Shown piece after piece: positions 1-42,598 of a stretch of DNA of 42,598 bases. The stretch comes from a virus. How positions within the stretch are numbered: position 1 is the stretch's first letter; the number at the start of each line of letters is the position of its first letter. The stretch lies in IMG/VR virus record IMGVR_UViG_3300020121_000208, positions 1-42,598 of that record, one strand, 5' to 3'. Both the position numbers and the translations under genes were made by a program. Under the pieces are notes generated by a model. It was given only the letters and a program-made list of their open reading frames with translations. It did no database searches and was not told the DNA's origin.

Positions 1-25
1 AGCGGACGATCCCGGCGATGGTGCA
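1..25. repeat. Terminal overlap showing circularity
   Basis: The first 25 bases are identical to the last 25 (42574-42598). The large terminase reading frame continues without interruption when the two ends are joined through this overlap. I infer a circular assembly, either from a circularly permuted packaged genome or an excised circular prophage, rather than biological terminal repeats, because 25 bases is about the size of an assembly overlap. Confidence 0.9.
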
Positions 26-170
26 CGATCCATTAGATCCTGAGGATGTAGCGGACAAGTTGCGGGGTCAGAAGACGGAAGATCATAGCGTGGACGCGTT
101 GCGGTACGGGGTATGTGCGGAAGCGGGTCCGGTGGTGGACGAGACGCCGTTGGAGATGCGCTGGGGATGA
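3..170 (+). CDS. terL: Terminase large subunit, C-terminal end (gene crosses the window ends)
   Basis: This is the 3' end of the terL gene that begins at 41397. Joined across the 25-base overlap, the whole gene is 1,347 nt and encodes 448 residues. This piece holds the end of the C-terminal nuclease domain. It includes EDHSVDALRYG (Asp about 424), the late acidic motif typical of the RNase H-like terminase nuclease. The TGA stop at 168-170 overlaps the next start codon (ATGA). An ATG at 113 could open a separate frame, but that frame only shadows terL before its own true start at 167. Confidence 0.93.
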   Translation, partial: RTIPAMVHDPLDPEDVADKLRGQKTEDHSVDALRYGVCAEAGPVVDETPLEMRWG

Positions 171-391
171 CGGTGAGTACGACGGGTGGTGAGCTGGTGA
201 CGGACGGGTTGTGGACGCACCGCGGGAAGATGCGCGTGGGTGTATTTGAGGGTGCGCTGAGGACCAAGGCGGGACCACCTGTTGACACGGACTTTGTGAC
301 GGTGGTTGACGGGCTGATGGTGCTGGACACGACCAATCTCCGGTTATACGTACGGAGTGGGGGATTGTGGAAGTCGGTGGTGCTGGCATGA
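167..391 (+). CDS. Hypothetical 74-residue protein between terminase and portal
   Basis: The start is set at the ATG inside the ATGA overlap with the terL stop. A longer frame from 113 would overlap the terminase coding sequence by almost 60 bases and gives an implausible Gly/Ser-rich leader. The protein looks like a small beta-rich domain: short alternating hydrophobic strands and several Gly/Thr turns, ending LYVRSGGLWKSVVLA. I do not recognise a family. Codons end mostly in G, as in terL and the portal gene, so it belongs to the same block. It is translationally coupled on both sides and so is likely made with the packaging proteins. Confidence 0.75.
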   Translation: MTVSTTGGELVTDGLWTHRGKMRVGVFEGALRTKAGPPVDTDFVTVVDGLMVLDTTNLRLYVRSGGLWKSVVLA

Positions 392-540
392 CATTGGCCG
401 AGGTGCTCGAGGAATTGGAGCGGTCGCAGGTGATTGACGCCTGGGTGAAACGGATGATTGTGGAGCGGATCATGCAGTACCGCGCGCAGCACACGGAGGC
501 ACCGCTGAGGCCGCCGTGGGACTGGGCGAGGGACACCTGA
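388..540 (+). CDS. Hypothetical 50-residue protein upstream of portal
   Basis: A short gene that fits exactly between its neighbours: its ATG overlaps the previous stop (ATGA at 388-391) and its TGA at 538-540 shares a base with the portal ATG at 540. The sequence is largely helical, with an amphipathic segment (LAEVLEELERSQVIDAWVKR) followed by a basic stretch and a Pro/Trp-rich end. No family is recognised. The tight stop/start overlaps on both sides are the main evidence that it is a real gene; its role is unknown. Confidence 0.65.
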   Translation: MTLAEVLEELERSQVIDAWVKRMIVERIMQYRAQHTEAPLRPPWDWARDT

Positions 541-2666
541 TGGCTGAGGCACGAGCGTACACATCGTCGCAGGAAGAAGCGATGGAGAAGGCGACGATGG
601 AGCTGGCCGAGGAGTTGAAGAACCAGTTCCGCGATCGCGACCAGTTGTACTCGGATATTGACGCGGTGTTATTTGGGAATCTGCCGGTGAGCATTCCCGA
701 GGCGTATCGCAAGACGGCGATCGAGATCAGGTCGCCGATGGCGCTGGATATTGCGACCAGTGTGACCGCGGCGCTGAGCACGAATCCGATGACGGTGAAT
801 TTTAAACCGATCGGCTTTGGCGACGTGTACCAGCAGAACAGTACGTTGCGCGAGAAGTTTTTCGAGGCGAGCTGGCTCAGACAGGAGCAGGAAGCAAGAC
901 GGCCACTGCTTCGATTGTTTCTGTGGTCCTTAGTGGTTAAGGGAGAGGGAATCTTAAAGACGGTCGAGCGGTGTCATACAGCGTGGGCGGACTATCCGAA
1001 GAAGGCTGGTGAAGTGGAGAAGATGCTGGCCGAGGCAAAGGCGTACGACCAGCACGCCCAGGACACCATGTACGACCACGAGACGGAGCAGGTGAAATTG
1101 GGATTGCCGTACCCGATCGCGACAACGGACGTACCGCCCGAGACGTTTTACTACACCAAGAACGAGAACGGGTTCACGTCGTGTGTCGAGATCAAAGAGG
1201 TGCCGTATCAGACGGCGCTCGAGAAGTTCGGGGCGGGGTTGGACTCGAGTGGGAACGTGGTCGACCCGAAGACGTGGAGTGGGTTAGATCCTCGGGCCGC
1301 GGAGTTGGCCAGGGCCGAGTGGGGTCGGCTGATGAAGTCGAGCGGTGGTGGCAAGATCGGCACGACCAACACGATTCGGTGTATCGAGGCGTGGGACTGG
1401 CAGTGCCAGGTCATTTTGCTGCAGGGGCCGAATCAGAGGAATAAGAGCGGCAGGCTGGGCGAGGGGACGTTGTGCAAGGTGGTCAGGCACGCGTACGGGG
1501 ATCCGTTGTTGAAAGTATTGAAGGGGCCGTACTTTCACGCGCTGGGGATCACGACGGCGAGCAGGTTGCCGGAGCACGCGGGTCTGAGCGTGCTGTACCA
1601 GTATCTGAGTTTGTTCCCGCTGGTGGATTCGTTGCTGACGATGCAGGCCAATGCGGCGTATATGACGGGCTTCCCGGCGTTCAAGAAGACGACGCCACCG
1701 GGCCAGGTGGCTGGGCTGGGTACGGCACCGTATGGCCAGGATGGCAGGGAAGGCCGCAAAGCGGAGCAGATCGAACCGGGCAAGCTGTACCCGTTCGACG
1801 TGAGTCCGATTGACCAGCCCAGGTCCGGCGTGGACTCGGATAAGTTGTACGGGAACGTGAAGCAAATGCTGGAGAGTGCATTACCCAGCAGCGTGCAAGG
1901 CATGGTGTCCGGAGACACCTCCGGCTATGCCCTGAATCAGGCAGCATATTTAGCCCGGCTTCAATGGGATCCGATTGTCAAGAATGCCGAAGTGGCATTA
2001 GGCGAACGAGTTGGATTTGAATCGTGGTGTATCGAGAACCGGATTAGCGAAAAAGTGTACGCGTGGGGCGAGATCGAGGCTAAGCAGGGCAAGAAGACGA
2101 TCTCGGGTCAGTCTAAGGCGACGTGGCTGGGCATTGGTCCGGAGGATCTCAAAGGAGTCCACCGTTACGAAGCGACGTTAGCGCCATCGACTCCGTCGAA
2201 TGAGATTGTGGCGACACGGGCGATCGGCGAGAAGATGCAGTTGAAGCTGATCACGTACGAGGACGCGGTCGAGCAGTCGGGGAGTAACCCGGACGAGGTC
2301 GAGAAGAGCTGGTTGTTGCACGACCTGAAGAACTCGCAGGAAGTGCAGGCCATGTTGAAGAAGGCCGTCTTCGAGAAGGTGGCCACGATCCAGACGGAAC
2401 GGATGCAAGCGGCTGGTGCGCCTCCGCCGGAGGTGCTGGCTGGACAGAGCGGGCTGCCGGGTGGAACACCGGGAGCGCCGAATCCTGGGAACGTGGGTGG
2501 CCCACCGCCGAACCCGGTTCCCAGCCCAGGTGCCGGGCTCCCCCTGGCGCCTCCTCCCCCAGCGGGGATGGTGGGCGGCGCTCTTCCACCTGGCGGAATC
2601 AGTGGCAACCCCAACGTTCAGGGGCCGCCGGCGAACATGCTGCCGCTACCGGGAGCTGGGCCGTGA
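540..2666 (+). CDS. Portal protein with a Pro/Gly-rich C-terminal tail
   Basis: Predicted 708-residue portal, the dodecameric ring at the DNA-packaging vertex that docks the terminase and later the tail. The call rests on position (third gene after terL), size, and a portal-like body: a helical N-terminus, an alpha/beta clip and wing region, and a long helix near residues 590-630 (EVEKSWLLHDLKNSQEVQAM). ATG 540 is preferred over the upstream GTG at 516 because it overlaps the preceding stop. The last 70 or so residues are almost only Pro, Gly, Ala and Asn, an apparently disordered tail that is unusual for portals and resembles low-complexity regions in the following head-interior genes. Codons end mainly in G, unlike genes beyond about 4 kb. 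Confidence 0.8.
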   Translation: MAEARAYTSSQEEAMEKATMELAEELKNQFRDRDQLYSDIDAVLFGNLPVSIPEAYRKTAIEIRSPMALDIATSVTAALSTNPMTVNFKPIGFGDVYQQNSTLREKFFEASWLRQEQEARRPLLRLFLWSLVVKGEGILKTVERCHTAWADYPKKAGEVEKMLAEAKAYDQHAQDTMYDHETEQVKLGLPYPIATTDVPPETFYYTKNENGFTSCVEIKEVPYQTALEKFGAGLDSSGNVVDPKTWSGLDPRAAELARAEWGRLMKSSGGGKIGTTNTIRCIEAWDWQCQVILLQGPNQRNKSGRLGEGTLCKVVRHAYGDPLLKVLKGPYFHALGITTASRLPEHAGLSVLYQYLSLFPLVDSLLTMQANAAYMTGFPAFKKTTPPGQVAGLGTAPYGQDGREGRKAEQIEPGKLYPFDVSPIDQPRSGVDSDKLYGNVKQMLESALPSSVQGMVSGDTSGYALNQAAYLARLQWDPIVKNAEVALGERVGFESWCIENRISEKVYAWGEIEAKQGKKTISGQSKATWLGIGPEDLKGVHRYEATLAPSTPSNEIVATRAIGEKMQLKLITYEDAVEQSGSNPDEVEKSWLLHDLKNSQEVQAMLKKAVFEKVATIQTERMQAAGAPPPEVLAGQSGLPGGTPGAPNPGNVGGPPPNPVPSPGAGLPLAPPPPAGMVGGALPPGGISGNPNVQGPPANMLPLPGAGP

Positions 2667-2671
2667 AGCGG

Positions 2672-3100
2672 TCAGGTGTCGAGCGTTTCGTCCCAGTTGC
2701 TGCCGAGTGTCCATGCCAGCGCGGACATACGGCCGCACAGAAGGCCCCACTCAAAGTCGGTCAGCTCGAGTCCGTCGAGCCCGTAATGCAACTCGACTTC
2801 GCGCGCGGGCGCCCGGCCAACCTCAGGTTCGCCATGCGCGTGATGGCGCACCCACCAGACCTTGTCCCACAGTTCGCTGTAGGCATCGCTGATGGCCTGG
2901 TCGTTGCGTCGAATGACCAGTTCCGACGCGCTTTCGTCATCAGACTCAGGGATGAGCTCGACCTTCTCGCCAGTGGCGTTGTAAGTCACGGGATGGCCGT
3001 TCGGGCCGCGGCTATCGGGGGTCAGGGGGTCTTGCGATGTGGCGAGATTGGATCGCCGGCGCGGGTTGCCCGAGGGGAGCGTGTGATTGATCTCAATCAT
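2672..3100 (-). CDS. Moron-like hypothetical protein (142 residues), leftward
   Basis: Leftward gene inside the rightward late module, in the same cassette as the gene ending at 3093. Its ATG at 3100 overlaps that stop by eight bases; upstream in-frame ATGs would lie deep inside the neighbour. The protein has a polar Pro/Arg-rich N-terminus (first 35 residues) followed by an acidic, Trp-rich domain with segments SELWDKVWWVRHHAHGEPE and LTDFEWGLLCGRMSALAW. I do not recognise a family and see no membrane segment or signal peptide. Orientation against all surrounding virion genes suggests expression independent of the late operon, perhaps from the lysogen. Confidence 0.7.
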   Translation of the reverse strand: MIEINHTLPSGNPRRRSNLATSQDPLTPDSRGPNGHPVTYNATGEKVELIPESDDESASELVIRRNDQAISDAYSELWDKVWWVRHHAHGEPEVGRAPAREVELHYGLDGLELTDFEWGLLCGRMSALAWTLGSNWDETLDT

Positions 3101-3770
3101 GAGTGACCTGTTCGGATTGGGCGCGCAGCGTCTCATGCACTCGGGCCATTTGTCGGAGGCCGAAACTACGGCGTCGACCCTGAAGCACGCGGTTTGTTTG
3201 ATCCGGGAACCGCTCGGCACGTTTTTGTCGTTTCGGCGCAGCCGCTGGTTCCGAAGAGATAGAAGGCGCTGGCTGTTCTTGTTGTTCCAATGGAGCAACC
3301 GGTGGTTGTTGGTCCACTCGCGCGCGCGGACTATTTGTCAGAGGCCCCAGGCCAGGGAGAACGCCTCCGATTTTGGCCGGGAGTTTTTCACCGGGCACCA
3401 CCATTTCGACACCCCGATTTGCACGAGCGCCGCGATTGTTCGCTTCGGTTCCGGCAGTGGCGATCTGAGCGGGGCTGCGAAGTACGAAGCGAAAGGGCGG
3501 GGGCTTGATGCCGTTGTCGAAGAGCAAGAGCGCTTCTTGGACAGACGGCGGCGTGAGATACAGGTAGCGCTTGCCAACACGAGGGTCAGTCCAACGGATG
3601 CTGGCCAGGTCGACGCTTACTGCCTTGGCGTGCGGCACGGTGGCCTTGATCGCGTCCGCGATCATGCAGTGCGCGGAATCCTGCGGAATAGCCTGGTCGA
3701 TCTGGGCGCTGGTTACCGCGACGGTGACTCGTGTCACCTTCGACCGCGCCGTCTCGGATGCTTGATCCAT
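3093..3770 (-). CDS. Moron-like hypothetical protein (225 residues), leftward
   Basis: First gene of a two-gene leftward cassette. Residues 1-110 form a plausible folded alpha/beta domain (conserved-looking VTRVTVAVTSAQIDQAIPQDS, then KRYLYLTPPSVQEALLLFDNG). Residues 120-225 are Pro/Gln/Arg-rich and probably disordered. The ATG at 3770 has no Shine-Dalgarno sequence. Instead a -10-like TAGAAT lies only seven bases upstream, so a leaderless transcript is likely. It ends in TGA and overlaps the next gene. No family is recognised. Isolated leftward position and its own promoter with palindromes suggest a moron or regulatory gene carried by the phage. Confidence 0.72.
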   Translation of the reverse strand: MDQASETARSKVTRVTVAVTSAQIDQAIPQDSAHCMIADAIKATVPHAKAVSVDLASIRWTDPRVGKRYLYLTPPSVQEALLLFDNGIKPPPFRFVLRSPAQIATAGTEANNRGARANRGVEMVVPGEKLPAKIGGVLPGLGPLTNSPRARVDQQPPVAPLEQQEQPAPSISSEPAAAPKRQKRAERFPDQTNRVLQGRRRSFGLRQMARVHETLRAQSEQVTHD

Positions 3771-3819
3771 GTGCGAGATTCTAGCAGGGACTCGGCCTGT
3801 CGTGTGCGAGATTCTCGCA
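3771..3819 (-). promoter_or_regulatory. Promoter and paired palindromic operator for the leftward cassette
   Basis: Two copies of a 15-base palindrome lie 33 bp apart (about three helical turns): a perfect one, TGCGAGATTCTCGCA, at 3805-3819 and one with a single mismatch at 3772-3786. On the minus strand the near copy contains TAGAAT, a good -10 hexamer ending seven bases before the ATG at 3770. There is no convincing -35 box at 17 bp. A dimeric regulator bound at both sites would cover the promoter. This is inference from layout; the binding protein is unknown, and the XRE protein at 38386-38739 is one candidate. Confidence 0.55.
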
Positions 3820-3927
3820 GATGAAGCGACCGATGCTGCACCACAGTCGGTTTTATTACTGGTTCGTGGTGCTCAGTGGCATCAGTGGCGGCTACTGCTC
3901 GAGTGATGGGCAGCCAAGGCGCAGACG

Positions 3928-4404
3928 ATGAGCATGTATGCGGACGTGCCGACGGGAACGGGTGTCCCTCCGTCGACCGGGGTGGCAGAGGAGGAGTCGG
4001 GTGTGCGAGCCCCGGCTCCTCCCGAGCCGATGCGGACGCATAGGCCACCGAATCGGTCGAATCCTCTAGAGGACATAGCCAATGACCTGGCGCTGTGGAT
4101 CGACCAGACCGCAACGGAGGTGGCACTGGCGTTTGCGCCGGGCCGAGCTCCGTTTGCGGCAAATCTGACGGAAGCCCAGAAGCTCGACTTTTACACGCGC
4201 CAGCTTTTCAATCCCGACGGTTCACCGAATCAGCAGGGTCGAGCCCAGCAGGTGGCCAGACTGGGCGCGGAACAATTTGCTCAGGTGTACCAGGCGGTGG
4301 TGCGCGCCAATCCCGAGTTGAAGCCGCCGCCGGTACCGCCGATCACCATTCCGCCGATGGCGCCACCGGGGCTGCCGCCGATCATGCCACCACCAGGAGC
4401 CTGA
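3928..4404 (+). CDS. Late structural-region protein with Pro-rich C-terminus (158 residues)
   Basis: Resumes the rightward late module after the leftward cassette. The N-terminal 55 residues are Pro/Gly/Glu-rich. A central helical region (residues 50-120, ANDLALWIDQTATEVALAFA and TEAQKLDFYTRQLF) could mediate oligomerisation. The C-terminal 30 residues are repeated Pro-Pro-hydrophobic units. No family is recognised. It is four bases from the next gene. By position between portal and the large ejection protein, it may be a head-interior or ejection-apparatus component, but this is inference. Confidence 0.7.
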   Translation: MSMYADVPTGTGVPPSTGVAEEESGVRAPAPPEPMRTHRPPNRSNPLEDIANDLALWIDQTATEVALAFAPGRAPFAANLTEAQKLDFYTRQLFNPDGSPNQQGRAQQVARLGAEQFAQVYQAVVRANPELKPPPVPPITIPPMAPPGLPPIMPPPGA

Positions 4405-4408
4405 TGCT

Positions 4409-5482
4409 ATGCCGCCGATGACCTACGCCGACTACAACCAGAACAATCTGAACCGTCAGACGGCAGACGACCTGGCCAAGCAGGAGTACCAGAGGACGCT
4501 GGCCCAGACTGGGCGGGATGACCTCGCGCTCAAAGCGGCGCAGTTTGCCTGGTCGAAAGTGATGGACGAGGCCAATCTCACGGGCATGTACCAGGGTCAG
4601 TACACGATGCCCACCCAGCAGAACTTCGCCCAGATGTTTGGTACGTGGGGCGCGCCGACGGCGGGTCAGCAGACACTGACCGGGCAGCAGCAGGACTGGC
4701 AGCAGGCGTACAACACGGCCAATCAGTACGGCCAGTACTACGGCACGGGTCAGGCGCCCGCCGTGGGCACCCAGACGCAGAGTGCCCAGGAGCAGGCGTA
4801 TACCCAGTGGCTGCGTGCCCAGCAACAGCACCTCGCCGAGCAGACCCAGCAACAACAGGCCGCGAACCAGTATCTGACGCTGCTCAGCAATCTGAGAGGC
4901 CCCGCGGATTGGGCCAAGTATCAGGAAGTGCTCGGTGCCGGCGGCAACATGAACAATCTGGCGGCCGCGGCCATGGGCCAGTATGTACCCGGCGGAGGCG
5001 CCACCAGTGGCATACAGCCACAAGCAGCCAACCTGAACACGCTGTACAGCCAGGTCGCTGGTGCCGGTGGCTACCAGCCGCAGCAGCCGAATGTCGCGGC
5101 GTTCACCCCCCAGGGGTCGGTGGCGCAGGCGACCCAGCCGGCGGCCAACTATCAGTACAGCCCGACGGACACGGGCTCGCAAATCAACCAGAGTGGTTGG
5201 GCCGGGGCCAATGCACAGCCAACCCAGGCGCAGAACGCGCTCGGCAATGGCACCAATACCATGGGCGCTCAGCCGACCCAGGCCCAGCAGATGAACCTGC
5301 CCGCGCCGAACCAGATCGCCATGCAGAGCTGGAAGAATCTGGCGCCGAGCCAGCAGCAGAACCTGCTGGGCGGGTACGAGGCGCAGGGCTGGTACAAGCC
5401 GGACGTCGAGGCGCTCATGAACCAGAGTCTGCCGAAATATGGCAGTAACGCCGCGACGGCGGGGACGTGGCGACTGCGGTGA
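4409..5482 (+). CDS. Gln/Asn/Ala-rich probable internal virion protein (357 residues)
   Basis: Encodes a very Gln-, Asn-, Tyr- and Gly-rich protein. Residues 1-60 form a helical segment (NLNRQTADDLAKQEYQRTLA), residues 90-165 a Gln-rich helical stretch, and the rest low-complexity PTQAQ/NQ repeats. Gln is extremely abundant and most codons end in G or C. Its stop overlaps the start region of the large ejection protein (5467), implying coupled translation. Small Gln/Ala-rich internal proteins are often ejected with podovirus DNA (compare the roles of T7 gp14 and gp15). Similarity here is compositional and positional, not demonstrated by homology. Confidence 0.72.
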   Translation: MPPMTYADYNQNNLNRQTADDLAKQEYQRTLAQTGRDDLALKAAQFAWSKVMDEANLTGMYQGQYTMPTQQNFAQMFGTWGAPTAGQQTLTGQQQDWQQAYNTANQYGQYYGTGQAPAVGTQTQSAQEQAYTQWLRAQQQHLAEQTQQQQAANQYLTLLSNLRGPADWAKYQEVLGAGGNMNNLAAAAMGQYVPGGGATSGIQPQAANLNTLYSQVAGAGGYQPQQPNVAAFTPQGSVAQATQPAANYQYSPTDTGSQINQSGWAGANAQPTQAQNALGNGTNTMGAQPTQAQQMNLPAPNQIAMQSWKNLAPSQQQNLLGGYEAQGWYKPDVEALMNQSLPKYGSNAATAGTWRLR

Positions 5483-8400
5483 ACATGCTGCCGGATGTTG
5501 ACGAGGATGCCTGGACGCAGGACCAGTCGCAGCAGTTCGGCGCGCACATCAAGCAGCGGCTCGACTCGTTCGGTTTCGGCCATGTCATCAACGAGCAGTT
5601 GTCCAATCTGGGCAGCCTGATCAATCCACCGCCACCACCTGAGCCAGCACCGCCGCCTCCACCGGAGCCGGCACCGGAACCACCGCCGCCACCTCCGGAA
5701 CCCGTGCCCGAACCGGCGCCAGCGCCGCCGGTCCTGCCGACGCCGGCTGCAGAAGAGCCCGCGCCCGTACCATCAGCAGTGGCGGCGCCGACCGGTCCGA
5801 CTCTTCCTTCAACACCACCTGTTGCCACGGCTCGGCCGGCGCCGTCACCGGTCTCCGACTGGCAGCGCGAGCTGATCGGCAGTGCGCTGGGTTCCGTGGC
5901 GAAGGCTGGCGGTGACGTCCAGACGTTCGCCTCGAGCCTGAGCGGCGACCTGGGCAGCGATCCGCAGAGCATGATCGGCCAGTTGCTGGGGGGGGCCGCG
6001 AAGGCGGGCGCCGACGTGCAGACGTTTGCCAGCAGTCTCAAGGTGCCGCAGATGCCTGCTGCCGGGTCTGACGGACAAACGCCGGCTACACCCGGCGGCC
6101 CGCTCCAGGACTACGCCCGTCAAGCGGCCTCCAGGGCTGGGGTTGATCCGGACATCTTCGTCCGCCAGATCCAGCAGGAATCGGGCTTCAACCCCAGCGC
6201 CCGGAGCTCCGCGGGCGCGCAGGGCATCGCACAGATCGTGCCCAAATATCACCCCGGCGTCGACGTTACGGATCCGTACGCGAGCCTGGATTACGCGGCC
6301 AACCTGATGAAGTCGAACGTCGACAAGTACGGCGGCGACTACGGCAAGGCGTTGGCGGCGTATAACGCCGGGGCCGGTGCGGTGGCCCAGTACGGCGGCA
6401 TCCCGCCGTTCGAAGAGACGCAGCGCTACGTCTCGAACATCCTGGGTGGCGCCAAGCAAGCGCTTGGTGGCGCGGTTCAGGCGGTCCAGCAGAAGGTCTC
6501 GGACATCAGCCAGTTTGGCAATCCGCAACTGACCAACGACGAGGCATACGCCGCGTGTGGTCCGGCGGCCGCGGTCAGGTTTGCCCAGCGCTTTGGTCGG
6601 AATCCAACGCTCCGCGAAGCGACCGACCTGGCCAAGACGGTCGGCTGGACGAGTGCCCAGGGTATGGCTGGTCTCGGCTCCGAGAAAGCGCTCATGGACA
6701 AACTGGGCGTGCCGACCAGGCTGGTCAGTGGTGCCGATTGGGGCACGTTCGCCGAGGAGGCGAAGACCGGCAACCCGGTGACCATTAGTACCTATAGCCC
6801 ACAGACGGGCGGCCATTACTTCACCGCGGACGGGTGGGATCCACAGACCAATCGCTTCCACGTCGGCCGTTCCGGTCTCGATCTGACGGGTGGCAGCGAG
6901 TGGATGACGCCCGAGCAGATGACCCAGGTCATGGGTCCGGTCCAGGGTGGTCTCCTCGCCGACAACCCGACGGTCGCCAGTCCGAGTCTGGCTGACCCGG
7001 CCGCCTCGGTGGGCAATGCGCGTCAATCGATGGGTCAGAACCTGCTCACGCAGGGCATCATCGACCCGCTCAAGGGCGTGTTTGCCGCGGGCGACCTGCC
7101 AGCGGGCTACGTACCGGGCACGTCGGTTGGTTCGCCAGGTCTCGAGGGCAACATCCTGCCGGGCGGCAGGCGAGGACCGGACCTGCCCAGCTTCAGCGAT
7201 ATCGGCCGGAGTGTGGGCTCGGGTTTCGATCAACTGGGCACGACGGCCAGTCAGACGCAGGCCAACCTGCAGCAGCAGATCGATCAGCTCACCCAGCCGG
7301 CGGCGTCGAGTGCGCGTGAAGACGCGCTGCGTAACGCGTTGGGCATTGGTCCAGGTCAGTTGTTTGGCGATCTGGCTGCTTCGAGTCGAAGCTTGCCTAC
7401 GCCGACGACCGGTCCGTCGGGTGAGCCGATCCCGGATATCGGTGGTAGTGCACGAGCGTTGATGGCCGAACTCGATCGTCAGCGTACCGAGTCACTGGGC
7501 GCGGGCAAGTCATTGCAGGAACGGTTGCTCAATCCGACGACGTACCTGCCCGGTGGTGCGGCTGACCTAGGTGGGGCGATCTCGGCGTATGCGCGTGGTG
7601 GGGGTCTGTCACTGCCAGGTGTCGATACGCCGCTGGGCAACATCGGTGGTCCCGAAGTGCTCGGGTTGCTGGCCAACCTGGCTATCCCGAGTGGTGCCGA
7701 AGAAGCGTTCGGTCCGGGTCCGTTGCGCACGTTTACTGCGGCCCAGCGCGAGGCACGGCGAGCGTTGGCTGATCCGGCGCTGGTCGACGTGGTTGCCCAG
7801 AAGGCGATGGAGGTGCTGCGCAGTCCGATCGCCCAGGAGGCATTGCGGTCTCGTCAGCCGGCCCAGGCCGAAGCTGGCTTCGCCGCTGGTCTCCTGCGTC
7901 CTCCTGCACGCGTCGCGAACATTGCTGAGGCAGCCACGCTTGACCCGTCGCTGCGTCAGGCGGCGCTCGACGCGGACAAGATTCTGGCCCAGCACGCGGA
8001 CGTAGCCGCTGGGCGCATCCCGACTAACACGGTGCCCAAGGACGTGCGCGATGTGTTCGACACCAACTTGCGTTTGCGCGAGATGATCACCGACCGCCGC
8101 GCGCCGATTCAGGCTGTCGAACGTCAGGCCGAATTTGCGCTTGGTCGACCGATGACGACCGACGAGCAGGCGTGGGTATTGTCGCGTACCTACGAGGGCC
8201 ACCAGGACGTTGCACTTAACAGGATGGAGCAGGAGCTTTCGCCCGCCCTGCGGCAGGTGGCCAGCGAGGATCGCCCCTTGTTGGACGCGTTTCTCGAGCA
8301 GAGGGACAACGCCGAGAAGGCGGCCGGAATTGGCCGTCGCGTCGAAAGCGGCATCCTCGACACTGAGGTCGGTCCGGTTGCGGGTCAGGCCGAGCTAGAT

Positions 8401-9645
8401 CGAGCCAACCAGCGCGTCAATACCCTGGAGACGCAGCTCGGGCGGGCCGACACCGAGGAGTTGGCCGCGCGCGTGCAGTCAAGTCTTGACCAGGCGCGTC
8501 GTGTCCAGACAAAAGCGCAGCAGACGGTCGACCAGGCCACTCAGGCCGCGCGTGACTTTCAGGCCACACTCGCTGGCAGTGAAGGTGCGCGAGCCGCGGA
8601 GCGGCGCCAGTTCAGTGGTGGCGCAATCATGCAGGATCCCGCAACTGTCGATGCGGCGTGGTTGGCACGGGTCGGTCCCGAGCGCTTCCAGACCTTTCAG
8701 AACGCGCGCGAGGCGATTGCCCAGAACGTCGATAACTTGCGCACGCGCATGGTCGAGTCGGGGGTGTGGAGCCAGGAGCAGGCCGACCACTTCAAGGCCA
8801 ACTATCGCAGCTATGTTCCTACGCACATCATCGAAGGGATGAGCGACTCGGCGATCGAGGGCTTGCCGCACGGGGGACGCACCTTCAGTGTTGGCGGCAC
8901 GGGCATCCACAGTTTGAGCGTGCCCGGCACGACCAAGGCACGCGAGTCGCCGCTCAAGTCGCTGGTGCGCATGAACTTTCACGCCGAGGAGCTCGCCCAG
9001 CGCAATGAGGTCATGCGCCGCATCGCCAACTGGGGCGACATCGAAGGTATGCAGCCGTTCGTCCGAAAGCTCAAGGCCGATGAGGCGCCCGGCACGGGCT
9101 ATGTGGCGAAGTCTTATATGGACGGCGCCAATGGCAAGCAGCGCATCGCGGTGCCCAGACAGATGGAGCAGGCACTCACGCTCAGCCCTGGTCCGCAGAG
9201 TCTGATCCATCTGGCGTTGCAGGCTGCGGGTGCGCCGCTACGGCTGGGCGCGACGGCATTACGCCCGGCGTTCGTCGCGACCAACATGGCCAACGACGTG
9301 TTGTGGAGTCTGTACCGCGTCGCGGTCGAGGCACCCAACCCGGTCGAGGGTGTACGCGCGATCAATGACATGGGTAAAGCTCTGGCCACGGTGTTGCATC
9401 TGCCGGGTGGCGATCAGGCTCTGGCCCAGCGTGCTCGAGCGGCCGGTGCATCGATCGACATGCAGTCGCGTTTCACGAACCCCGAGTTGATCATGCGCGA
9501 GTTGGCTGGTGACCACATCTGGGTCCGTCCGATCCGTACCACCGGCGACGTCGGTGACATCCTGAAGGATGTGGCCGGTGCCGCGGGCGACGTGGCCGGT
9601 CTGGCCTGGTCGCGTCCGATTGGTGCAGTCGCGCGTCCGCTGTAG
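5467..9645 (+). CDS. Giant ejection-type protein with lytic transglycosylase and C39-like domains
   Basis: A 1,392-residue frame to a TAG at 9643. Residues 50-130 are Pro/Ala/Glu-rich. Residues about 210-330 are an SLT-type lytic transglycosylase: catalytic Glu in QQESGFNPSA near 237, then GAQGIAQI and ALAAYNAGAGAV. Residues about 355-490 resemble a C39-like papain-fold domain with Cys in ACGPAAAVRF (about 362) and His in GGHYFTADG (about 448). The remaining 900 residues are helical and coiled-coil rich. Such a protein would cut peptidoglycan during DNA entry. The start may be GTG 5467 or ATG 5485; both overlap or follow the previous stop. The same frame stays open after the TAG to 11010, so the intended product is probably about 1,847 residues. 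Confidence 0.85.
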   Translation: MATAVNMLPDVDEDAWTQDQSQQFGAHIKQRLDSFGFGHVINEQLSNLGSLINPPPPPEPAPPPPPEPAPEPPPPPPEPVPEPAPAPPVLPTPAAEEPAPVPSAVAAPTGPTLPSTPPVATARPAPSPVSDWQRELIGSALGSVAKAGGDVQTFASSLSGDLGSDPQSMIGQLLGGAAKAGADVQTFASSLKVPQMPAAGSDGQTPATPGGPLQDYARQAASRAGVDPDIFVRQIQQESGFNPSARSSAGAQGIAQIVPKYHPGVDVTDPYASLDYAANLMKSNVDKYGGDYGKALAAYNAGAGAVAQYGGIPPFEETQRYVSNILGGAKQALGGAVQAVQQKVSDISQFGNPQLTNDEAYAACGPAAAVRFAQRFGRNPTLREATDLAKTVGWTSAQGMAGLGSEKALMDKLGVPTRLVSGADWGTFAEEAKTGNPVTISTYSPQTGGHYFTADGWDPQTNRFHVGRSGLDLTGGSEWMTPEQMTQVMGPVQGGLLADNPTVASPSLADPAASVGNARQSMGQNLLTQGIIDPLKGVFAAGDLPAGYVPGTSVGSPGLEGNILPGGRRGPDLPSFSDIGRSVGSGFDQLGTTASQTQANLQQQIDQLTQPAASSAREDALRNALGIGPGQLFGDLAASSRSLPTPTTGPSGEPIPDIGGSARALMAELDRQRTESLGAGKSLQERLLNPTTYLPGGAADLGGAISAYARGGGLSLPGVDTPLGNIGGPEVLGLLANLAIPSGAEEAFGPGPLRTFTAAQREARRALADPALVDVVAQKAMEVLRSPIAQEALRSRQPAQAEAGFAAGLLRPPARVANIAEAATLDPSLRQAALDADKILAQHADVAAGRIPTNTVPKDVRDVFDTNLRLREMITDRRAPIQAVERQAEFALGRPMTTDEQAWVLSRTYEGHQDVALNRMEQELSPALRQVASEDRPLLDAFLEQRDNAEKAAGIGRRVESGILDTEVGPVAGQAELDRANQRVNTLETQLGRADTEELAARVQSSLDQARRVQTKAQQTVDQATQAARDFQATLAGSEGARAAERRQFSGGAIMQDPATVDAAWLARVGPERFQTFQNAREAIAQNVDNLRTRMVESGVWSQEQADHFKANYRSYVPTHIIEGMSDSAIEGLPHGGRTFSVGGTGIHSLSVPGTTKARESPLKSLVRMNFHAEELAQRNEVMRRIANWGDIEGMQPFVRKLKADEAPGTGYVAKSYMDGANGKQRIAVPRQMEQALTLSPGPQSLIHLALQAAGAPLRLGATALRPAFVATNMANDVLWSLYRVAVEAPNPVEGVRAINDMGKALATVLHLPGGDQALAQRARAAGASIDMQSRFTNPELIMRELAGDHIWVRPIRTTGDVGDILKDVAGAAGDVAGLAWSRPIGAVARPL
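9643..9645 (+). other. In-frame amber codon inside the ejection protein frame
   Basis: TAG in the context CTG-TAG-GAG. The upstream frame and the downstream frame (9646-11010) are the same frame. The 61 codons between the TAG and the next ATG (9829) read as ordinary protein (EFPRLAKFATAERRGASQ, then TADFGAGGTLTKQLNAAIPF). I infer that the codon is read through, or is a recent nonsense mutation or base-call error of GAG, CAG or AAG. Confidence 0.75.
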
Positions 9646-9828
9646 GAGTTTCCACGTCTTGCCAAGTTCGCGACCGCCGAGCGGCGCGGTGCCAGTCAGG
9701 CCGAAGCCGCACTGGCCTATCGCAAGCAGACCGCTGACTTCGGCGCGGGTGGCACGCTGACCAAGCAGCTCAATGCAGCGATTCCATTCCTGAACGCGAC
9801 GACCCAGGCGTCGACGGAATTCGTCAAC

Positions 9829-11010
9829 ATGAGCGCTCAGAACAAGACTCGTTCGGCAGCGGCGATGGCGACGATCATTGGTCTGACTGTGGCCAATGAG
9901 ATCTACAACCGGACTGTGGGTGGCGATGACTACGCCGACGTGACGCGCAAGACCAAGGGGGCCGGGTTCCCGATCATGTCGCCGGTGCCGGCCGAGGGTG
10001 ACGGGAAACGTGGTCTGTTCTTTATCCCCGTGCGTGGTGGACCGGGCATGGTCATCCCGATCGTGCGCGAGGCGATGGGTCGCATGCTGGGCGACAACCC
10101 ACGCACCTGGCAATCGCTTGCTCTGGAAGTGTTCGGGTCGCTATCGCCGGTCGATCCGGATATCGGCGGTGGTGCGCTCGGGTCGATCACTCCGCCTGTC
10201 TTGCGTCTGGGTGCTGAATTGAAGTCCAACTATGACACCTATCGCCAGCAGCCGATCGTGCCCAAGTCGCTCGAGGGATTGTCGCCGAGCGAGCAGTACG
10301 GCCCGCAGACCTCGCAAGTCTCACGCTACCTGAGCAAGTCGCAGATTCCTGGCTTTAGTGGTCAGCCGGCGGTCGGTATTGACTACGCCGTCAAGGGTTT
10401 TTCACCTGGTCCAGGTGAGGCGCTGCTGGGTGCCGCTGACGCGATCATTGGTATGACTGGTCATAACCTGCCCGAGCGACCCGAGAAGGGCGTGCCGGGT
10501 GCGCGCGACGTCCCGCTGATTGGCGGCATCGCTGGGCGATTTCTGCGGACCGCGGGCGAGCAGCGTCGGACGGATGCCTATGACCGTGCCCAGGCAGTGG
10601 TCGATCGCAGCCGTCAGGTAGCACTGGACTCGGTCCAGAACAGCAAGACGTACCAGGCGTCGACACCCGACGAGCAGCAGAAGATGATCCGCGCCATGGA
10701 ATCCGAGATGACGGCCAATGCTCAGCAGCGCGAGGGTGTGGTGGCCACAGTCAAGGATCTGGGGTTACCCAACAAGTATCTGGGCGTCAAGGATCCGGCC
10801 AAGGAGCAGCAGATCGATGACGCCATCTCAGCGATGACTGCCTGGAAGGCGCGTAAGGGGCCGGTTCCAACAGCCAGGCAGCAAACGTTGGCGACGGCCT
10901 ACAGCGGTCGGATCAATCAGCGTTACACGCTCGCGACCAAGCGTCAGGCCAGGGAGATGACCGGTGTCCGTGCCACTGCTCGTGCGGCAGTCACAGCCGA
11001 CCAGGGCTAG
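9829..11010 (+). CDS. C-terminal part of the ejection protein after the in-frame TAG
   Basis: Opened here at its first ATG, but coding potential extends in frame back to 9646, directly after the TAG at 9643. The encoded 393 residues start with a short hydrophobic helix (SAAAMATIIGLTVANEIY), then a Gly/Pro-rich globular part, and finish with a Lys/Arg/Gln-rich helical tail. The region from 9646 resembles the end module seen in large polyvalent or ejection proteins of podoviruses (family-level impression, not computed). There is no ribosome-binding site before ATG 9829, so independent initiation is unlikely. The stop is TAG followed at once by TAA. The TAG lies in CTAG shared with the convergent gene on the other strand. 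Confidence 0.7.
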   Translation: MSAQNKTRSAAAMATIIGLTVANEIYNRTVGGDDYADVTRKTKGAGFPIMSPVPAEGDGKRGLFFIPVRGGPGMVIPIVREAMGRMLGDNPRTWQSLALEVFGSLSPVDPDIGGGALGSITPPVLRLGAELKSNYDTYRQQPIVPKSLEGLSPSEQYGPQTSQVSRYLSKSQIPGFSGQPAVGIDYAVKGFSPGPGEALLGAADAIIGMTGHNLPERPEKGVPGARDVPLIGGIAGRFLRTAGEQRRTDAYDRAQAVVDRSRQVALDSVQNSKTYQASTPDEQQKMIRAMESEMTANAQQREGVVATVKDLGLPNKYLGVKDPAKEQQIDDAISAMTAWKARKGPVPTARQQTLATAYSGRINQRYTLATKRQAREMTGVRATARAAVTADQG

Positions 11011-11198
11011 TAACGGCGGAAGCGGCCCTCGTAGATGGTGATGTGGAACCTCTTCATGAGCCAGAGCCCGAGAGCAATAGCGATTACTCCGAAGACAATG
11101 ACGTTCACCAGGGCGTCAGTACCGAAGATGAAGAGGACGGCTGGGAAGACGCCCAGGAACAGGATCCAGCCGATGGCGAAGATGGTCTTATCGCTCAT
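11007..11198 (-). CDS. Small leftward membrane protein (63 residues), moron-like
   Basis: Encodes two hydrophobic segments (residues 4-26, IFAIGWILFLGVFPAVLFIF; and 29-48, ALVNVIVFGVIAIALGLWLM) followed by a basic tail KRFHITIYEGRFRRY. It is therefore a probable two-span inner-membrane protein with basic cytoplasmic end. It runs against the surrounding late genes and ends convergently with the ejection protein, both using TAG in one CTAG. No Shine-Dalgarno sequence precedes ATG 11198. Small leftward membrane proteins within late operons are often lysogenic-conversion or superinfection-exclusion genes; that role is only a suggestion here. Confidence 0.68.
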   Translation of the reverse strand: MSDKTIFAIGWILFLGVFPAVLFIFGTDALVNVIVFGVIAIALGLWLMKRFHITIYEGRFRRY

Positions 11199-11218
11199 GT
11201 CTTGCGAATCGCACTATA
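11199..11218 (-). promoter_or_regulatory. Candidate near-leaderless promoter with palindrome for the small membrane gene
   Basis: On the minus strand TATAGT (11213-11218) is a good -10 hexamer 14 bases before ATG 11198. Between them is the perfect 11-base palindrome TGCGATTCGCA (11203-11213). Its half-site TGCGA matches the ends of the palindromes before the other leftward cassette at 3770. No strong -35 element is visible, so an activator, or repression by the same protein at both sites, is possible. Confidence 0.45.
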
Positions 11219-11245
11219 GCCGGTTCGGAGTGAGGGGGAAACGAT

Positions 11246-13345
11246 ATGCCTGACACCCTAGACATTGATGCCGAATCACAGCGGCTCAAGAAGCAGATCG
11301 ATGCTGCGGAAGAACTGGTCGCCACGACGGCTGATCCCGACGAGAAGTTGGCGGCTCAGACTCGTCTGGACAAGCTTAACGATGACTACCGCCTGATTTT
11401 GATCGCGCGGTCGAATGCGCTCAAGCCGACGCCTGGTGCTGGTGTCGACACGGTGACGGTGCCTGGCGTGGGCGCATTCACGGTCGATAAGACCTCTGGT
11501 GCCTGGACACCGGGACCGGCCGCGGTACCACCGAATCTCGACGAGCAGCAACTCAAGGCCGTTGAGAACCAGATGGCCGGCGCCAAACGCGACGAGATCG
11601 CGGCCAACCGCGCGGCCGGCAGGGGTGGTCTGACCGATGACCAGGTCAGGACGCTCGCTCGTCTCGAGCAGGACACCTCGATCAATCGTGACACACTCAC
11701 ACTTGCGCGCCAGAAGTGGGAGCAAGACAACGCTACTGCCCAGGCCAAATTGCCTGGCGAGCTCGCCCAGACTGCCGCGACCACGGCCCGAATCGGCACT
11801 CAGACGGCCCTTGACCAGGCGCAGATCGATGCGCTGGGGCTGAAGACCACGTCGGACGTTGAGCGCGCACAGAAGGCGGGTCTACTCGATGACGCCCAGG
11901 CTGCCGCGATCCGTCAGAAGATGGGTCAGCCGAGCATCACCGACTTGGGGACCGGTGCCACGTACGGCGTGACGACGCCGCAGGGCACGATCGAGGAGCG
12001 CTACCGCCAGGGCTACGTGCCCAAGACCAGGGCCGAGATCGCCGCTCGAGCCGGTCAGATCCACAGCCTGATCCAGCAGAAGGGCGCCGAGCTGCAGGCC
12101 AAGATCGACAGTAAAGAGATCACCGGCGACCAGGCGCTCCAGCAGTACAACGCATGGGCCGCCCAGAACGTCCAGCCCCAGCAAACAGCCCTCGCCGCGG
12201 CCCAGGAAGAAGCCGACTTCGCCCGCGCCAAGGAGGAAGCCGACCAGCGCCGCCAGTCGATGACCGGTGCACTGGCCGCCGGCACCCAGGCCAGAGAAGC
12301 GTTTACCGCGGCGGCTCCGTACCGCGTGGGCGAAAACTACGGCCAGGGCTTCGAGAAGATGCTCAATGCCTCGCTCAAGGGCTCGGGGCACGGTGACATC
12401 GACATGACCGGCAGTGCCACGTGGCAGGGTCCGGACATGATGAGCCAGTCGCCCCAGCAGGCGACGATGGAGGCGCTCAAGTATCTGTCGCCGACCGCGG
12501 CCCAGGCGACGGGTTCACCGCAGCCGAACTATCAGGGTGTCGATCTGAGCTCGTCGTTCGCGCCGTTCCAGTTCGGTACGACACCACCAGCGCCAGCAGC
12601 AGCGCCGGGAGCAAGCCCTGCACCTACCGCGGCTGGAGTGGGACCGGCAACTGGTCCGTTCGGCACTGACCAGCAGCAGATCAATCGACGTCTCGCCAGT
12701 TTTCAGACCGAGGCGGCCACCAACCAGCAGCCAGGTGCGTTCCAGGGCATCGACTCGCAAGGCATGGCCGGGCTTATTCAGCGCATGATGACCCCACCCG
12801 TTCAGCCAGGAGCACCAGCCCAGCCCGCAGCGGTGGGTGCCGGACCTGCTGCGGTGGCTCGGTTCGCACCGCAAGCTGCACCACCAGCACCACCGGCACC
12901 GTGGGGACCGCAGGCCACCCAGGCCATGAACGTGGGTGGGTGGGGCAACGAGACGCCGTGGTCCACCCAGGCCAGCGGAGCTATGAACGTTGGTGGTTGG
13001 AACTCGCCAATGCCCGACTACCCGTACGGCCCACCGAACCTGGCGTCGAACACCACGTATACGCCACCACCCGAGCTCGCACCGCCGGGTCTGCCACCGG
13101 GGTATATGCCGGGCACGTCGGTGGGCTCGCCGGGATTGCCAGGTAATGTCCTACCGAGTTGGCCCAGCATCAACCTCCCGAACATCAACCCGATGGGCTT
13201 GTGGGACCAGGTGACGCCGCCCGATCAGCAACGCTCGAGCACGCTCGAGGAATTGCTGCGACGTGGTGTGCCGGGCTCGATGCTGGGTCAGTATCAGTAC
13301 GGTGGCGGGGGCGGTGGGTACGGCAATAGCGGGTTTACCCCTTGA
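11246..13345 (+). CDS. Large Ala/Pro/Gln-rich virion protein (699 residues)
   Basis: Starts at ATG 11246 after a purine-rich GAGGGGGAAA ribosome-binding site. Residues 1-50 and about 90-360 are helical, with coiled-coil-like Gln/Ala/Glu content. The final 250 residues are Pro/Gly/Ala-rich and low in complexity. The tail contains two copies of AMNVGGW near residues 556 and 578. It also carries PGTSVGSPGL followed by GNVLP, a segment almost identical to one in the large ejection protein (nt 7108-7160). Position between ejection protein and scaffold, and the shared motif, suggest a partner in the head-interior or ejection complex. No named family is recognised. Confidence 0.7.
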   Translation: MPDTLDIDAESQRLKKQIDAAEELVATTADPDEKLAAQTRLDKLNDDYRLILIARSNALKPTPGAGVDTVTVPGVGAFTVDKTSGAWTPGPAAVPPNLDEQQLKAVENQMAGAKRDEIAANRAAGRGGLTDDQVRTLARLEQDTSINRDTLTLARQKWEQDNATAQAKLPGELAQTAATTARIGTQTALDQAQIDALGLKTTSDVERAQKAGLLDDAQAAAIRQKMGQPSITDLGTGATYGVTTPQGTIEERYRQGYVPKTRAEIAARAGQIHSLIQQKGAELQAKIDSKEITGDQALQQYNAWAAQNVQPQQTALAAAQEEADFARAKEEADQRRQSMTGALAAGTQAREAFTAAAPYRVGENYGQGFEKMLNASLKGSGHGDIDMTGSATWQGPDMMSQSPQQATMEALKYLSPTAAQATGSPQPNYQGVDLSSSFAPFQFGTTPPAPAAAPGASPAPTAAGVGPATGPFGTDQQQINRRLASFQTEAATNQQPGAFQGIDSQGMAGLIQRMMTPPVQPGAPAQPAAVGAGPAAVARFAPQAAPPAPPAPWGPQATQAMNVGGWGNETPWSTQASGAMNVGGWNSPMPDYPYGPPNLASNTTYTPPPELAPPGLPPGYMPGTSVGSPGLPGNVLPSWPSINLPNINPMGLWDQVTPPDQQRSSTLEELLRRGVPGSMLGQYQYGGGGGGYGNSGFTP

Positions 13346-13369
13346 CACTAATGTAGGAGAACACTGACC

Positions 13370-14146
13370 ATGGCGGACGAACAACCAACTATTTCTTCTG
13401 CGGAACCATCACCCAGTCTTGACGCCGAGACATCGGCGCCGACTTCTGAGCAGGCTTCCGAGTCGACTTCCGAGACACCCAACTGGTGGCAGCGCATCAC
13501 GCGCCGCCAACCACGCGAGCGGGAGGAGACCGAACCTACTACCCAGGAGCCCGCGGCCAGTGTTGAACCAGACAAGGTGGTGCTGACCCAGACGGAATTA
13601 GAACGTCGAGTCCAGGCCGAGACGGATCGCCGCGAGGCGAAACGGATGCGTGAAGCCGAGATCGCTCAGCGGCGCAAACTGCGCGACGAGGATCCCTGGC
13701 AGTACGCCGAGGAAGAGAAGAAGGCCGAGCAGGTTGCCGAGGGCAGCGGACAGCTTCAGCAGTTCGTGGCCAACATCGGTACCCACCACGACCGGGTCAG
13801 CATTGACCCGCTCATCGAGGCTCTGCCGCAGACCGAGCGCGATCGCATCCTTCGGATCGAAGGCGCCGGACACGGACTGGACGGCCGCAAGCTGGTTGTG
13901 AGCGAGAGCCTGAAGGCGCTCGAGAAGCACTGGAAAGCCGAAGGCGAAAAAGCCGCCGAGGCAAAACTCAGACGCAACGCCGCATTCAGAAAGCAGATCC
14001 TGAGTGAAGCGCGGGGCGGGTATGCCGAGCCGGAGCTCATCCCAGGGACGAGTGGTGGCTCGACAAGCGATCAGAACGTATCGAGCATTTTGCGCGGGTT
14101 CTACGACCTGCCAACACCCAGAGAACACAACAACAGTTCGGGCTGA
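13370..14146 (+). CDS. Capsid scaffolding protein, probable
   Basis: A 258-residue acidic, highly charged protein immediately before the major capsid gene, preceded by a clear AGGAG site nine bases before ATG 13370. Residues 1-75 are Ser/Thr/Glu/Pro-rich. Residues 80-145 form a strongly charged helix (LERRVQAETDRREAKRMREA, then AEEEKKAEQVAEG). Residues 150-225 contain a helical domain, and the C-terminus is short and polar. Charged coiled-coil proteins placed directly upstream of HK97-fold capsid genes are typically scaffolds that shape the procapsid and then leave. I see no protease motif. Confidence comes from position and composition rather than recognised homology. Confidence 0.72.
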   Translation: MADEQPTISSAEPSPSLDAETSAPTSEQASESTSETPNWWQRITRRQPREREETEPTTQEPAASVEPDKVVLTQTELERRVQAETDRREAKRMREAEIAQRRKLRDEDPWQYAEEEKKAEQVAEGSGQLQQFVANIGTHHDRVSIDPLIEALPQTERDRILRIEGAGHGLDGRKLVVSESLKALEKHWKAEGEKAAEAKLRRNAAFRKQILSEARGGYAEPELIPGTSGGSTSDQNVSSILRGFYDLPTPREHNNSSG

Positions 14147-14165
14147 GCCGCTGAGCTAATCGCGG

Positions 14166-14193
14166 ACCCTCGGCCCACCAGAAAGCTGAGGGT
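14166..14193 (+). promoter_or_regulatory. Hairpin holding the capsid ribosome-binding site
   Basis: ACCCTCGGC at 14166-14174 pairs with GCTGAGGGT at 14185-14193 (nine pairs, one of them G-U) around a ten-base loop. The right arm contains GAGGG, the only Shine-Dalgarno-like sequence ahead of the capsid frame, ending seven bases before ATC 14200. There is no U-run after it, so it does not look like a terminator. I infer translational control of the capsid gene. Confidence 0.55.
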
Positions 14194-14199
14194 AGACTC

Positions 14200-15207
14200 A
14201 TCCCATACAACAGCATTGCCACACGTGCCGTACCTGGAAGTGGCCCGCTCATCCCGGAAGAGGTCCAGAAGTCGATCGTTCAGTCGATCGAAGTGAAGTC
14301 CGCGGCGTTGCAGCTTATGCCGCACGTACGCATGAAGCGCGCCCAGCAGCGCATCCCGGTCCTCAGCCAGCTCCCGATTGCCTACTGGGTGGCGGGCGCT
14401 TCGCTCGACGCGCGCGATATCGGTATGAAGCAGACCACGTCCCTTGCTTGGGACAATGTTTATTTAAACGCAGAGGAGATGGCCGTGATCGTTCCGATCG
14501 CGAAAAACCTCCTCGACGACATGGACTTCGACTTCTGGACCGAGATCAAGCCGAAGGTCACCGAGGCCTTCGGCGTGGCCCTGGACGAAGCGATTTTCTT
14601 CGGCGTGAACGCCCCAGCAACGTTCCCCACCAGCATCGTGGCCGGCGCGGCCGCGGCCGGCAATATCATCCTGGCGGGCGCGTCGACCGTCGATTACCTC
14701 GACGATGTCAACAACGCCATGGCGACGGTGGAAGCCGACGGGTTTGACGTGACCGGTTTCTGGGCCAGACGTCAGGTGAAGGCCAAGCTGCGCGGTCTGC
14801 GCGACACGACCAAGGGCATGCTGTACTACCCCGAGACAGCGCCTACCGAGTCGCCCAACATTGGCAGCCTGTACGGCGAGCCGATCGTTTTCTCGAACGC
14901 TGGTCTGTCCGGCTTCGCTACGGGCGCCGCGAACTACTCGATGATCGGCGGCGAGTGGGACCAGTCGATGCTCGCGGTGCGCGATGACATCAGCATGGAA
15001 ATGTTCGACACGGGCGTGATCACTGACAATGGTTCGCCGCCGGTCATTCAGTACAACCTGATGCAGCAAGACATGGTGGCCCTCCGGATCGTTGCCCGGT
15101 TCGCCTGGGCGGTGCCGAATCCGGTCTCGCGCCAACAGCCGACCAAGGCATCCCGGTATCCCTTCTTCGCTCTACAGCAGAAGGCGAGCGTAGGAGGCGA
15201 GGGTTAA
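14200..15207 (+). CDS. Major capsid protein, HK97-like, apparent ATC start
   Basis: Encodes about 335 residues of an HK97-fold (phage major capsid family) protein. The conserved N-terminal arm reads YNSIATRAVPGSGPLIPEEV, and the later body contains AWDNVYLNAEEMAVIVPIAK and ALDEAIFFGVNAP. The first ordinary start in frame, GTG 14293, would remove the LIPEEV arm that this family needs. No ATG, GTG or TTG exists between the upstream stop (14152) and 14293. ATC 14200, placed just before PYNS and seven bases after GAGGG, is the best start; ATT 14215 is the alternative. A single base difference at 14202 would restore ATG. It forms the icosahedral shell. Stop TAA. Confidence 0.85.
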   Translation: MPYNSIATRAVPGSGPLIPEEVQKSIVQSIEVKSAALQLMPHVRMKRAQQRIPVLSQLPIAYWVAGASLDARDIGMKQTTSLAWDNVYLNAEEMAVIVPIAKNLLDDMDFDFWTEIKPKVTEAFGVALDEAIFFGVNAPATFPTSIVAGAAAAGNIILAGASTVDYLDDVNNAMATVEADGFDVTGFWARRQVKAKLRGLRDTTKGMLYYPETAPTESPNIGSLYGEPIVFSNAGLSGFATGAANYSMIGGEWDQSMLAVRDDISMEMFDTGVITDNGSPPVIQYNLMQQDMVALRIVARFAWAVPNPVSRQQPTKASRYPFFALQQKASVGGEG

Positions 15208-15212
15208 ACCTC

Positions 15213-15383
15213 ATGCCCGGTGGGCGTGCATACAAACGGCCCGTGTCCAGGGCACAAGCCAGGTTCTTCGGAGCCGCAGCCGGAGGCCAGATCCCTGGCT
15301 TCTCGGCTGCGGAAGCGCAGAAGAAATTGAAGGGTGTGGACGAGAAGAAGCTGCCCGAGACGGTCAAGCGGAGGAAAAAGTAG
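15213..15383 (+). CDS. Small basic protein after capsid (56 residues)
   Basis: A short gene six bases after the capsid stop. The sequence has the pattern SRAQARFFGAAAGG, then a helical AAEAQKKLKGVD and a KKLPE motif with a basic end. This matches a widespread group of short phage proteins of the type S-x-A-Q-x-x-F-F that sit next to capsid or portal genes; their function is not established. The TAG stop at 15381 is immediately followed in frame by the ATG of the next gene. Readthrough would therefore fuse the two, although the next gene has its own GGAGG site. Confidence 0.75.
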   Translation: MPGGRAYKRPVSRAQARFFGAAAGGQIPGFSAAEAQKKLKGVDEKKLPETVKRRKK

Positions 15384-15809
15384 ATGGCTCACGGTCAAGT
15401 GCTCCTCCTTGCGCCCGTTGCACAGATACCGGGTTATTCCGGCAGCGTGTTCGGACCAGGGCACAGCGTATCGGTGGTCGACGAAGCATTTACGAGCGGT
15501 CTTGTGAGCAGCGGGAAGGCCTCGTGGATAGCTTGCCCGGCACGCCAAATTCTGGTCACGGCACTCGGGACAACCACCGCGACTATTAGCTTTACGGTTG
15601 ACCAGTACTCGCTCGTGGTGAGAGTGGTGTATGGCATCGCGGACTTCGCCTCGACTCAGAACGCAACACCGGCTTCTGGCTCAGGGGCTTTTGTTGCCAA
15701 TCTGACAGGGCTAACGACAGGGACTACCTATCAGTATCAGGTAGCGACGTGGGATAGCGCCGGTAACAACCCTGCATACACCGATACACGTACCTTCAGA
15801 ACGAACTAA
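15384..15809 (+). CDS. Fibronectin type III-like virion protein (141 residues)
   Basis: ATG 15384 follows GGAGG at a good spacing. The C-terminal 85 residues look like an immunoglobulin-fold fibronectin type III domain, with strand pattern and the signature GTTYQYQVATWDSAGNN followed by TRTFRTN. The N-terminal 50 residues are hydrophobic and beta-rich. Ig-like or Fn3 domains are common on capsid surfaces and tails, where they may bind cell-surface sugars. Its place just after the capsid gene makes a capsid decoration protein plausible, but this is inference. Confidence 0.7.
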   Translation: MAHGQVLLLAPVAQIPGYSGSVFGPGHSVSVVDEAFTSGLVSSGKASWIACPARQILVTALGTTTATISFTVDQYSLVVRVVYGIADFASTQNATPASGSGAFVANLTGLTTGTTYQYQVATWDSAGNNPAYTDTRTFRTN

Positions 15810-15819
15810 GGAGGAACGC

Positions 15820-16083
15820 ATGCCCAAGACCACCGCGCTGGTGCCGCTCACCGATCCCAAGTCTGGCGAGCCCGTAGCGGCCGGCGCCGAGATCACCCTG
15901 TCCGATGAGGACTACGCCAACTTGCGAGCGTCAGGATCTGTCGCGGCCAGTGAGAAGGAACAGAAGGCCGGTCAGCAGACGGCTGGTCCGGAGGGCGTCT
16001 ACAACGCGCGCACCGGTCGCGAGGACGTCGCCAGCACCCAGCCTGCCGCCGAAGAAGCGCCCAAGACTCCGAAGAAAGGCTAA
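15820..16083 (+). CDS. Small head-region protein (87 residues)
   Basis: Starts at ATG 15820 after a consensus AAGGAGG site at the end of the previous gene. Residues 1-45 contain beta-strand segments (TTALVPLTDPKSGEPVAAGA, then ITLSDEDYANLRASGSV), resembling the small capsid-adjacent proteins that begin with a beta hairpin. Residues 46-87 are Ala/Glu/Lys-rich and probably disordered. No named family can be given. The gene belongs to the co-directional head-completion cluster. Confidence 0.7.
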   Translation: MPKTTALVPLTDPKSGEPVAAGAEITLSDEDYANLRASGSVAASEKEQKAGQQTAGPEGVYNARTGREDVASTQPAAEEAPKTPKKG

Positions 16084-16089
16084 AGCCTG

Positions 16090-16296
16090 ATGCCAGGCAC
16101 GCTGCGATTGTTGGTGGCGGCGGCCGATCCGGCCGATCCCGACGTGGTGTACGGGGCCGGCCACAAGATGGACTTCGTGTCCGAAGACGAGGACTGGGTG
16201 CGCCAACTGCGCAACGAGGGCAAAGCCGAGATCCTGAACTACACGCCCGACCCTGAGCCCGAGCCGCAGGCGTCGGAGTCAAAGAAGAAGGCGTGA
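16090..16296 (+). CDS. Small head-region protein (68 residues)
   Basis: A short gene six bases after its neighbour. Segments LRLLVAAADPADPDVVYGAG and EDEDWVRQLRNEGKAEIL look like a small alpha/beta unit, followed by a Pro/Glu and Lys tail. Its TGA overlaps the GTG start of the next gene (GTGA at 16293). I do not recognise a family. Coupling suggests a head-tail connector accessory. Confidence 0.65.
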   Translation: MPGTLRLLVAAADPADPDVVYGAGHKMDFVSEDEDWVRQLRNEGKAEILNYTPDPEPEPQASESKKKA

Positions 16297-17159
16297 CAAC
16301 GCTCGAAGCGTTAGAGCAAGAATCCGCGCGGCGGCTGGGTCCGTACTTCCAGGCGTACCAGGCCACCGGCTCGCCCACGAGCTCCACCAGTACCTCGGCG
16401 ATCATGCCGTCGCTGCAGACCAATGCCGTGATCGGCGGTCCTGAGAACCTGTGGCTGCTGCGCCGCGGACATGTGCAGGGTGGCGCAGATATCAGCGTCC
16501 AGCCTGCGGATCGCCAGCGACTCGTGCTCAGCTTTGACGGGTCGGCGGGACGGGTGGTGGTGGATCGCAACTGGAACGTGCCCATGGCAGCCGGCGAGAT
16601 CGCCGAGTTCCACCACCTCGATCCCGCCCAGGAGCTGCGCACGGCGGTCCTGGCGGGACTGCGACGGTGCTTTCTTACCGACACCATCTCGGTGGTGCCC
16701 ACGGGCGGCTACGCCGATACCGACCTGACGTATAGCGCGCACTGGATCACCGATCCGCTGCAGGTGCTCACGGTCGAGTACGGCTATCAGCGGCCAACGG
16801 GCAGCGTGCCGTTCCAGACCCGTATGCACCAGGGGCATGTCATGCTCACCGCGCCCGCGTACGGCGGGGCATGGGTGACCGCTCTCCGTCCGCACTGGTC
16901 GTGGGTCAACGGCATCGACTCGGACACCGGCCCAACCGCCGACACCGACGTGCTGAATGTCGACCTCGACTACGCCGCGGCCGCGGCACATATCGAGGCG
17001 TGGCACGCGTTTCCCTCGAGGATGTTCTACGCGGCGGCGGGCAACCTGCAGGCAACCCAGGAGATGGCCGCGCGCGAGTTCACCCGCCAGAGCTTGATCT
17101 TCGGCCCGCCCCCGGCGCGCGAGATCCGTTTCAACGAGGTCGTGAGTCTGCCACTATGA
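16293..17159 (+). CDS. Connector or neck-type virion protein (288 residues), probable
   Basis: GTG start inside a GTGA overlap. The protein is mostly beta-structured after a short N-terminal helix, with repeated Trp and Tyr residues (WITDPLQVLTVEYGYQRPTG and VTALRPHWSWVNG). It ends with a helical segment rich in Ala and Glu. It sits between the small head genes and the first tail fibre, the usual place for adaptor or neck proteins. I do not recognise a family, so the call is positional. The TGA overlaps the fibre ATG (ATGA at 17156). Confidence 0.6.
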   Translation: MTTLEALEQESARRLGPYFQAYQATGSPTSSTSTSAIMPSLQTNAVIGGPENLWLLRRGHVQGGADISVQPADRQRLVLSFDGSAGRVVVDRNWNVPMAAGEIAEFHHLDPAQELRTAVLAGLRRCFLTDTISVVPTGGYADTDLTYSAHWITDPLQVLTVEYGYQRPTGSVPFQTRMHQGHVMLTAPAYGGAWVTALRPHWSWVNGIDSDTGPTADTDVLNVDLDYAAAAAHIEAWHAFPSRMFYAAAGNLQATQEMAAREFTRQSLIFGPPPAREIRFNEVVSLPL

Positions 17160-19111
17160 CCGCTCCTACCGACATCGTTAATTGGAACCCGGTTGACGGC
17201 TCGCCCGGTCCACCTGATTGGAGCCAAGGGCCTCCTGGCGCTACTGGCGCGACTGGCGCTCCCGGTAGTCCTGGCGCAAAGGGTGATAAAGGCGACCCTG
17301 GAATCCAGGGTGTACAGGGCGTGGCCGGCGTCGGGTTGCCTGGTGCTACCGGGGCAACTGGACCCCAGGGCAATACTGGTGCGACCGGGGCGACCGGTGC
17401 AGCCTCGACTGTTCCTGGGCCAGCAGGGGCTCAGGGTGCTCCCGGTGCGACGATGCTCTACCGAGGCGCGTGGAGCAGCGGCACCACGTACCTGTTCCTC
17501 GACACGGTCAGCTACAACGGCTCGTCCTACGTCGCCACCACCACCGTCCCAGCCGGTCAGGCGAACCCGAGTATCAACGCCTCGTGGGCCGTCATGGCCC
17601 AGGCTGGCGCCAGTGGCGCCCCCGGCTCGCAGTGGTACACCGGCGCGGGTGCGCCGGCTGGTGCTACGGGCGTAGTCGGCGACTGGTACCTGAACTCGAC
17701 CACGGGCGACTACTACTCGAAGACGGGTGCCTCGACGTGGACGCTCCAGGGCAATCTGAAAGGGCCGCAGGGTATCCAGGGCATCCAGGGCGTGACCGGC
17801 ACGGTGGCAGCGGCCGGTCCTGGCTCGGCACTCCTGCCCAGCATTAGCTTCGCTGGTGACCCGGATACGGGTATGTACAACGCGGGCGTAAATTTCCTCG
17901 GGTTCTCAACAGCCGGTGTGCAACGCTGGATGATTGACCCCTTCGGGTTTCTCTACGCCGGTACCGACAATGCCTACGACATCGGCGGCAGTTCGACATT
18001 CAGGCCGCGCAATATCTATACAGGCACCAGTATGTATACCGGCGTGGGCAGTCCGACCGCGCCGTCGATCTCGTTCGCGGGTGATCCGGATACAGGTCTG
18101 TACAACCCAGCGGCGAATACGGTCTGGCTGACTGGTGGTGGTGTTCCGAGATTCATGGCCGGTGCTTATGGCACCGATCCACAAATGAATTTCATCACCG
18201 CATACACGGACATAGCGAATTACGAATCGCTCTGGTTCGTGTCTTTGTCCAATACCACCTACATGATTACCAGCAGTGCTGGAACGGGTGCGGTACGGCC
18301 ATTCGTTCTCGGGACTAACGGTGCGGCCAGTCTCACGCTACGTACGAGCGGGATCAATCGCTGGACTATCGACAATAGCGGCAATTTCACAGCGTCTACA
18401 GATAGCGTTCTGGACATCGGAGCCAGTGGAGCGAACCGCCCGCGCAACCTGTACGTGGGCAGCAACGTGGCATCCCCGACTATCTACAACCCTAGCGGCG
18501 ACCTAAGCGTAAGTGCTAGCGCACAGATAGTCTTTTCTCCCGGCTATAACCAACGCTGGTTGTTTACGACACCGGGACATTTCCAACCCTCAGCCGATAA
18601 CACGGTGGACATTGGATATCCAGCGGGCAGGCCGCGCACGATCTACGCCGGCACCAGCGTGGTCACGCCCCTGGTGAGTGTGGGTGATGGGACGGCACTC
18701 TTGCCGAGCATCACCTTCGGCAGCGAAACGAACACGGGGTTTTTCAAGGCTACTGTTGGGCAACTCGGACTGACAACCCAGGGTGTCGAACGATTCCGTT
18801 TTTGGGGTGATGCTGCCTTCAGCTACATCGAATCGGATCCGGGTCGATCCATCGACATCATTTTCAAGACAGCTAATACAAGACGTTGGCGTGTCCATGC
18901 AGGTGGAAATTTCATACCTGATGTAGATAACACCTACGACATCGGGTATGCCGCTGGATCATTCCGCCCGCGCAATTTGTACTTAGCCGGGACGGCCACG
19001 GTCGCCTCATTGATTGTGCAGAGTCCCGCAGCGTTCGCAGCTGGTGATAGGTATCTGGTGGTCGATGCGTCGGGCAACGTACACAAGTCGGCGATAGGGC
19101 CAGCGTCTTGA
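17156..19111 (+). CDS. Tail fibre with collagen-like repeats (651 residues)
   Basis: ATG 17156 overlaps the preceding stop; a frame open from 16871 is only the shadow of the upstream gene. Residues 15-90 are collagen-like Gly-X-Y repeats (for example GPPGATGATGAPGSPGAKGD), which would trimerise as a stalk; a second short stretch lies near residue 205. Residues 90-200 are a carbohydrate-binding-like beta domain. The remainder is built from repeats: PSISFAGDPDTG-like units three times (near 18-aa spacing motifs at residues 225, 303 and 518) and DIG...RPRNIY-like units four times, typical of beta-prism or knitted fibre shafts. It likely binds the host surface. Confidence 0.85.
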   Translation: MTAPTDIVNWNPVDGSPGPPDWSQGPPGATGATGAPGSPGAKGDKGDPGIQGVQGVAGVGLPGATGATGPQGNTGATGATGAASTVPGPAGAQGAPGATMLYRGAWSSGTTYLFLDTVSYNGSSYVATTTVPAGQANPSINASWAVMAQAGASGAPGSQWYTGAGAPAGATGVVGDWYLNSTTGDYYSKTGASTWTLQGNLKGPQGIQGIQGVTGTVAAAGPGSALLPSISFAGDPDTGMYNAGVNFLGFSTAGVQRWMIDPFGFLYAGTDNAYDIGGSSTFRPRNIYTGTSMYTGVGSPTAPSISFAGDPDTGLYNPAANTVWLTGGGVPRFMAGAYGTDPQMNFITAYTDIANYESLWFVSLSNTTYMITSSAGTGAVRPFVLGTNGAASLTLRTSGINRWTIDNSGNFTASTDSVLDIGASGANRPRNLYVGSNVASPTIYNPSGDLSVSASAQIVFSPGYNQRWLFTTPGHFQPSADNTVDIGYPAGRPRTIYAGTSVVTPLVSVGDGTALLPSITFGSETNTGFFKATVGQLGLTTQGVERFRFWGDAAFSYIESDPGRSIDIIFKTANTRRWRVHAGGNFIPDVDNTYDIGYAAGSFRPRNLYLAGTATVASLIVQSPAAFAAGDRYLVVDASGNVHKSAIGPAS

Positions 19112-19491
19112 CCTTCGGTGCGTTGGTGCTGGCGGGACTGCTGCTGCTGGGACAGGTTCACCCTGACCTCGTAGATGAAGCGAAGCTCGTCCACATCTAC
19201 CAGGCCAACCCCGACAGTCCGTACGCCGGCTTCTTCGACCTGGCCCACCCCGAGAACGTATTCATCAACCCCGAGAACGCCTACAACCCCGACCTGATGC
19301 GCGCTGCCCTCGCCCACGAACTCACCCACCACCACGATTGGCGCGTGGGCATCCTGACCATGCAGACGTGTGGCGAGGACTACATCCAGGCCGAGCTACG
19401 GGCCATGAAAGCTCAGCGTGACTGGCAGCCGTGGGCCGACACCGTCATGCTCGGCTACGTACGCGGCAACTACCACAAGGAGTGCTCGTGA
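19108..19491 (+). CDS. HExxH metalloprotein with N-terminal hydrophobic segment (127 residues)
   Basis: TTG start within a TTGA overlap with the fibre stop. Residues 1-18 are hydrophobic (TFGALVLAGLLLLG), a possible signal or membrane anchor. The centre contains HELTHHHDW near residues 70-78, an HExxH zinc-binding motif of gluzincin or related metalloproteins, preceded by a helix (DLMRAALA). A conserved-looking acidic helix follows (CGEDYIQAELRAMKAQ), which could supply a third ligand. It may be a small peptidase or a zinc structural protein linked to the tail or to cell-wall entry; activity is not established by the sequence. Confidence 0.65.
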   Translation: MTFGALVLAGLLLLGQVHPDLVDEAKLVHIYQANPDSPYAGFFDLAHPENVFINPENAYNPDLMRAALAHELTHHHDWRVGILTMQTCGEDYIQAELRAMKAQRDWQPWADTVMLGYVRGNYHKECS

Positions 19492-19775
19492 AGTCCATCC
19501 CGCTCAAGACCCTCGACGCTTCTGATGGCCCACCGATTGTCTATGCCGAGATCCTGCGCGAGGTGGTTCGGCGCCCACTCAATCCGCGCGAGGGCATCCA
19601 GATCGAGGAGATGCGCAAGAGCATCAAGCTGCTCGACGCCATCGACTCGGCCAACGGCACGCTCGATCTCGAGGATGCGGACTACGGTTACCTCAAGCAG
19701 AAGATCGAGGCGATGAACTGGAACATCGTGGACCGCAGAATCATCCAGCTCGTGGACGATGTGACGAGCGCCTGA
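19488..19775 (+). CDS. Small late protein (95 residues)
   Basis: GTG start in a GTGA overlap; the ORF open further upstream is a shadow of the previous gene. The protein is alpha-helical, with LREVVRRPLNPREGIQIEEM near residues 22-41, then a charged helix and a C-terminal helical hairpin. Layout resembles small tail-assembly or phage-accessory proteins found before tail genes, but I cannot assign a family. It lies four bases before the large tail protein. Confidence 0.62.
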   Translation: MKSIPLKTLDASDGPPIVYAEILREVVRRPLNPREGIQIEEMRKSIKLLDAIDSANGTLDLEDADYGYLKQKIEAMNWNIVDRRIIQLVDDVTSA

Positions 19776-19778
19776 TCT

Positions 19779-21821
19779 ATGGCCCAGTTGTCATCGCGCA
19801 GACGCCCGTGGCCTTTTCATCTGAGATTAGGCTCGGCGATCTCCAGCGCCAATGACCGCATCGGCCTCATGCTCATGGCAGACCCAAACTCCGGACTGCT
19901 CATAGGCAAGAAGCAGCAAACGCTCGAAGGCGTGGTGCCCACCCAGCAGGAGTACGGCTCGGCGCCGATTTACCGAGAACGGACGTTCACCTGTAAACCC
20001 ACCGGTGGCTACGGTGAGCGCGTGCAATCGAGCCACACCGACAAGCGCTACTACTGGGGCATGGACGTCACGGTCAACGGCGGGCTGGTGGGCAAAGGGC
20101 CGTTGGTTCACCCCATCGTGCCCACCACCGCGGCGGGTGGCAGCGTGGTCAAGACCATCGACGCCCTGAATGGCACCACCCTCACCCAGTTCATCCTGGC
20201 CGGCACCAAGGTCTACCGCCGCGCGGACGATACCAACGCCGGCCAGGTGGTCGATCTGACTCGGACGCCTCAGCTCGTCACCGACGGCGTGGTGTTCCAG
20301 GGTGGCTTTGCCGGCGCTGCAGCCTCGCTGTACGTGGCCTGGGACGACGGCGACCTGCGCGAACGCACGCCCGCGGGTGTGTGGACCGCGTGCGCCCGCC
20401 CGGCGGGTTTTCTCATTCACCGCGTCGAAGTCGTTGGCACCGAGCTGTGGGCGGCCGATTGCACCAACAGTGTGCTGCGCAAGGTCACCTCTGACCCCAA
20501 GGTGGCGGCCAATTGGAGTGGTCCATTCTTCGTTGGCGACCCGTCCGTCAAGATCAGCGCTATCCGTCAGACGGCCAACACCCTGGTCATCTTCAAAGAG
20601 GACGGCTCGATCTTCACGCTCAACTCGGACGGCACAACCAACGACCTGTACCCAGGACTGGTTGGCCCGGCCAACGCCGAGAACGGCTTGCGCGTCCAGG
20701 CATGGATGAACGCGCTGTGGTTCAGAGTCGGCCCATCCTTCTACCGTCTGGATATGCCAGGCGCTAGCCTCGTACCCATCGGCCCAGGCAAGCTGCTCGA
20801 CAACGGATCACCCGTTCGGGGTGAGAGCCGTGTGTTCTGCGGCTGGGGTGGTTACCAGGGCTACCTGGGGCTGTGGAACCAGGCCGACAACATCAGCTAC
20901 CTGCTGAGCTACGGCTCGTGGGAGATGAAGCAGGCCGAGGACGGCGCCTCGTCGGTCTTCGACGACCAGTGGGATGGGGCGTTAGCCCACTGGACCGCGC
21001 GCAAGATCACCGCCATGTCCGTCAGTGGCGCCTCGGGCACCGACCGTTTGTACGTTGGCTTCGCCGACGGCGGTTGGGACTGGATCAAGCTGGTCCAGAA
21101 TCCGCTGGCTACGGGCAGCGGCGCCGAGTTCAGTCTCGGGCCGAGCGAGATCGTGCTGCCGCTGCACACGGCCATGTTCCAGGCCGACATCAAACAGTGG
21201 ACCTCGTTCACGTTGTTTGGCCCGGTCATGCGCGTAGGCGACCAGGCGATTGTCAGTTACCGCATCATGGCCAGCGCCGGTGCTCCACCGTCCGATCCGA
21301 CCGGCGACTGGCTCACGCTGGGCACTTTTCAGAACAACGGCCAGACCATCGATGCCCCGCCCAACCTGGCCGGTAGCGGCCTGTCGCTCAAGGTCGGACT
21401 GGTCAACTCGAGCACCAGCACCACTCCCGTCATCGATACGATCGCCATTCACGAGCGGGTGGTGCCGGCCTTCCGCCGCGATTTTTCAGGCACCGTCGAC
21501 GGACGGCTGTACACCGCGCGGTTGGATGGCGCCGCGGCGCGGCTGAGCAGTCAGAGCGTGCACCAGGCGATGATGAACGCGGTCACCGCACCCCAGCTCG
21601 CCACCCTCGAGATGCCCGACGAGACGGTCGAGGCGCTCGCGTTCTTCAACTACTCGGAGCGCATGCTGCCGCGGTCAGCGGGCGGTGGCGGTGGGTGGCT
21701 GATCGATTTCCAAGCTACCGAGTTTCGTTTACTGACTGTTTACGGGATTGTGAGCAGATTGTTGGGTACGCACATCAGCGACCTGAGCGGCTATTCCATC
21801 GACAGCCTTCGTTACTTGTGA
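19779..21821 (+). CDS. Large beta-rich tail protein (680 residues)
   Basis: A long, mainly beta protein. Residues 60-420 contain repeated units ending in short Trp/Asp turns (SLYVAWDDGDLRERTPAGVW; then NTLVIFKEDGSIFTLNSDGT; then RLYVGFADGGWDWIKLV), suggestive of a beta-propeller. Residues 440-560 look like a beta-sandwich, and the C-terminus is mixed. Podovirus tail tube or hub proteins (for example the T7 gp12 role) have propeller-like folds, so a tail hub or nozzle role is plausible. I infer this from fold pattern and position, not from recognised homology. It is followed by a fibre gene seven bases later. Confidence 0.65.
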   Translation: MAQLSSRRRPWPFHLRLGSAISSANDRIGLMLMADPNSGLLIGKKQQTLEGVVPTQQEYGSAPIYRERTFTCKPTGGYGERVQSSHTDKRYYWGMDVTVNGGLVGKGPLVHPIVPTTAAGGSVVKTIDALNGTTLTQFILAGTKVYRRADDTNAGQVVDLTRTPQLVTDGVVFQGGFAGAAASLYVAWDDGDLRERTPAGVWTACARPAGFLIHRVEVVGTELWAADCTNSVLRKVTSDPKVAANWSGPFFVGDPSVKISAIRQTANTLVIFKEDGSIFTLNSDGTTNDLYPGLVGPANAENGLRVQAWMNALWFRVGPSFYRLDMPGASLVPIGPGKLLDNGSPVRGESRVFCGWGGYQGYLGLWNQADNISYLLSYGSWEMKQAEDGASSVFDDQWDGALAHWTARKITAMSVSGASGTDRLYVGFADGGWDWIKLVQNPLATGSGAEFSLGPSEIVLPLHTAMFQADIKQWTSFTLFGPVMRVGDQAIVSYRIMASAGAPPSDPTGDWLTLGTFQNNGQTIDAPPNLAGSGLSLKVGLVNSSTSTTPVIDTIAIHERVVPAFRRDFSGTVDGRLYTARLDGAAARLSSQSVHQAMMNAVTAPQLATLEMPDETVEALAFFNYSERMLPRSAGGGGGWLIDFQATEFRLLTVYGIVSRLLGTHISDLSGYSIDSLRYL

Positions 21822-21828
21822 GGTATCT

Positions 21829-22566
21829 ATGAGTGGACTGACTTCAGAACTCGCGCTGGGTACCGCAGTTGGTAGCGATGACACCGCGAACTATCTAACG
21901 ATCACGCTAGCCTCGGCGCTGAACACGATCGACGGGGAATTCTCGAGCGCTACCGGGCACAACCACAACGGTGCCCACCAGGGTGGGGCGCTGGTCTTCG
22001 GCGTACTCAACACGACCAGCATCGCTTTCGCCAATGGCGCTACGCTCGGTCCCTTCTCAACGGGTACCACGCTGCGCTTCCAGTCGATCAACGTCACCCA
22101 TTCGGGCAACCTGTCGGCTGACGGGAACGCGGCGATCACGGGCACCCTGACGGTTACCGGCGGCACCTTCCTGCAGGCAATCACGGCGGCCACGCTGACC
22201 GTCAACAGTTCGGCGACCATCCAAGCGCTGACGGTTACCGGTGGCACTTTCCTGCAAGGGCTGACGGTCGGCAATGCCACGATCAATGGCACGGCGTCCG
22301 CGACCGACGTGACTGCGACGACCGGCTGGCACCGTAACGGAACAGCAGGCACGGGCATCATCAACACGCCGCTGGGCATTGGCTTGCGCTTCGACACCGG
22401 CAAGGCTGGGCCAATCATGCACGGTGGCGCCTACGACGGGGCGCGCATCCACGGCAACCCACACGTCAGGGTTGGGTACTTCACCTCGCCCGCGGTCGCT
22501 AACGGGGCTGAGACCACGGTCGGCATCACCTTCACCCCGGCCTATCCCGCGGGGGCGAGCCCGTAG
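21829..22566 (+). CDS. Second tail fibre, N-terminal part to in-frame TAG (245 residues)
   Basis: Starts at ATG 21829 seven bases after the tail-protein stop. Residues 1-60 look like a fibre attachment region with GHNHNGAHQGG. Residues 100-160 hold two near-identical repeats, LTVTGGTFLQ, of a shaft. From about residue 195 a C-terminal beta-sandwich domain starts (VGYFTSPAVANGAETTVGIT). The frame meets TAG at 22564 in the middle of that domain and then stays open for 53 codons to 22728, completing it (GFTARVRNETGNTEGVSVAY). The full product would be 299 residues. Without readthrough the fibre tip would be cut in two. Confidence 0.8.
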   Translation: MSGLTSELALGTAVGSDDTANYLTITLASALNTIDGEFSSATGHNHNGAHQGGALVFGVLNTTSIAFANGATLGPFSTGTTLRFQSINVTHSGNLSADGNAAITGTLTVTGGTFLQAITAATLTVNSSATIQALTVTGGTFLQGLTVGNATINGTASATDVTATTGWHRNGTAGTGIINTPLGIGLRFDTGKAGPIMHGGAYDGARIHGNPHVRVGYFTSPAVANGAETTVGITFTPAYPAGASP

Positions 22567-22728
22567 GTGATGCTCACCATGCTGCACAACGTGTCCGACC
22601 ACACCCAGTGGCGGATTGCCATGGAATTTGCCACGGCCACCAACACGGGTTTCACCGCTCGAGTCCGAAACGAGACGGGCAACACCGAGGGTGTGTCGGT
22701 GGCCTACCTGGCGTACTGGAACGAGTGA
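22567..22728 (+). other. In-frame continuation of the fibre tip after TAG
   Basis: Fifty-three sense codons directly following TAG 22564 in the same frame, ending in TGA at 22726. The residues complete a fibre C-terminal beta-sandwich of the type V-x-F-x-P...P-x-V...GF-x-x-R-V...W, so the TAG falls between two adjacent strands. Restart at GTG 22567 or ATG 22570 is possible but would give only half a domain. Confidence 0.65.
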
Positions 22729-23009
22729 TGACTGTCGACGAGCGGCTCAACGATAGCCACGAGTGGCAGCCAGTGAACGCCGATCCCAACACGGTCGTAC
22801 TCAGCCCGTCGGCCGCGCGGCGAGTCCACCGTCTGTACACGCGCGCCGAGTGGGCAGGTGAGCTGCACCAATCTGCGCAGCTCGCCTTTCAGCAGGCATT
22901 GATCGAGGCGTTCGAGAACGCTGGCCTGAGTATGACGCCCAGCGACCGCTACTCGATCGACTGGCGTACGGGCAGCGTGACGCTGCGGCCAGAGGAGGGA
23001 TCGTCATGA
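22728..23009 (+). CDS. Small late protein (93 residues)
   Basis: ATG 22728 overlaps the TGA that ends the extended fibre frame (TGATGA), which itself supports translation reaching 22728. The protein is charged and helical: SPSAARRVHRLYTRAEWAGE near residues 24-43, then QLAFQQALIEAFENAGLS, and a short beta end. The TGA overlaps the next ATG. I do not recognise a family. It stands between fibre and lysis genes and could be a fibre chaperone, but nothing in the sequence proves this. Confidence 0.62.
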   Translation: MTVDERLNDSHEWQPVNADPNTVVLSPSAARRVHRLYTRAEWAGELHQSAQLAFQQALIEAFENAGLSMTPSDRYSIDWRTGSVTLRPEEGSS

Positions 23010-23188
23010 GCGACTATTCGATTGGACCAGGTGTTGCCCAGGCGATCGCCGAGAACGGTGACGAGCCGCGCAGCGACGAGCAGTTCATCATCCTGCGCGA
23101 GGGCGACAAGGTGTCGCAAACGTTCGGCCGCGACTTCATTTACTACTGGATGGAGCGCGACAATGCCGTGAAGATGTCCCCCTTTTGA
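23006..23188 (+). CDS. N-terminal part of a frameshifted lysis-region protein (60 residues)
   Basis: ATG 23006 overlaps the previous stop. The sequence has a helical start and the segment DEQFIILREGDKVSQTFGRD, ending FIYYWMERDNAVKMSPF before TGA. The stop occurs at CCC-TTT-TGA-C. A +1 slip of the Phe codon on the four T bases continues directly into the open frame leading to the Cys/His protein at 23247, giving one 227-residue protein. The +1 frame is open from 23172 and reads well from its first codons (DIFTEEPAPSDILEWNPW). I consider this the first half of one gene. Confidence 0.65.
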   Translation: MSDYSIGPGVAQAIAENGDEPRSDEQFIILREGDKVSQTFGRDFIYYWMERDNAVKMSPF

Positions 23189-23246
23189 CATCTTCACTGA
23201 GGAGCCGGCGCCGTCGGACATCCTCGAGTGGAACCCGTGGACGGCC

Positions 23247-23690
23247 ATGCCGCCGCAGTACTACGACTGGACCTGCTCGGTGTGCGCCACCGAGTATGTC
23301 GAGCGGGGCAGTGGCGCTGGGCGCTCGGACGACGTGTACGCCAATCGTGAAGTCGTCGGCGCCCAGATCGGCTACCCCGACAACATCAACGCCACCTACG
23401 GCTTGATGGACGCCACGGGCAGGGAGCTCCGTCGGGTGCTGCGCGAGCACGCTGGACTGGATACACGACACGACTGGCTGAGCTTCGACGAGGCGTACGA
23501 GCGCTACAGCCACACCTTCGGTCTCGGTTCGGGCAGCAACTACTACCACTGGGTGGCCTTTCGCGGGGTGCAAGGCTCGAACATCTGGATCGCCAATTCC
23601 GGCCCCGGCTATCGGGGCATCTATGACGTGCTCAGTCGTGACGACTGGCAGCGGCTCGGGCCGTTCTCGTGTATCTCAGTGGAGGGGTGA
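23247..23690 (+). CDS. Cys/His papain-like hydrolase candidate, C-terminal part (147 residues)
   Basis: First ATG in frame is 23247, but protein-like sequence begins at 23187, right after the TTT-TGA-C site, and there is no earlier start codon or ribosome-binding site. This supports a frameshifted fusion with 23006-23188. The domain has Cys residues in DWTCSVCATEY, His in YYHWVAFRGV and Asn in IWIANSGPGY, spaced like the catalytic Cys-His-Asn of papain-fold peptidases or amidases. It ends with DDWQRLGPFSCISVEG. Lying directly before small membrane genes, it could be the endolysin, but catalytic assignment is inference. Confidence 0.65.
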   Translation: MPPQYYDWTCSVCATEYVERGSGAGRSDDVYANREVVGAQIGYPDNINATYGLMDATGRELRRVLREHAGLDTRHDWLSFDEAYERYSHTFGLGSGSNYYHWVAFRGVQGSNIWIANSGPGYRGIYDVLSRDDWQRLGPFSCISVEG

Positions 23691-23694
23691 TGCT

Positions 23695-23856
23695 ATGCAG
23701 CTAGGTGCCGTGGGGACTTATCCGGTGACTATCGGGTCGTTGATCGCAATTGTGGTTTTGTTGCTCTGCATCCTGGGGCTGGTGGGCGTCCTGCCACTGT
23801 CGGGGACGGTGGTGTTCGGCCTGCTCGCGGCGCTCGCGGTGGCGCGTCTCACGTAG
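23695..23856 (+). CDS. Holin-like two-span membrane protein (53 residues)
   Basis: ATG 23695 is the start; a longer frame from 23623 overlaps the upstream gene. After a short polar start it has two hydrophobic segments separated by a tight turn: about residues 12-32 (IGSLIAIVVLLLCILGLVGV) and 35-52 (GTVVFGLLAALAVARL). Size, topology and place after a possible endolysin fit a small holin. It ends in TAG, with a TGA nine codons further in the same frame. Confidence 0.68.
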   Translation: MQLGAVGTYPVTIGSLIAIVVLLLCILGLVGVLPLSGTVVFGLLAALAVARLT

Positions 23857-23858
23857 GC

Positions 23859-23936
23859 ATGGGCTACGGCGTGGGCGGTCTGATCATCACCGTGCTGATC
23901 ATCATCATCCTGCTCAAGATCCTCGGGGTCGTCTGA
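23859..23936 (+). CDS. Tiny single-span membrane peptide (25 residues)
   Basis: ATG 23859 lies two bases after the previous stop and the frame ends in TGA at 23934. The peptide is a short Gly-rich start followed by one hydrophobic stretch (LIITVLIIIILLKILGVV). Peptides of this kind are known in phage lysis clusters and in bacterial small membrane-protein families. It is too short for gene-calling limits, but spacing and composition support it. A role as a holin partner is possible. Confidence 0.5.
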   Translation: MGYGVGGLIITVLIIIILLKILGVV

Positions 23937-23949
23937 GCTGTAGGCATGC

Positions 23950-24156
23950 ATGGTGCTGGCGGCGGTGTTCCACGGCGACCCCGCGCAGTACTACGCGCTG
24001 ATGGTCGCGGTCGGGCACCACTGCACCTGCTCTGACCCTGAGGTTGTCGCCGGCCACTGCCCCGCCCACCGTGCTCTCCTCGACCAACAATTCCTCGATC
24101 ACATTTTGTTCGCGCGTCACATCGCCGAGCGACTGCTGCTCGAGGAGTTCCGGTGA
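23950..24156 (+). CDS. Small Cys/His-containing protein in lysis cluster (68 residues)
   Basis: Begins with ATG 23950 and ends in TGA overlapping the next GTG. The centre has His and Cys residues (GHHCTCSDPEVVAGHCPAHR), a possible zinc site, followed by a helix (LLDQQFLDHILFARHIAERL). There is no membrane segment. It lies between three small membrane genes, so it may act in lysis or simply be an accessory gene. No family is recognised. Confidence 0.6.
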   Translation: MVLAAVFHGDPAQYYALMVAVGHHCTCSDPEVVAGHCPAHRALLDQQFLDHILFARHIAERLLLEEFR

Positions 24157-24305
24157 GTCCGTTACAGTCGCTGTTACTTTTGCTCCAGGACAACCCCGCG
24201 GCCATCCAGGGATTCATTGGTGGGCTGGTGGCGTCGATCATCGTGAACATCGTCACCTGGCGCTGGCAGGTGATTCGCAGGAAACACGGCAATGGTGGGG
24301 GCTAG
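24153..24305 (+). CDS. Small membrane protein, holin or anchor type (50 residues)
   Basis: GTG start in a GTGA overlap. It has an N-terminal amphipathic helix (SPLQSLLLLLQDNPAAI), one membrane segment (about residues 19-36, GFIGGLVASIIVNIVTW) and a strongly basic C-terminus (RWQVIRRKHGNGGG). One span plus basic tail fits small phage holins or pinholin-like proteins. It is the last gene of the late module. It ends in TAG, with TGA four codons later in the same frame. Confidence 0.6.
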   Translation: MSPLQSLLLLLQDNPAAIQGFIGGLVASIIVNIVTWRWQVIRRKHGNGGG

Positions 24306-24343
24306 GGCGCCGCCTCATGATCAGCGGTTCGTATGTGGTAAGC

Positions 24344-24391
24344 GCAGCCCCCGGAGCCCTGTATGGTGCGGACCATCCCTCTGGGGGCTGC
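24344..24391 (+). terminator. Long compound hairpin after the lysis genes
   Basis: GCAGCCCCCGGAG at 24344-24356 pairs with CTCTGGGGGCTGC at 24379-24391 (13 pairs, one G-U). Inside, ATGGT at 24363-24367 pairs with ACCAT at 24372-24376 around a GCGG loop. It follows the last late gene by about 40 bases but lacks a U-run, so a terminator role is uncertain. Confidence 0.4.
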
Positions 24392-24610
24392 TGCGTTGAG
24401 GACATGAGTGCGAACGGACAAGGGGTAGTTTTCCCCCAAGCTCCTGCCCCAACCGTTCGGGCTCAGAGCGATCCTGGGGCCTTCTCAGGGTTGTGGGGAT
24501 AGGGCTGGACGAAGGGCCATGGACAACCGGCGTCCAGCTTTATCCAAGCGTCAGGTAGAGAGGAGTGGCCTATAGGAGTGCAGCAACACGATCCAACTTG
24601 CGTCTTTCCA

Positions 24611-24641
24611 AACACCCGGATGCAAGCGGCCTCCGGGTGTT
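24611..24641 (+). terminator. Ten-pair hairpin, possible late-module terminator
   Basis: AACACCCGGA (24611-24620) and TCCGGGTGTT (24632-24641) form a perfect stem around an 11-base loop, followed by CGCTTTACC. The weak T content makes intrinsic termination only moderately likely. It lies just before the gene at 24690. Confidence 0.45.
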
Positions 24642-24689
24642 CGCTTTACCCCCTAGCTGCGGGTGATGGTTCGGTGATTAAATTTCGCC

Positions 24690-25151
24690 GTGATCGATGG
24701 GCATTGGCTCGCGGTGAAACGCACCGATCCGCGAGCGTACGCGCTCTATCGGCGCCACTACTCAGCGGCGAAGGGAGCTCGCTGGCGACGCCCAGGCAAC
24801 ACCAACGTCACCGCAGCGGGTGAGACGATGGTCCTGCTTAGCCAGTGTGGTCGTGCGCTCTTCGTCTGGCTCAGGAATACGGTCGAGCGATACGATGGGC
24901 AGACGGGCGTCAATTGCACGGTGTTTCGCAACGAGGGCGCCGGCCTATCCAGCGAGCTGATTCAGGAGGCCGACGAGCTTGCCTGGCAGCGTTGGCCTGG
25001 ACTGCGTCATTTCACCTATGTCGACGACGCGAAGATCCGCTCGAGTAATCCCGGCTACTGCTTCCTCCAGGCCGGCTGGCGACGAGCGGGCCGCAATATG
25101 GATGGGCGACTGACAATCCTCGAGCGCTCCACCCACTCTAAGGGCAGTTAG
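24690..25151 (+). CDS. GNAT-like phage protein (153 residues)
   Basis: GTG 24690 is the start, behind an A/T-rich GATTAAATTT stretch that could be a -10 region. The protein has the layout of a widespread phage family with a GNAT-like acyltransferase fold: an N-terminal RAYALYRRHYS helix, the central VNCTVFRNEGAGLSSELI strand-helix, and the signature IRSSNPGYCFLQAGWRRAG. Related folds include the Mu Mom DNA-modification protein, but I cannot show that this one modifies DNA. It stands alone, convergent with the leftward early cluster. TAG is followed one codon later by TGA TAA in frame, and TTAG is shared with the opposite gene's TAA. Confidence 0.65.
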   Translation: MIDGHWLAVKRTDPRAYALYRRHYSAAKGARWRRPGNTNVTAAGETMVLLSQCGRALFVWLRNTVERYDGQTGVNCTVFRNEGAGLSSELIQEADELAWQRWPGLRHFTYVDDAKIRSSNPGYCFLQAGWRRAGRNMDGRLTILERSTHSKGS

Positions 25152-25549
25152 GTCTGATAAGCCTTCGCCGTCTGCTGGGTGAAGCTGTGGCTGGTGTAAA
25201 CCATGACCAGCAAGCCAGCGCGGCGAGCGCGCCTCACCATGTCGCCGGTTCCCTTGCTGTGGGCGAGATCGTTGTGGAACGCTGCGACCTCAGTGGGCTT
25301 GCCCTCGTCGAGCATCTGCTGATTGCGGATCGGCCCGGCCGCGCGTCCATGCTTGTGCCAGTCGGCCGGGTATGGGATCACCTCGAAGCCCATCGCCTCA
25401 GCGATCTCGCCGGCGATGGTGTCGGCGCCGCGCTGAGCACCGTGGATCACCACCGTGCCAGCCGGGTAGTTGGCTAGCACCATGTTGATCAGGAGGCGAT
25501 CCCGCCAATCGCGGCTACCGCAGACGAGCAGGCGTGGTTTGTCAGACAA
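25148..25549 (-). CDS. SLOG-superfamily nucleotide-binding protein (about 133 residues)
   Basis: Leftward gene, last of the early cluster. It matches the DUF2493/YspA-like SLOG (Rossmann) family: strand RLLVCGSRDWRD, then VVIHGAQRGADTIAGEIAEA with the Gly-rich loop, FEVIPYPADWHKHG, and AAGPIRNQQMLDEGKPTEV. These proteins are thought to bind nucleotides or nucleotide-derived ligands; phage roles are not settled. TTG 25549 is chosen because it starts just before the conserved strand and eight bases after the previous stop; a frame open to 25636 would overlap the neighbour. It ends TAA within a repeated junction motif. Confidence 0.78.
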   Translation of the reverse strand: MSDKPRLLVCGSRDWRDRLLINMVLANYPAGTVVIHGAQRGADTIAGEIAEAMGFEVIPYPADWHKHGRAAGPIRNQQMLDEGKPTEVAAFHNDLAHSKGTGDMVRRARRAGLLVMVYTSHSFTQQTAKAYQT

Positions 25550-25557
25550 AACGGCAC

Positions 25558-25794
25558 TTAGGTCTGATAAGCGTCGTCGTCGTCCAGCAAAAACTCCAAT
25601 TCTGGATCGACCTCGCAGTCCTCGCATCCGAAGCATTCGACATCACCGTGGTTGTGGCAGACACAGAAGTCGCCGCCGCAGAGGCACTCGGTGTGCCCGT
25701 AGCCGCCACAGCGGCGATCTACGTCCGCAAAGTACGGGTTGCGCGTGCCGCACCAGCAGCGTGTCAGCGTTGGCGATTTATCAACCCTAACCAT
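25558..25794 (-). CDS. Cys-rich zinc-binding phage protein (78 residues)
   Basis: ATG 25794 overlaps the upstream stop. The protein contains many cysteines in pairs: CWCG, RRCGGYGHTECLCGGDFCVC, then HNHGDVECFGCEDCEVD, followed by an acidic tail LEFLLDDDDAYQT. This closely matches a family common in phages of high-GC hosts with the signature C-x-C-G-G-D-x-C-V-C-H-N-H-G. It would bind two or more zinc ions. Function is unknown. The last five codons lie in the repeated motif shared with the SLOG gene. Confidence 0.75.
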   Translation of the reverse strand: MVRVDKSPTLTRCWCGTRNPYFADVDRRCGGYGHTECLCGGDFCVCHNHGDVECFGCEDCEVDPELEFLLDDDDAYQT

Positions 25795-25999
25795 CTTTAG
25801 GTCTGGCAAGCGCATCATCGCGGGCGTGCAGCAGATCGACCCAGCGGTCGTATCTCTGGAACAGGCCATACACGGTCGGTAACGTCGCCGCGAAGCGGTC
25901 CTGACCGTGACGCACGATCACCTGATGGTGCTCGTAGTCGAACACGCTATCAACTGGGCACTGGCGGCGTACGCATTCCTGGCTGCCTGCGTCAGTCAT
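25787..25999 (-). CDS. Small early protein (70 residues)
   Basis: ATG 25999 overlaps the upstream stop (ATGACTGA). The sequence has strands VFDYEHHQVIVRHGQDRFAA and a helical end LFQRYDRWVDLLHARDD, giving a small alpha/beta protein with two Cys near residue 9 and 14. No family is recognised. The stop is TAG with TGA one codon later, and it overlaps the start of the next gene. Confidence 0.6.
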   Translation of the reverse strand: MTDAGSQECVRRQCPVDSVFDYEHHQVIVRHGQDRFAATLPTVYGLFQRYDRWVDLLHARDDALARPKDG

Positions 26000-26207
26000 G
26001 GCCATGATGAGGGCAGTCAGCGGCGTCGGAAAGCCTGATCCATCCAGCCCCGAATGAGATGCCATAGAGCGAGCCAACGCTGCGTCGCCACTGGTGCGGG
26101 CAGGTGCAGCCTGTCAGGCCAAGCCACTCCAGCCGGTCGGCCAAGGGCTGTTGCGTAGCGATGCGCGGCGTCCGGACTTGCGGCTCCGCAGAATCGGCAT
26201 CGGTCAA
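25992..26207 (-). CDS. Small zinc-type protein, possible second half of the upstream zinc-ribbon gene
   Basis: TTG 26207 has a fair AGGGGAG site ten bases before it. The C-terminal part shows a pattern known in phage proteins: LEWLGLTGCTCPHQWRRSVG, then SLYGISFGAGWIRL and DCPHHGHD, with Cys and His residues suited to zinc. The frame overlaps the 26017-26268 frame by about 190 bases, which is unusual. Together they look like one protein interrupted by a +1 frame change: zinc ribbon first, then this segment. Confidence 0.55.
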   Translation of the reverse strand: MTDADSAEPQVRTPRIATQQPLADRLEWLGLTGCTCPHQWRRSVGSLYGISFGAGWIRLSDAADCPHHGHD

Positions 26208-26268
26208 GGCTGTCGTTCTCCCCTAAACAGTTGGTACAGCACCACGGCTTTGCTTGCTCTAACAACAA
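26017..26268 (-). CDS. Zinc-ribbon protein, N-terminal part convincing
   Basis: Opens at TTG 26268 directly after a copy of the repeated junction motif. The first 35 residues form a clear zinc ribbon, WCCTNC...CRFCGAA, with two CxxC pairs 11 residues apart. After about residue 35 the sequence in this frame is Trp/Arg-rich and looks non-coding, while the +1 frame reads as real protein (25992-26207). I therefore regard this as the start of one frameshifted gene or as an overlapping pair. Confidence 0.5.
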   Translation of the reverse strand: MLLEQAKPWCCTNCLGENDSLDRCRFCGAASPDAAHRYATALGRPAGVAWPDRLHLPAPVATQRWLALWHLIRGWMDQAFRRR

Positions 26269-26302
26269 CTAGCCTCTGACAAAACGCCGGTCGGCAGCGA
26301 TG

Positions 26303-26611
26303 TCAGCCGTCCTTCGGTTGTGGCTGCGCGCCAGGTCGCTCCTCGCGCATCTTTCGCAAGTCCTGCAAAACCTGCCCGGCCCTCTCGTCATCGAGGCCCA
26401 TCCGCTCGTGCAGCCAGCGCATCAACACCTCGTCTGTCTCGGCGGCGGTTGCCACTTGGAGCAGGTCTGCGGCAACAGACCGCGCTTCTTCGGGCGACAT
26501 GTACACCGGTCTGCGGTCACCCACGGTCAGGCCAACGAGACCCTTGCGGGTCTTCGCGCCGAAGATCGAGTGTGCCCAAATTGTCTGATTGCCCTCGTCG
26601 TTCTCAGCCAT
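26303..26611 (-). CDS. Early helical protein (102 residues)
   Basis: ATG 26611 follows a GAGGTGACC site. The protein has an N-terminal beta segment (NQTIWAHSIFGAKTRKGLVG), then helices PEEARSVAADLLQVATAAET and LMRWLHERMGLDDERAGQVL, and a Pro-rich tail. The central segment has a strand-helix-helix character, but no family is recognised. It is one of the leftward early genes and likely made soon after infection. Confidence 0.68.
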   Translation of the reverse strand: MAENDEGNQTIWAHSIFGAKTRKGLVGLTVGDRRPVYMSPEEARSVAADLLQVATAAETDEVLMRWLHERMGLDDERAGQVLQDLRKMREERPGAQPQPKDG

Positions 26612-26632
26612 GTTTGGTCACCTCTACAACAA

Positions 26633-27091
26633 TTAGCTCTGGCTAACGTCGGTGTAGGGCGTGCCGTCGGCATGGACGCCGAGCACATCGTCTAGCGTCA
26701 TGAACGCGATGGCCTCCTCAGAATCACCCTTGTATAGCGCCGCTTTGACCTCGGCCCAGGCTTTCCGCGCGGCTTCAAGCAGCCGCTCGTTCTCCTCGGC
26801 CAGTTCTCCAATCTTGGCCATCGCATCTTCTATCGTCCTGGCATCAAGCTTCTCCGTCGCCCGCAGGCGCTCGCTCTCGACGTTGGCGGCGATGTGGGCT
26901 GCACCGATCTCGGTCACTGCTGCCTTGAGCCGCTCGACCTCGGCCTCAGCATCCCTGTATCGCTTATCGAACCGCTCGTTCTGCGCCAGAGCTTCCTTGA
27001 GGGCGGCGCGCAGGGCGTCACGCTCGGCACGAAGTTCTTCGACTTCGGCTCGACGCCGATTCGAGATCACCAGAATGTCCTCGATGTTCAT
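26633..27091 (-). CDS. Coiled-coil early protein (152 residues)
   Basis: ATG 27091. Residues 10-115 are an almost continuous charged coiled coil rich in Ala, Glu, Arg and Leu (for example AEVEELRAERDALRAALKEA and AEAEVERLKAAVTEIG). A short globular end follows (FMTLDDVLGVHADGTPYTDV). Coiled-coil early proteins often act by binding a host protein or as oligomer scaffolds; nothing more precise can be said. The TAA stop is inside a copy of the junction motif. Confidence 0.7.
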   Translation of the reverse strand: MNIEDILVISNRRRAEVEELRAERDALRAALKEALAQNERFDKRYRDAEAEVERLKAAVTEIGAAHIAANVESERLRATEKLDARTIEDAMAKIGELAEENERLLEAARKAWAEVKAALYKGDSEEAIAFMTLDDVLGVHADGTPYTDVSQS

Positions 27092-27110
27092 GAGTCAGAT
27101 CTAAGCGCCA

Positions 27111-27407
27111 TTAGCTCTGCCTAGCATCGACTGGTCCGTACGCGCGCAGACATGCCTGGCAGGCGCAGTCGCGCGTGTGCCGCGGCCCGAGGACAAGTTG
27201 CTCGACCTCGGCCTCGAGCTTCTCGATACGTCGGGCCAGTTCGGCGAGCACCACGCGCGGATCACGGTCCATCATGCGTTTGCCGTCCTCCCGCAGCTTA
27301 CCGATCTCGACGGCCTGGTCGATGCTCAGGAATTGCAGCTCCTCGCGCCACTGGCGCTCTTCGGCCAGCTCGGCTTGCAGCTTAGCCAATGAGTCCATCG
27401 CCCTCAT
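27111..27407 (-). CDS. Coiled-coil protein with C-terminal Cys motif (98 residues)
   Basis: ATG 27407 is preferred; ATG 27398 is also possible and the frame opens further upstream. Residues 5-75 are a charged coiled coil (LAKLQAELAEERQWREELQF, then LAELARRIEKLEAEVEQLV). The C-terminus has HTRDCACQACLRAYG with a CxCxxC cluster that may bind metal. It overlaps the 3' end of the previous gene and ends in the same junction motif as its downstream neighbour. Confidence 0.66.
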   Translation of the reverse strand: MRAMDSLAKLQAELAEERQWREELQFLSIDQAVEIGKLREDGKRMMDRDPRVVLAELARRIEKLEAEVEQLVLGPRHTRDCACQACLRAYGPVDARQS

Positions 27408-27546
27408 CCCACTGAATACCACACGGACAGCGGTGGGTCGTGTGCGGCTGAGGCAACGAACAGTGGTGGGTGACGTGCCGCTGCGTCTGCTGGGTGCGAA
27501 ACACGGCCAGACAGGTAATCAGCCGGGTAAGCTGGCTATGCGCCAT
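27382..27546 (-). CDS. Small His/Cys-rich protein (54 residues)
   Basis: ATG 27546 stands behind an excellent AGGAGAGGAG ribosome-binding site, which decides this start against longer frames. The sequence is rich in His, Thr and Gln, with HVTHHCSLPQPHTTHRCPCG, a plausible zinc-binding arrangement, and an acidic end. No family is recognised. A strong hairpin (27569-27602) lies immediately before the ribosome-binding site. Confidence 0.62.
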   Translation of the reverse strand: MAHSQLTRLITCLAVFRTQQTQRHVTHHCSLPQPHTTHRCPCGIQWDEGDGLIG

Positions 27547-27568
27547 GGGTTCTCCTCTCCTGGTGCCC

Positions 27569-27602
27569 AGCCCTCGCACTGTCCACACCCAGTGCGGGGG
27601 CT
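27569..27602 (-). promoter_or_regulatory. Thirteen-pair hairpin in the early leader
   Basis: AGCCCTCGCACTG at 27569-27581 pairs with CAGTGCGGGGGCT at 27590-27602 (one G-U pair) around an eight-base loop. It sits between two leftward genes, just upstream of the strong ribosome-binding site of the 27382-27546 gene. It lacks a U-run on either strand, so attenuation, RNA protection or protein binding is more likely than simple termination. Confidence 0.5.
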
Positions 27603-27608
27603 CCTGCT

Positions 27609-27920
27609 TTACTTCGAGTCTTGCGTCTGACGACGGCGCTCGGCCCGTCGGTACTGCTCGAGGATCGTCCGTCGCTCGCTGTCCGAGCGGGCCTTCCAAT
27701 CACTCATCAGTACGTTCAGCAAGTAGCCAATCGGAACACGCGCCCGCGCTGATTCGACGAACAGCCAGTCCCATAAATCCTGGCGTACGCCACGCACGGA
27801 GATGCGCCGATCGCGGAGAGGATCTGCCACCGCACACAACGGTAGCAACGACTCCAAGGCCGGCGGGGCGGGCACGTCTGACACCATCGTCACGCCCGCC
27901 GTGACCACCACGTCAGACAC
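27609..27920 (-). CDS. Possible ribbon-helix-helix DNA-binding protein (103 residues)
   Basis: The frame opens at GTG 27920; ATG 27887 is an alternative. After a flexible N-terminus it contains RRISVRGVRQDLWDWLFVES, followed by ARVPIGYLLNVLMSDWKARS. This strand-helix-helix pattern (basic strand, then a helix pair with a Gly turn) is like Arc/CopG-type ribbon-helix-helix repressors. A basic tail follows. It may regulate early transcription or act as a small DNA-binding protein; the assignment is by pattern only. Confidence 0.6.
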   Translation of the reverse strand: MSDVVVTAGVTMVSDVPAPPALESLLPLCAVADPLRDRRISVRGVRQDLWDWLFVESARARVPIGYLLNVLMSDWKARSDSERRTILEQYRRAERRRQTQDSK

Positions 27921-27935
27921 GAGGTGCCAAAAAAA

Positions 27936-28583
27936 TTACAGCGGCAGACCGACATGGCAGCCTACGAAGCGCACCATACGCACCGTGTTGTCGAATCGCC
28001 CGTCGCTCACGAAATCGAGCACAGCCCAGCCAAATAGCCCGGCTGCCAGTAAGCTTGGCCCATCGATGACCGAACGTGGCTTACGTGGCGCCTGCTTGGG
28101 CCACGTCGATGGCGGCCAGTCGCGTTCAATGTCGAGCCCGTAGTCTTCCATCGTGCGTGAGATCGACTTGACCGAGTCACCACCCGTGTGACCGGCAAAG
28201 CTCTCCTTGTCCAGGTTTGGCTTCGTGTCGAGCTCTTTGGCCCTGGCAATGATGGCGTCCTGGCGCATCAGCATGTTGTTGAGAAAACCGCGGTAGGTCC
28301 GCCAGGCTGGAATCTGCGGCGTGCGGACTGGCTCTTCCTCCCCCCGGCTGGGTTTCGGAACAGTCGCCGTGCGTGCTGACGGGCGTAACCATCCACACAC
28401 TTCGCGTACCAGCTCGGCTGTCGCCAGCAGGAGCTGGTTCTGTTGGTTCTGCTGGGCAAGCACGTGCTCGAGGAATTCCTGCTTGTCGCGATCGCGCAGC
28501 CACTGGGTGAAATCTGCTTTTGCGGCCTGTCCCTCAGGGGTCCAGGGAAATTGAGCGTCGCTAACCGGGTGCTCGTGGGCCAT
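27936..28583 (-). CDS. First gene of the leftward early cluster (215 residues)
   Basis: ATG 28583 with GAGGG nine bases before it. Residues 20-70 are helical and Gln-rich (EFLEHVLAQQNQQNQLLLAT). Residues 95-150 are Lys/Asp-rich. Near the C-terminus there is one hydrophobic stretch (SLLAAGLFGWAVLDFV, about residues 183-198), possibly a membrane contact. No family is recognised. A T-rich run (TTTTTTT on the minus strand) follows the stop. As the promoter-proximal gene it should be strongly expressed early. Confidence 0.62.
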   Translation of the reverse strand: MAHEHPVSDAQFPWTPEGQAAKADFTQWLRDRDKQEFLEHVLAQQNQQNQLLLATAELVREVCGWLRPSARTATVPKPSRGEEEPVRTPQIPAWRTYRGFLNNMLMRQDAIIARAKELDTKPNLDKESFAGHTGGDSVKSISRTMEDYGLDIERDWPPSTWPKQAPRKPRSVIDGPSLLAAGLFGWAVLDFVSDGRFDNTVRMVRFVGCHVGLPL

Positions 28584-28961
28584 GCTGCACGACCCTCATA
28601 ACCAGCCCATGAGCGGACACCAGCGGTCAACTTCGACCTGTCCGCTGTACCCGGCCCGCGCGTTACCTGTCATGCCCACTACCAGGTTCCTCCTTGTCAT
28701 TGGCCCCGTGCCTCCAACCACAACGTAGGCCAGTATAGTAGAACGCTTGTGCTACTGCCAATCTCAATTCAGGGTGGTACGGCACCTTCGTTGAATCCCC
28801 CCATCGACCATTGTATGCGCGCTGTTGCAGTCTTTACACAAGCCTGCTGGACTGCCCGAACAGGCCGAAACGGGTATTTGTAGCGGACACGTCAGACAGA
28901 TTTGCCAGCAGCGGCCATTTGGCCTGCGGCGTCTGGGTGGCTGGGATGACCATCGCATCCC
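28584..28961. promoter_or_regulatory. Divergent control region between leftward and rightward early genes
   Basis: A 378-base gap between divergent early clusters without a convincing gene. It contains a good leftward promoter (28732-28761) and a weak rightward candidate: TTGAAT at 28791-28796, 17-base spacer, TATGCG at 28814-28819. A frame open from 28825 on the plus strand overlaps the next gene out of frame and is not believable. Confidence 0.45.
28732..28761 (-). promoter_or_regulatory. Leftward early promoter
   Basis: On the minus strand TTGGCA (28756-28761) and TATACT (28732-28737) are separated by 18 bases, a close match to the vegetative sigma-70-type consensus. Predicted transcription starts near 28725, giving a leader of about 140 bases to the first leftward gene at 28583. 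Confidence 0.55.
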
Positions 28962-29126
28962 GTGCAATACCTCCGTCTCGAGCTCCCCGACGACACCTAC
29001 CGCAAGTTGTTGCTGTGGGCGGTGCGTGAAGGAAAGAAAGCCCATCTGCTGGTCGAGCAGGAAGTCATTCGCCTGGTCGACACGATGTCGAATGGTGACG
29101 ACGAGCCGTTGCCCAGGGCGAGCTGA
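28962..29126 (+). CDS. Ribbon-helix-helix-like regulator (54 residues)
   Basis: GTG 28962 is the only possible start, as a TGA lies five codons upstream. The sequence YLRLELPDDTYRKLLLWAVR followed by EGKKAHLLVEQEVIRLVDTM has the strand-helix-helix pattern of CopG/Arc regulators, with a polar acidic tail. It is the first gene of the rightward early module. Regulation of that module's own promoter, or an antitoxin-like role, would be natural. The stop overlaps the next ATG. Confidence 0.62.
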   Translation: MQYLRLELPDDTYRKLLLWAVREGKKAHLLVEQEVIRLVDTMSNGDDEPLPRAS

Positions 29127-29548
29127 TGGCTGTCTTACTGGCTGGTCTGTTGACGCTCACCGCCGCGGCTATCGACGTAGAGCCGCACGGCGAGCCCGTG
29201 GCTGCGCCGAGCGCCGAAGCAGCGCCTGAGCCGACTGTCGAGCCTGAGGCGGCGCCTGAGCCGCCGGCGAGCCCGTACGAGTACCTGTACGCAGTCCACC
29301 CGTTAGCACTCGCGCGCCGGCTCGACTGTGTGATCAGCCACGAGAGTCACTGGACACCCAGCGCCGTCAACCCGAGGTCCGGCGCGTCAGGACTCGCCCA
29401 GTTTCTACGCAGCACGTGGGCGACTACGCCCCAGGGCCGGGCAGGTCTGTCGGTATTCGACCCGATCGCCAACATCGACGGTGCCGCGTGGCTCGCCGAG
29501 CACGTCGGCTTTCGGCAGTGGACCGTGGTGCAGATCGGATTGTGCTGA
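29126..29548 (+). CDS. Secreted transglycosylase-like protein (140 residues)
   Basis: ATG 29126 overlaps the previous stop. Residues 1-15 are a hydrophobic signal-like segment (AVLLAGLLTLTAAAI). Residues 20-50 are an Ala/Pro/Glu-rich linker. The remainder is a compact SLT/Rpf-type transglycosylase domain: catalytic Glu in ISHESHWTPSA (about residue 73), then GASGLAQFLRSTWATTP and NIDGAAWLAEHVG. It would act on peptidoglycan outside the membrane. Position among early replication genes is odd for an endolysin and suggests a different role, such as cell-wall remodelling or superinfection exclusion. Confidence 0.72.
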   Translation: MAVLLAGLLTLTAAAIDVEPHGEPVAAPSAEAAPEPTVEPEAAPEPPASPYEYLYAVHPLALARRLDCVISHESHWTPSAVNPRSGASGLAQFLRSTWATTPQGRAGLSVFDPIANIDGAAWLAEHVGFRQWTVVQIGLC

Positions 29549-29775
29549 TGGCCACCAGCGCCGAGAGCGGCACCCTCAACGCGGCCCGCAAGGCGTGGCG
29601 CGACCGCCAGCGCGAGAAGGGCTGGGCATACAAGTGCATCAACGGGGAGCACCCCGACTGTGGCGGCTACCAGGGGCGGCTGCGTGGCAAGACCGAGCTG
29701 CCCCGCCCGGCGTGTACCTGCCCGTGCCACGACGACGCCGAGCAATTGTTCGAGATGGAGACGCCCGAATGGTAG
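29548..29775 (+). CDS. Small Cys-containing early protein (75 residues)
   Basis: ATG 29548 overlaps the preceding TGA. After a basic helical start (NAARKAWRDRQREKGWAYKC) it has a Cys/His set, KCINGEHPDCGGYQG and PACTCPCHDDAEQL, resembling small zinc proteins elsewhere in this genome (compare 30343-30492, CDCACHDARK). It ends with TAG inside the start of the RusA gene. Function is unknown. Confidence 0.66.
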   Translation: MATSAESGTLNAARKAWRDRQREKGWAYKCINGEHPDCGGYQGRLRGKTELPRPACTCPCHDDAEQLFEMETPEW

Positions 29776-30242
29776 TGCCGCACATCGCCTACCGCACCGG
29801 CGCACCCAGGCTGCGACGGACCAATGCCGTCGAGATCAACCTGCCCACGAGCGAGTGTCCGCCTGCCCAGGGGCAGCGGCTGCTGGTGCATCTGGTCGTG
29901 CCCGGCGAGCCAGTCGCCAAGGCCAGGCCACGGGTCGTGCGTACGGGGGTCTACACGCCCGCCAGGACGCGTGAGCAGGAAGCACGCCTCCTCGGGTACC
30001 TGAAGGCGGCCTACCCACGCCTGCAGCCTGTAACGAGCTCCCTGAGCGTGTCAGTTGAATGCTTCTTCAAGGGCCAGCCGCGAGTCGACGTCGACAACCT
30101 GCTCAAGCTGGTCCTGGACGCCTTCAACCGGCGCGTCTGGGCCGACGATTCGCAAGTTGTCGAGGCGCACGTGCGCAAGCACGTGAAGTGCACGCTGCCG
30201 CGCACCGACGTGCACGTCTGGCAGATCGCGGAGCACCGCTGA
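29769..30242 (+). CDS. rusA: RusA-family Holliday junction resolvase
   Basis: A 157-residue protein of the RusA family (endodeoxyribonuclease that cuts Holliday junctions). ATG 29769 overlaps the previous gene's end; a frame open to 29481 is its shadow. The core has VPGEPVAKARPRVVRTGVYT, then the acidic catalytic motif PRVDVDNLLKLVLDAFN (Asp107, Asp109, Lys113, Asp117), and WADDSQV (Asp126, Asp127), all typical of RusA. It probably resolves recombination or replication intermediates before packaging. It stands in the replication module, coupled on both sides. Confidence 0.9.
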   Translation: MVVPHIAYRTGAPRLRRTNAVEINLPTSECPPAQGQRLLVHLVVPGEPVAKARPRVVRTGVYTPARTREQEARLLGYLKAAYPRLQPVTSSLSVSVECFFKGQPRVDVDNLLKLVLDAFNRRVWADDSQVVEAHVRKHVKCTLPRTDVHVWQIAEHR

Positions 30243-30346
30243 TGCCAGGGTGGGTGATCGTGCTCGGACTGGTCGGTCTGTTCCTGCTCGGCAGCCTGGT
30301 CGCGGGCATGGCCATCGGGCGTCTGCTGCGAGACCGCCAGCCATGA
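30242..30346 (+). CDS. Tiny membrane protein (34 residues)
   Basis: ATG 30242 shares a base with the RusA stop, and the TGA at 30344 overlaps the next ATG at 30343. It is one hydrophobic span (VIVLGLVGLFLLGSLVAGMA) with a basic C-terminus (GRLLRDRQP), so a single-pass inner-membrane peptide with the C-terminus inside is expected. Exact overlaps on both sides support reality. Function unknown. Confidence 0.6.
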   Translation: MPGWVIVLGLVGLFLLGSLVAGMAIGRLLRDRQP

Positions 30347-30492
30347 ACACATCGAAAGCCACGCCGCGTCAGCAGCGGCGGCACTACTACCGACGGCGGA
30401 TGCTGGGCTATTCGGGACCGTGCGCCAGCTACAAGCACGCCGACTGTCGCTCGTGCGACTGCGCGTGCCACGACGCGAGGAAGGACCGATGA
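30343..30492 (+). CDS. Small Cys-rich basic protein (49 residues)
   Basis: ATG 30343 overlaps the preceding stop. The N-terminus is very basic (RQQRRHYYRRRMLG). The C-terminal half holds CASYKHADCRSCDCACHDAR, likely a zinc site. The end resembles that of the 29548-29775 protein, suggesting duplication or a shared metal-binding motif. Its TGA overlaps the next start at 30489. Confidence 0.6.
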   Translation: MNTSKATPRQQRRHYYRRRMLGYSGPCASYKHADCRSCDCACHDARKDR

Positions 30493-31034
30493 CCGACGTG
30501 CAGCAGGCATCTCAGGCATTCATGCGCGCGGCAGACAAGACCACCACGCTGTACGCGCTATCGGACGAATACCTGCATCTGGTCGATCTGCTCGACGGCG
30601 GCGAGATGGACGTTGACGAGGTCGAGCGCGAGCTGGATCGGATCAGCGGCGAGATCACCCACAAGGCCGAGAGCATCGCCGGGCTGATTCGCTGGTACCA
30701 GGGTCTGGCCGACATGCGTAAGGCCGAAGCCAAGCGCATGAGCGAGTCGGTCGCCAGCTTCGAGCACCAGGCCGAGCGGTTGAAGGCGTACGTGCTGGCC
30801 AACATGATCGCGACCGGTCACACGCGTCTGGACACTGGTCGGTTCACGCTCAGCGTCCGCCAGAACCCGCCGTCAGTTGCGGTACTGGATGCCTCAGCAG
30901 TGCCGTCGGAGTTTCAGCGCACAAAGGTCGAGATCAGCGTCGACAAGCGGGCCATCGTGGAGCACACAAAGCTGACCGGCGAGGTAGTGCCGGGCACCGA
31001 GATCATCCACGGCACCCGTCTCGACATCCGCTAA
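30489..31034 (+). CDS. Siphovirus Gp157-family protein (181 residues)
   Basis: ATG 30489 lies in the overlap with the previous stop. The protein fits the Gp157 family found in replication or superinfection-related early modules: long N-terminal coiled coil (residues 10-75, with EVERELDRISGEITHKAESI), the segment YQGLADMRKAEAKRMSESVA, then ERLKAYVLANMIATGHTRLD and the beta region FTLSVRQNPPSVAVLDASAV. Family members are linked to early phage functions; one was reported to give phage resistance to a host. It precedes the SSB-like gene, consistent with a recombination or replication role. Confidence 0.82.
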   Translation: MTDVQQASQAFMRAADKTTTLYALSDEYLHLVDLLDGGEMDVDEVERELDRISGEITHKAESIAGLIRWYQGLADMRKAEAKRMSESVASFEHQAERLKAYVLANMIATGHTRLDTGRFTLSVRQNPPSVAVLDASAVPSEFQRTKVEISVDKRAIVEHTKLTGEVVPGTEIIHGTRLDIR

Positions 31035-31052
31035 TCCGAGCCTAGTCGCGGC

Positions 31053-31064
31053 ATCGCCGGCGAT
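31053..31064 (+). promoter_or_regulatory. Twelve-base palindrome before the SSB-like gene
   Basis: ATCGCCGGCGAT is a perfect palindrome in the 51-base gap between genes, 11 bases before the AGGAGGGG ribosome-binding site of the gene at 31086. It could be an operator or part of a leader hairpin. Confidence 0.35.
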
Positions 31065-31085
31065 ACAGGCGATAGGAGGGGACTC

Positions 31086-31826
31086 GTGTCGATTTTGCGT
31101 AGCGCAACCGAAACGTCCCAACAAGGTGACTGGCGACCCGTGGCGGAGGGCTTCCGCCGTTTCGAGATTGGGAAACCGACGATTCAGGAAGACGTGAAGT
31201 GGGGCGGCTTGAAGCTGCGTATCCCGCTCGTGTTGACGCCCAGCGAGCAGACTCGCCAGGCCAAAGAAATCGGCGAGCCCGAACCCGGTACGCAGCAGTC
31301 GTGGCAGAGCAGTTACCGACCCGCGCTCAAGCTTGGCTGGTTCGACAAGACGGGCGCGTTCCAGAGCACGATGCTGATCGACTTTCTGTGCGCCGCACTG
31401 GGTGTCGAGAACGGCAAGAAGTTCCGCAAGTGGATCGAGCGCGGTGGACACGGGCCGCGGCCCGAGGACAAAGACGACGACCTGGCCGAGCGTGCGCTGC
31501 TCGAGAACTGGTTCGGCTGGTTCGAAGGGCTCGAGGTGTACGGCACGATCACCCACTCGAAGCCGGACAGCCAGGGTCGGATCTGGGCCAACTTCGCCGG
31601 GCCGATCCCCATCGGCTCGCTGCCCAATCAGCCCGAACAGGACTACCAGGCGCTAGCGCGCGGAAAACTGCGCGCGCTGATCGAGGAAGCCGGCCTGGGC
31701 GACGACGAGCTGACGGCTACGAAACCTGTCGCTTCAAAAGCCGCGCCGGAACCGGTTGCCGCGGCGCCGAAGAAACGAACCTACGACGAGATCTTCGCTG
31801 ACGGGAACGACGACACCCCGTTCTGA
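31086..31826 (+). CDS. SSB-like protein with acidic DDTPF tail (246 residues)
   Basis: GTG 31086 behind a strong AGGAGGGG site. Residues 1-175 form a beta/alpha domain with many aromatic residues (VKWGGLKLRIPLVLT, WFGWFEGLEVYGTITHSKPD, GRIWANFAGPIPIG) that could bind ssDNA. Residues 190-235 are a flexible Ala/Pro/Lys linker. The final residues GNDDTPF mimic the DDDIPF tail by which bacterial SSB proteins recruit partners. With the primase-helicase next door, I infer a phage single-stranded DNA-binding protein. The domain itself does not look like a standard OB-fold SSB. Confidence 0.66.
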   Translation: MSILRSATETSQQGDWRPVAEGFRRFEIGKPTIQEDVKWGGLKLRIPLVLTPSEQTRQAKEIGEPEPGTQQSWQSSYRPALKLGWFDKTGAFQSTMLIDFLCAALGVENGKKFRKWIERGGHGPRPEDKDDDLAERALLENWFGWFEGLEVYGTITHSKPDSQGRIWANFAGPIPIGSLPNQPEQDYQALARGKLRALIEEAGLGDDELTATKPVASKAAPEPVAAAPKKRTYDEIFADGNDDTPF

Positions 31827-31832
31827 GGCCAT

Positions 31833-34019
31833 GTGAGTAACGACGACGTACGCATTCCCGTCAGTGTCTTCCAGAACAAGGATGACAAGCACCCGGAGCC
31901 GCACGAATTGTCGTGGCGGGCACTGGCCATCCGGCTGTGCCGCTATTCGGAGCGGCTGAACAAGGATGGCAAGGCGTGGAGTCCGGTGACGTATCTACCG
32001 GGCACCACGCGCGGCAAGGCGAACGTCGATCAGGTGTTCGCGCTGGTGCTCGACCTGGATCACGGCGGCGACTACTGGGTGCTGCTCGACGGGCGCGAGC
32101 TCGTCGCACATACCACCCACTCACACACACCTGCGGCGCCGCGCTGGCGGGTGACGCTGCCGCTCACCCGACCGATCAGTGGCGCCGACTGGCCGGCCTT
32201 CTGGTTACGCGCGAATGCCTTCTTCGGTGGGTGTGTCGATCCGGCGACCAAGGACGCCAGTCGACTGTTCTACCTGCCGTCGTGCCCACCAGGCGCGCAG
32301 CACGAGGAGCGGTGGCAGCACGGGACGCTGCTCGATCCAGACAGTCTGCCCGAGGTCGAGAAGTACGAGCCGCCCACCCCGCTGCGTAACGGCCAGCGGG
32401 CGAGCGTGTTCAGCGATCACCTCGAAGGCTGGGCGTCCCGCTTCGCTCAGGCCAGGGTCGGCGAGCTGGCCAACATGCCGCCCGACAGTGGGCGCAACTC
32501 GGCGTGTAACCGGGTGGCGCACTTGCTGGGTGGGCTGGTGGCCGATCCGCGGCACGACCTGAGCGCCGAGTACGTAGTCGAGCTGCTGCAGGCAGCGTGT
32601 GAGCGCAATCGTCTGGTCGCCGACGACGGCCAGCGCAGTGTCGACGCGACGATCCGCAGCGGACTCGAGTCGGGGCTGACCAGAGCGTGGAGCCCGGCCG
32701 ACCAGGATCCCCCACCGCTACCTATCAGGATCCACGCCGCGCGCAATGGAACCGTTCCCAAGCAACCGACTTCATCTGCAGGACTGGAGGCGGAACGCAT
32801 GACTGATGTCGAGAACGAAGCGCTGGACTGGTTGTGGCGCGGCCGGTTTGCGCGCGGCAAGGCCACGCTGCTGATGGGTGATCCGGGTCTGGGCAAGAGT
32901 CTGATCAGCCACTGGCTGGCGGCTCAGGTATCGACTGGCGCCGAGTGGCCGGACGGCGGGCGGTGCGACCAGGGCGCGGCCATCCTGATGACCATCGAGG
33001 ACGGGTTGGCCGACACGGTCAAGCCGCGTCTGGTGGCCGCCGGTGCCGACTGCGACCGCGTGTTTGCCGTACGTGGGGTGATCGGCGAGGACGACAACAA
33101 GACCGAGCGCATGTTCGCACTCGAAGAGCATCTCGGCTTGCTCGAGGAGCTGGTCGTACGCGAACGGGCCAACCTGGTGGTCATGGATCCGGTGTCGGCC
33201 TATCTCGGGCCGAACATCAACGCGCACAAGGAGAGCGACGTGCGGCGGGTGCTGGGTCCGCTGCAGATGATGGCCGAGCGCACGAACATCGTGCTGCTGC
33301 TGATCATCCATCTGACCAAGGGGTCGGGCGTGGCGGCACTGTACCGCGCGACGGGCTCGATCGCCTTTCCCGCGGCGTGTCGCATCGTGCTCGGCGTGGC
33401 CGCCGATCCGAATGACGACGACGGCAAGCGGCGACTACTGCTGCCCATCAAGCTCAACGTCGGGATCCCGGTGTCGGGCATCGGCTACCGCATTGAGACC
33501 ACGCAGCAGTCGATCTTGCCCGGCGCCGATGAGCGCGACCAGCCACCGATCCTGGTCTGGGACAGTGACCCGGTCCTGGTCGACGCGACGGTCGCCATGG
33601 ATCGAGCCGGCACCCAGCAGGAGATGGGCGTGCTGGCCGACACCAAGCGCGCACTGACCGAGATCATGTCGGGCGGCCGTCTGCTGGCCAATGAGGGCTT
33701 TCGGCAACTCAAGGACGCAGGCGCCTCAACGGCCCCGGCGACCGTGGCCAGGGCGCGCAAAGAGTTGGGCATTCGCTCCATGCGCGACATCAGAAACGGC
33801 CCATGGTGGTGGGAACCCCCAGCTTCCATGCTCATGCGCGCGTATTACCCCACGGAATCTACGGTACCTACGGCATCTATACCCCCTCATTTCACAGATG
33901 CCACACATGCCGTAGATTCCCCAGATTTCAAAAATTCCTCGCGCGTGCGCGAGGCCCCTGAAACGCGCGAGGTGCGGCTGTGTCCGCGCTGCCAGCAGCA
34001 CATGGACGTCGCGGTCTAA
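31833..34019 (+). CDS. Primase-helicase fusion (728 residues)
   Basis: GTG start six bases after the SSB-like gene. The N-terminal 260 residues look like a primase-polymerase domain: VFALVLDLDHGG near residue 73 (a D-x-D metal motif), HTTHSHTPAAPRWRV, and SRLFYLPSCPP. The central region is a RepA/RecA-like AAA helicase: Walker A in LLMGDPGLGKSL near residue 350, Walker B in LVVMDPVSAYL near 448, and a motif in LLIIHLTKGSG. The C-terminus carries a small helical domain and ends with Cys residues (CPRCQQHMD). It should prime and unwind DNA for phage replication. Confidence 0.85.
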   Translation: MSNDDVRIPVSVFQNKDDKHPEPHELSWRALAIRLCRYSERLNKDGKAWSPVTYLPGTTRGKANVDQVFALVLDLDHGGDYWVLLDGRELVAHTTHSHTPAAPRWRVTLPLTRPISGADWPAFWLRANAFFGGCVDPATKDASRLFYLPSCPPGAQHEERWQHGTLLDPDSLPEVEKYEPPTPLRNGQRASVFSDHLEGWASRFAQARVGELANMPPDSGRNSACNRVAHLLGGLVADPRHDLSAEYVVELLQAACERNRLVADDGQRSVDATIRSGLESGLTRAWSPADQDPPPLPIRIHAARNGTVPKQPTSSAGLEAERMTDVENEALDWLWRGRFARGKATLLMGDPGLGKSLISHWLAAQVSTGAEWPDGGRCDQGAAILMTIEDGLADTVKPRLVAAGADCDRVFAVRGVIGEDDNKTERMFALEEHLGLLEELVVRERANLVVMDPVSAYLGPNINAHKESDVRRVLGPLQMMAERTNIVLLLIIHLTKGSGVAALYRATGSIAFPAACRIVLGVAADPNDDDGKRRLLLPIKLNVGIPVSGIGYRIETTQQSILPGADERDQPPILVWDSDPVLVDATVAMDRAGTQQEMGVLADTKRALTEIMSGGRLLANEGFRQLKDAGASTAPATVARARKELGIRSMRDIRNGPWWWEPPASMLMRAYYPTESTVPTASIPPHFTDATHAVDSPDFKNSSRVREAPETREVRLCPRCQQHMDVAV

Positions 34020-34091
34020 TCGAGTCCTGAGCACGCCTGTACCGACGCGAGCGGGCTACCCGAGGGGCTGTGCCCGATCCATCGAGTCCTG
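34019..34091 (+). repeat. Direct 11-base repeat around an intergenic gap
   Basis: ATCGAGTCCTG occurs at 34019-34029 and 34081-34091, flanking most of the short gap after the primase-helicase. It could be a trace of insertion or deletion, or a paired binding site. Confidence 0.4.
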
Positions 34092-34101
34092 TTCAGCCTG
34101 C

Positions 34102-34299
34102 ATGACTGCGATGCTCTCTGAGCCCAGGCTGGTGCGCCGCGCGCGGCCGGGCAAACAGCTCATCCCGTTCCTGCCGGTCTGCGGGCGCTGCGGCAAGCTG
34201 CTGCGCGGCAAACAGACGCGCTGGTGTGGACATGGTTGCCGCAGGAACGCCGCGTACTGGGTCGGCCAACTGGCGGCCTACTGGGAGAAGGCGGGATGA
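34102..34299 (+). CDS. Small zinc-type protein (65 residues)
   Basis: ATG 34102; no clear ribosome-binding site. The centre is VCGRCGKLLRGKQTRWCGHGC, a Cys-x2-Cys and Cys-x3-Cys set likely to hold zinc, with basic residues around it. TGA overlaps the next ATG. Similar short zinc proteins are frequent in this early module. Possible DNA or RNA binding; unproven. Confidence 0.65.
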   Translation: MTAMLSEPRLVRRARPGKQLIPFLPVCGRCGKLLRGKQTRWCGHGCRRNAAYWVGQLAAYWEKAG

Positions 34300-34577
34300 C
34301 CAACGAGATCTGCGCTACGACCGGGTGCTGGACGTACACCCGCCCCAAGGAGCGGTATTGCCTGGCGTGCCAGTTGGATCGCAATGTGCCGCAGCCGCCG
34401 CTCAATCGGATGGGTCGACCGGGTCGGCTGGTGCAGCACATCACCCAGTGCGATCTGAGCATGGAGGAGTGTGAGACATGCGAGCGGGCCTTGATGATGG
34501 CCCCGGAGGGGCTGGCCCACCAGCGGCTGGACCTGGTGTGGGAGCTGCTCGAGAAGAAGCGCGAGGGGCGCCAATGA
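34296..34577 (+). CDS. Small Cys-rich early protein (93 residues)
   Basis: ATG 34296 overlaps the previous stop. The first 25 residues contain CATTGCWTYTRPKERYCLAC, a probable zinc site; a second Cys pair follows near residue 57 (CETCERALMMAP). The C-terminus is helical (HQRLDLVWELLEKKREGRQ). No family is recognised. The stop overlaps the next ATG. Confidence 0.64.
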   Translation: MTNEICATTGCWTYTRPKERYCLACQLDRNVPQPPLNRMGRPGRLVQHITQCDLSMEECETCERALMMAPEGLAHQRLDLVWELLEKKREGRQ

Positions 34578-34810
34578 TGAGCGAGCCTAACGGCTGGGCA
34601 GACGTAGCTAGAAAGCAGGACTGGTATGACGAAAGCAAGTGCGTGATGTGTGGTGCGACCTCACCTGAACCAGCCATCGTCATCAGCAGTGCCCAGGACA
34701 ACAGGACTGTCGCGTTGGTTTGCTCAACGCACACGCTGTACGAGTTTGTTGACGATCGTCGGTTCTTGATCTCATTCCTGTACGCGCCACACCCGATCAA
34801 GGTCGCTTGA
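34574..34810 (+). CDS. Small early protein with one zinc-knuckle-like pair (78 residues)
   Basis: Starts at ATG 34574 (a second ATG follows at once). Contains CVMCGATSPEPA near residue 26 and then beta segments ending in CSTHTLYEFV. Two Cys pairs plus His could bind zinc. Composition is less basic than its neighbours. No family is recognised; coupled to the excisionase-like gene. Confidence 0.62.
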   Translation: MMSEPNGWADVARKQDWYDESKCVMCGATSPEPAIVISSAQDNRTVALVCSTHTLYEFVDDRRFLISFLYAPHPIKVA

Positions 34811-35106
34811 TGACGGACCAGCCGAGTAACGGTTCAGTAACGGGTCCACCGATTCTGCTGACGCGGGAGCAGGCCGCCGAGTGGTGCCAGGTCAGCCCGG
34901 ACATCCTCGATCAGTGGACGTATGAGCCGGGCTTCCCGGTCCTGCGACGTCCGGGCGGGCACTTCGTGCGGATCCATCGGGGCGCACTTGAACGGTGGCT
35001 CGAAGAGAAAGCGACGGCGAGCAATCCGCAGCCGGTGTACCAGTTACCCGACCCGCCTAGAAGGCGTACTCGTCAGCGTTCTTCGGACGGTTTCGATGCT
35101 GGTTAG
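34810..35106 (+). CDS. Excisionase-like helix-turn-helix protein (98 residues)
   Basis: ATG 34810 overlaps the previous stop; TTG 34807 is also in frame. The pattern LLTREQAAEWCQVSPDILDQ, then WTYEPGFPVLRRPGGHFVRI and LERWLEEKA is that of HTH_17/MerR-like excisionases: a helix-turn-helix, a wing with Arg-Pro-Gly-Gly, and a final helix. It would help excise the prophage with the integrase or act as a regulator. It ends TAG immediately followed by TGA and overlaps the end of the convergent gene. Confidence 0.75.
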   Translation: MTDQPSNGSVTGPPILLTREQAAEWCQVSPDILDQWTYEPGFPVLRRPGGHFVRIHRGALERWLEEKATASNPQPVYQLPDPPRRRTRQRSSDGFDAG

Positions 35107-35611
35107 TGACCTTGTAGACAGTCTGGCTGCCGAGTGCCGGCCATTCAGCCTTGAGCAGTTCGAGGATCTCGGGTGCGCTCTTGCCAGCCTCGCGTAGTTC
35201 GATGATGCGCTGGTTGCGGCGCTCCAGATCGGGCGACAGCGTATGCCGCTGACGATAGGCGTAGGCAGCACGATTCGCCCAGCAGTCGGAGCAGAAGCGC
35301 CGCTCGCGGCCATGGTTCTTGTAGCGAGCAGAGAAGGCGGCACCGCACGCCTGGCAGACGTGTTGACCCGGCTCAACCTCTCTCGCGGCCCGCGCGGCAC
35401 GCTGCGCCTGACGGCGCTGCTGGGAACACACGACGCACGGCGTGCCACATGCGGTGCAGCGCTGCTCGGGTGCCTGAGCAGCGTGGTAGTGCGCTCGGCT
35501 GCAATAGCGGCCGGTGACACGGCCGAGGCGAACATGGCTTTCGAGCTCGGTGAACGGGACACCGCAGTACTCGCAGATGAAGTCGAGTCGCCAACCACGA
35601 AGCTCAGACAT
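35057..35611 (-). CDS. Leftward multi-zinc protein (184 residues)
   Basis: ATG 35611. It contains three or four zinc-type modules: CEYCGVPFTELESHVRLGRV with GRYCSRAHYH, then CTACGTPCVVC, and CQACGAAFSARYKNHGRERR with CSDC. The C-terminus has a helix-turn-helix-like part (IIELREAGKSAPEILELLKA, then GSQTVYKV). It may therefore be a DNA-binding regulator. It diverges from the promoter at 35689 and overlaps the excisionase-like gene end. TAG stop. Confidence 0.68.
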   Translation of the reverse strand: MSELRGWRLDFICEYCGVPFTELESHVRLGRVTGRYCSRAHYHAAQAPEQRCTACGTPCVVCSQQRRQAQRAARAAREVEPGQHVCQACGAAFSARYKNHGRERRFCSDCWANRAAYAYRQRHTLSPDLERRNQRIIELREAGKSAPEILELLKAEWPALGSQTVYKVTNQHRNRPKNADEYAF

Positions 35612-35700
35612 GAGGATCCATACGAACGATCATACCGTACGGACGCAGCGTTATCTACTAACGAACGTTCGAGTGGCCTTAAAACAGGTATAATTTTGGG
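35612..35700. promoter_or_regulatory. Divergent promoter region with palindromic operator
   Basis: Rightward: perfect -10 TATAAT at 35689-35694 (no good -35). Leftward: TATGAT (35629-35634) reads toward the zinc-protein gene. Between them CGAACGTTCG (35662-35671) is a perfect ten-base palindrome, and CGAACGATC lies at 35622-35630. The layout resembles an immunity or lysogeny switch with an operator shared by both directions. Confidence 0.5.
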
Positions 35701-35812
35701 CACGCACTGCAGCGATTACTGCAGTCACCAGGGTCGGTTTCAGGCCCATTCTGACGGACTCCAACGGACTCCGTGAGTTCAAATGTGATGGCCCAAAGTG
35801 GTTTGTGCGGCC

Positions 35813-35856
35813 CTGCGGAGGACGAGGTCGCCGGTTCGAGTCCGGCCGGGATCGCC
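35813..35856 (+). other. Probable attP: 3' half of a tRNA
   Basis: Contains a consensus T arm (stem GCCGG/CCGGC with loop TTCGAGT, 35830-35846), the acceptor 3' strand CGGGATC, a discriminator base and CC. Upstream lies an anticodon-loop-like CTGCGGA and GGACG. No matching 5' acceptor GATCCCG is present, so the tRNA is incomplete. Phage integrases often use the 3' half of a host tRNA as att core; the terminator just after and the integrase nearby support this. Confidence 0.65.
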
Positions 35857-35870
35857 TCTCATTTGAGATC

Positions 35871-35897
35871 AAAAACCCCTCGTGCGAGGGGTTTTTT
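35871..35897 (+). terminator. Strong bidirectional intrinsic terminator
   Basis: AAAAACCCCTC (35871-35881) pairs perfectly with GAGGGGTTTTT (35886-35896) around a GTGC loop. T-runs on both strands make it a classical terminator in both directions. It separates the attP-like element from the PAPS-reductase-family gene. Confidence 0.9.
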
Positions 35898-35942
35898 CTT
35901 GCTCCGGAGCACGCACTGTACAAACTCACTTGACAAACGCCG

Positions 35943-36725
35943 ATGACTGACCCGCTCGAGGTCATCGACCAGGCGATCGCCGAGCACCGGCCCGGCTCGA
36001 TCTTTGCCCTGTTCAGTGGCGGCCACGACTCGGTCACGTCCACCCACCTGACCGCACAGCACCCGGCCTTTACGGCGGTCGTGCACGTCAACACGGGCAT
36101 TGGCATCGAGGAGACGCGCGACTACGTCAGGCAGACCTGCCACGACCAGGGCTGGCCGCTGCTCGAGTTGCACGCGCCTGCAGGGTGGTACGAGAAACGT
36201 TGTCTCGAGCGAGGAATGCCTGGTGGTCCCCAGCAGCACGGGATCATGTACCAGCGGCTGAAGGACGATCAGCTCAGACAATTGGTCCGTGAGTACAAGC
36301 GGCATCGCGGCGATCGCGTGGGTCTTGTCACGGGCATACGCCAGGCCGAGTCTGATCGTCGCCTGCGTGTGCATCCCGTGCCGATCACGCGCGAACGAGC
36401 CCAGTTGTGGATCAATCCGATCCTCGAGTGGACAAAGGCCGACGTGAACGCGTACATGGACAAGCACGGCATCCGGCGTAACCCGGTCGTCGACAAGCTG
36501 CATCGGTCGGGTGAGTGCTTATGCGGCGCGCTGGCTGACCCGGCCGAGCTCGAGTGGATCGCGTTCTGGTACCCAGACACCGCGGCGTACATCCACGGGC
36601 TCGAGGCCGAGTGCTTCAGCCGCCAGTTGCCGTATCGCTGGGGTCAGAAGTCGTCGCAGCCGTTCGAGGCACAGCAGCCCATGCTGCCGCTGTGCCAGGA
36701 CTGCGCGACCCGCTGGTCGGTCTAG
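35943..36725 (+). CDS. PAPS-reductase-family PP-loop protein (260 residues)
   Basis: Adenine-nucleotide alpha-hydrolase of the phosphoadenosine phosphosulfate reductase family (CysH/DndC-like). The PP-loop is SGGHDS at residues 25-30. Further family patterns are VVHVNTGIGIEETRDYV and GIRQAESDRR. The region INPILEWTKADVNAYMDKHG is a common family signature. Cys pairs near the C-terminus (SGECLCG and LCQDC) suggest a metal or Fe-S site. Phage members may take part in DNA sulfur modification, nucleotide chemistry or sulfur metabolism; the substrate cannot be told here. ATG 35943; TAG shared in CTAG with the integrase end. Confidence 0.82.
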   Translation: MTDPLEVIDQAIAEHRPGSIFALFSGGHDSVTSTHLTAQHPAFTAVVHVNTGIGIEETRDYVRQTCHDQGWPLLELHAPAGWYEKRCLERGMPGGPQQHGIMYQRLKDDQLRQLVREYKRHRGDRVGLVTGIRQAESDRRLRVHPVPITRERAQLWINPILEWTKADVNAYMDKHGIRRNPVVDKLHRSGECLCGALADPAELEWIAFWYPDTAAYIHGLEAECFSRQLPYRWGQKSSQPFEAQQPMLPLCQDCATRWSV

Positions 36726-37972
36726 TCGCCACTGCCACCCACGAGACGGCGCAGGACCACGTCGAGCTTCTGGGCGGCGTCGCGCTTATCGCTCTCCAGC
36801 GGATCGTGGTAGTAGTCGGTCATGGCACGGTCGCGGTGACCGGCCAGTTCCATGATCACGCGGTCGGCGACACCAGCATGGCCGAGCAGGGTGGTGAAGT
36901 TGCGACGCAACGCGTGGAAGCGTTTGATGTCCAGCCCGGCCTTCTTGCTGACCGACGAGAAGTACTTGCTGATCGTGTCGGGCTCGATGGGCGTGCCCAC
37001 CGACGTGGTGAAGATGAAGCCGGTGCGTTGGCCGGCTTGATAGTCGGCGCCGCGCCACGCCGGGCCGCGCGCCAGACGCTGGGCAACCTGATCGGTCCAA
37101 CGCTGGTCGAGCATGCCGCGCACGAGGCCGGCGACTGGCACACGGCGCTCGTCCTGAGACTTCAGACCCTGGCGCTCGAGCCGGCTGGTCGACATCCCGA
37201 GTCGGTCGGCCGTACGGCGGCTCAAGCGGTTGACGCGCTGGTGGACGCGCACGAGCGCGGTGTCGGCGGTCGGGTAGGTCACGTCTTCCCAGCGCAGCCC
37301 GGCGACCTCGGCGCGACGCAAGCCGGTACCCAGGCCGAGCCACACCAGCAGCTTGAGTGGATCGCGGTCGATCGCGCGCAACAGGTTGGTCAGATCTTCT
37401 TCGGCCGGCTGGACGTGCTTCGGGGTAGCCACGCGCGGCCGGTCGATCTGTTCCTTGCTGGCCGGGTTGTAGGGCAGCATGCGGCGTTTGACGGCCACGT
37501 CGAGCGCCGCGCTGACGACGAGCAGGGTCTGGCGACGGATCTCGGCGCTGGCGCCCTGGTCGTGCAAGGCTTTCTGCCAGCGTTCGATGCGTTCGGGTGA
37601 CACGTCCTTGATGGTGAGTCGCAGTTTGCCGATATGCGGCTTGATGTACAGGCGGATGCGGCTCTCGTACTTCTCGAGCGTGATGGGCTCGATGCCGTCG
37701 GTGCGATTGCCCGCGGCGTCATAGCGGGGTGTCTTGCGCTCGAGCCAGTAGTCGAGCCAGTCACCCACGAGCCACTGGTCAGCCTTCAGGTTGAGGCCGG
37801 CTTCGCGGTTCTTGAGCCAGGCGTCGCGCTTGCTGATCGCGTCCTTGCGCAGCGTCGCGCTGAAGCGCTTGGTTTTACCCTCGTGCCGGGTGGTCGCAAA
37901 CCAGAGATTGTCTGAGGCACGCTGGTAGATCGAGCCCTCGCCGTCGGCGCGTGCCTTTGGCTTGCGGGTCAT
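36722..37972 (-). CDS. int: Tyrosine-type integrase (416 residues)
   Basis: Site-specific recombinase for prophage integration and excision. The N-terminal arm-binding part begins GEGSIYQRASDNLWFATTRH. The core-binding region spans about residues 65-170 and the catalytic domain about 190-400. Catalytic residues are visible: Arg in GTGLRRAEVAGLRWEDV (219/220), His and Arg in HALRRNF (353, 356), His in GHRDRAM (379) and the nucleophile Tyr in TDYYHDP (387 or 388). Length fits the family. ATG 37972 overlaps the upstream stop. It converges on the PAPS-family gene, with attP beyond that gene. Confidence 0.95.
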   Translation of the reverse strand: MTRKPKARADGEGSIYQRASDNLWFATTRHEGKTKRFSATLRKDAISKRDAWLKNREAGLNLKADQWLVGDWLDYWLERKTPRYDAAGNRTDGIEPITLEKYESRIRLYIKPHIGKLRLTIKDVSPERIERWQKALHDQGASAEIRRQTLLVVSAALDVAVKRRMLPYNPASKEQIDRPRVATPKHVQPAEEDLTNLLRAIDRDPLKLLVWLGLGTGLRRAEVAGLRWEDVTYPTADTALVRVHQRVNRLSRRTADRLGMSTSRLERQGLKSQDERRVPVAGLVRGMLDQRWTDQVAQRLARGPAWRGADYQAGQRTGFIFTTSVGTPIEPDTISKYFSSVSKKAGLDIKRFHALRRNFTTLLGHAGVADRVIMELAGHRDRAMTDYYHDPLESDKRDAAQKLDVVLRRLVGGSGD

Positions 37973-38226
37973 GAGCGGCGATCCTGGCGCAGGTGCTCGC
38001 GGTAGGTCTTCTCACTGAGACCGACAAAGTCCGCGAGGATAATGATCGAGATGATGTCGACGAGCTGCTGCTGGGCGGCCTCGACGGTATCAGCGGTGAC
38101 CTGGCGGCGGCGCCCGTCAGGGGTGAACAGATAGCCGCGGATACGGCCGTTCTTGAGTCGGGTGTACCTGACGGCGCGAGCCCAGCCGGGCGAGTAGTTC
38201 GACGTGGCGTCGGGTAGACTGGTCAT
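37969..38226 (-). CDS. Small protein coupled to the integrase (85 residues)
   Basis: ATG 38226 with AGGAG 14 bases before it; its TGA overlaps the integrase ATG. The first half contains a beta region (RAVRYTRLKNGRIRGYLFTP, with DGRRRQVTADTVE), similar to an arm-binding or AP2-like fold. The second half is helical (QQQLVDIISIIILADFVGLS). It may be a recombination accessory or a small regulator. A hairpin in its leader may limit its expression and that of the integrase. Confidence 0.66.
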   Translation of the reverse strand: MTSLPDATSNYSPGWARAVRYTRLKNGRIRGYLFTPDGRRRQVTADTVEAAQQQLVDIISIIILADFVGLSEKTYREHLRQDRRS

Positions 38227-38260
38227 GACAGATCGAAGACTCCTTTCGGTTTGTCGCTAT

Positions 38261-38295
38261 AGCCCCGTCCCGGTGTCTTGCCCGTGGACGGGGCT
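38261..38295 (-). promoter_or_regulatory. Ten-pair leader hairpin before the integrase pair
   Basis: AGCCCCGTCC (38261-38270) pairs perfectly with GGACGGGGCT (38286-38295) around a 15-base loop. It lies in the 159-base gap between the XRE gene and the 37969-38226 gene. On the minus strand there is no U-run, but on the plus strand CTCATTTTAT follows. It may attenuate integrase transcription or control its translation. Confidence 0.5.
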
Positions 38296-38385
38296 CTCAT
38301 TTTATGGGCTGCTGGGTTGTGTGGCGGTTGTGTGTGCGTGTGTGGGTTGACGCAATCCCGGCCCGATGCATGGCGAGCCGGCTGG

Positions 38386-38739
38386 TCAGTTACTGAGCCG
38401 GCGAAGTTGTTCCAGCTCGTGCTGGAGGGTGGTGAGCTGGTCACGTAGCCCGATCAACTCTGAGTCTGCGGCCGGCTGGTCGACTTCCGTTGAGCGCGTG
38501 GTGCGCCGGCTGGTCGGCTTCTGGTCACCCACCAGCCCCGAGCCCTTCGAGCGCTTCAAGAAGTCGGCTGCCTGGTGGCGTTCGATGGTCTCGAGCGCGA
38601 GCGGCAGCCACGCCGGTACGGGTACCTTGCCTCGTTCCCAGCGGCTGATCGCTTCCAGGTGTAGCCCCAGGAGCTCGCCTAGCTTGGGCTGAGACATGTT
38701 CCAGTGGGCACGCCACGCCTTGAGTTGTGCGCCGGTCAT
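38386..38739 (-). CDS. XRE-family helix-turn-helix regulator (117 residues)
   Basis: ATG 38739 overlaps the preceding stop; a frame open to 38829 is longer but begins with non-coding-like Arg/Pro. Residues 3-45 are an XRE/Cro helix-turn-helix: QLKAWRAHWNMSQPKLGELL, then GLHLEAISRWERGK. A helix ETIERHQAADFLKR follows, then a linker and a C-terminal coiled coil (LRDQLTTLQHELEQLRRL). It likely controls the lysogeny operon; whether it is the repressor is unknown. Three copies of an 11-base repeat lie in or at the edge of this gene. Confidence 0.78.
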   Translation of the reverse strand: MTGAQLKAWRAHWNMSQPKLGELLGLHLEAISRWERGKVPVPAWLPLALETIERHQAADFLKRSKGSGLVGDQKPTSRRTTRSTEVDQPAADSELIGLRDQLTTLQHELEQLRRLSN

Positions 38740-38915
38740 AGCTGGTGTGCCGGCTGGTCGGGTTCCGGTTCGGCCGCGGTCAGGATGTCCTGCCAGAGCT
38801 CGTCGAGTCGTTCGGAATGCTCTACCCACGGGGCGCCCAATAGCCCGTACGCCTCGAGCGCACGGGCATAGGCCAGGACTGCCCGGCGCAGCCGGGCGTA
38901 GCGTTCGTCGGTCAT
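38736..38915 (-). CDS. Small helical protein (59 residues)
   Basis: Below usual ORF length limits, but both ends overlap neighbours exactly: ATG 38915 overlaps the upstream TAA (TAATG), and its TGA overlaps the XRE ATG (ATGA). The protein is helical (RYARLRRAVLAYARALEAYG, then SERLDELWQDILTAAEP) with a polar tail. No family recognised. Its end contains the repeated 11-base sequence. Confidence 0.62.
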   Translation of the reverse strand: MTDERYARLRRAVLAYARALEAYGLLGAPWVEHSERLDELWQDILTAAEPEPDQPAHQL

Positions 38916-39127
38916 TAGAGGATTGCGTCCTGAGCGAATTGGATTGCCCGGTCTAGTCCGGTGCCGCGCGACGTAGTCGCGAAGTGAATGGAGTCGAGTA
39001 GGTCGTGCTGCGAGGACATCGTGACAATGGCAGTAATGCCGCCGTCATAAGACTGGACTGCGGCATAGAGGCCGCCATCGATGGCTGCGAGAGCGTACAT
39101 AGTGCGCCCAGCGGTTGAGGTGATCAT
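38915..39127 (-). CDS. Small protein (70 residues)
   Basis: ATG 39127 is the best start (MITSTAGRTMYALAAIDGGL); the longer frame to 39322 overlaps the Gp88-family gene. It is a small alpha/beta protein with repeated Gly turns (YDGGITAIVTMSSQHDLLDS) and a helical end (GLDRAIQFAQDAIL). No family recognised. Its TAA overlaps the next ATG. Confidence 0.62.
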   Translation of the reverse strand: MITSTAGRTMYALAAIDGGLYAAVQSYDGGITAIVTMSSQHDLLDSIHFATTSRGTGLDRAIQFAQDAIL

Positions 39128-39164
39128 GGTGTCTTGCTTCCTATGGTTTGAGTAAGCCGGGCGC

Positions 39165-39872
39165 TCAGTGCGCCCGGTAGCTAATCGCGGTAGCCGGCTG
39201 GTCCCAACACGCCCGGCAGCTCTGGCACTCATTGTTCTGCCGGCTGGCCGGGCACGTGAACGAGCCGTCATCTGCAGCGGTGCTCCCGGCAGCCAATCCC
39301 GGAATCCGTGGAGCCGGCGCATTCATCATCAATGCACTCGGCCGGACGGTCACGTTGTCTTCACTCGACAGTGCCAGTAGCGCCAATTCCCACCCCATTT
39401 TGACAACGGGGCTGATCTTGGTCATCGTGAGCGGCCGCCAGCTACGGGTCGGAAACCAGAAGCGAACGTCCGGTAGCTGCTGAACAATGCGGACCCATGC
39501 CCACGTGTACGCCGGACTGAATAGATCGCCAGAGTCGTGCACCCGGAAGTACTTCTGGCCTTTTTGCCGGTTGGTCGACTTCCGGATCACCATAACCATA
39601 AGACTGATAAACGCTTCCGTCCCGGCGTCGCTCTTGAGACACTCACGTACCCACGTGAACCGTGCTTCCTGAGCCTTGATCACTCCGGGGTACTGCGTAT
39701 AGCTACCCTTTTTGGCGTAGCAGTGATCGCAGATTGAACCTTCACCGTAGACCGCGAACGGGCATGCTGCCCCGGCCGGGAGTCCCCAGCTAGCACTGGG
39801 CATCTTCCGTGTTTCAGTCAGTAGCAGCGAGGTCGTGCCGGGCACGTACATTTTGGGGATGTAGTGGCGCAT
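39165..39872 (-). CDS. Gp88-family phage protein (235 residues)
   Basis: Matches the phage gene-product-88 family: KMPSASWGLPAGAACPF followed by SICDHCYAKKGSYTQYPGVI, then FRVHDSGDLFSPAYTWAWVR and FWFPTRSWR. The C-terminus has a Cys set (CPASRQNNECQSCRACW). The conserved Cys residues suggest an iron-sulfur or zinc centre. Biochemical role is unknown. ATG 39872 overlaps the preceding stop. It is the largest gene of this leftward operon apart from the integrase. Confidence 0.82.
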   Translation of the reverse strand: MRHYIPKMYVPGTTSLLLTETRKMPSASWGLPAGAACPFAVYGEGSICDHCYAKKGSYTQYPGVIKAQEARFTWVRECLKSDAGTEAFISLMVMVIRKSTNRQKGQKYFRVHDSGDLFSPAYTWAWVRIVQQLPDVRFWFPTRSWRPLTMTKISPVVKMGWELALLALSSEDNVTVRPSALMMNAPAPRIPGLAAGSTAADDGSFTCPASRQNNECQSCRACWDQPATAISYRAH

Positions 39873-40102
39873 CAGTTGACTCCGTCGAGCGACACCGGGC
39901 GAGGTGTCTCATATGGCAGGACTTCCTGCAGGGTTGCGTCGGGGTAGTCGCTCACCTCTGGGCCGGCTGACTCCGGGATCTCGCCGAACCGAACGTTCAC
40001 GTCGGCGAGGTGACAACGGAGCAATTCCAGAATGACGCGTGCTTCGTCGTCAGAGTCGGCCGCGAAAACGACCGGGACGGTGATGTGTGCAACGTAGGCC
40101 AT
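39872..40102 (-). CDS. Small alpha/beta protein (76 residues)
   Basis: ATG 40102 overlaps the upstream TAA; the TGA overlaps the Gp88-family ATG. A ferredoxin-like pattern is visible: strand AHITVPVVFAADSDDEARVI, helix and strand NVRFGEIPES, then a Pro-rich acidic end. No family recognised. Confidence 0.62.
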   Translation of the reverse strand: MAYVAHITVPVVFAADSDDEARVILELLRCHLADVNVRFGEIPESAGPEVSDYPDATLQEVLPYETPRPVSLDGVN

Positions 40103-40332
40103 TAGAGATCCTCGATCATGCGCACGATAGCCTCGTGTGCCGCTTCGAGCGTCAGTGCGCCAAACTCGTCTGAATCACCCCATTCGCCATTCGAGTCATT
40201 TGCCCACAACCAGCTACGGCAGGACTCAAGGTTGCGAATGTCGAGGTCGGCAAACATGCCGTAGAACCGGTAGCCGGTCCGTTCGTGTGTTGCGTCAATC
40301 GCAGTGGCGACTGACTGAGTGCTGTCTTGCAT
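40102..40332 (-). CDS. First gene of the leftward lysogeny operon (76 residues)
   Basis: ATG 40332 is chosen because it lies seven bases after a -10 hexamer with a matching -35, giving a nearly leaderless mRNA; TTG 40368 would lie inside the -35. The protein starts MQDSTQSVATAIDATHERTG, has a Trp/Asp-rich centre (RSWLWANDSNGEWGDSDEFG) and a C-terminal helix (EAAHEAIVRMIED). No family is recognised. Confidence 0.6.
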   Translation of the reverse strand: MQDSTQSVATAIDATHERTGYRFYGMFADLDIRNLESCRSWLWANDSNGEWGDSDEFGALTLEAAHEAIVRMIEDL

Positions 40333-40339
40333 GCCGTGT

Positions 40340-40368
40340 ACTATGCACGATGGATCAGGTATCGTCAA
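40340..40368 (-). promoter_or_regulatory. Leftward operon promoter with short leader
   Basis: On the minus strand TTGACG (40363-40368), a 17-base spacer and CATAGT (40340-40345) form a sigma-70-type promoter. The -10 ends seven bases before ATG 40332. The -35 sits in an inverted repeat GTCAAC-GTTTT-GTTGAC (40364-40380), a likely operator. Confidence 0.55.
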
Positions 40369-40386
40369 CGTTTTGTTGACATGGTG

Positions 40387-40419
40387 CTGTATTGATCTTC
40401 GTCACAAAGATCAATACAG
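40387..40419. promoter_or_regulatory. Thirteen-base perfect inverted repeat between operons
   Basis: CTGTATTGATCTT (40387-40399) and AAGATCAATACAG (40407-40419) are exact inverted copies around CGTCACA. The element lies between the leftward promoter and terS. A/T content is higher than nearby DNA. An operator for the lysogeny/late switch is likely; a terminator is less likely without U-runs. Confidence 0.6.
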
Positions 40420-40425
40420 ACCTGG

Positions 40426-40471
40426 ACTCTCTCTACTCTCTCTCACACTCTCGTAAGTAAGTAAGTAAGTA
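40426..40471. repeat. Pyrimidine tract and (GTAA)4 simple repeat
   Basis: A CT-rich tract (about 40426-40452) is followed by four copies of GTAA (40453-40468). It is non-coding and lies between the inverted repeat and the terS promoter. Such low-complexity DNA may be bent or easily melted. Confidence 0.5.
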
Positions 40472-40501
40472 TGTTCTATCCCTCATAGTGGGATATCTCT
40501 C

Positions 40502-40531
40502 TTTACAAGGCTGGTCCCGACCGGCTATCAG
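40502..40531 (+). promoter_or_regulatory. Candidate late-operon promoter before terS
   Basis: TTTACA (40502-40507), an 18-base spacer and TATCAG (40526-40531) give a fair sigma-70-type promoter. Predicted start lies about five bases before ATG 40543, so the terS transcript would have almost no leader, matching the lack of a ribosome-binding site. Confidence 0.4.
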
Positions 40532-40542
40532 TCGCGTCAGTC

Positions 40543-41139
40543 ATGCCTTGCGCTGTGTGCATACACTCCAACGCTCACTCGATCAATGAAGCGCTCACAC
40601 AGCGCACACAACCTGTCACGACCCTTGCCACACAGCACGAGCTCTCCCGTGACGCGCTCAACTGGCATAGACGTAAGCATCTAGAGTCCCTCGCCCCGCC
40701 TACCGTCTCTCGCATCCGAGCCTCGACAGCTGGTGTCCGGGGTGTCACCGGGTCACTAGATCGTGCGCGAGAACGATTCCTCCGGTGGTACGCGCAGTCT
40801 GGCAACGTTACCTACGCTGCAAAACGTGCTGGTGTGCCTCGTAACACCATTTACGAATGGCAAGAGGCATCTGATCAGTTTGCTGCAGCGTTCCGTGAGG
40901 CGGATCTTAAGGCTACGGAAGTCCTCGAACGCGAAGCTTGGAGACGAGCGAACGAGGGAGTAGCTGAACCGGTCTATCAACACGGAAAGCTCGTCGGAAC
41001 GATTCAGCGCTACTCGGACAACCTGTTGATGTTCCTACTCCGGGCCAGAGCTCCGGAGCGGTACCGGGACCGGGTCGACGTGAGCGTTGCACCCATTATC
41101 AAGTCCGTCTCCGGATTCGACCCGGCCGACGTGGTCTGA
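40543..41139 (+). CDS. terS: Terminase small subunit (198 residues)
   Basis: DNA-recognition subunit of the packaging terminase. The N-terminus holds CAVCIHSNAHSINEAL and a helix-turn-helix-like LATQHELSRDALNWHRRKHL. A second helix-turn-helix follows (GNVTYAAKRAGVPRNTIYEW), and the C-terminal region has the small-terminase signature NLLMFLLRARAPERYRDR near residues 165-182. ATG 40543 is the start. It is the first gene of the rightward late operon, about 260 bases before terL. Codons are mixed, unlike the G-ending bias of terL. Confidence 0.86.
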   Translation: MPCAVCIHSNAHSINEALTQRTQPVTTLATQHELSRDALNWHRRKHLESLAPPTVSRIRASTAGVRGVTGSLDRARERFLRWYAQSGNVTYAAKRAGVPRNTIYEWQEASDQFAAAFREADLKATEVLEREAWRRANEGVAEPVYQHGKLVGTIQRYSDNLLMFLLRARAPERYRDRVDVSVAPIIKSVSGFDPADVV

Positions 41140-41396
41140 CCCATGCCTGACTGCAGTAGTGACTGCAGTAGCGTGCTGCAGGCAGGCATTCTGAGATCAA
41201 ACCTAGAGGCTAGCCTCTTCCTTGCTACGGTAGCGCGACAGCTCGCGCGGCCGCGTCAAGGAACGCGCGCGTCACCTGGTAGTGGGATAGTCCGTAGGAC
41301 TACCCCACGGGTACCACATGGCCCCCGCGGCTGGTCGCCCCCATATAGCTATACCCGACGATGTGAAAAATTCTATTTCACTGTAGAGCCAGGGTG
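41140..41396. other. Structured gap between small and large terminase genes
   Basis: A 257-base stretch with no good gene; the 84-codon frame at 41143-41397 is Arg/Pro/Ser-rich and unlikely. It contains ACTGCAG repeats (41151-41170) and a hairpin with stems GTGGG/CCCAC and TAGTCC/GGACTA (41282-41308), flanked by GGTA/TACC. GTGAAA/TTTCAC (about 41362-41380) forms another short hairpin. A packaging site (pac or cos) or translation control of terL are possible. Confidence 0.4.
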
Positions 41397-42598
41397 ATGG
41401 CGCGGACGCAGGTGAGGCGGAAGGTTCAGGTTGATCGGGTTGAGACGGCGAAGAAGAAGGACGGGGAAAGGCCGTACGAACCGTGGGGGGCGTGTCGCGA
41501 GGTGATGGGGTATCGGGGGCGGGAGGTATTGCTGGCTGGGCCGGCGGGGACGGGGAAGTCGAGGGCGGCGCTGGAGAAGGTAAATCTGGTAGCGCTGCAG
41601 GTACCGGTACGTGCGGCGATGGTCAGGAAGGTGAGGAAGTCACTGACGCAGGCGGCGATGGTGACGTTTGAGACGAAGGTATTACCGGAGCCGAGCGGGG
41701 TGAGGTTCTGGACGGAGGACCAGGAGTATCGGTATTCGAGTGGGGCGACGGTAGCGGTGTGTGGGTTGGACGATCCAGAGAAGATCAAGTCGACGGAGTT
41801 TGACTTGATTTACGTCCAGGAAGCGACAGAGCTTGACCAGTTGGACTGGGAGTTACTGGTGTCGCGTTTGCGGAACGGCGTGTTGTCTTATCAACAGCTC
41901 ATTGCGGATTGTAACCCGGCGGACCCGTACCACTGGCTCAAGCGACGGTGTGACGCTGGTCAGTGCAAGTTGCTTGACACACAGCACCAGGACAACCCGG
42001 TGTTGTACGACCATAGACGAAGTGAGTGGACGGAGTTTGGGCGAACCTATCTCGAGACGCTGGATACGTTGAGTGGGTACACGTATCAGCGGTTGAGGTT
42101 AGGGGTGTGGTGTGCCGCGGACGGGATGTTTTTCACGGAGTGGGATCCGAACGTGCACGTGGTGCCGGAGTTCGAGATTCCTGCTGAGTGGGCGCGCTGG
42201 GTATGTGTGGATTATGGGTATGCGGCTCCGTTCTGCGCGTTGTGGATTGCGCGGGATCCGGAGACGCGGGTGATGTACGTGTATCGGGAGCGGTACGCGA
42301 GTGGGTTACGGGACGAGGAGCAGGCGGATTTGATACGGGAGTGCAGTGAGGGGGAGCGGATACTGCAGTTTGTGTTGGATCCGTCGATGTTCAATGCGCG
42401 GTCGGAGGCGATGCGGCCGAGTATTGCGACGGTGTATGCCGAGCGCGGGGTAGGGCCGCTGCAGGTAGGGATGAACGCGCGGCGGACGGGGTGGGCGGTA
42501 GTGAGACGGGCGTTGGCGGTCGGGGAGGGTGGGCCGAGGTTGAAGGTGCTGCGGGGGATGGCTCCGAATTTAGAGCGGACGATCCCGGCGATGGTGCA
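41397..42598 (+). CDS. terL: Terminase large subunit (start; continues at 26-170 across the junction)
   Basis: ATPase-nuclease motor that cuts and packages phage DNA. ATG 41397 starts a frame with no stop before the window end. The Walker A is GPAGTGKS (residues 48-55) and the Walker B with catalytic Glu is DLIYVQEATEL (Glu142). The nuclease begins near WVCVDYGYAAP with its first Asp, and continues with LDPSMFNARS. The last part of the domain lies at 3-170. The total is 448 residues, normal for the family. Third codon positions are strongly G-rich compared with terS upstream. Confidence 0.95.
   Translation, partial: MARTQVRRKVQVDRVETAKKKDGERPYEPWGACREVMGYRGREVLLAGPAGTGKSRAALEKVNLVALQVPVRAAMVRKVRKSLTQAAMVTFETKVLPEPSGVRFWTEDQEYRYSSGATVAVCGLDDPEKIKSTEFDLIYVQEATELDQLDWELLVSRLRNGVLSYQQLIADCNPADPYHWLKRRCDAGQCKLLDTQHQDNPVLYDHRRSEWTEFGRTYLETLDTLSGYTYQRLRLGVWCAADGMFFTEWDPNVHVVPEFEIPAEWARWVCVDYGYAAPFCALWIARDPETRVMYVYRERYASGLRDEEQADLIRECSEGERILQFVLDPSMFNARSEAMRPSIATVYAERGVGPLQVGMNARRTGWAVVRRALAVGEGGPRLKVLRGMAPNLERTIPAMV
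42574..42598. repeat. Right copy of the 25-base terminal overlap
   Basis: Identical to bases 1-25. Removing one copy closes the circle and keeps the terL frame intact. Confidence 0.9.

Follow-up and report, generated by a model that had tools for sequence, protein, structure and literature searches.

Why does an 11-base sequence recur, on one strand, through the operon that holds the integrase and a regulator gene of a tailed phage? The window analysed here is the entire IMG/VR virus record IMGVR_UViG_3300020121_000208 (42,598 bases, approximately 63% G+C), a tailed-phage genome with genes for a terminase, a primase/helicase, a PAPS reductase, an Xis-like protein and a tyrosine integrase. The repeats are found in a leftward (minus-strand) operon, with genes in the order 88-aa, 76-aa, gp88, 70-aa, g59, xre, 85-aa, int. 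Its relevant genes are the following.

39165 to 39872, minus strand: gp88 (Pfam GP88).
38736 to 38915, minus strand: g59, a small conserved gene upstream of xre, with a site in its variable C-terminal tail.
38386 to 38739, minus strand: xre, encoding a P22 c2 / C-protein-like HTH regulator of 117 aa with a disordered linker and a C-terminal helix; the proposed binder.
37969 to 38226, minus strand: an 85-aa gene between xre and int, without family match.
36722 to 37972, minus strand: int, tyrosine integrase.

A first, sequence-only reading of this DNA had reported six exact copies in the same orientation, and a search of the whole record bears this out: GACCAGCCGGC, as read on the sense (minus) strand, occurs at 37180, 38377, 38471, 38505, 38749 and 39193. 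The first of these had been placed at 37190-37200, off by ten; it lies at 37180-37190. Eye inspection had found no further exact copy, and indeed the 11-mer, which can also be written GCCGGCTGGTC, has none on the opposite strand or outside these six positions in the 42,598-base record. The two variants pointed out at 39239 and 39566 are real, with one mismatch each. Further one-mismatch copies, which had gone unmentioned, are present at 37404 and 37885 on the operon strand, and two more, at 15978 and 17653, lie beyond the operon; we judge those at 37404 and 37885 to be coincidental, because the encoded protein is conserved there. A longer extension had also been described, and this stood in part. 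A 20-bp form, CCGGAAGTCGACCAGCCGGC, is found in five copies (37180, 38471, 38505, 38749 and 39566) and in two reading frames, but the 19-mer GCCGGCTGGTCGACTTCCG is exact solely at 38471, with one mismatch at 39566 and two each at 37180, 38505 and 38749. An exact search of viral contigs with this 19-mer returned one locus, L011. The operon thus carries at least seven copies, about eight in all, within 37180-39585 (approximately 2.4 kb):

37180 to 37199, minus strand: copy CGGGATGTCGACCAGCCGGC, in int, residues 261-265.
38377 to 38387, minus strand: core GACCAGCCGGC, overlapping the xre stop codon, with a weak 20-bp extension.
38471 to 38490, minus strand: copy ACGGAAGTCGACCAGCCGGC, within xre, residues 87-90, in the linker.
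38505 to 38524, minus strand: copy CCAGAAGCCGACCAGCCGGC, within xre, residues approximately 75-79, in the low-confidence linker.
38749 to 38768, minus strand: copy CCGGAACCCGACCAGCCGGC, at the end of g59, stopping 9 nt short of the start codon of xre; its orthologue in the closest relative (L004) is at 7136.
39193 to 39203, minus strand: core copy in the gp88 C-terminal tail, giving WDQPA against WDAP or WDSP in relatives.
39239 to 39249, minus strand: one-mismatch core GGCCAGCCGGC, in gp88; weak, without the 20-bp extension.
39566 to 39585, minus strand: copy CCGGAAGTCGACCAACCGGC, in a variable insert of gp88, without indel relative to L004.

The 11-bp core is asymmetric and not a dyad, and eight copies out of eight are on the operon sense strand. 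Half of them are inside xre or at its ends.

Such clustering was not obtained by chance. When the window was shuffled 100 times with its dinucleotides preserved, no 11-mer had more than three copies within 4 kb, against six here. The genome-wide motif search that the sequence-only reading had proposed gave a similar answer: the repeat is not equally frequent elsewhere, as sliding 3.65-kb windows in the remainder of the same virus hold 2-3 copies at most. The copies are read as DQPA at 38471, 38749 and 39193, and as TSR/TNR at 37180, 38505 and 39566, while 38377 lies over the xre stop codon. The argument already made, that a protein motif is no explanation since the frames differ, was strengthened by shuffling synonymous codons with the proteins held fixed (n = 1000), which produced a mean of approximately 1.6 copies, with 4 at most, whereas 5 are observed in coding sequence. 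As the observed number exceeds the shuffle maximum, the repeat signal is due in part, but not wholly, to protein and codon bias, and a codon or protein motif was rejected. A weight matrix was then trained on the four xre-proximal copies alone, and the rest of the genome was scanned on both strands. With the 20-mer matrix, 39566 ranked first (23.6) and 37180 second (19.1), the next best score being 13.2; with the 11-mer matrix, 39193 and 37180 came on top. These three matches are all on the operon sense strand.

The closest relative, IMGVR_UViG_3300009081_000030 (L001/L004/L023), has an integrase 66-67% and a gp88 78-79% identical to those of the window. Its L004 locus carries GTCAAGCCGGC, identical to the window core at 9 of 11 positions, three times in the same operon, always in the sense orientation: at the 3' ends of g65 (7136) and xre (7390), and just past the next gene (7589). 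The 7136 copy aligns as the orthologue of the window copy at the g59/xre junction. At 38749 in the window, and at 7136 and 7390 in L004, the stop codon ends 13 nt from the core. When one mismatch is allowed, the whole L004 contig gives six matches; four are sense and within approximately 800 bp of the operon, namely the three exact copies and one of the three one-mismatch copies. The combined pattern G[AT]C[CA]AGCCGGC has 7 matches in the window and 3 in the loci of this relative, all operon sense, and only three among the loci of other relatives (in L008 and L010). Conservation, which had been suggested as a check, therefore holds for the nearest phage, with GTCAAGCCGGC at the same place, but for this one only: among the relatives examined, the core is common to the window and a single relative. 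A phage nucleotide search, a search for XRE in viral contigs and a GP88 alignment in genome contigs returned nothing informative.

More distant cousins carry other repeats around the same g59-xre pair. In L033, found via g59, TGACAGCCTGTCCAG occurs four times around g59 and xre (one copy with two mismatches), on or close to gene boundaries, and its palindromic core GACAGCCTGTC is absent from the remainder of the 15.4-kb contig. In L009/L024, GAC[TG]GCAACGnnATGAC is found at three gene junctions, two of which are the two ends of xre. These repeats are phage-specific and unrelated to the window motif. Copies are sense throughout in the window, L004, L033 and L009.

How did the copies arise? Across the gp88 and int sites, the alignment between the window and L004 is free of indels, so that these copies arose by substitution rather than insertion, and an inserted mobile repeat was rejected on this ground. 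Most sites fall in the least constrained stretches of the proteins, including a variable loop: the g59 and gp88 copies are in C-terminal tails, and the pair within xre spans residues 75-90, the low-pLDDT linker of the predicted XRE structure. This looks like selection at the DNA level, expressed where proteins tolerate change. Short repeats devoid of regulatory role, arising at gene ends through duplication or microhomology recombination and aided by GC-rich codon bias, are an improbable explanation. L004 does contain a gene-end duplication (7119-7159 and 7373-7413, 85% alike across 41 nt), and codon bias alone accounts for the shuffle average reported above. However, the int and gp88 copies, insertion-free relative to relatives and in differing frames, are still the best matches of the genome, and the core is conserved across two phages.

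A recombination signal had also been envisaged for the repeats, and direct repeats of approximately 11 bp near int could be integrase arm-type sites. A tRNA 3'-end fragment is the usual core of attP. The window has such an attP-like fragment at approximately 35.82-35.86 kb, and L004 has one at approximately 9.46-9.51 kb; the repeats are 1.3-3.7 kb away. On both sides of the L004 fragment lies a separate, tandem arm motif of the GTAACTGGAGTAG type (9284, 9374/9386 and 9596/9608), and related TGACTGCAGTAG sites are present in the window at 35716 (minus strand), 41148 and 41160. A search of genome contigs for an attB-like 30-mer gave no informative match. An integrase arm-type array was thus rejected, and the recombination reading as a whole is largely refuted and very improbable.

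The gene at the middle of the cluster, xre, codes for an HTH protein of the ordinary phage-repressor kind. Profile searches retrieved CylR2, P22 c2, 434, C.BclI, C.Kpn2I, C.AhdI and Aca2, and fold searches P22 c2, HigA2, C.BclI, Aca2, C.AhdI and C.Kpn2I, with modest E-values. In the predicted structure, HTH helices (residues 3-69) are followed by a disordered linker (approximately 70-91) and one helix (92-116). The site bound by C.Kpn2I, the regulator of a restriction-modification system, lies in the gene that encodes it and shows no obvious inverted repeats; from there, the protein stalls RNA polymerase as an elongation roadblock, which results in negative feedback (PMC6237814). Here also, a small XRE-fold regulator is encoded at the sites, which are within xre and at both its ends. 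The differences are that the present case is a phage operon, with seven or more copies spread through 2.4 kb instead of one operator region, and that binding is only predicted. Given this precedent, and a phage-repressor HTH encoded mid-cluster, we propose that XRE binds the sites and damps its own operon. We give a probability of roughly 0.45 to this reading, the best we have, in which the repeats are binding sites of the P22 c2-like XRE and serve autoregulation by blocking elongation. The predicted sites would consist of the conserved 11-bp core, often with a weaker left half. XRE would bind within genes and at their 3' ends (gp88, g59, xre and int of its own leftward operon), and bound XRE would hinder the elongating RNA polymerase, so that xre would be under negative feedback and read-through into int would be limited. 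We infer all three elements of this reading, namely binding by XRE, the resulting block to elongation and the importance of orientation.

Several observations favour autoregulation by XRE: the copies gather around xre, the matrix made from the four xre-proximal copies recovers the other strong ones in the same operon and on the same strand, the L004 operon has its sense copies in matching places, one of them orthologous, most sites fall where the proteins are least constrained, and different repeats flanking g59-xre in L033 and L009 are expected if the specificity of the regulator drifts. Counting against it, the divergent promoter region has no good site, the motif is common to only one relative, and there the predicted recognition helices are strongly different (LEAISRWE in the window, PNTVGGWE in L004) although the motifs are 9/11 identical. 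This last point speaks for a different DNA-binding protein, of phage or host origin, at the sites: the motif is shared by two phages whose integrases are 66-67% identical and yet whose XRE recognition helices diverge. We hold such a binder to be rather unlikely: the cluster is centred on xre, and the integrase is a poor candidate, as a distinct arm-type motif accompanies the L004 attP-like site.

The sense-only orientation is a further difficulty for XRE binding, as a dimeric HTH protein should not need a fixed orientation, and it keeps alive an RNA-level, or an orientation-dependent elongation, mechanism. The repeats could be elements of the polycistronic transcript, either targets of an RNA-binding protein, perhaps XRE itself, or processing or translation signals at gene junctions. 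This would account for the fixed orientation, seen in four phages, and for placement near stop codons: three of the eight copies are near one (P about 0.03). Sister phages also have RNA-level elements in the same operon, with Twister-P5 ribozymes at gene junctions (four in L008, five in L010), and start-linked, SAS-like repeated sequences are found in L006, L007, L008 and L010. However, the copies mostly fold no better than shuffles (close to the shuffle mean, except 38377), and no Rfam match above the curated score was found in the window operon, so that a structured RNA or ribozyme was rejected. Moreover, the copies in the middle of gp88 and int are distant from gene ends, and only the 38749 copy is just ahead of a gene start (9 nt). 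We consider a role at the RNA level unlikely.

The Start-Associated Sequences of cluster K phages are, like the window repeats, short, mostly in one orientation and in the non-structural half of the genome; they carry AGGAG and are typically placed 3-7 bp upstream of a start codon (PMC3203893). With a single copy near a start, and AGGAG in none, the window repeats were not retained as such sequences; it is in the cousins L006-L008 and L010 that SAS-like repeats occur. A broader scheme may also be considered, in which, lineage by lineage, the g59-xre operon becomes studded with a phage-specific one-way repeat whose target is elongation or the polycistronic transcript itself. Certain phages would then use Twister-P5 ribozymes, and others sites for a dual DNA- or RNA-binding XRE, as interchangeable ways to cut or damp the operon gene by gene. 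This scheme is speculative, and we consider it quite improbable.

Lastly, the repeats had been likened to stoperators. Those of cluster A mycobacteriophages (L5, TipsytheTRex) are short and asymmetric, in one orientation relative to transcription, and block elongation in an orientation-dependent way once the repressor is bound; many are at gene boundaries. There are more than 20 sites genome-wide, including promoters, and the motif drifts between related phages; the repressor is monomeric (183 aa in L5) and combines an N-terminal HTH with a C-terminal Stoperator domain (PMC9283540, PMC6550527). The window sites are similarly asymmetric and direction-locked to the operon sense strand. In contrast, they number about eight and are confined to one operon, with no good site in the rightward (lytic) arm or in the divergent promoter region, the latter having only an 8-bp partial match at 40509. 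The candidate repressor, of 117 aa and P22 c2-like, has no Stoperator domain according to the structure model and to profile and fold searches. Because neither the spread over more than 20 sites nor this domain is found, we do not file the array as a stoperator system. The comparison holds as an analogy (one-way, DNA-level, operon-confined), and the description that survives is that the array may work like a stoperator or a roadblock. Another dispersed and partly intragenic array is that of cluster O phages, whose 17-bp dyad repeats, with 7-bp inverted arms and more than 30 copies genome-wide, were compared with stoperators by their authors (PMC4351075); the L033 core is nearer this type than is the window motif.

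If confirmed, autoregulation by XRE would constitute a multi-site, operon-confined system, roadblock- or stoperator-like, built on an ordinary P22 c2-like XRE and not on the special repressor of cluster A. This would suggest that directional intragenic silencing can evolve from common regulators. The cousins, in which this operon has Twister ribozymes or repeats of another kind, would then offer natural replicates for the origin of such arrays and their co-evolution with the regulator.

Hairpins mark two sites of the leftward operon of the window. That around the gp88 stop codon is present in the window and its relatives, with a stem that covaries (GGGCGC-ACTGA-GCGCCC versus GCGCCC-ACTGA-GTGGGCGC). 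A second, GC-rich, lies in a mostly non-coding block, 75% identical between the window and L004, the locus of its nearest relative, and its loop, GGCAAGAC, is common to both.

Window about 39147-39172, L004 about 6690-6718: gp88 stop-codon hairpin
Window 38214-38308, L004 7604-7702: conserved block between xre and the downstream gene

Between int and an Xis-like gene, just 5' of the PAPS reductase gene, the window carries a tRNA 3'-half fragment, GAGGTCGCCGGTTCGAGTCCGGCCGGGATCGCC, which is probably the attP core; a 30-mer from it had zero exact matches in GTDB genome contigs. Tandem 12-bp repeats occupy two places each in the window and L004, one close to the attP-like core, the other a pair directly 5' of the large terminase gene.

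Window 35815-35856: tRNA 3'-half fragment
Window 41148-41171 and 35716-35727: tandem 12-bp repeat TGACTGCAGTAG
L004 4944-4968 and 9284-9620: tandem 12-bp repeat GTAACTGGAGTAG

Cousin phages carry repeats of their own. Locus L033 has four copies of TGACAGCCTGTCCAG, with palindromic core GACAGCCTGTC, around g59-xre, and none in the rest of its 15.4-kb contig. Start-linked repeats, different from that of L008 and L010 below, occur in L006 (AGGAGACCCACAT, about 5 copies) and L007 (AGGAGAGTCACC, 3 copies).

L033 3294-3308, 3651-3665, 3858-3872, 4470-4484: TGACAGCCTGTCCAG copies

In cousins L008 and L010, the homologous operon contains four and five Twister-P5 self-cleaving ribozymes, respectively (Rfam RF02684, 46-67 bits), positioned at gene junctions; 3' of the ribozymes, adjoining gene starts, recurs GGGAGGGCAATTCCC, which resembles the Start-Associated Sequences (SAS) of cluster K phages.

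L008 1969-2039, 2831-2888, 3451-3510, 3978-4033: Twister-P5
L010 5885-5940, 6698-6756, 7305-7362, 7902-7959, 9544-9600: Twister-P5
L008 2087, 2922, 3529, 4117: SAS-like GGGAGGGCAATTCCC, downstream of ribozymes
L010 5986, 6775, 7397, 8023: SAS-like GGGAGGGCAATTCCC, downstream of ribozymes

The junction positions of these ribozymes suggest that they cut the polycistronic mRNA of both phages gene by gene.
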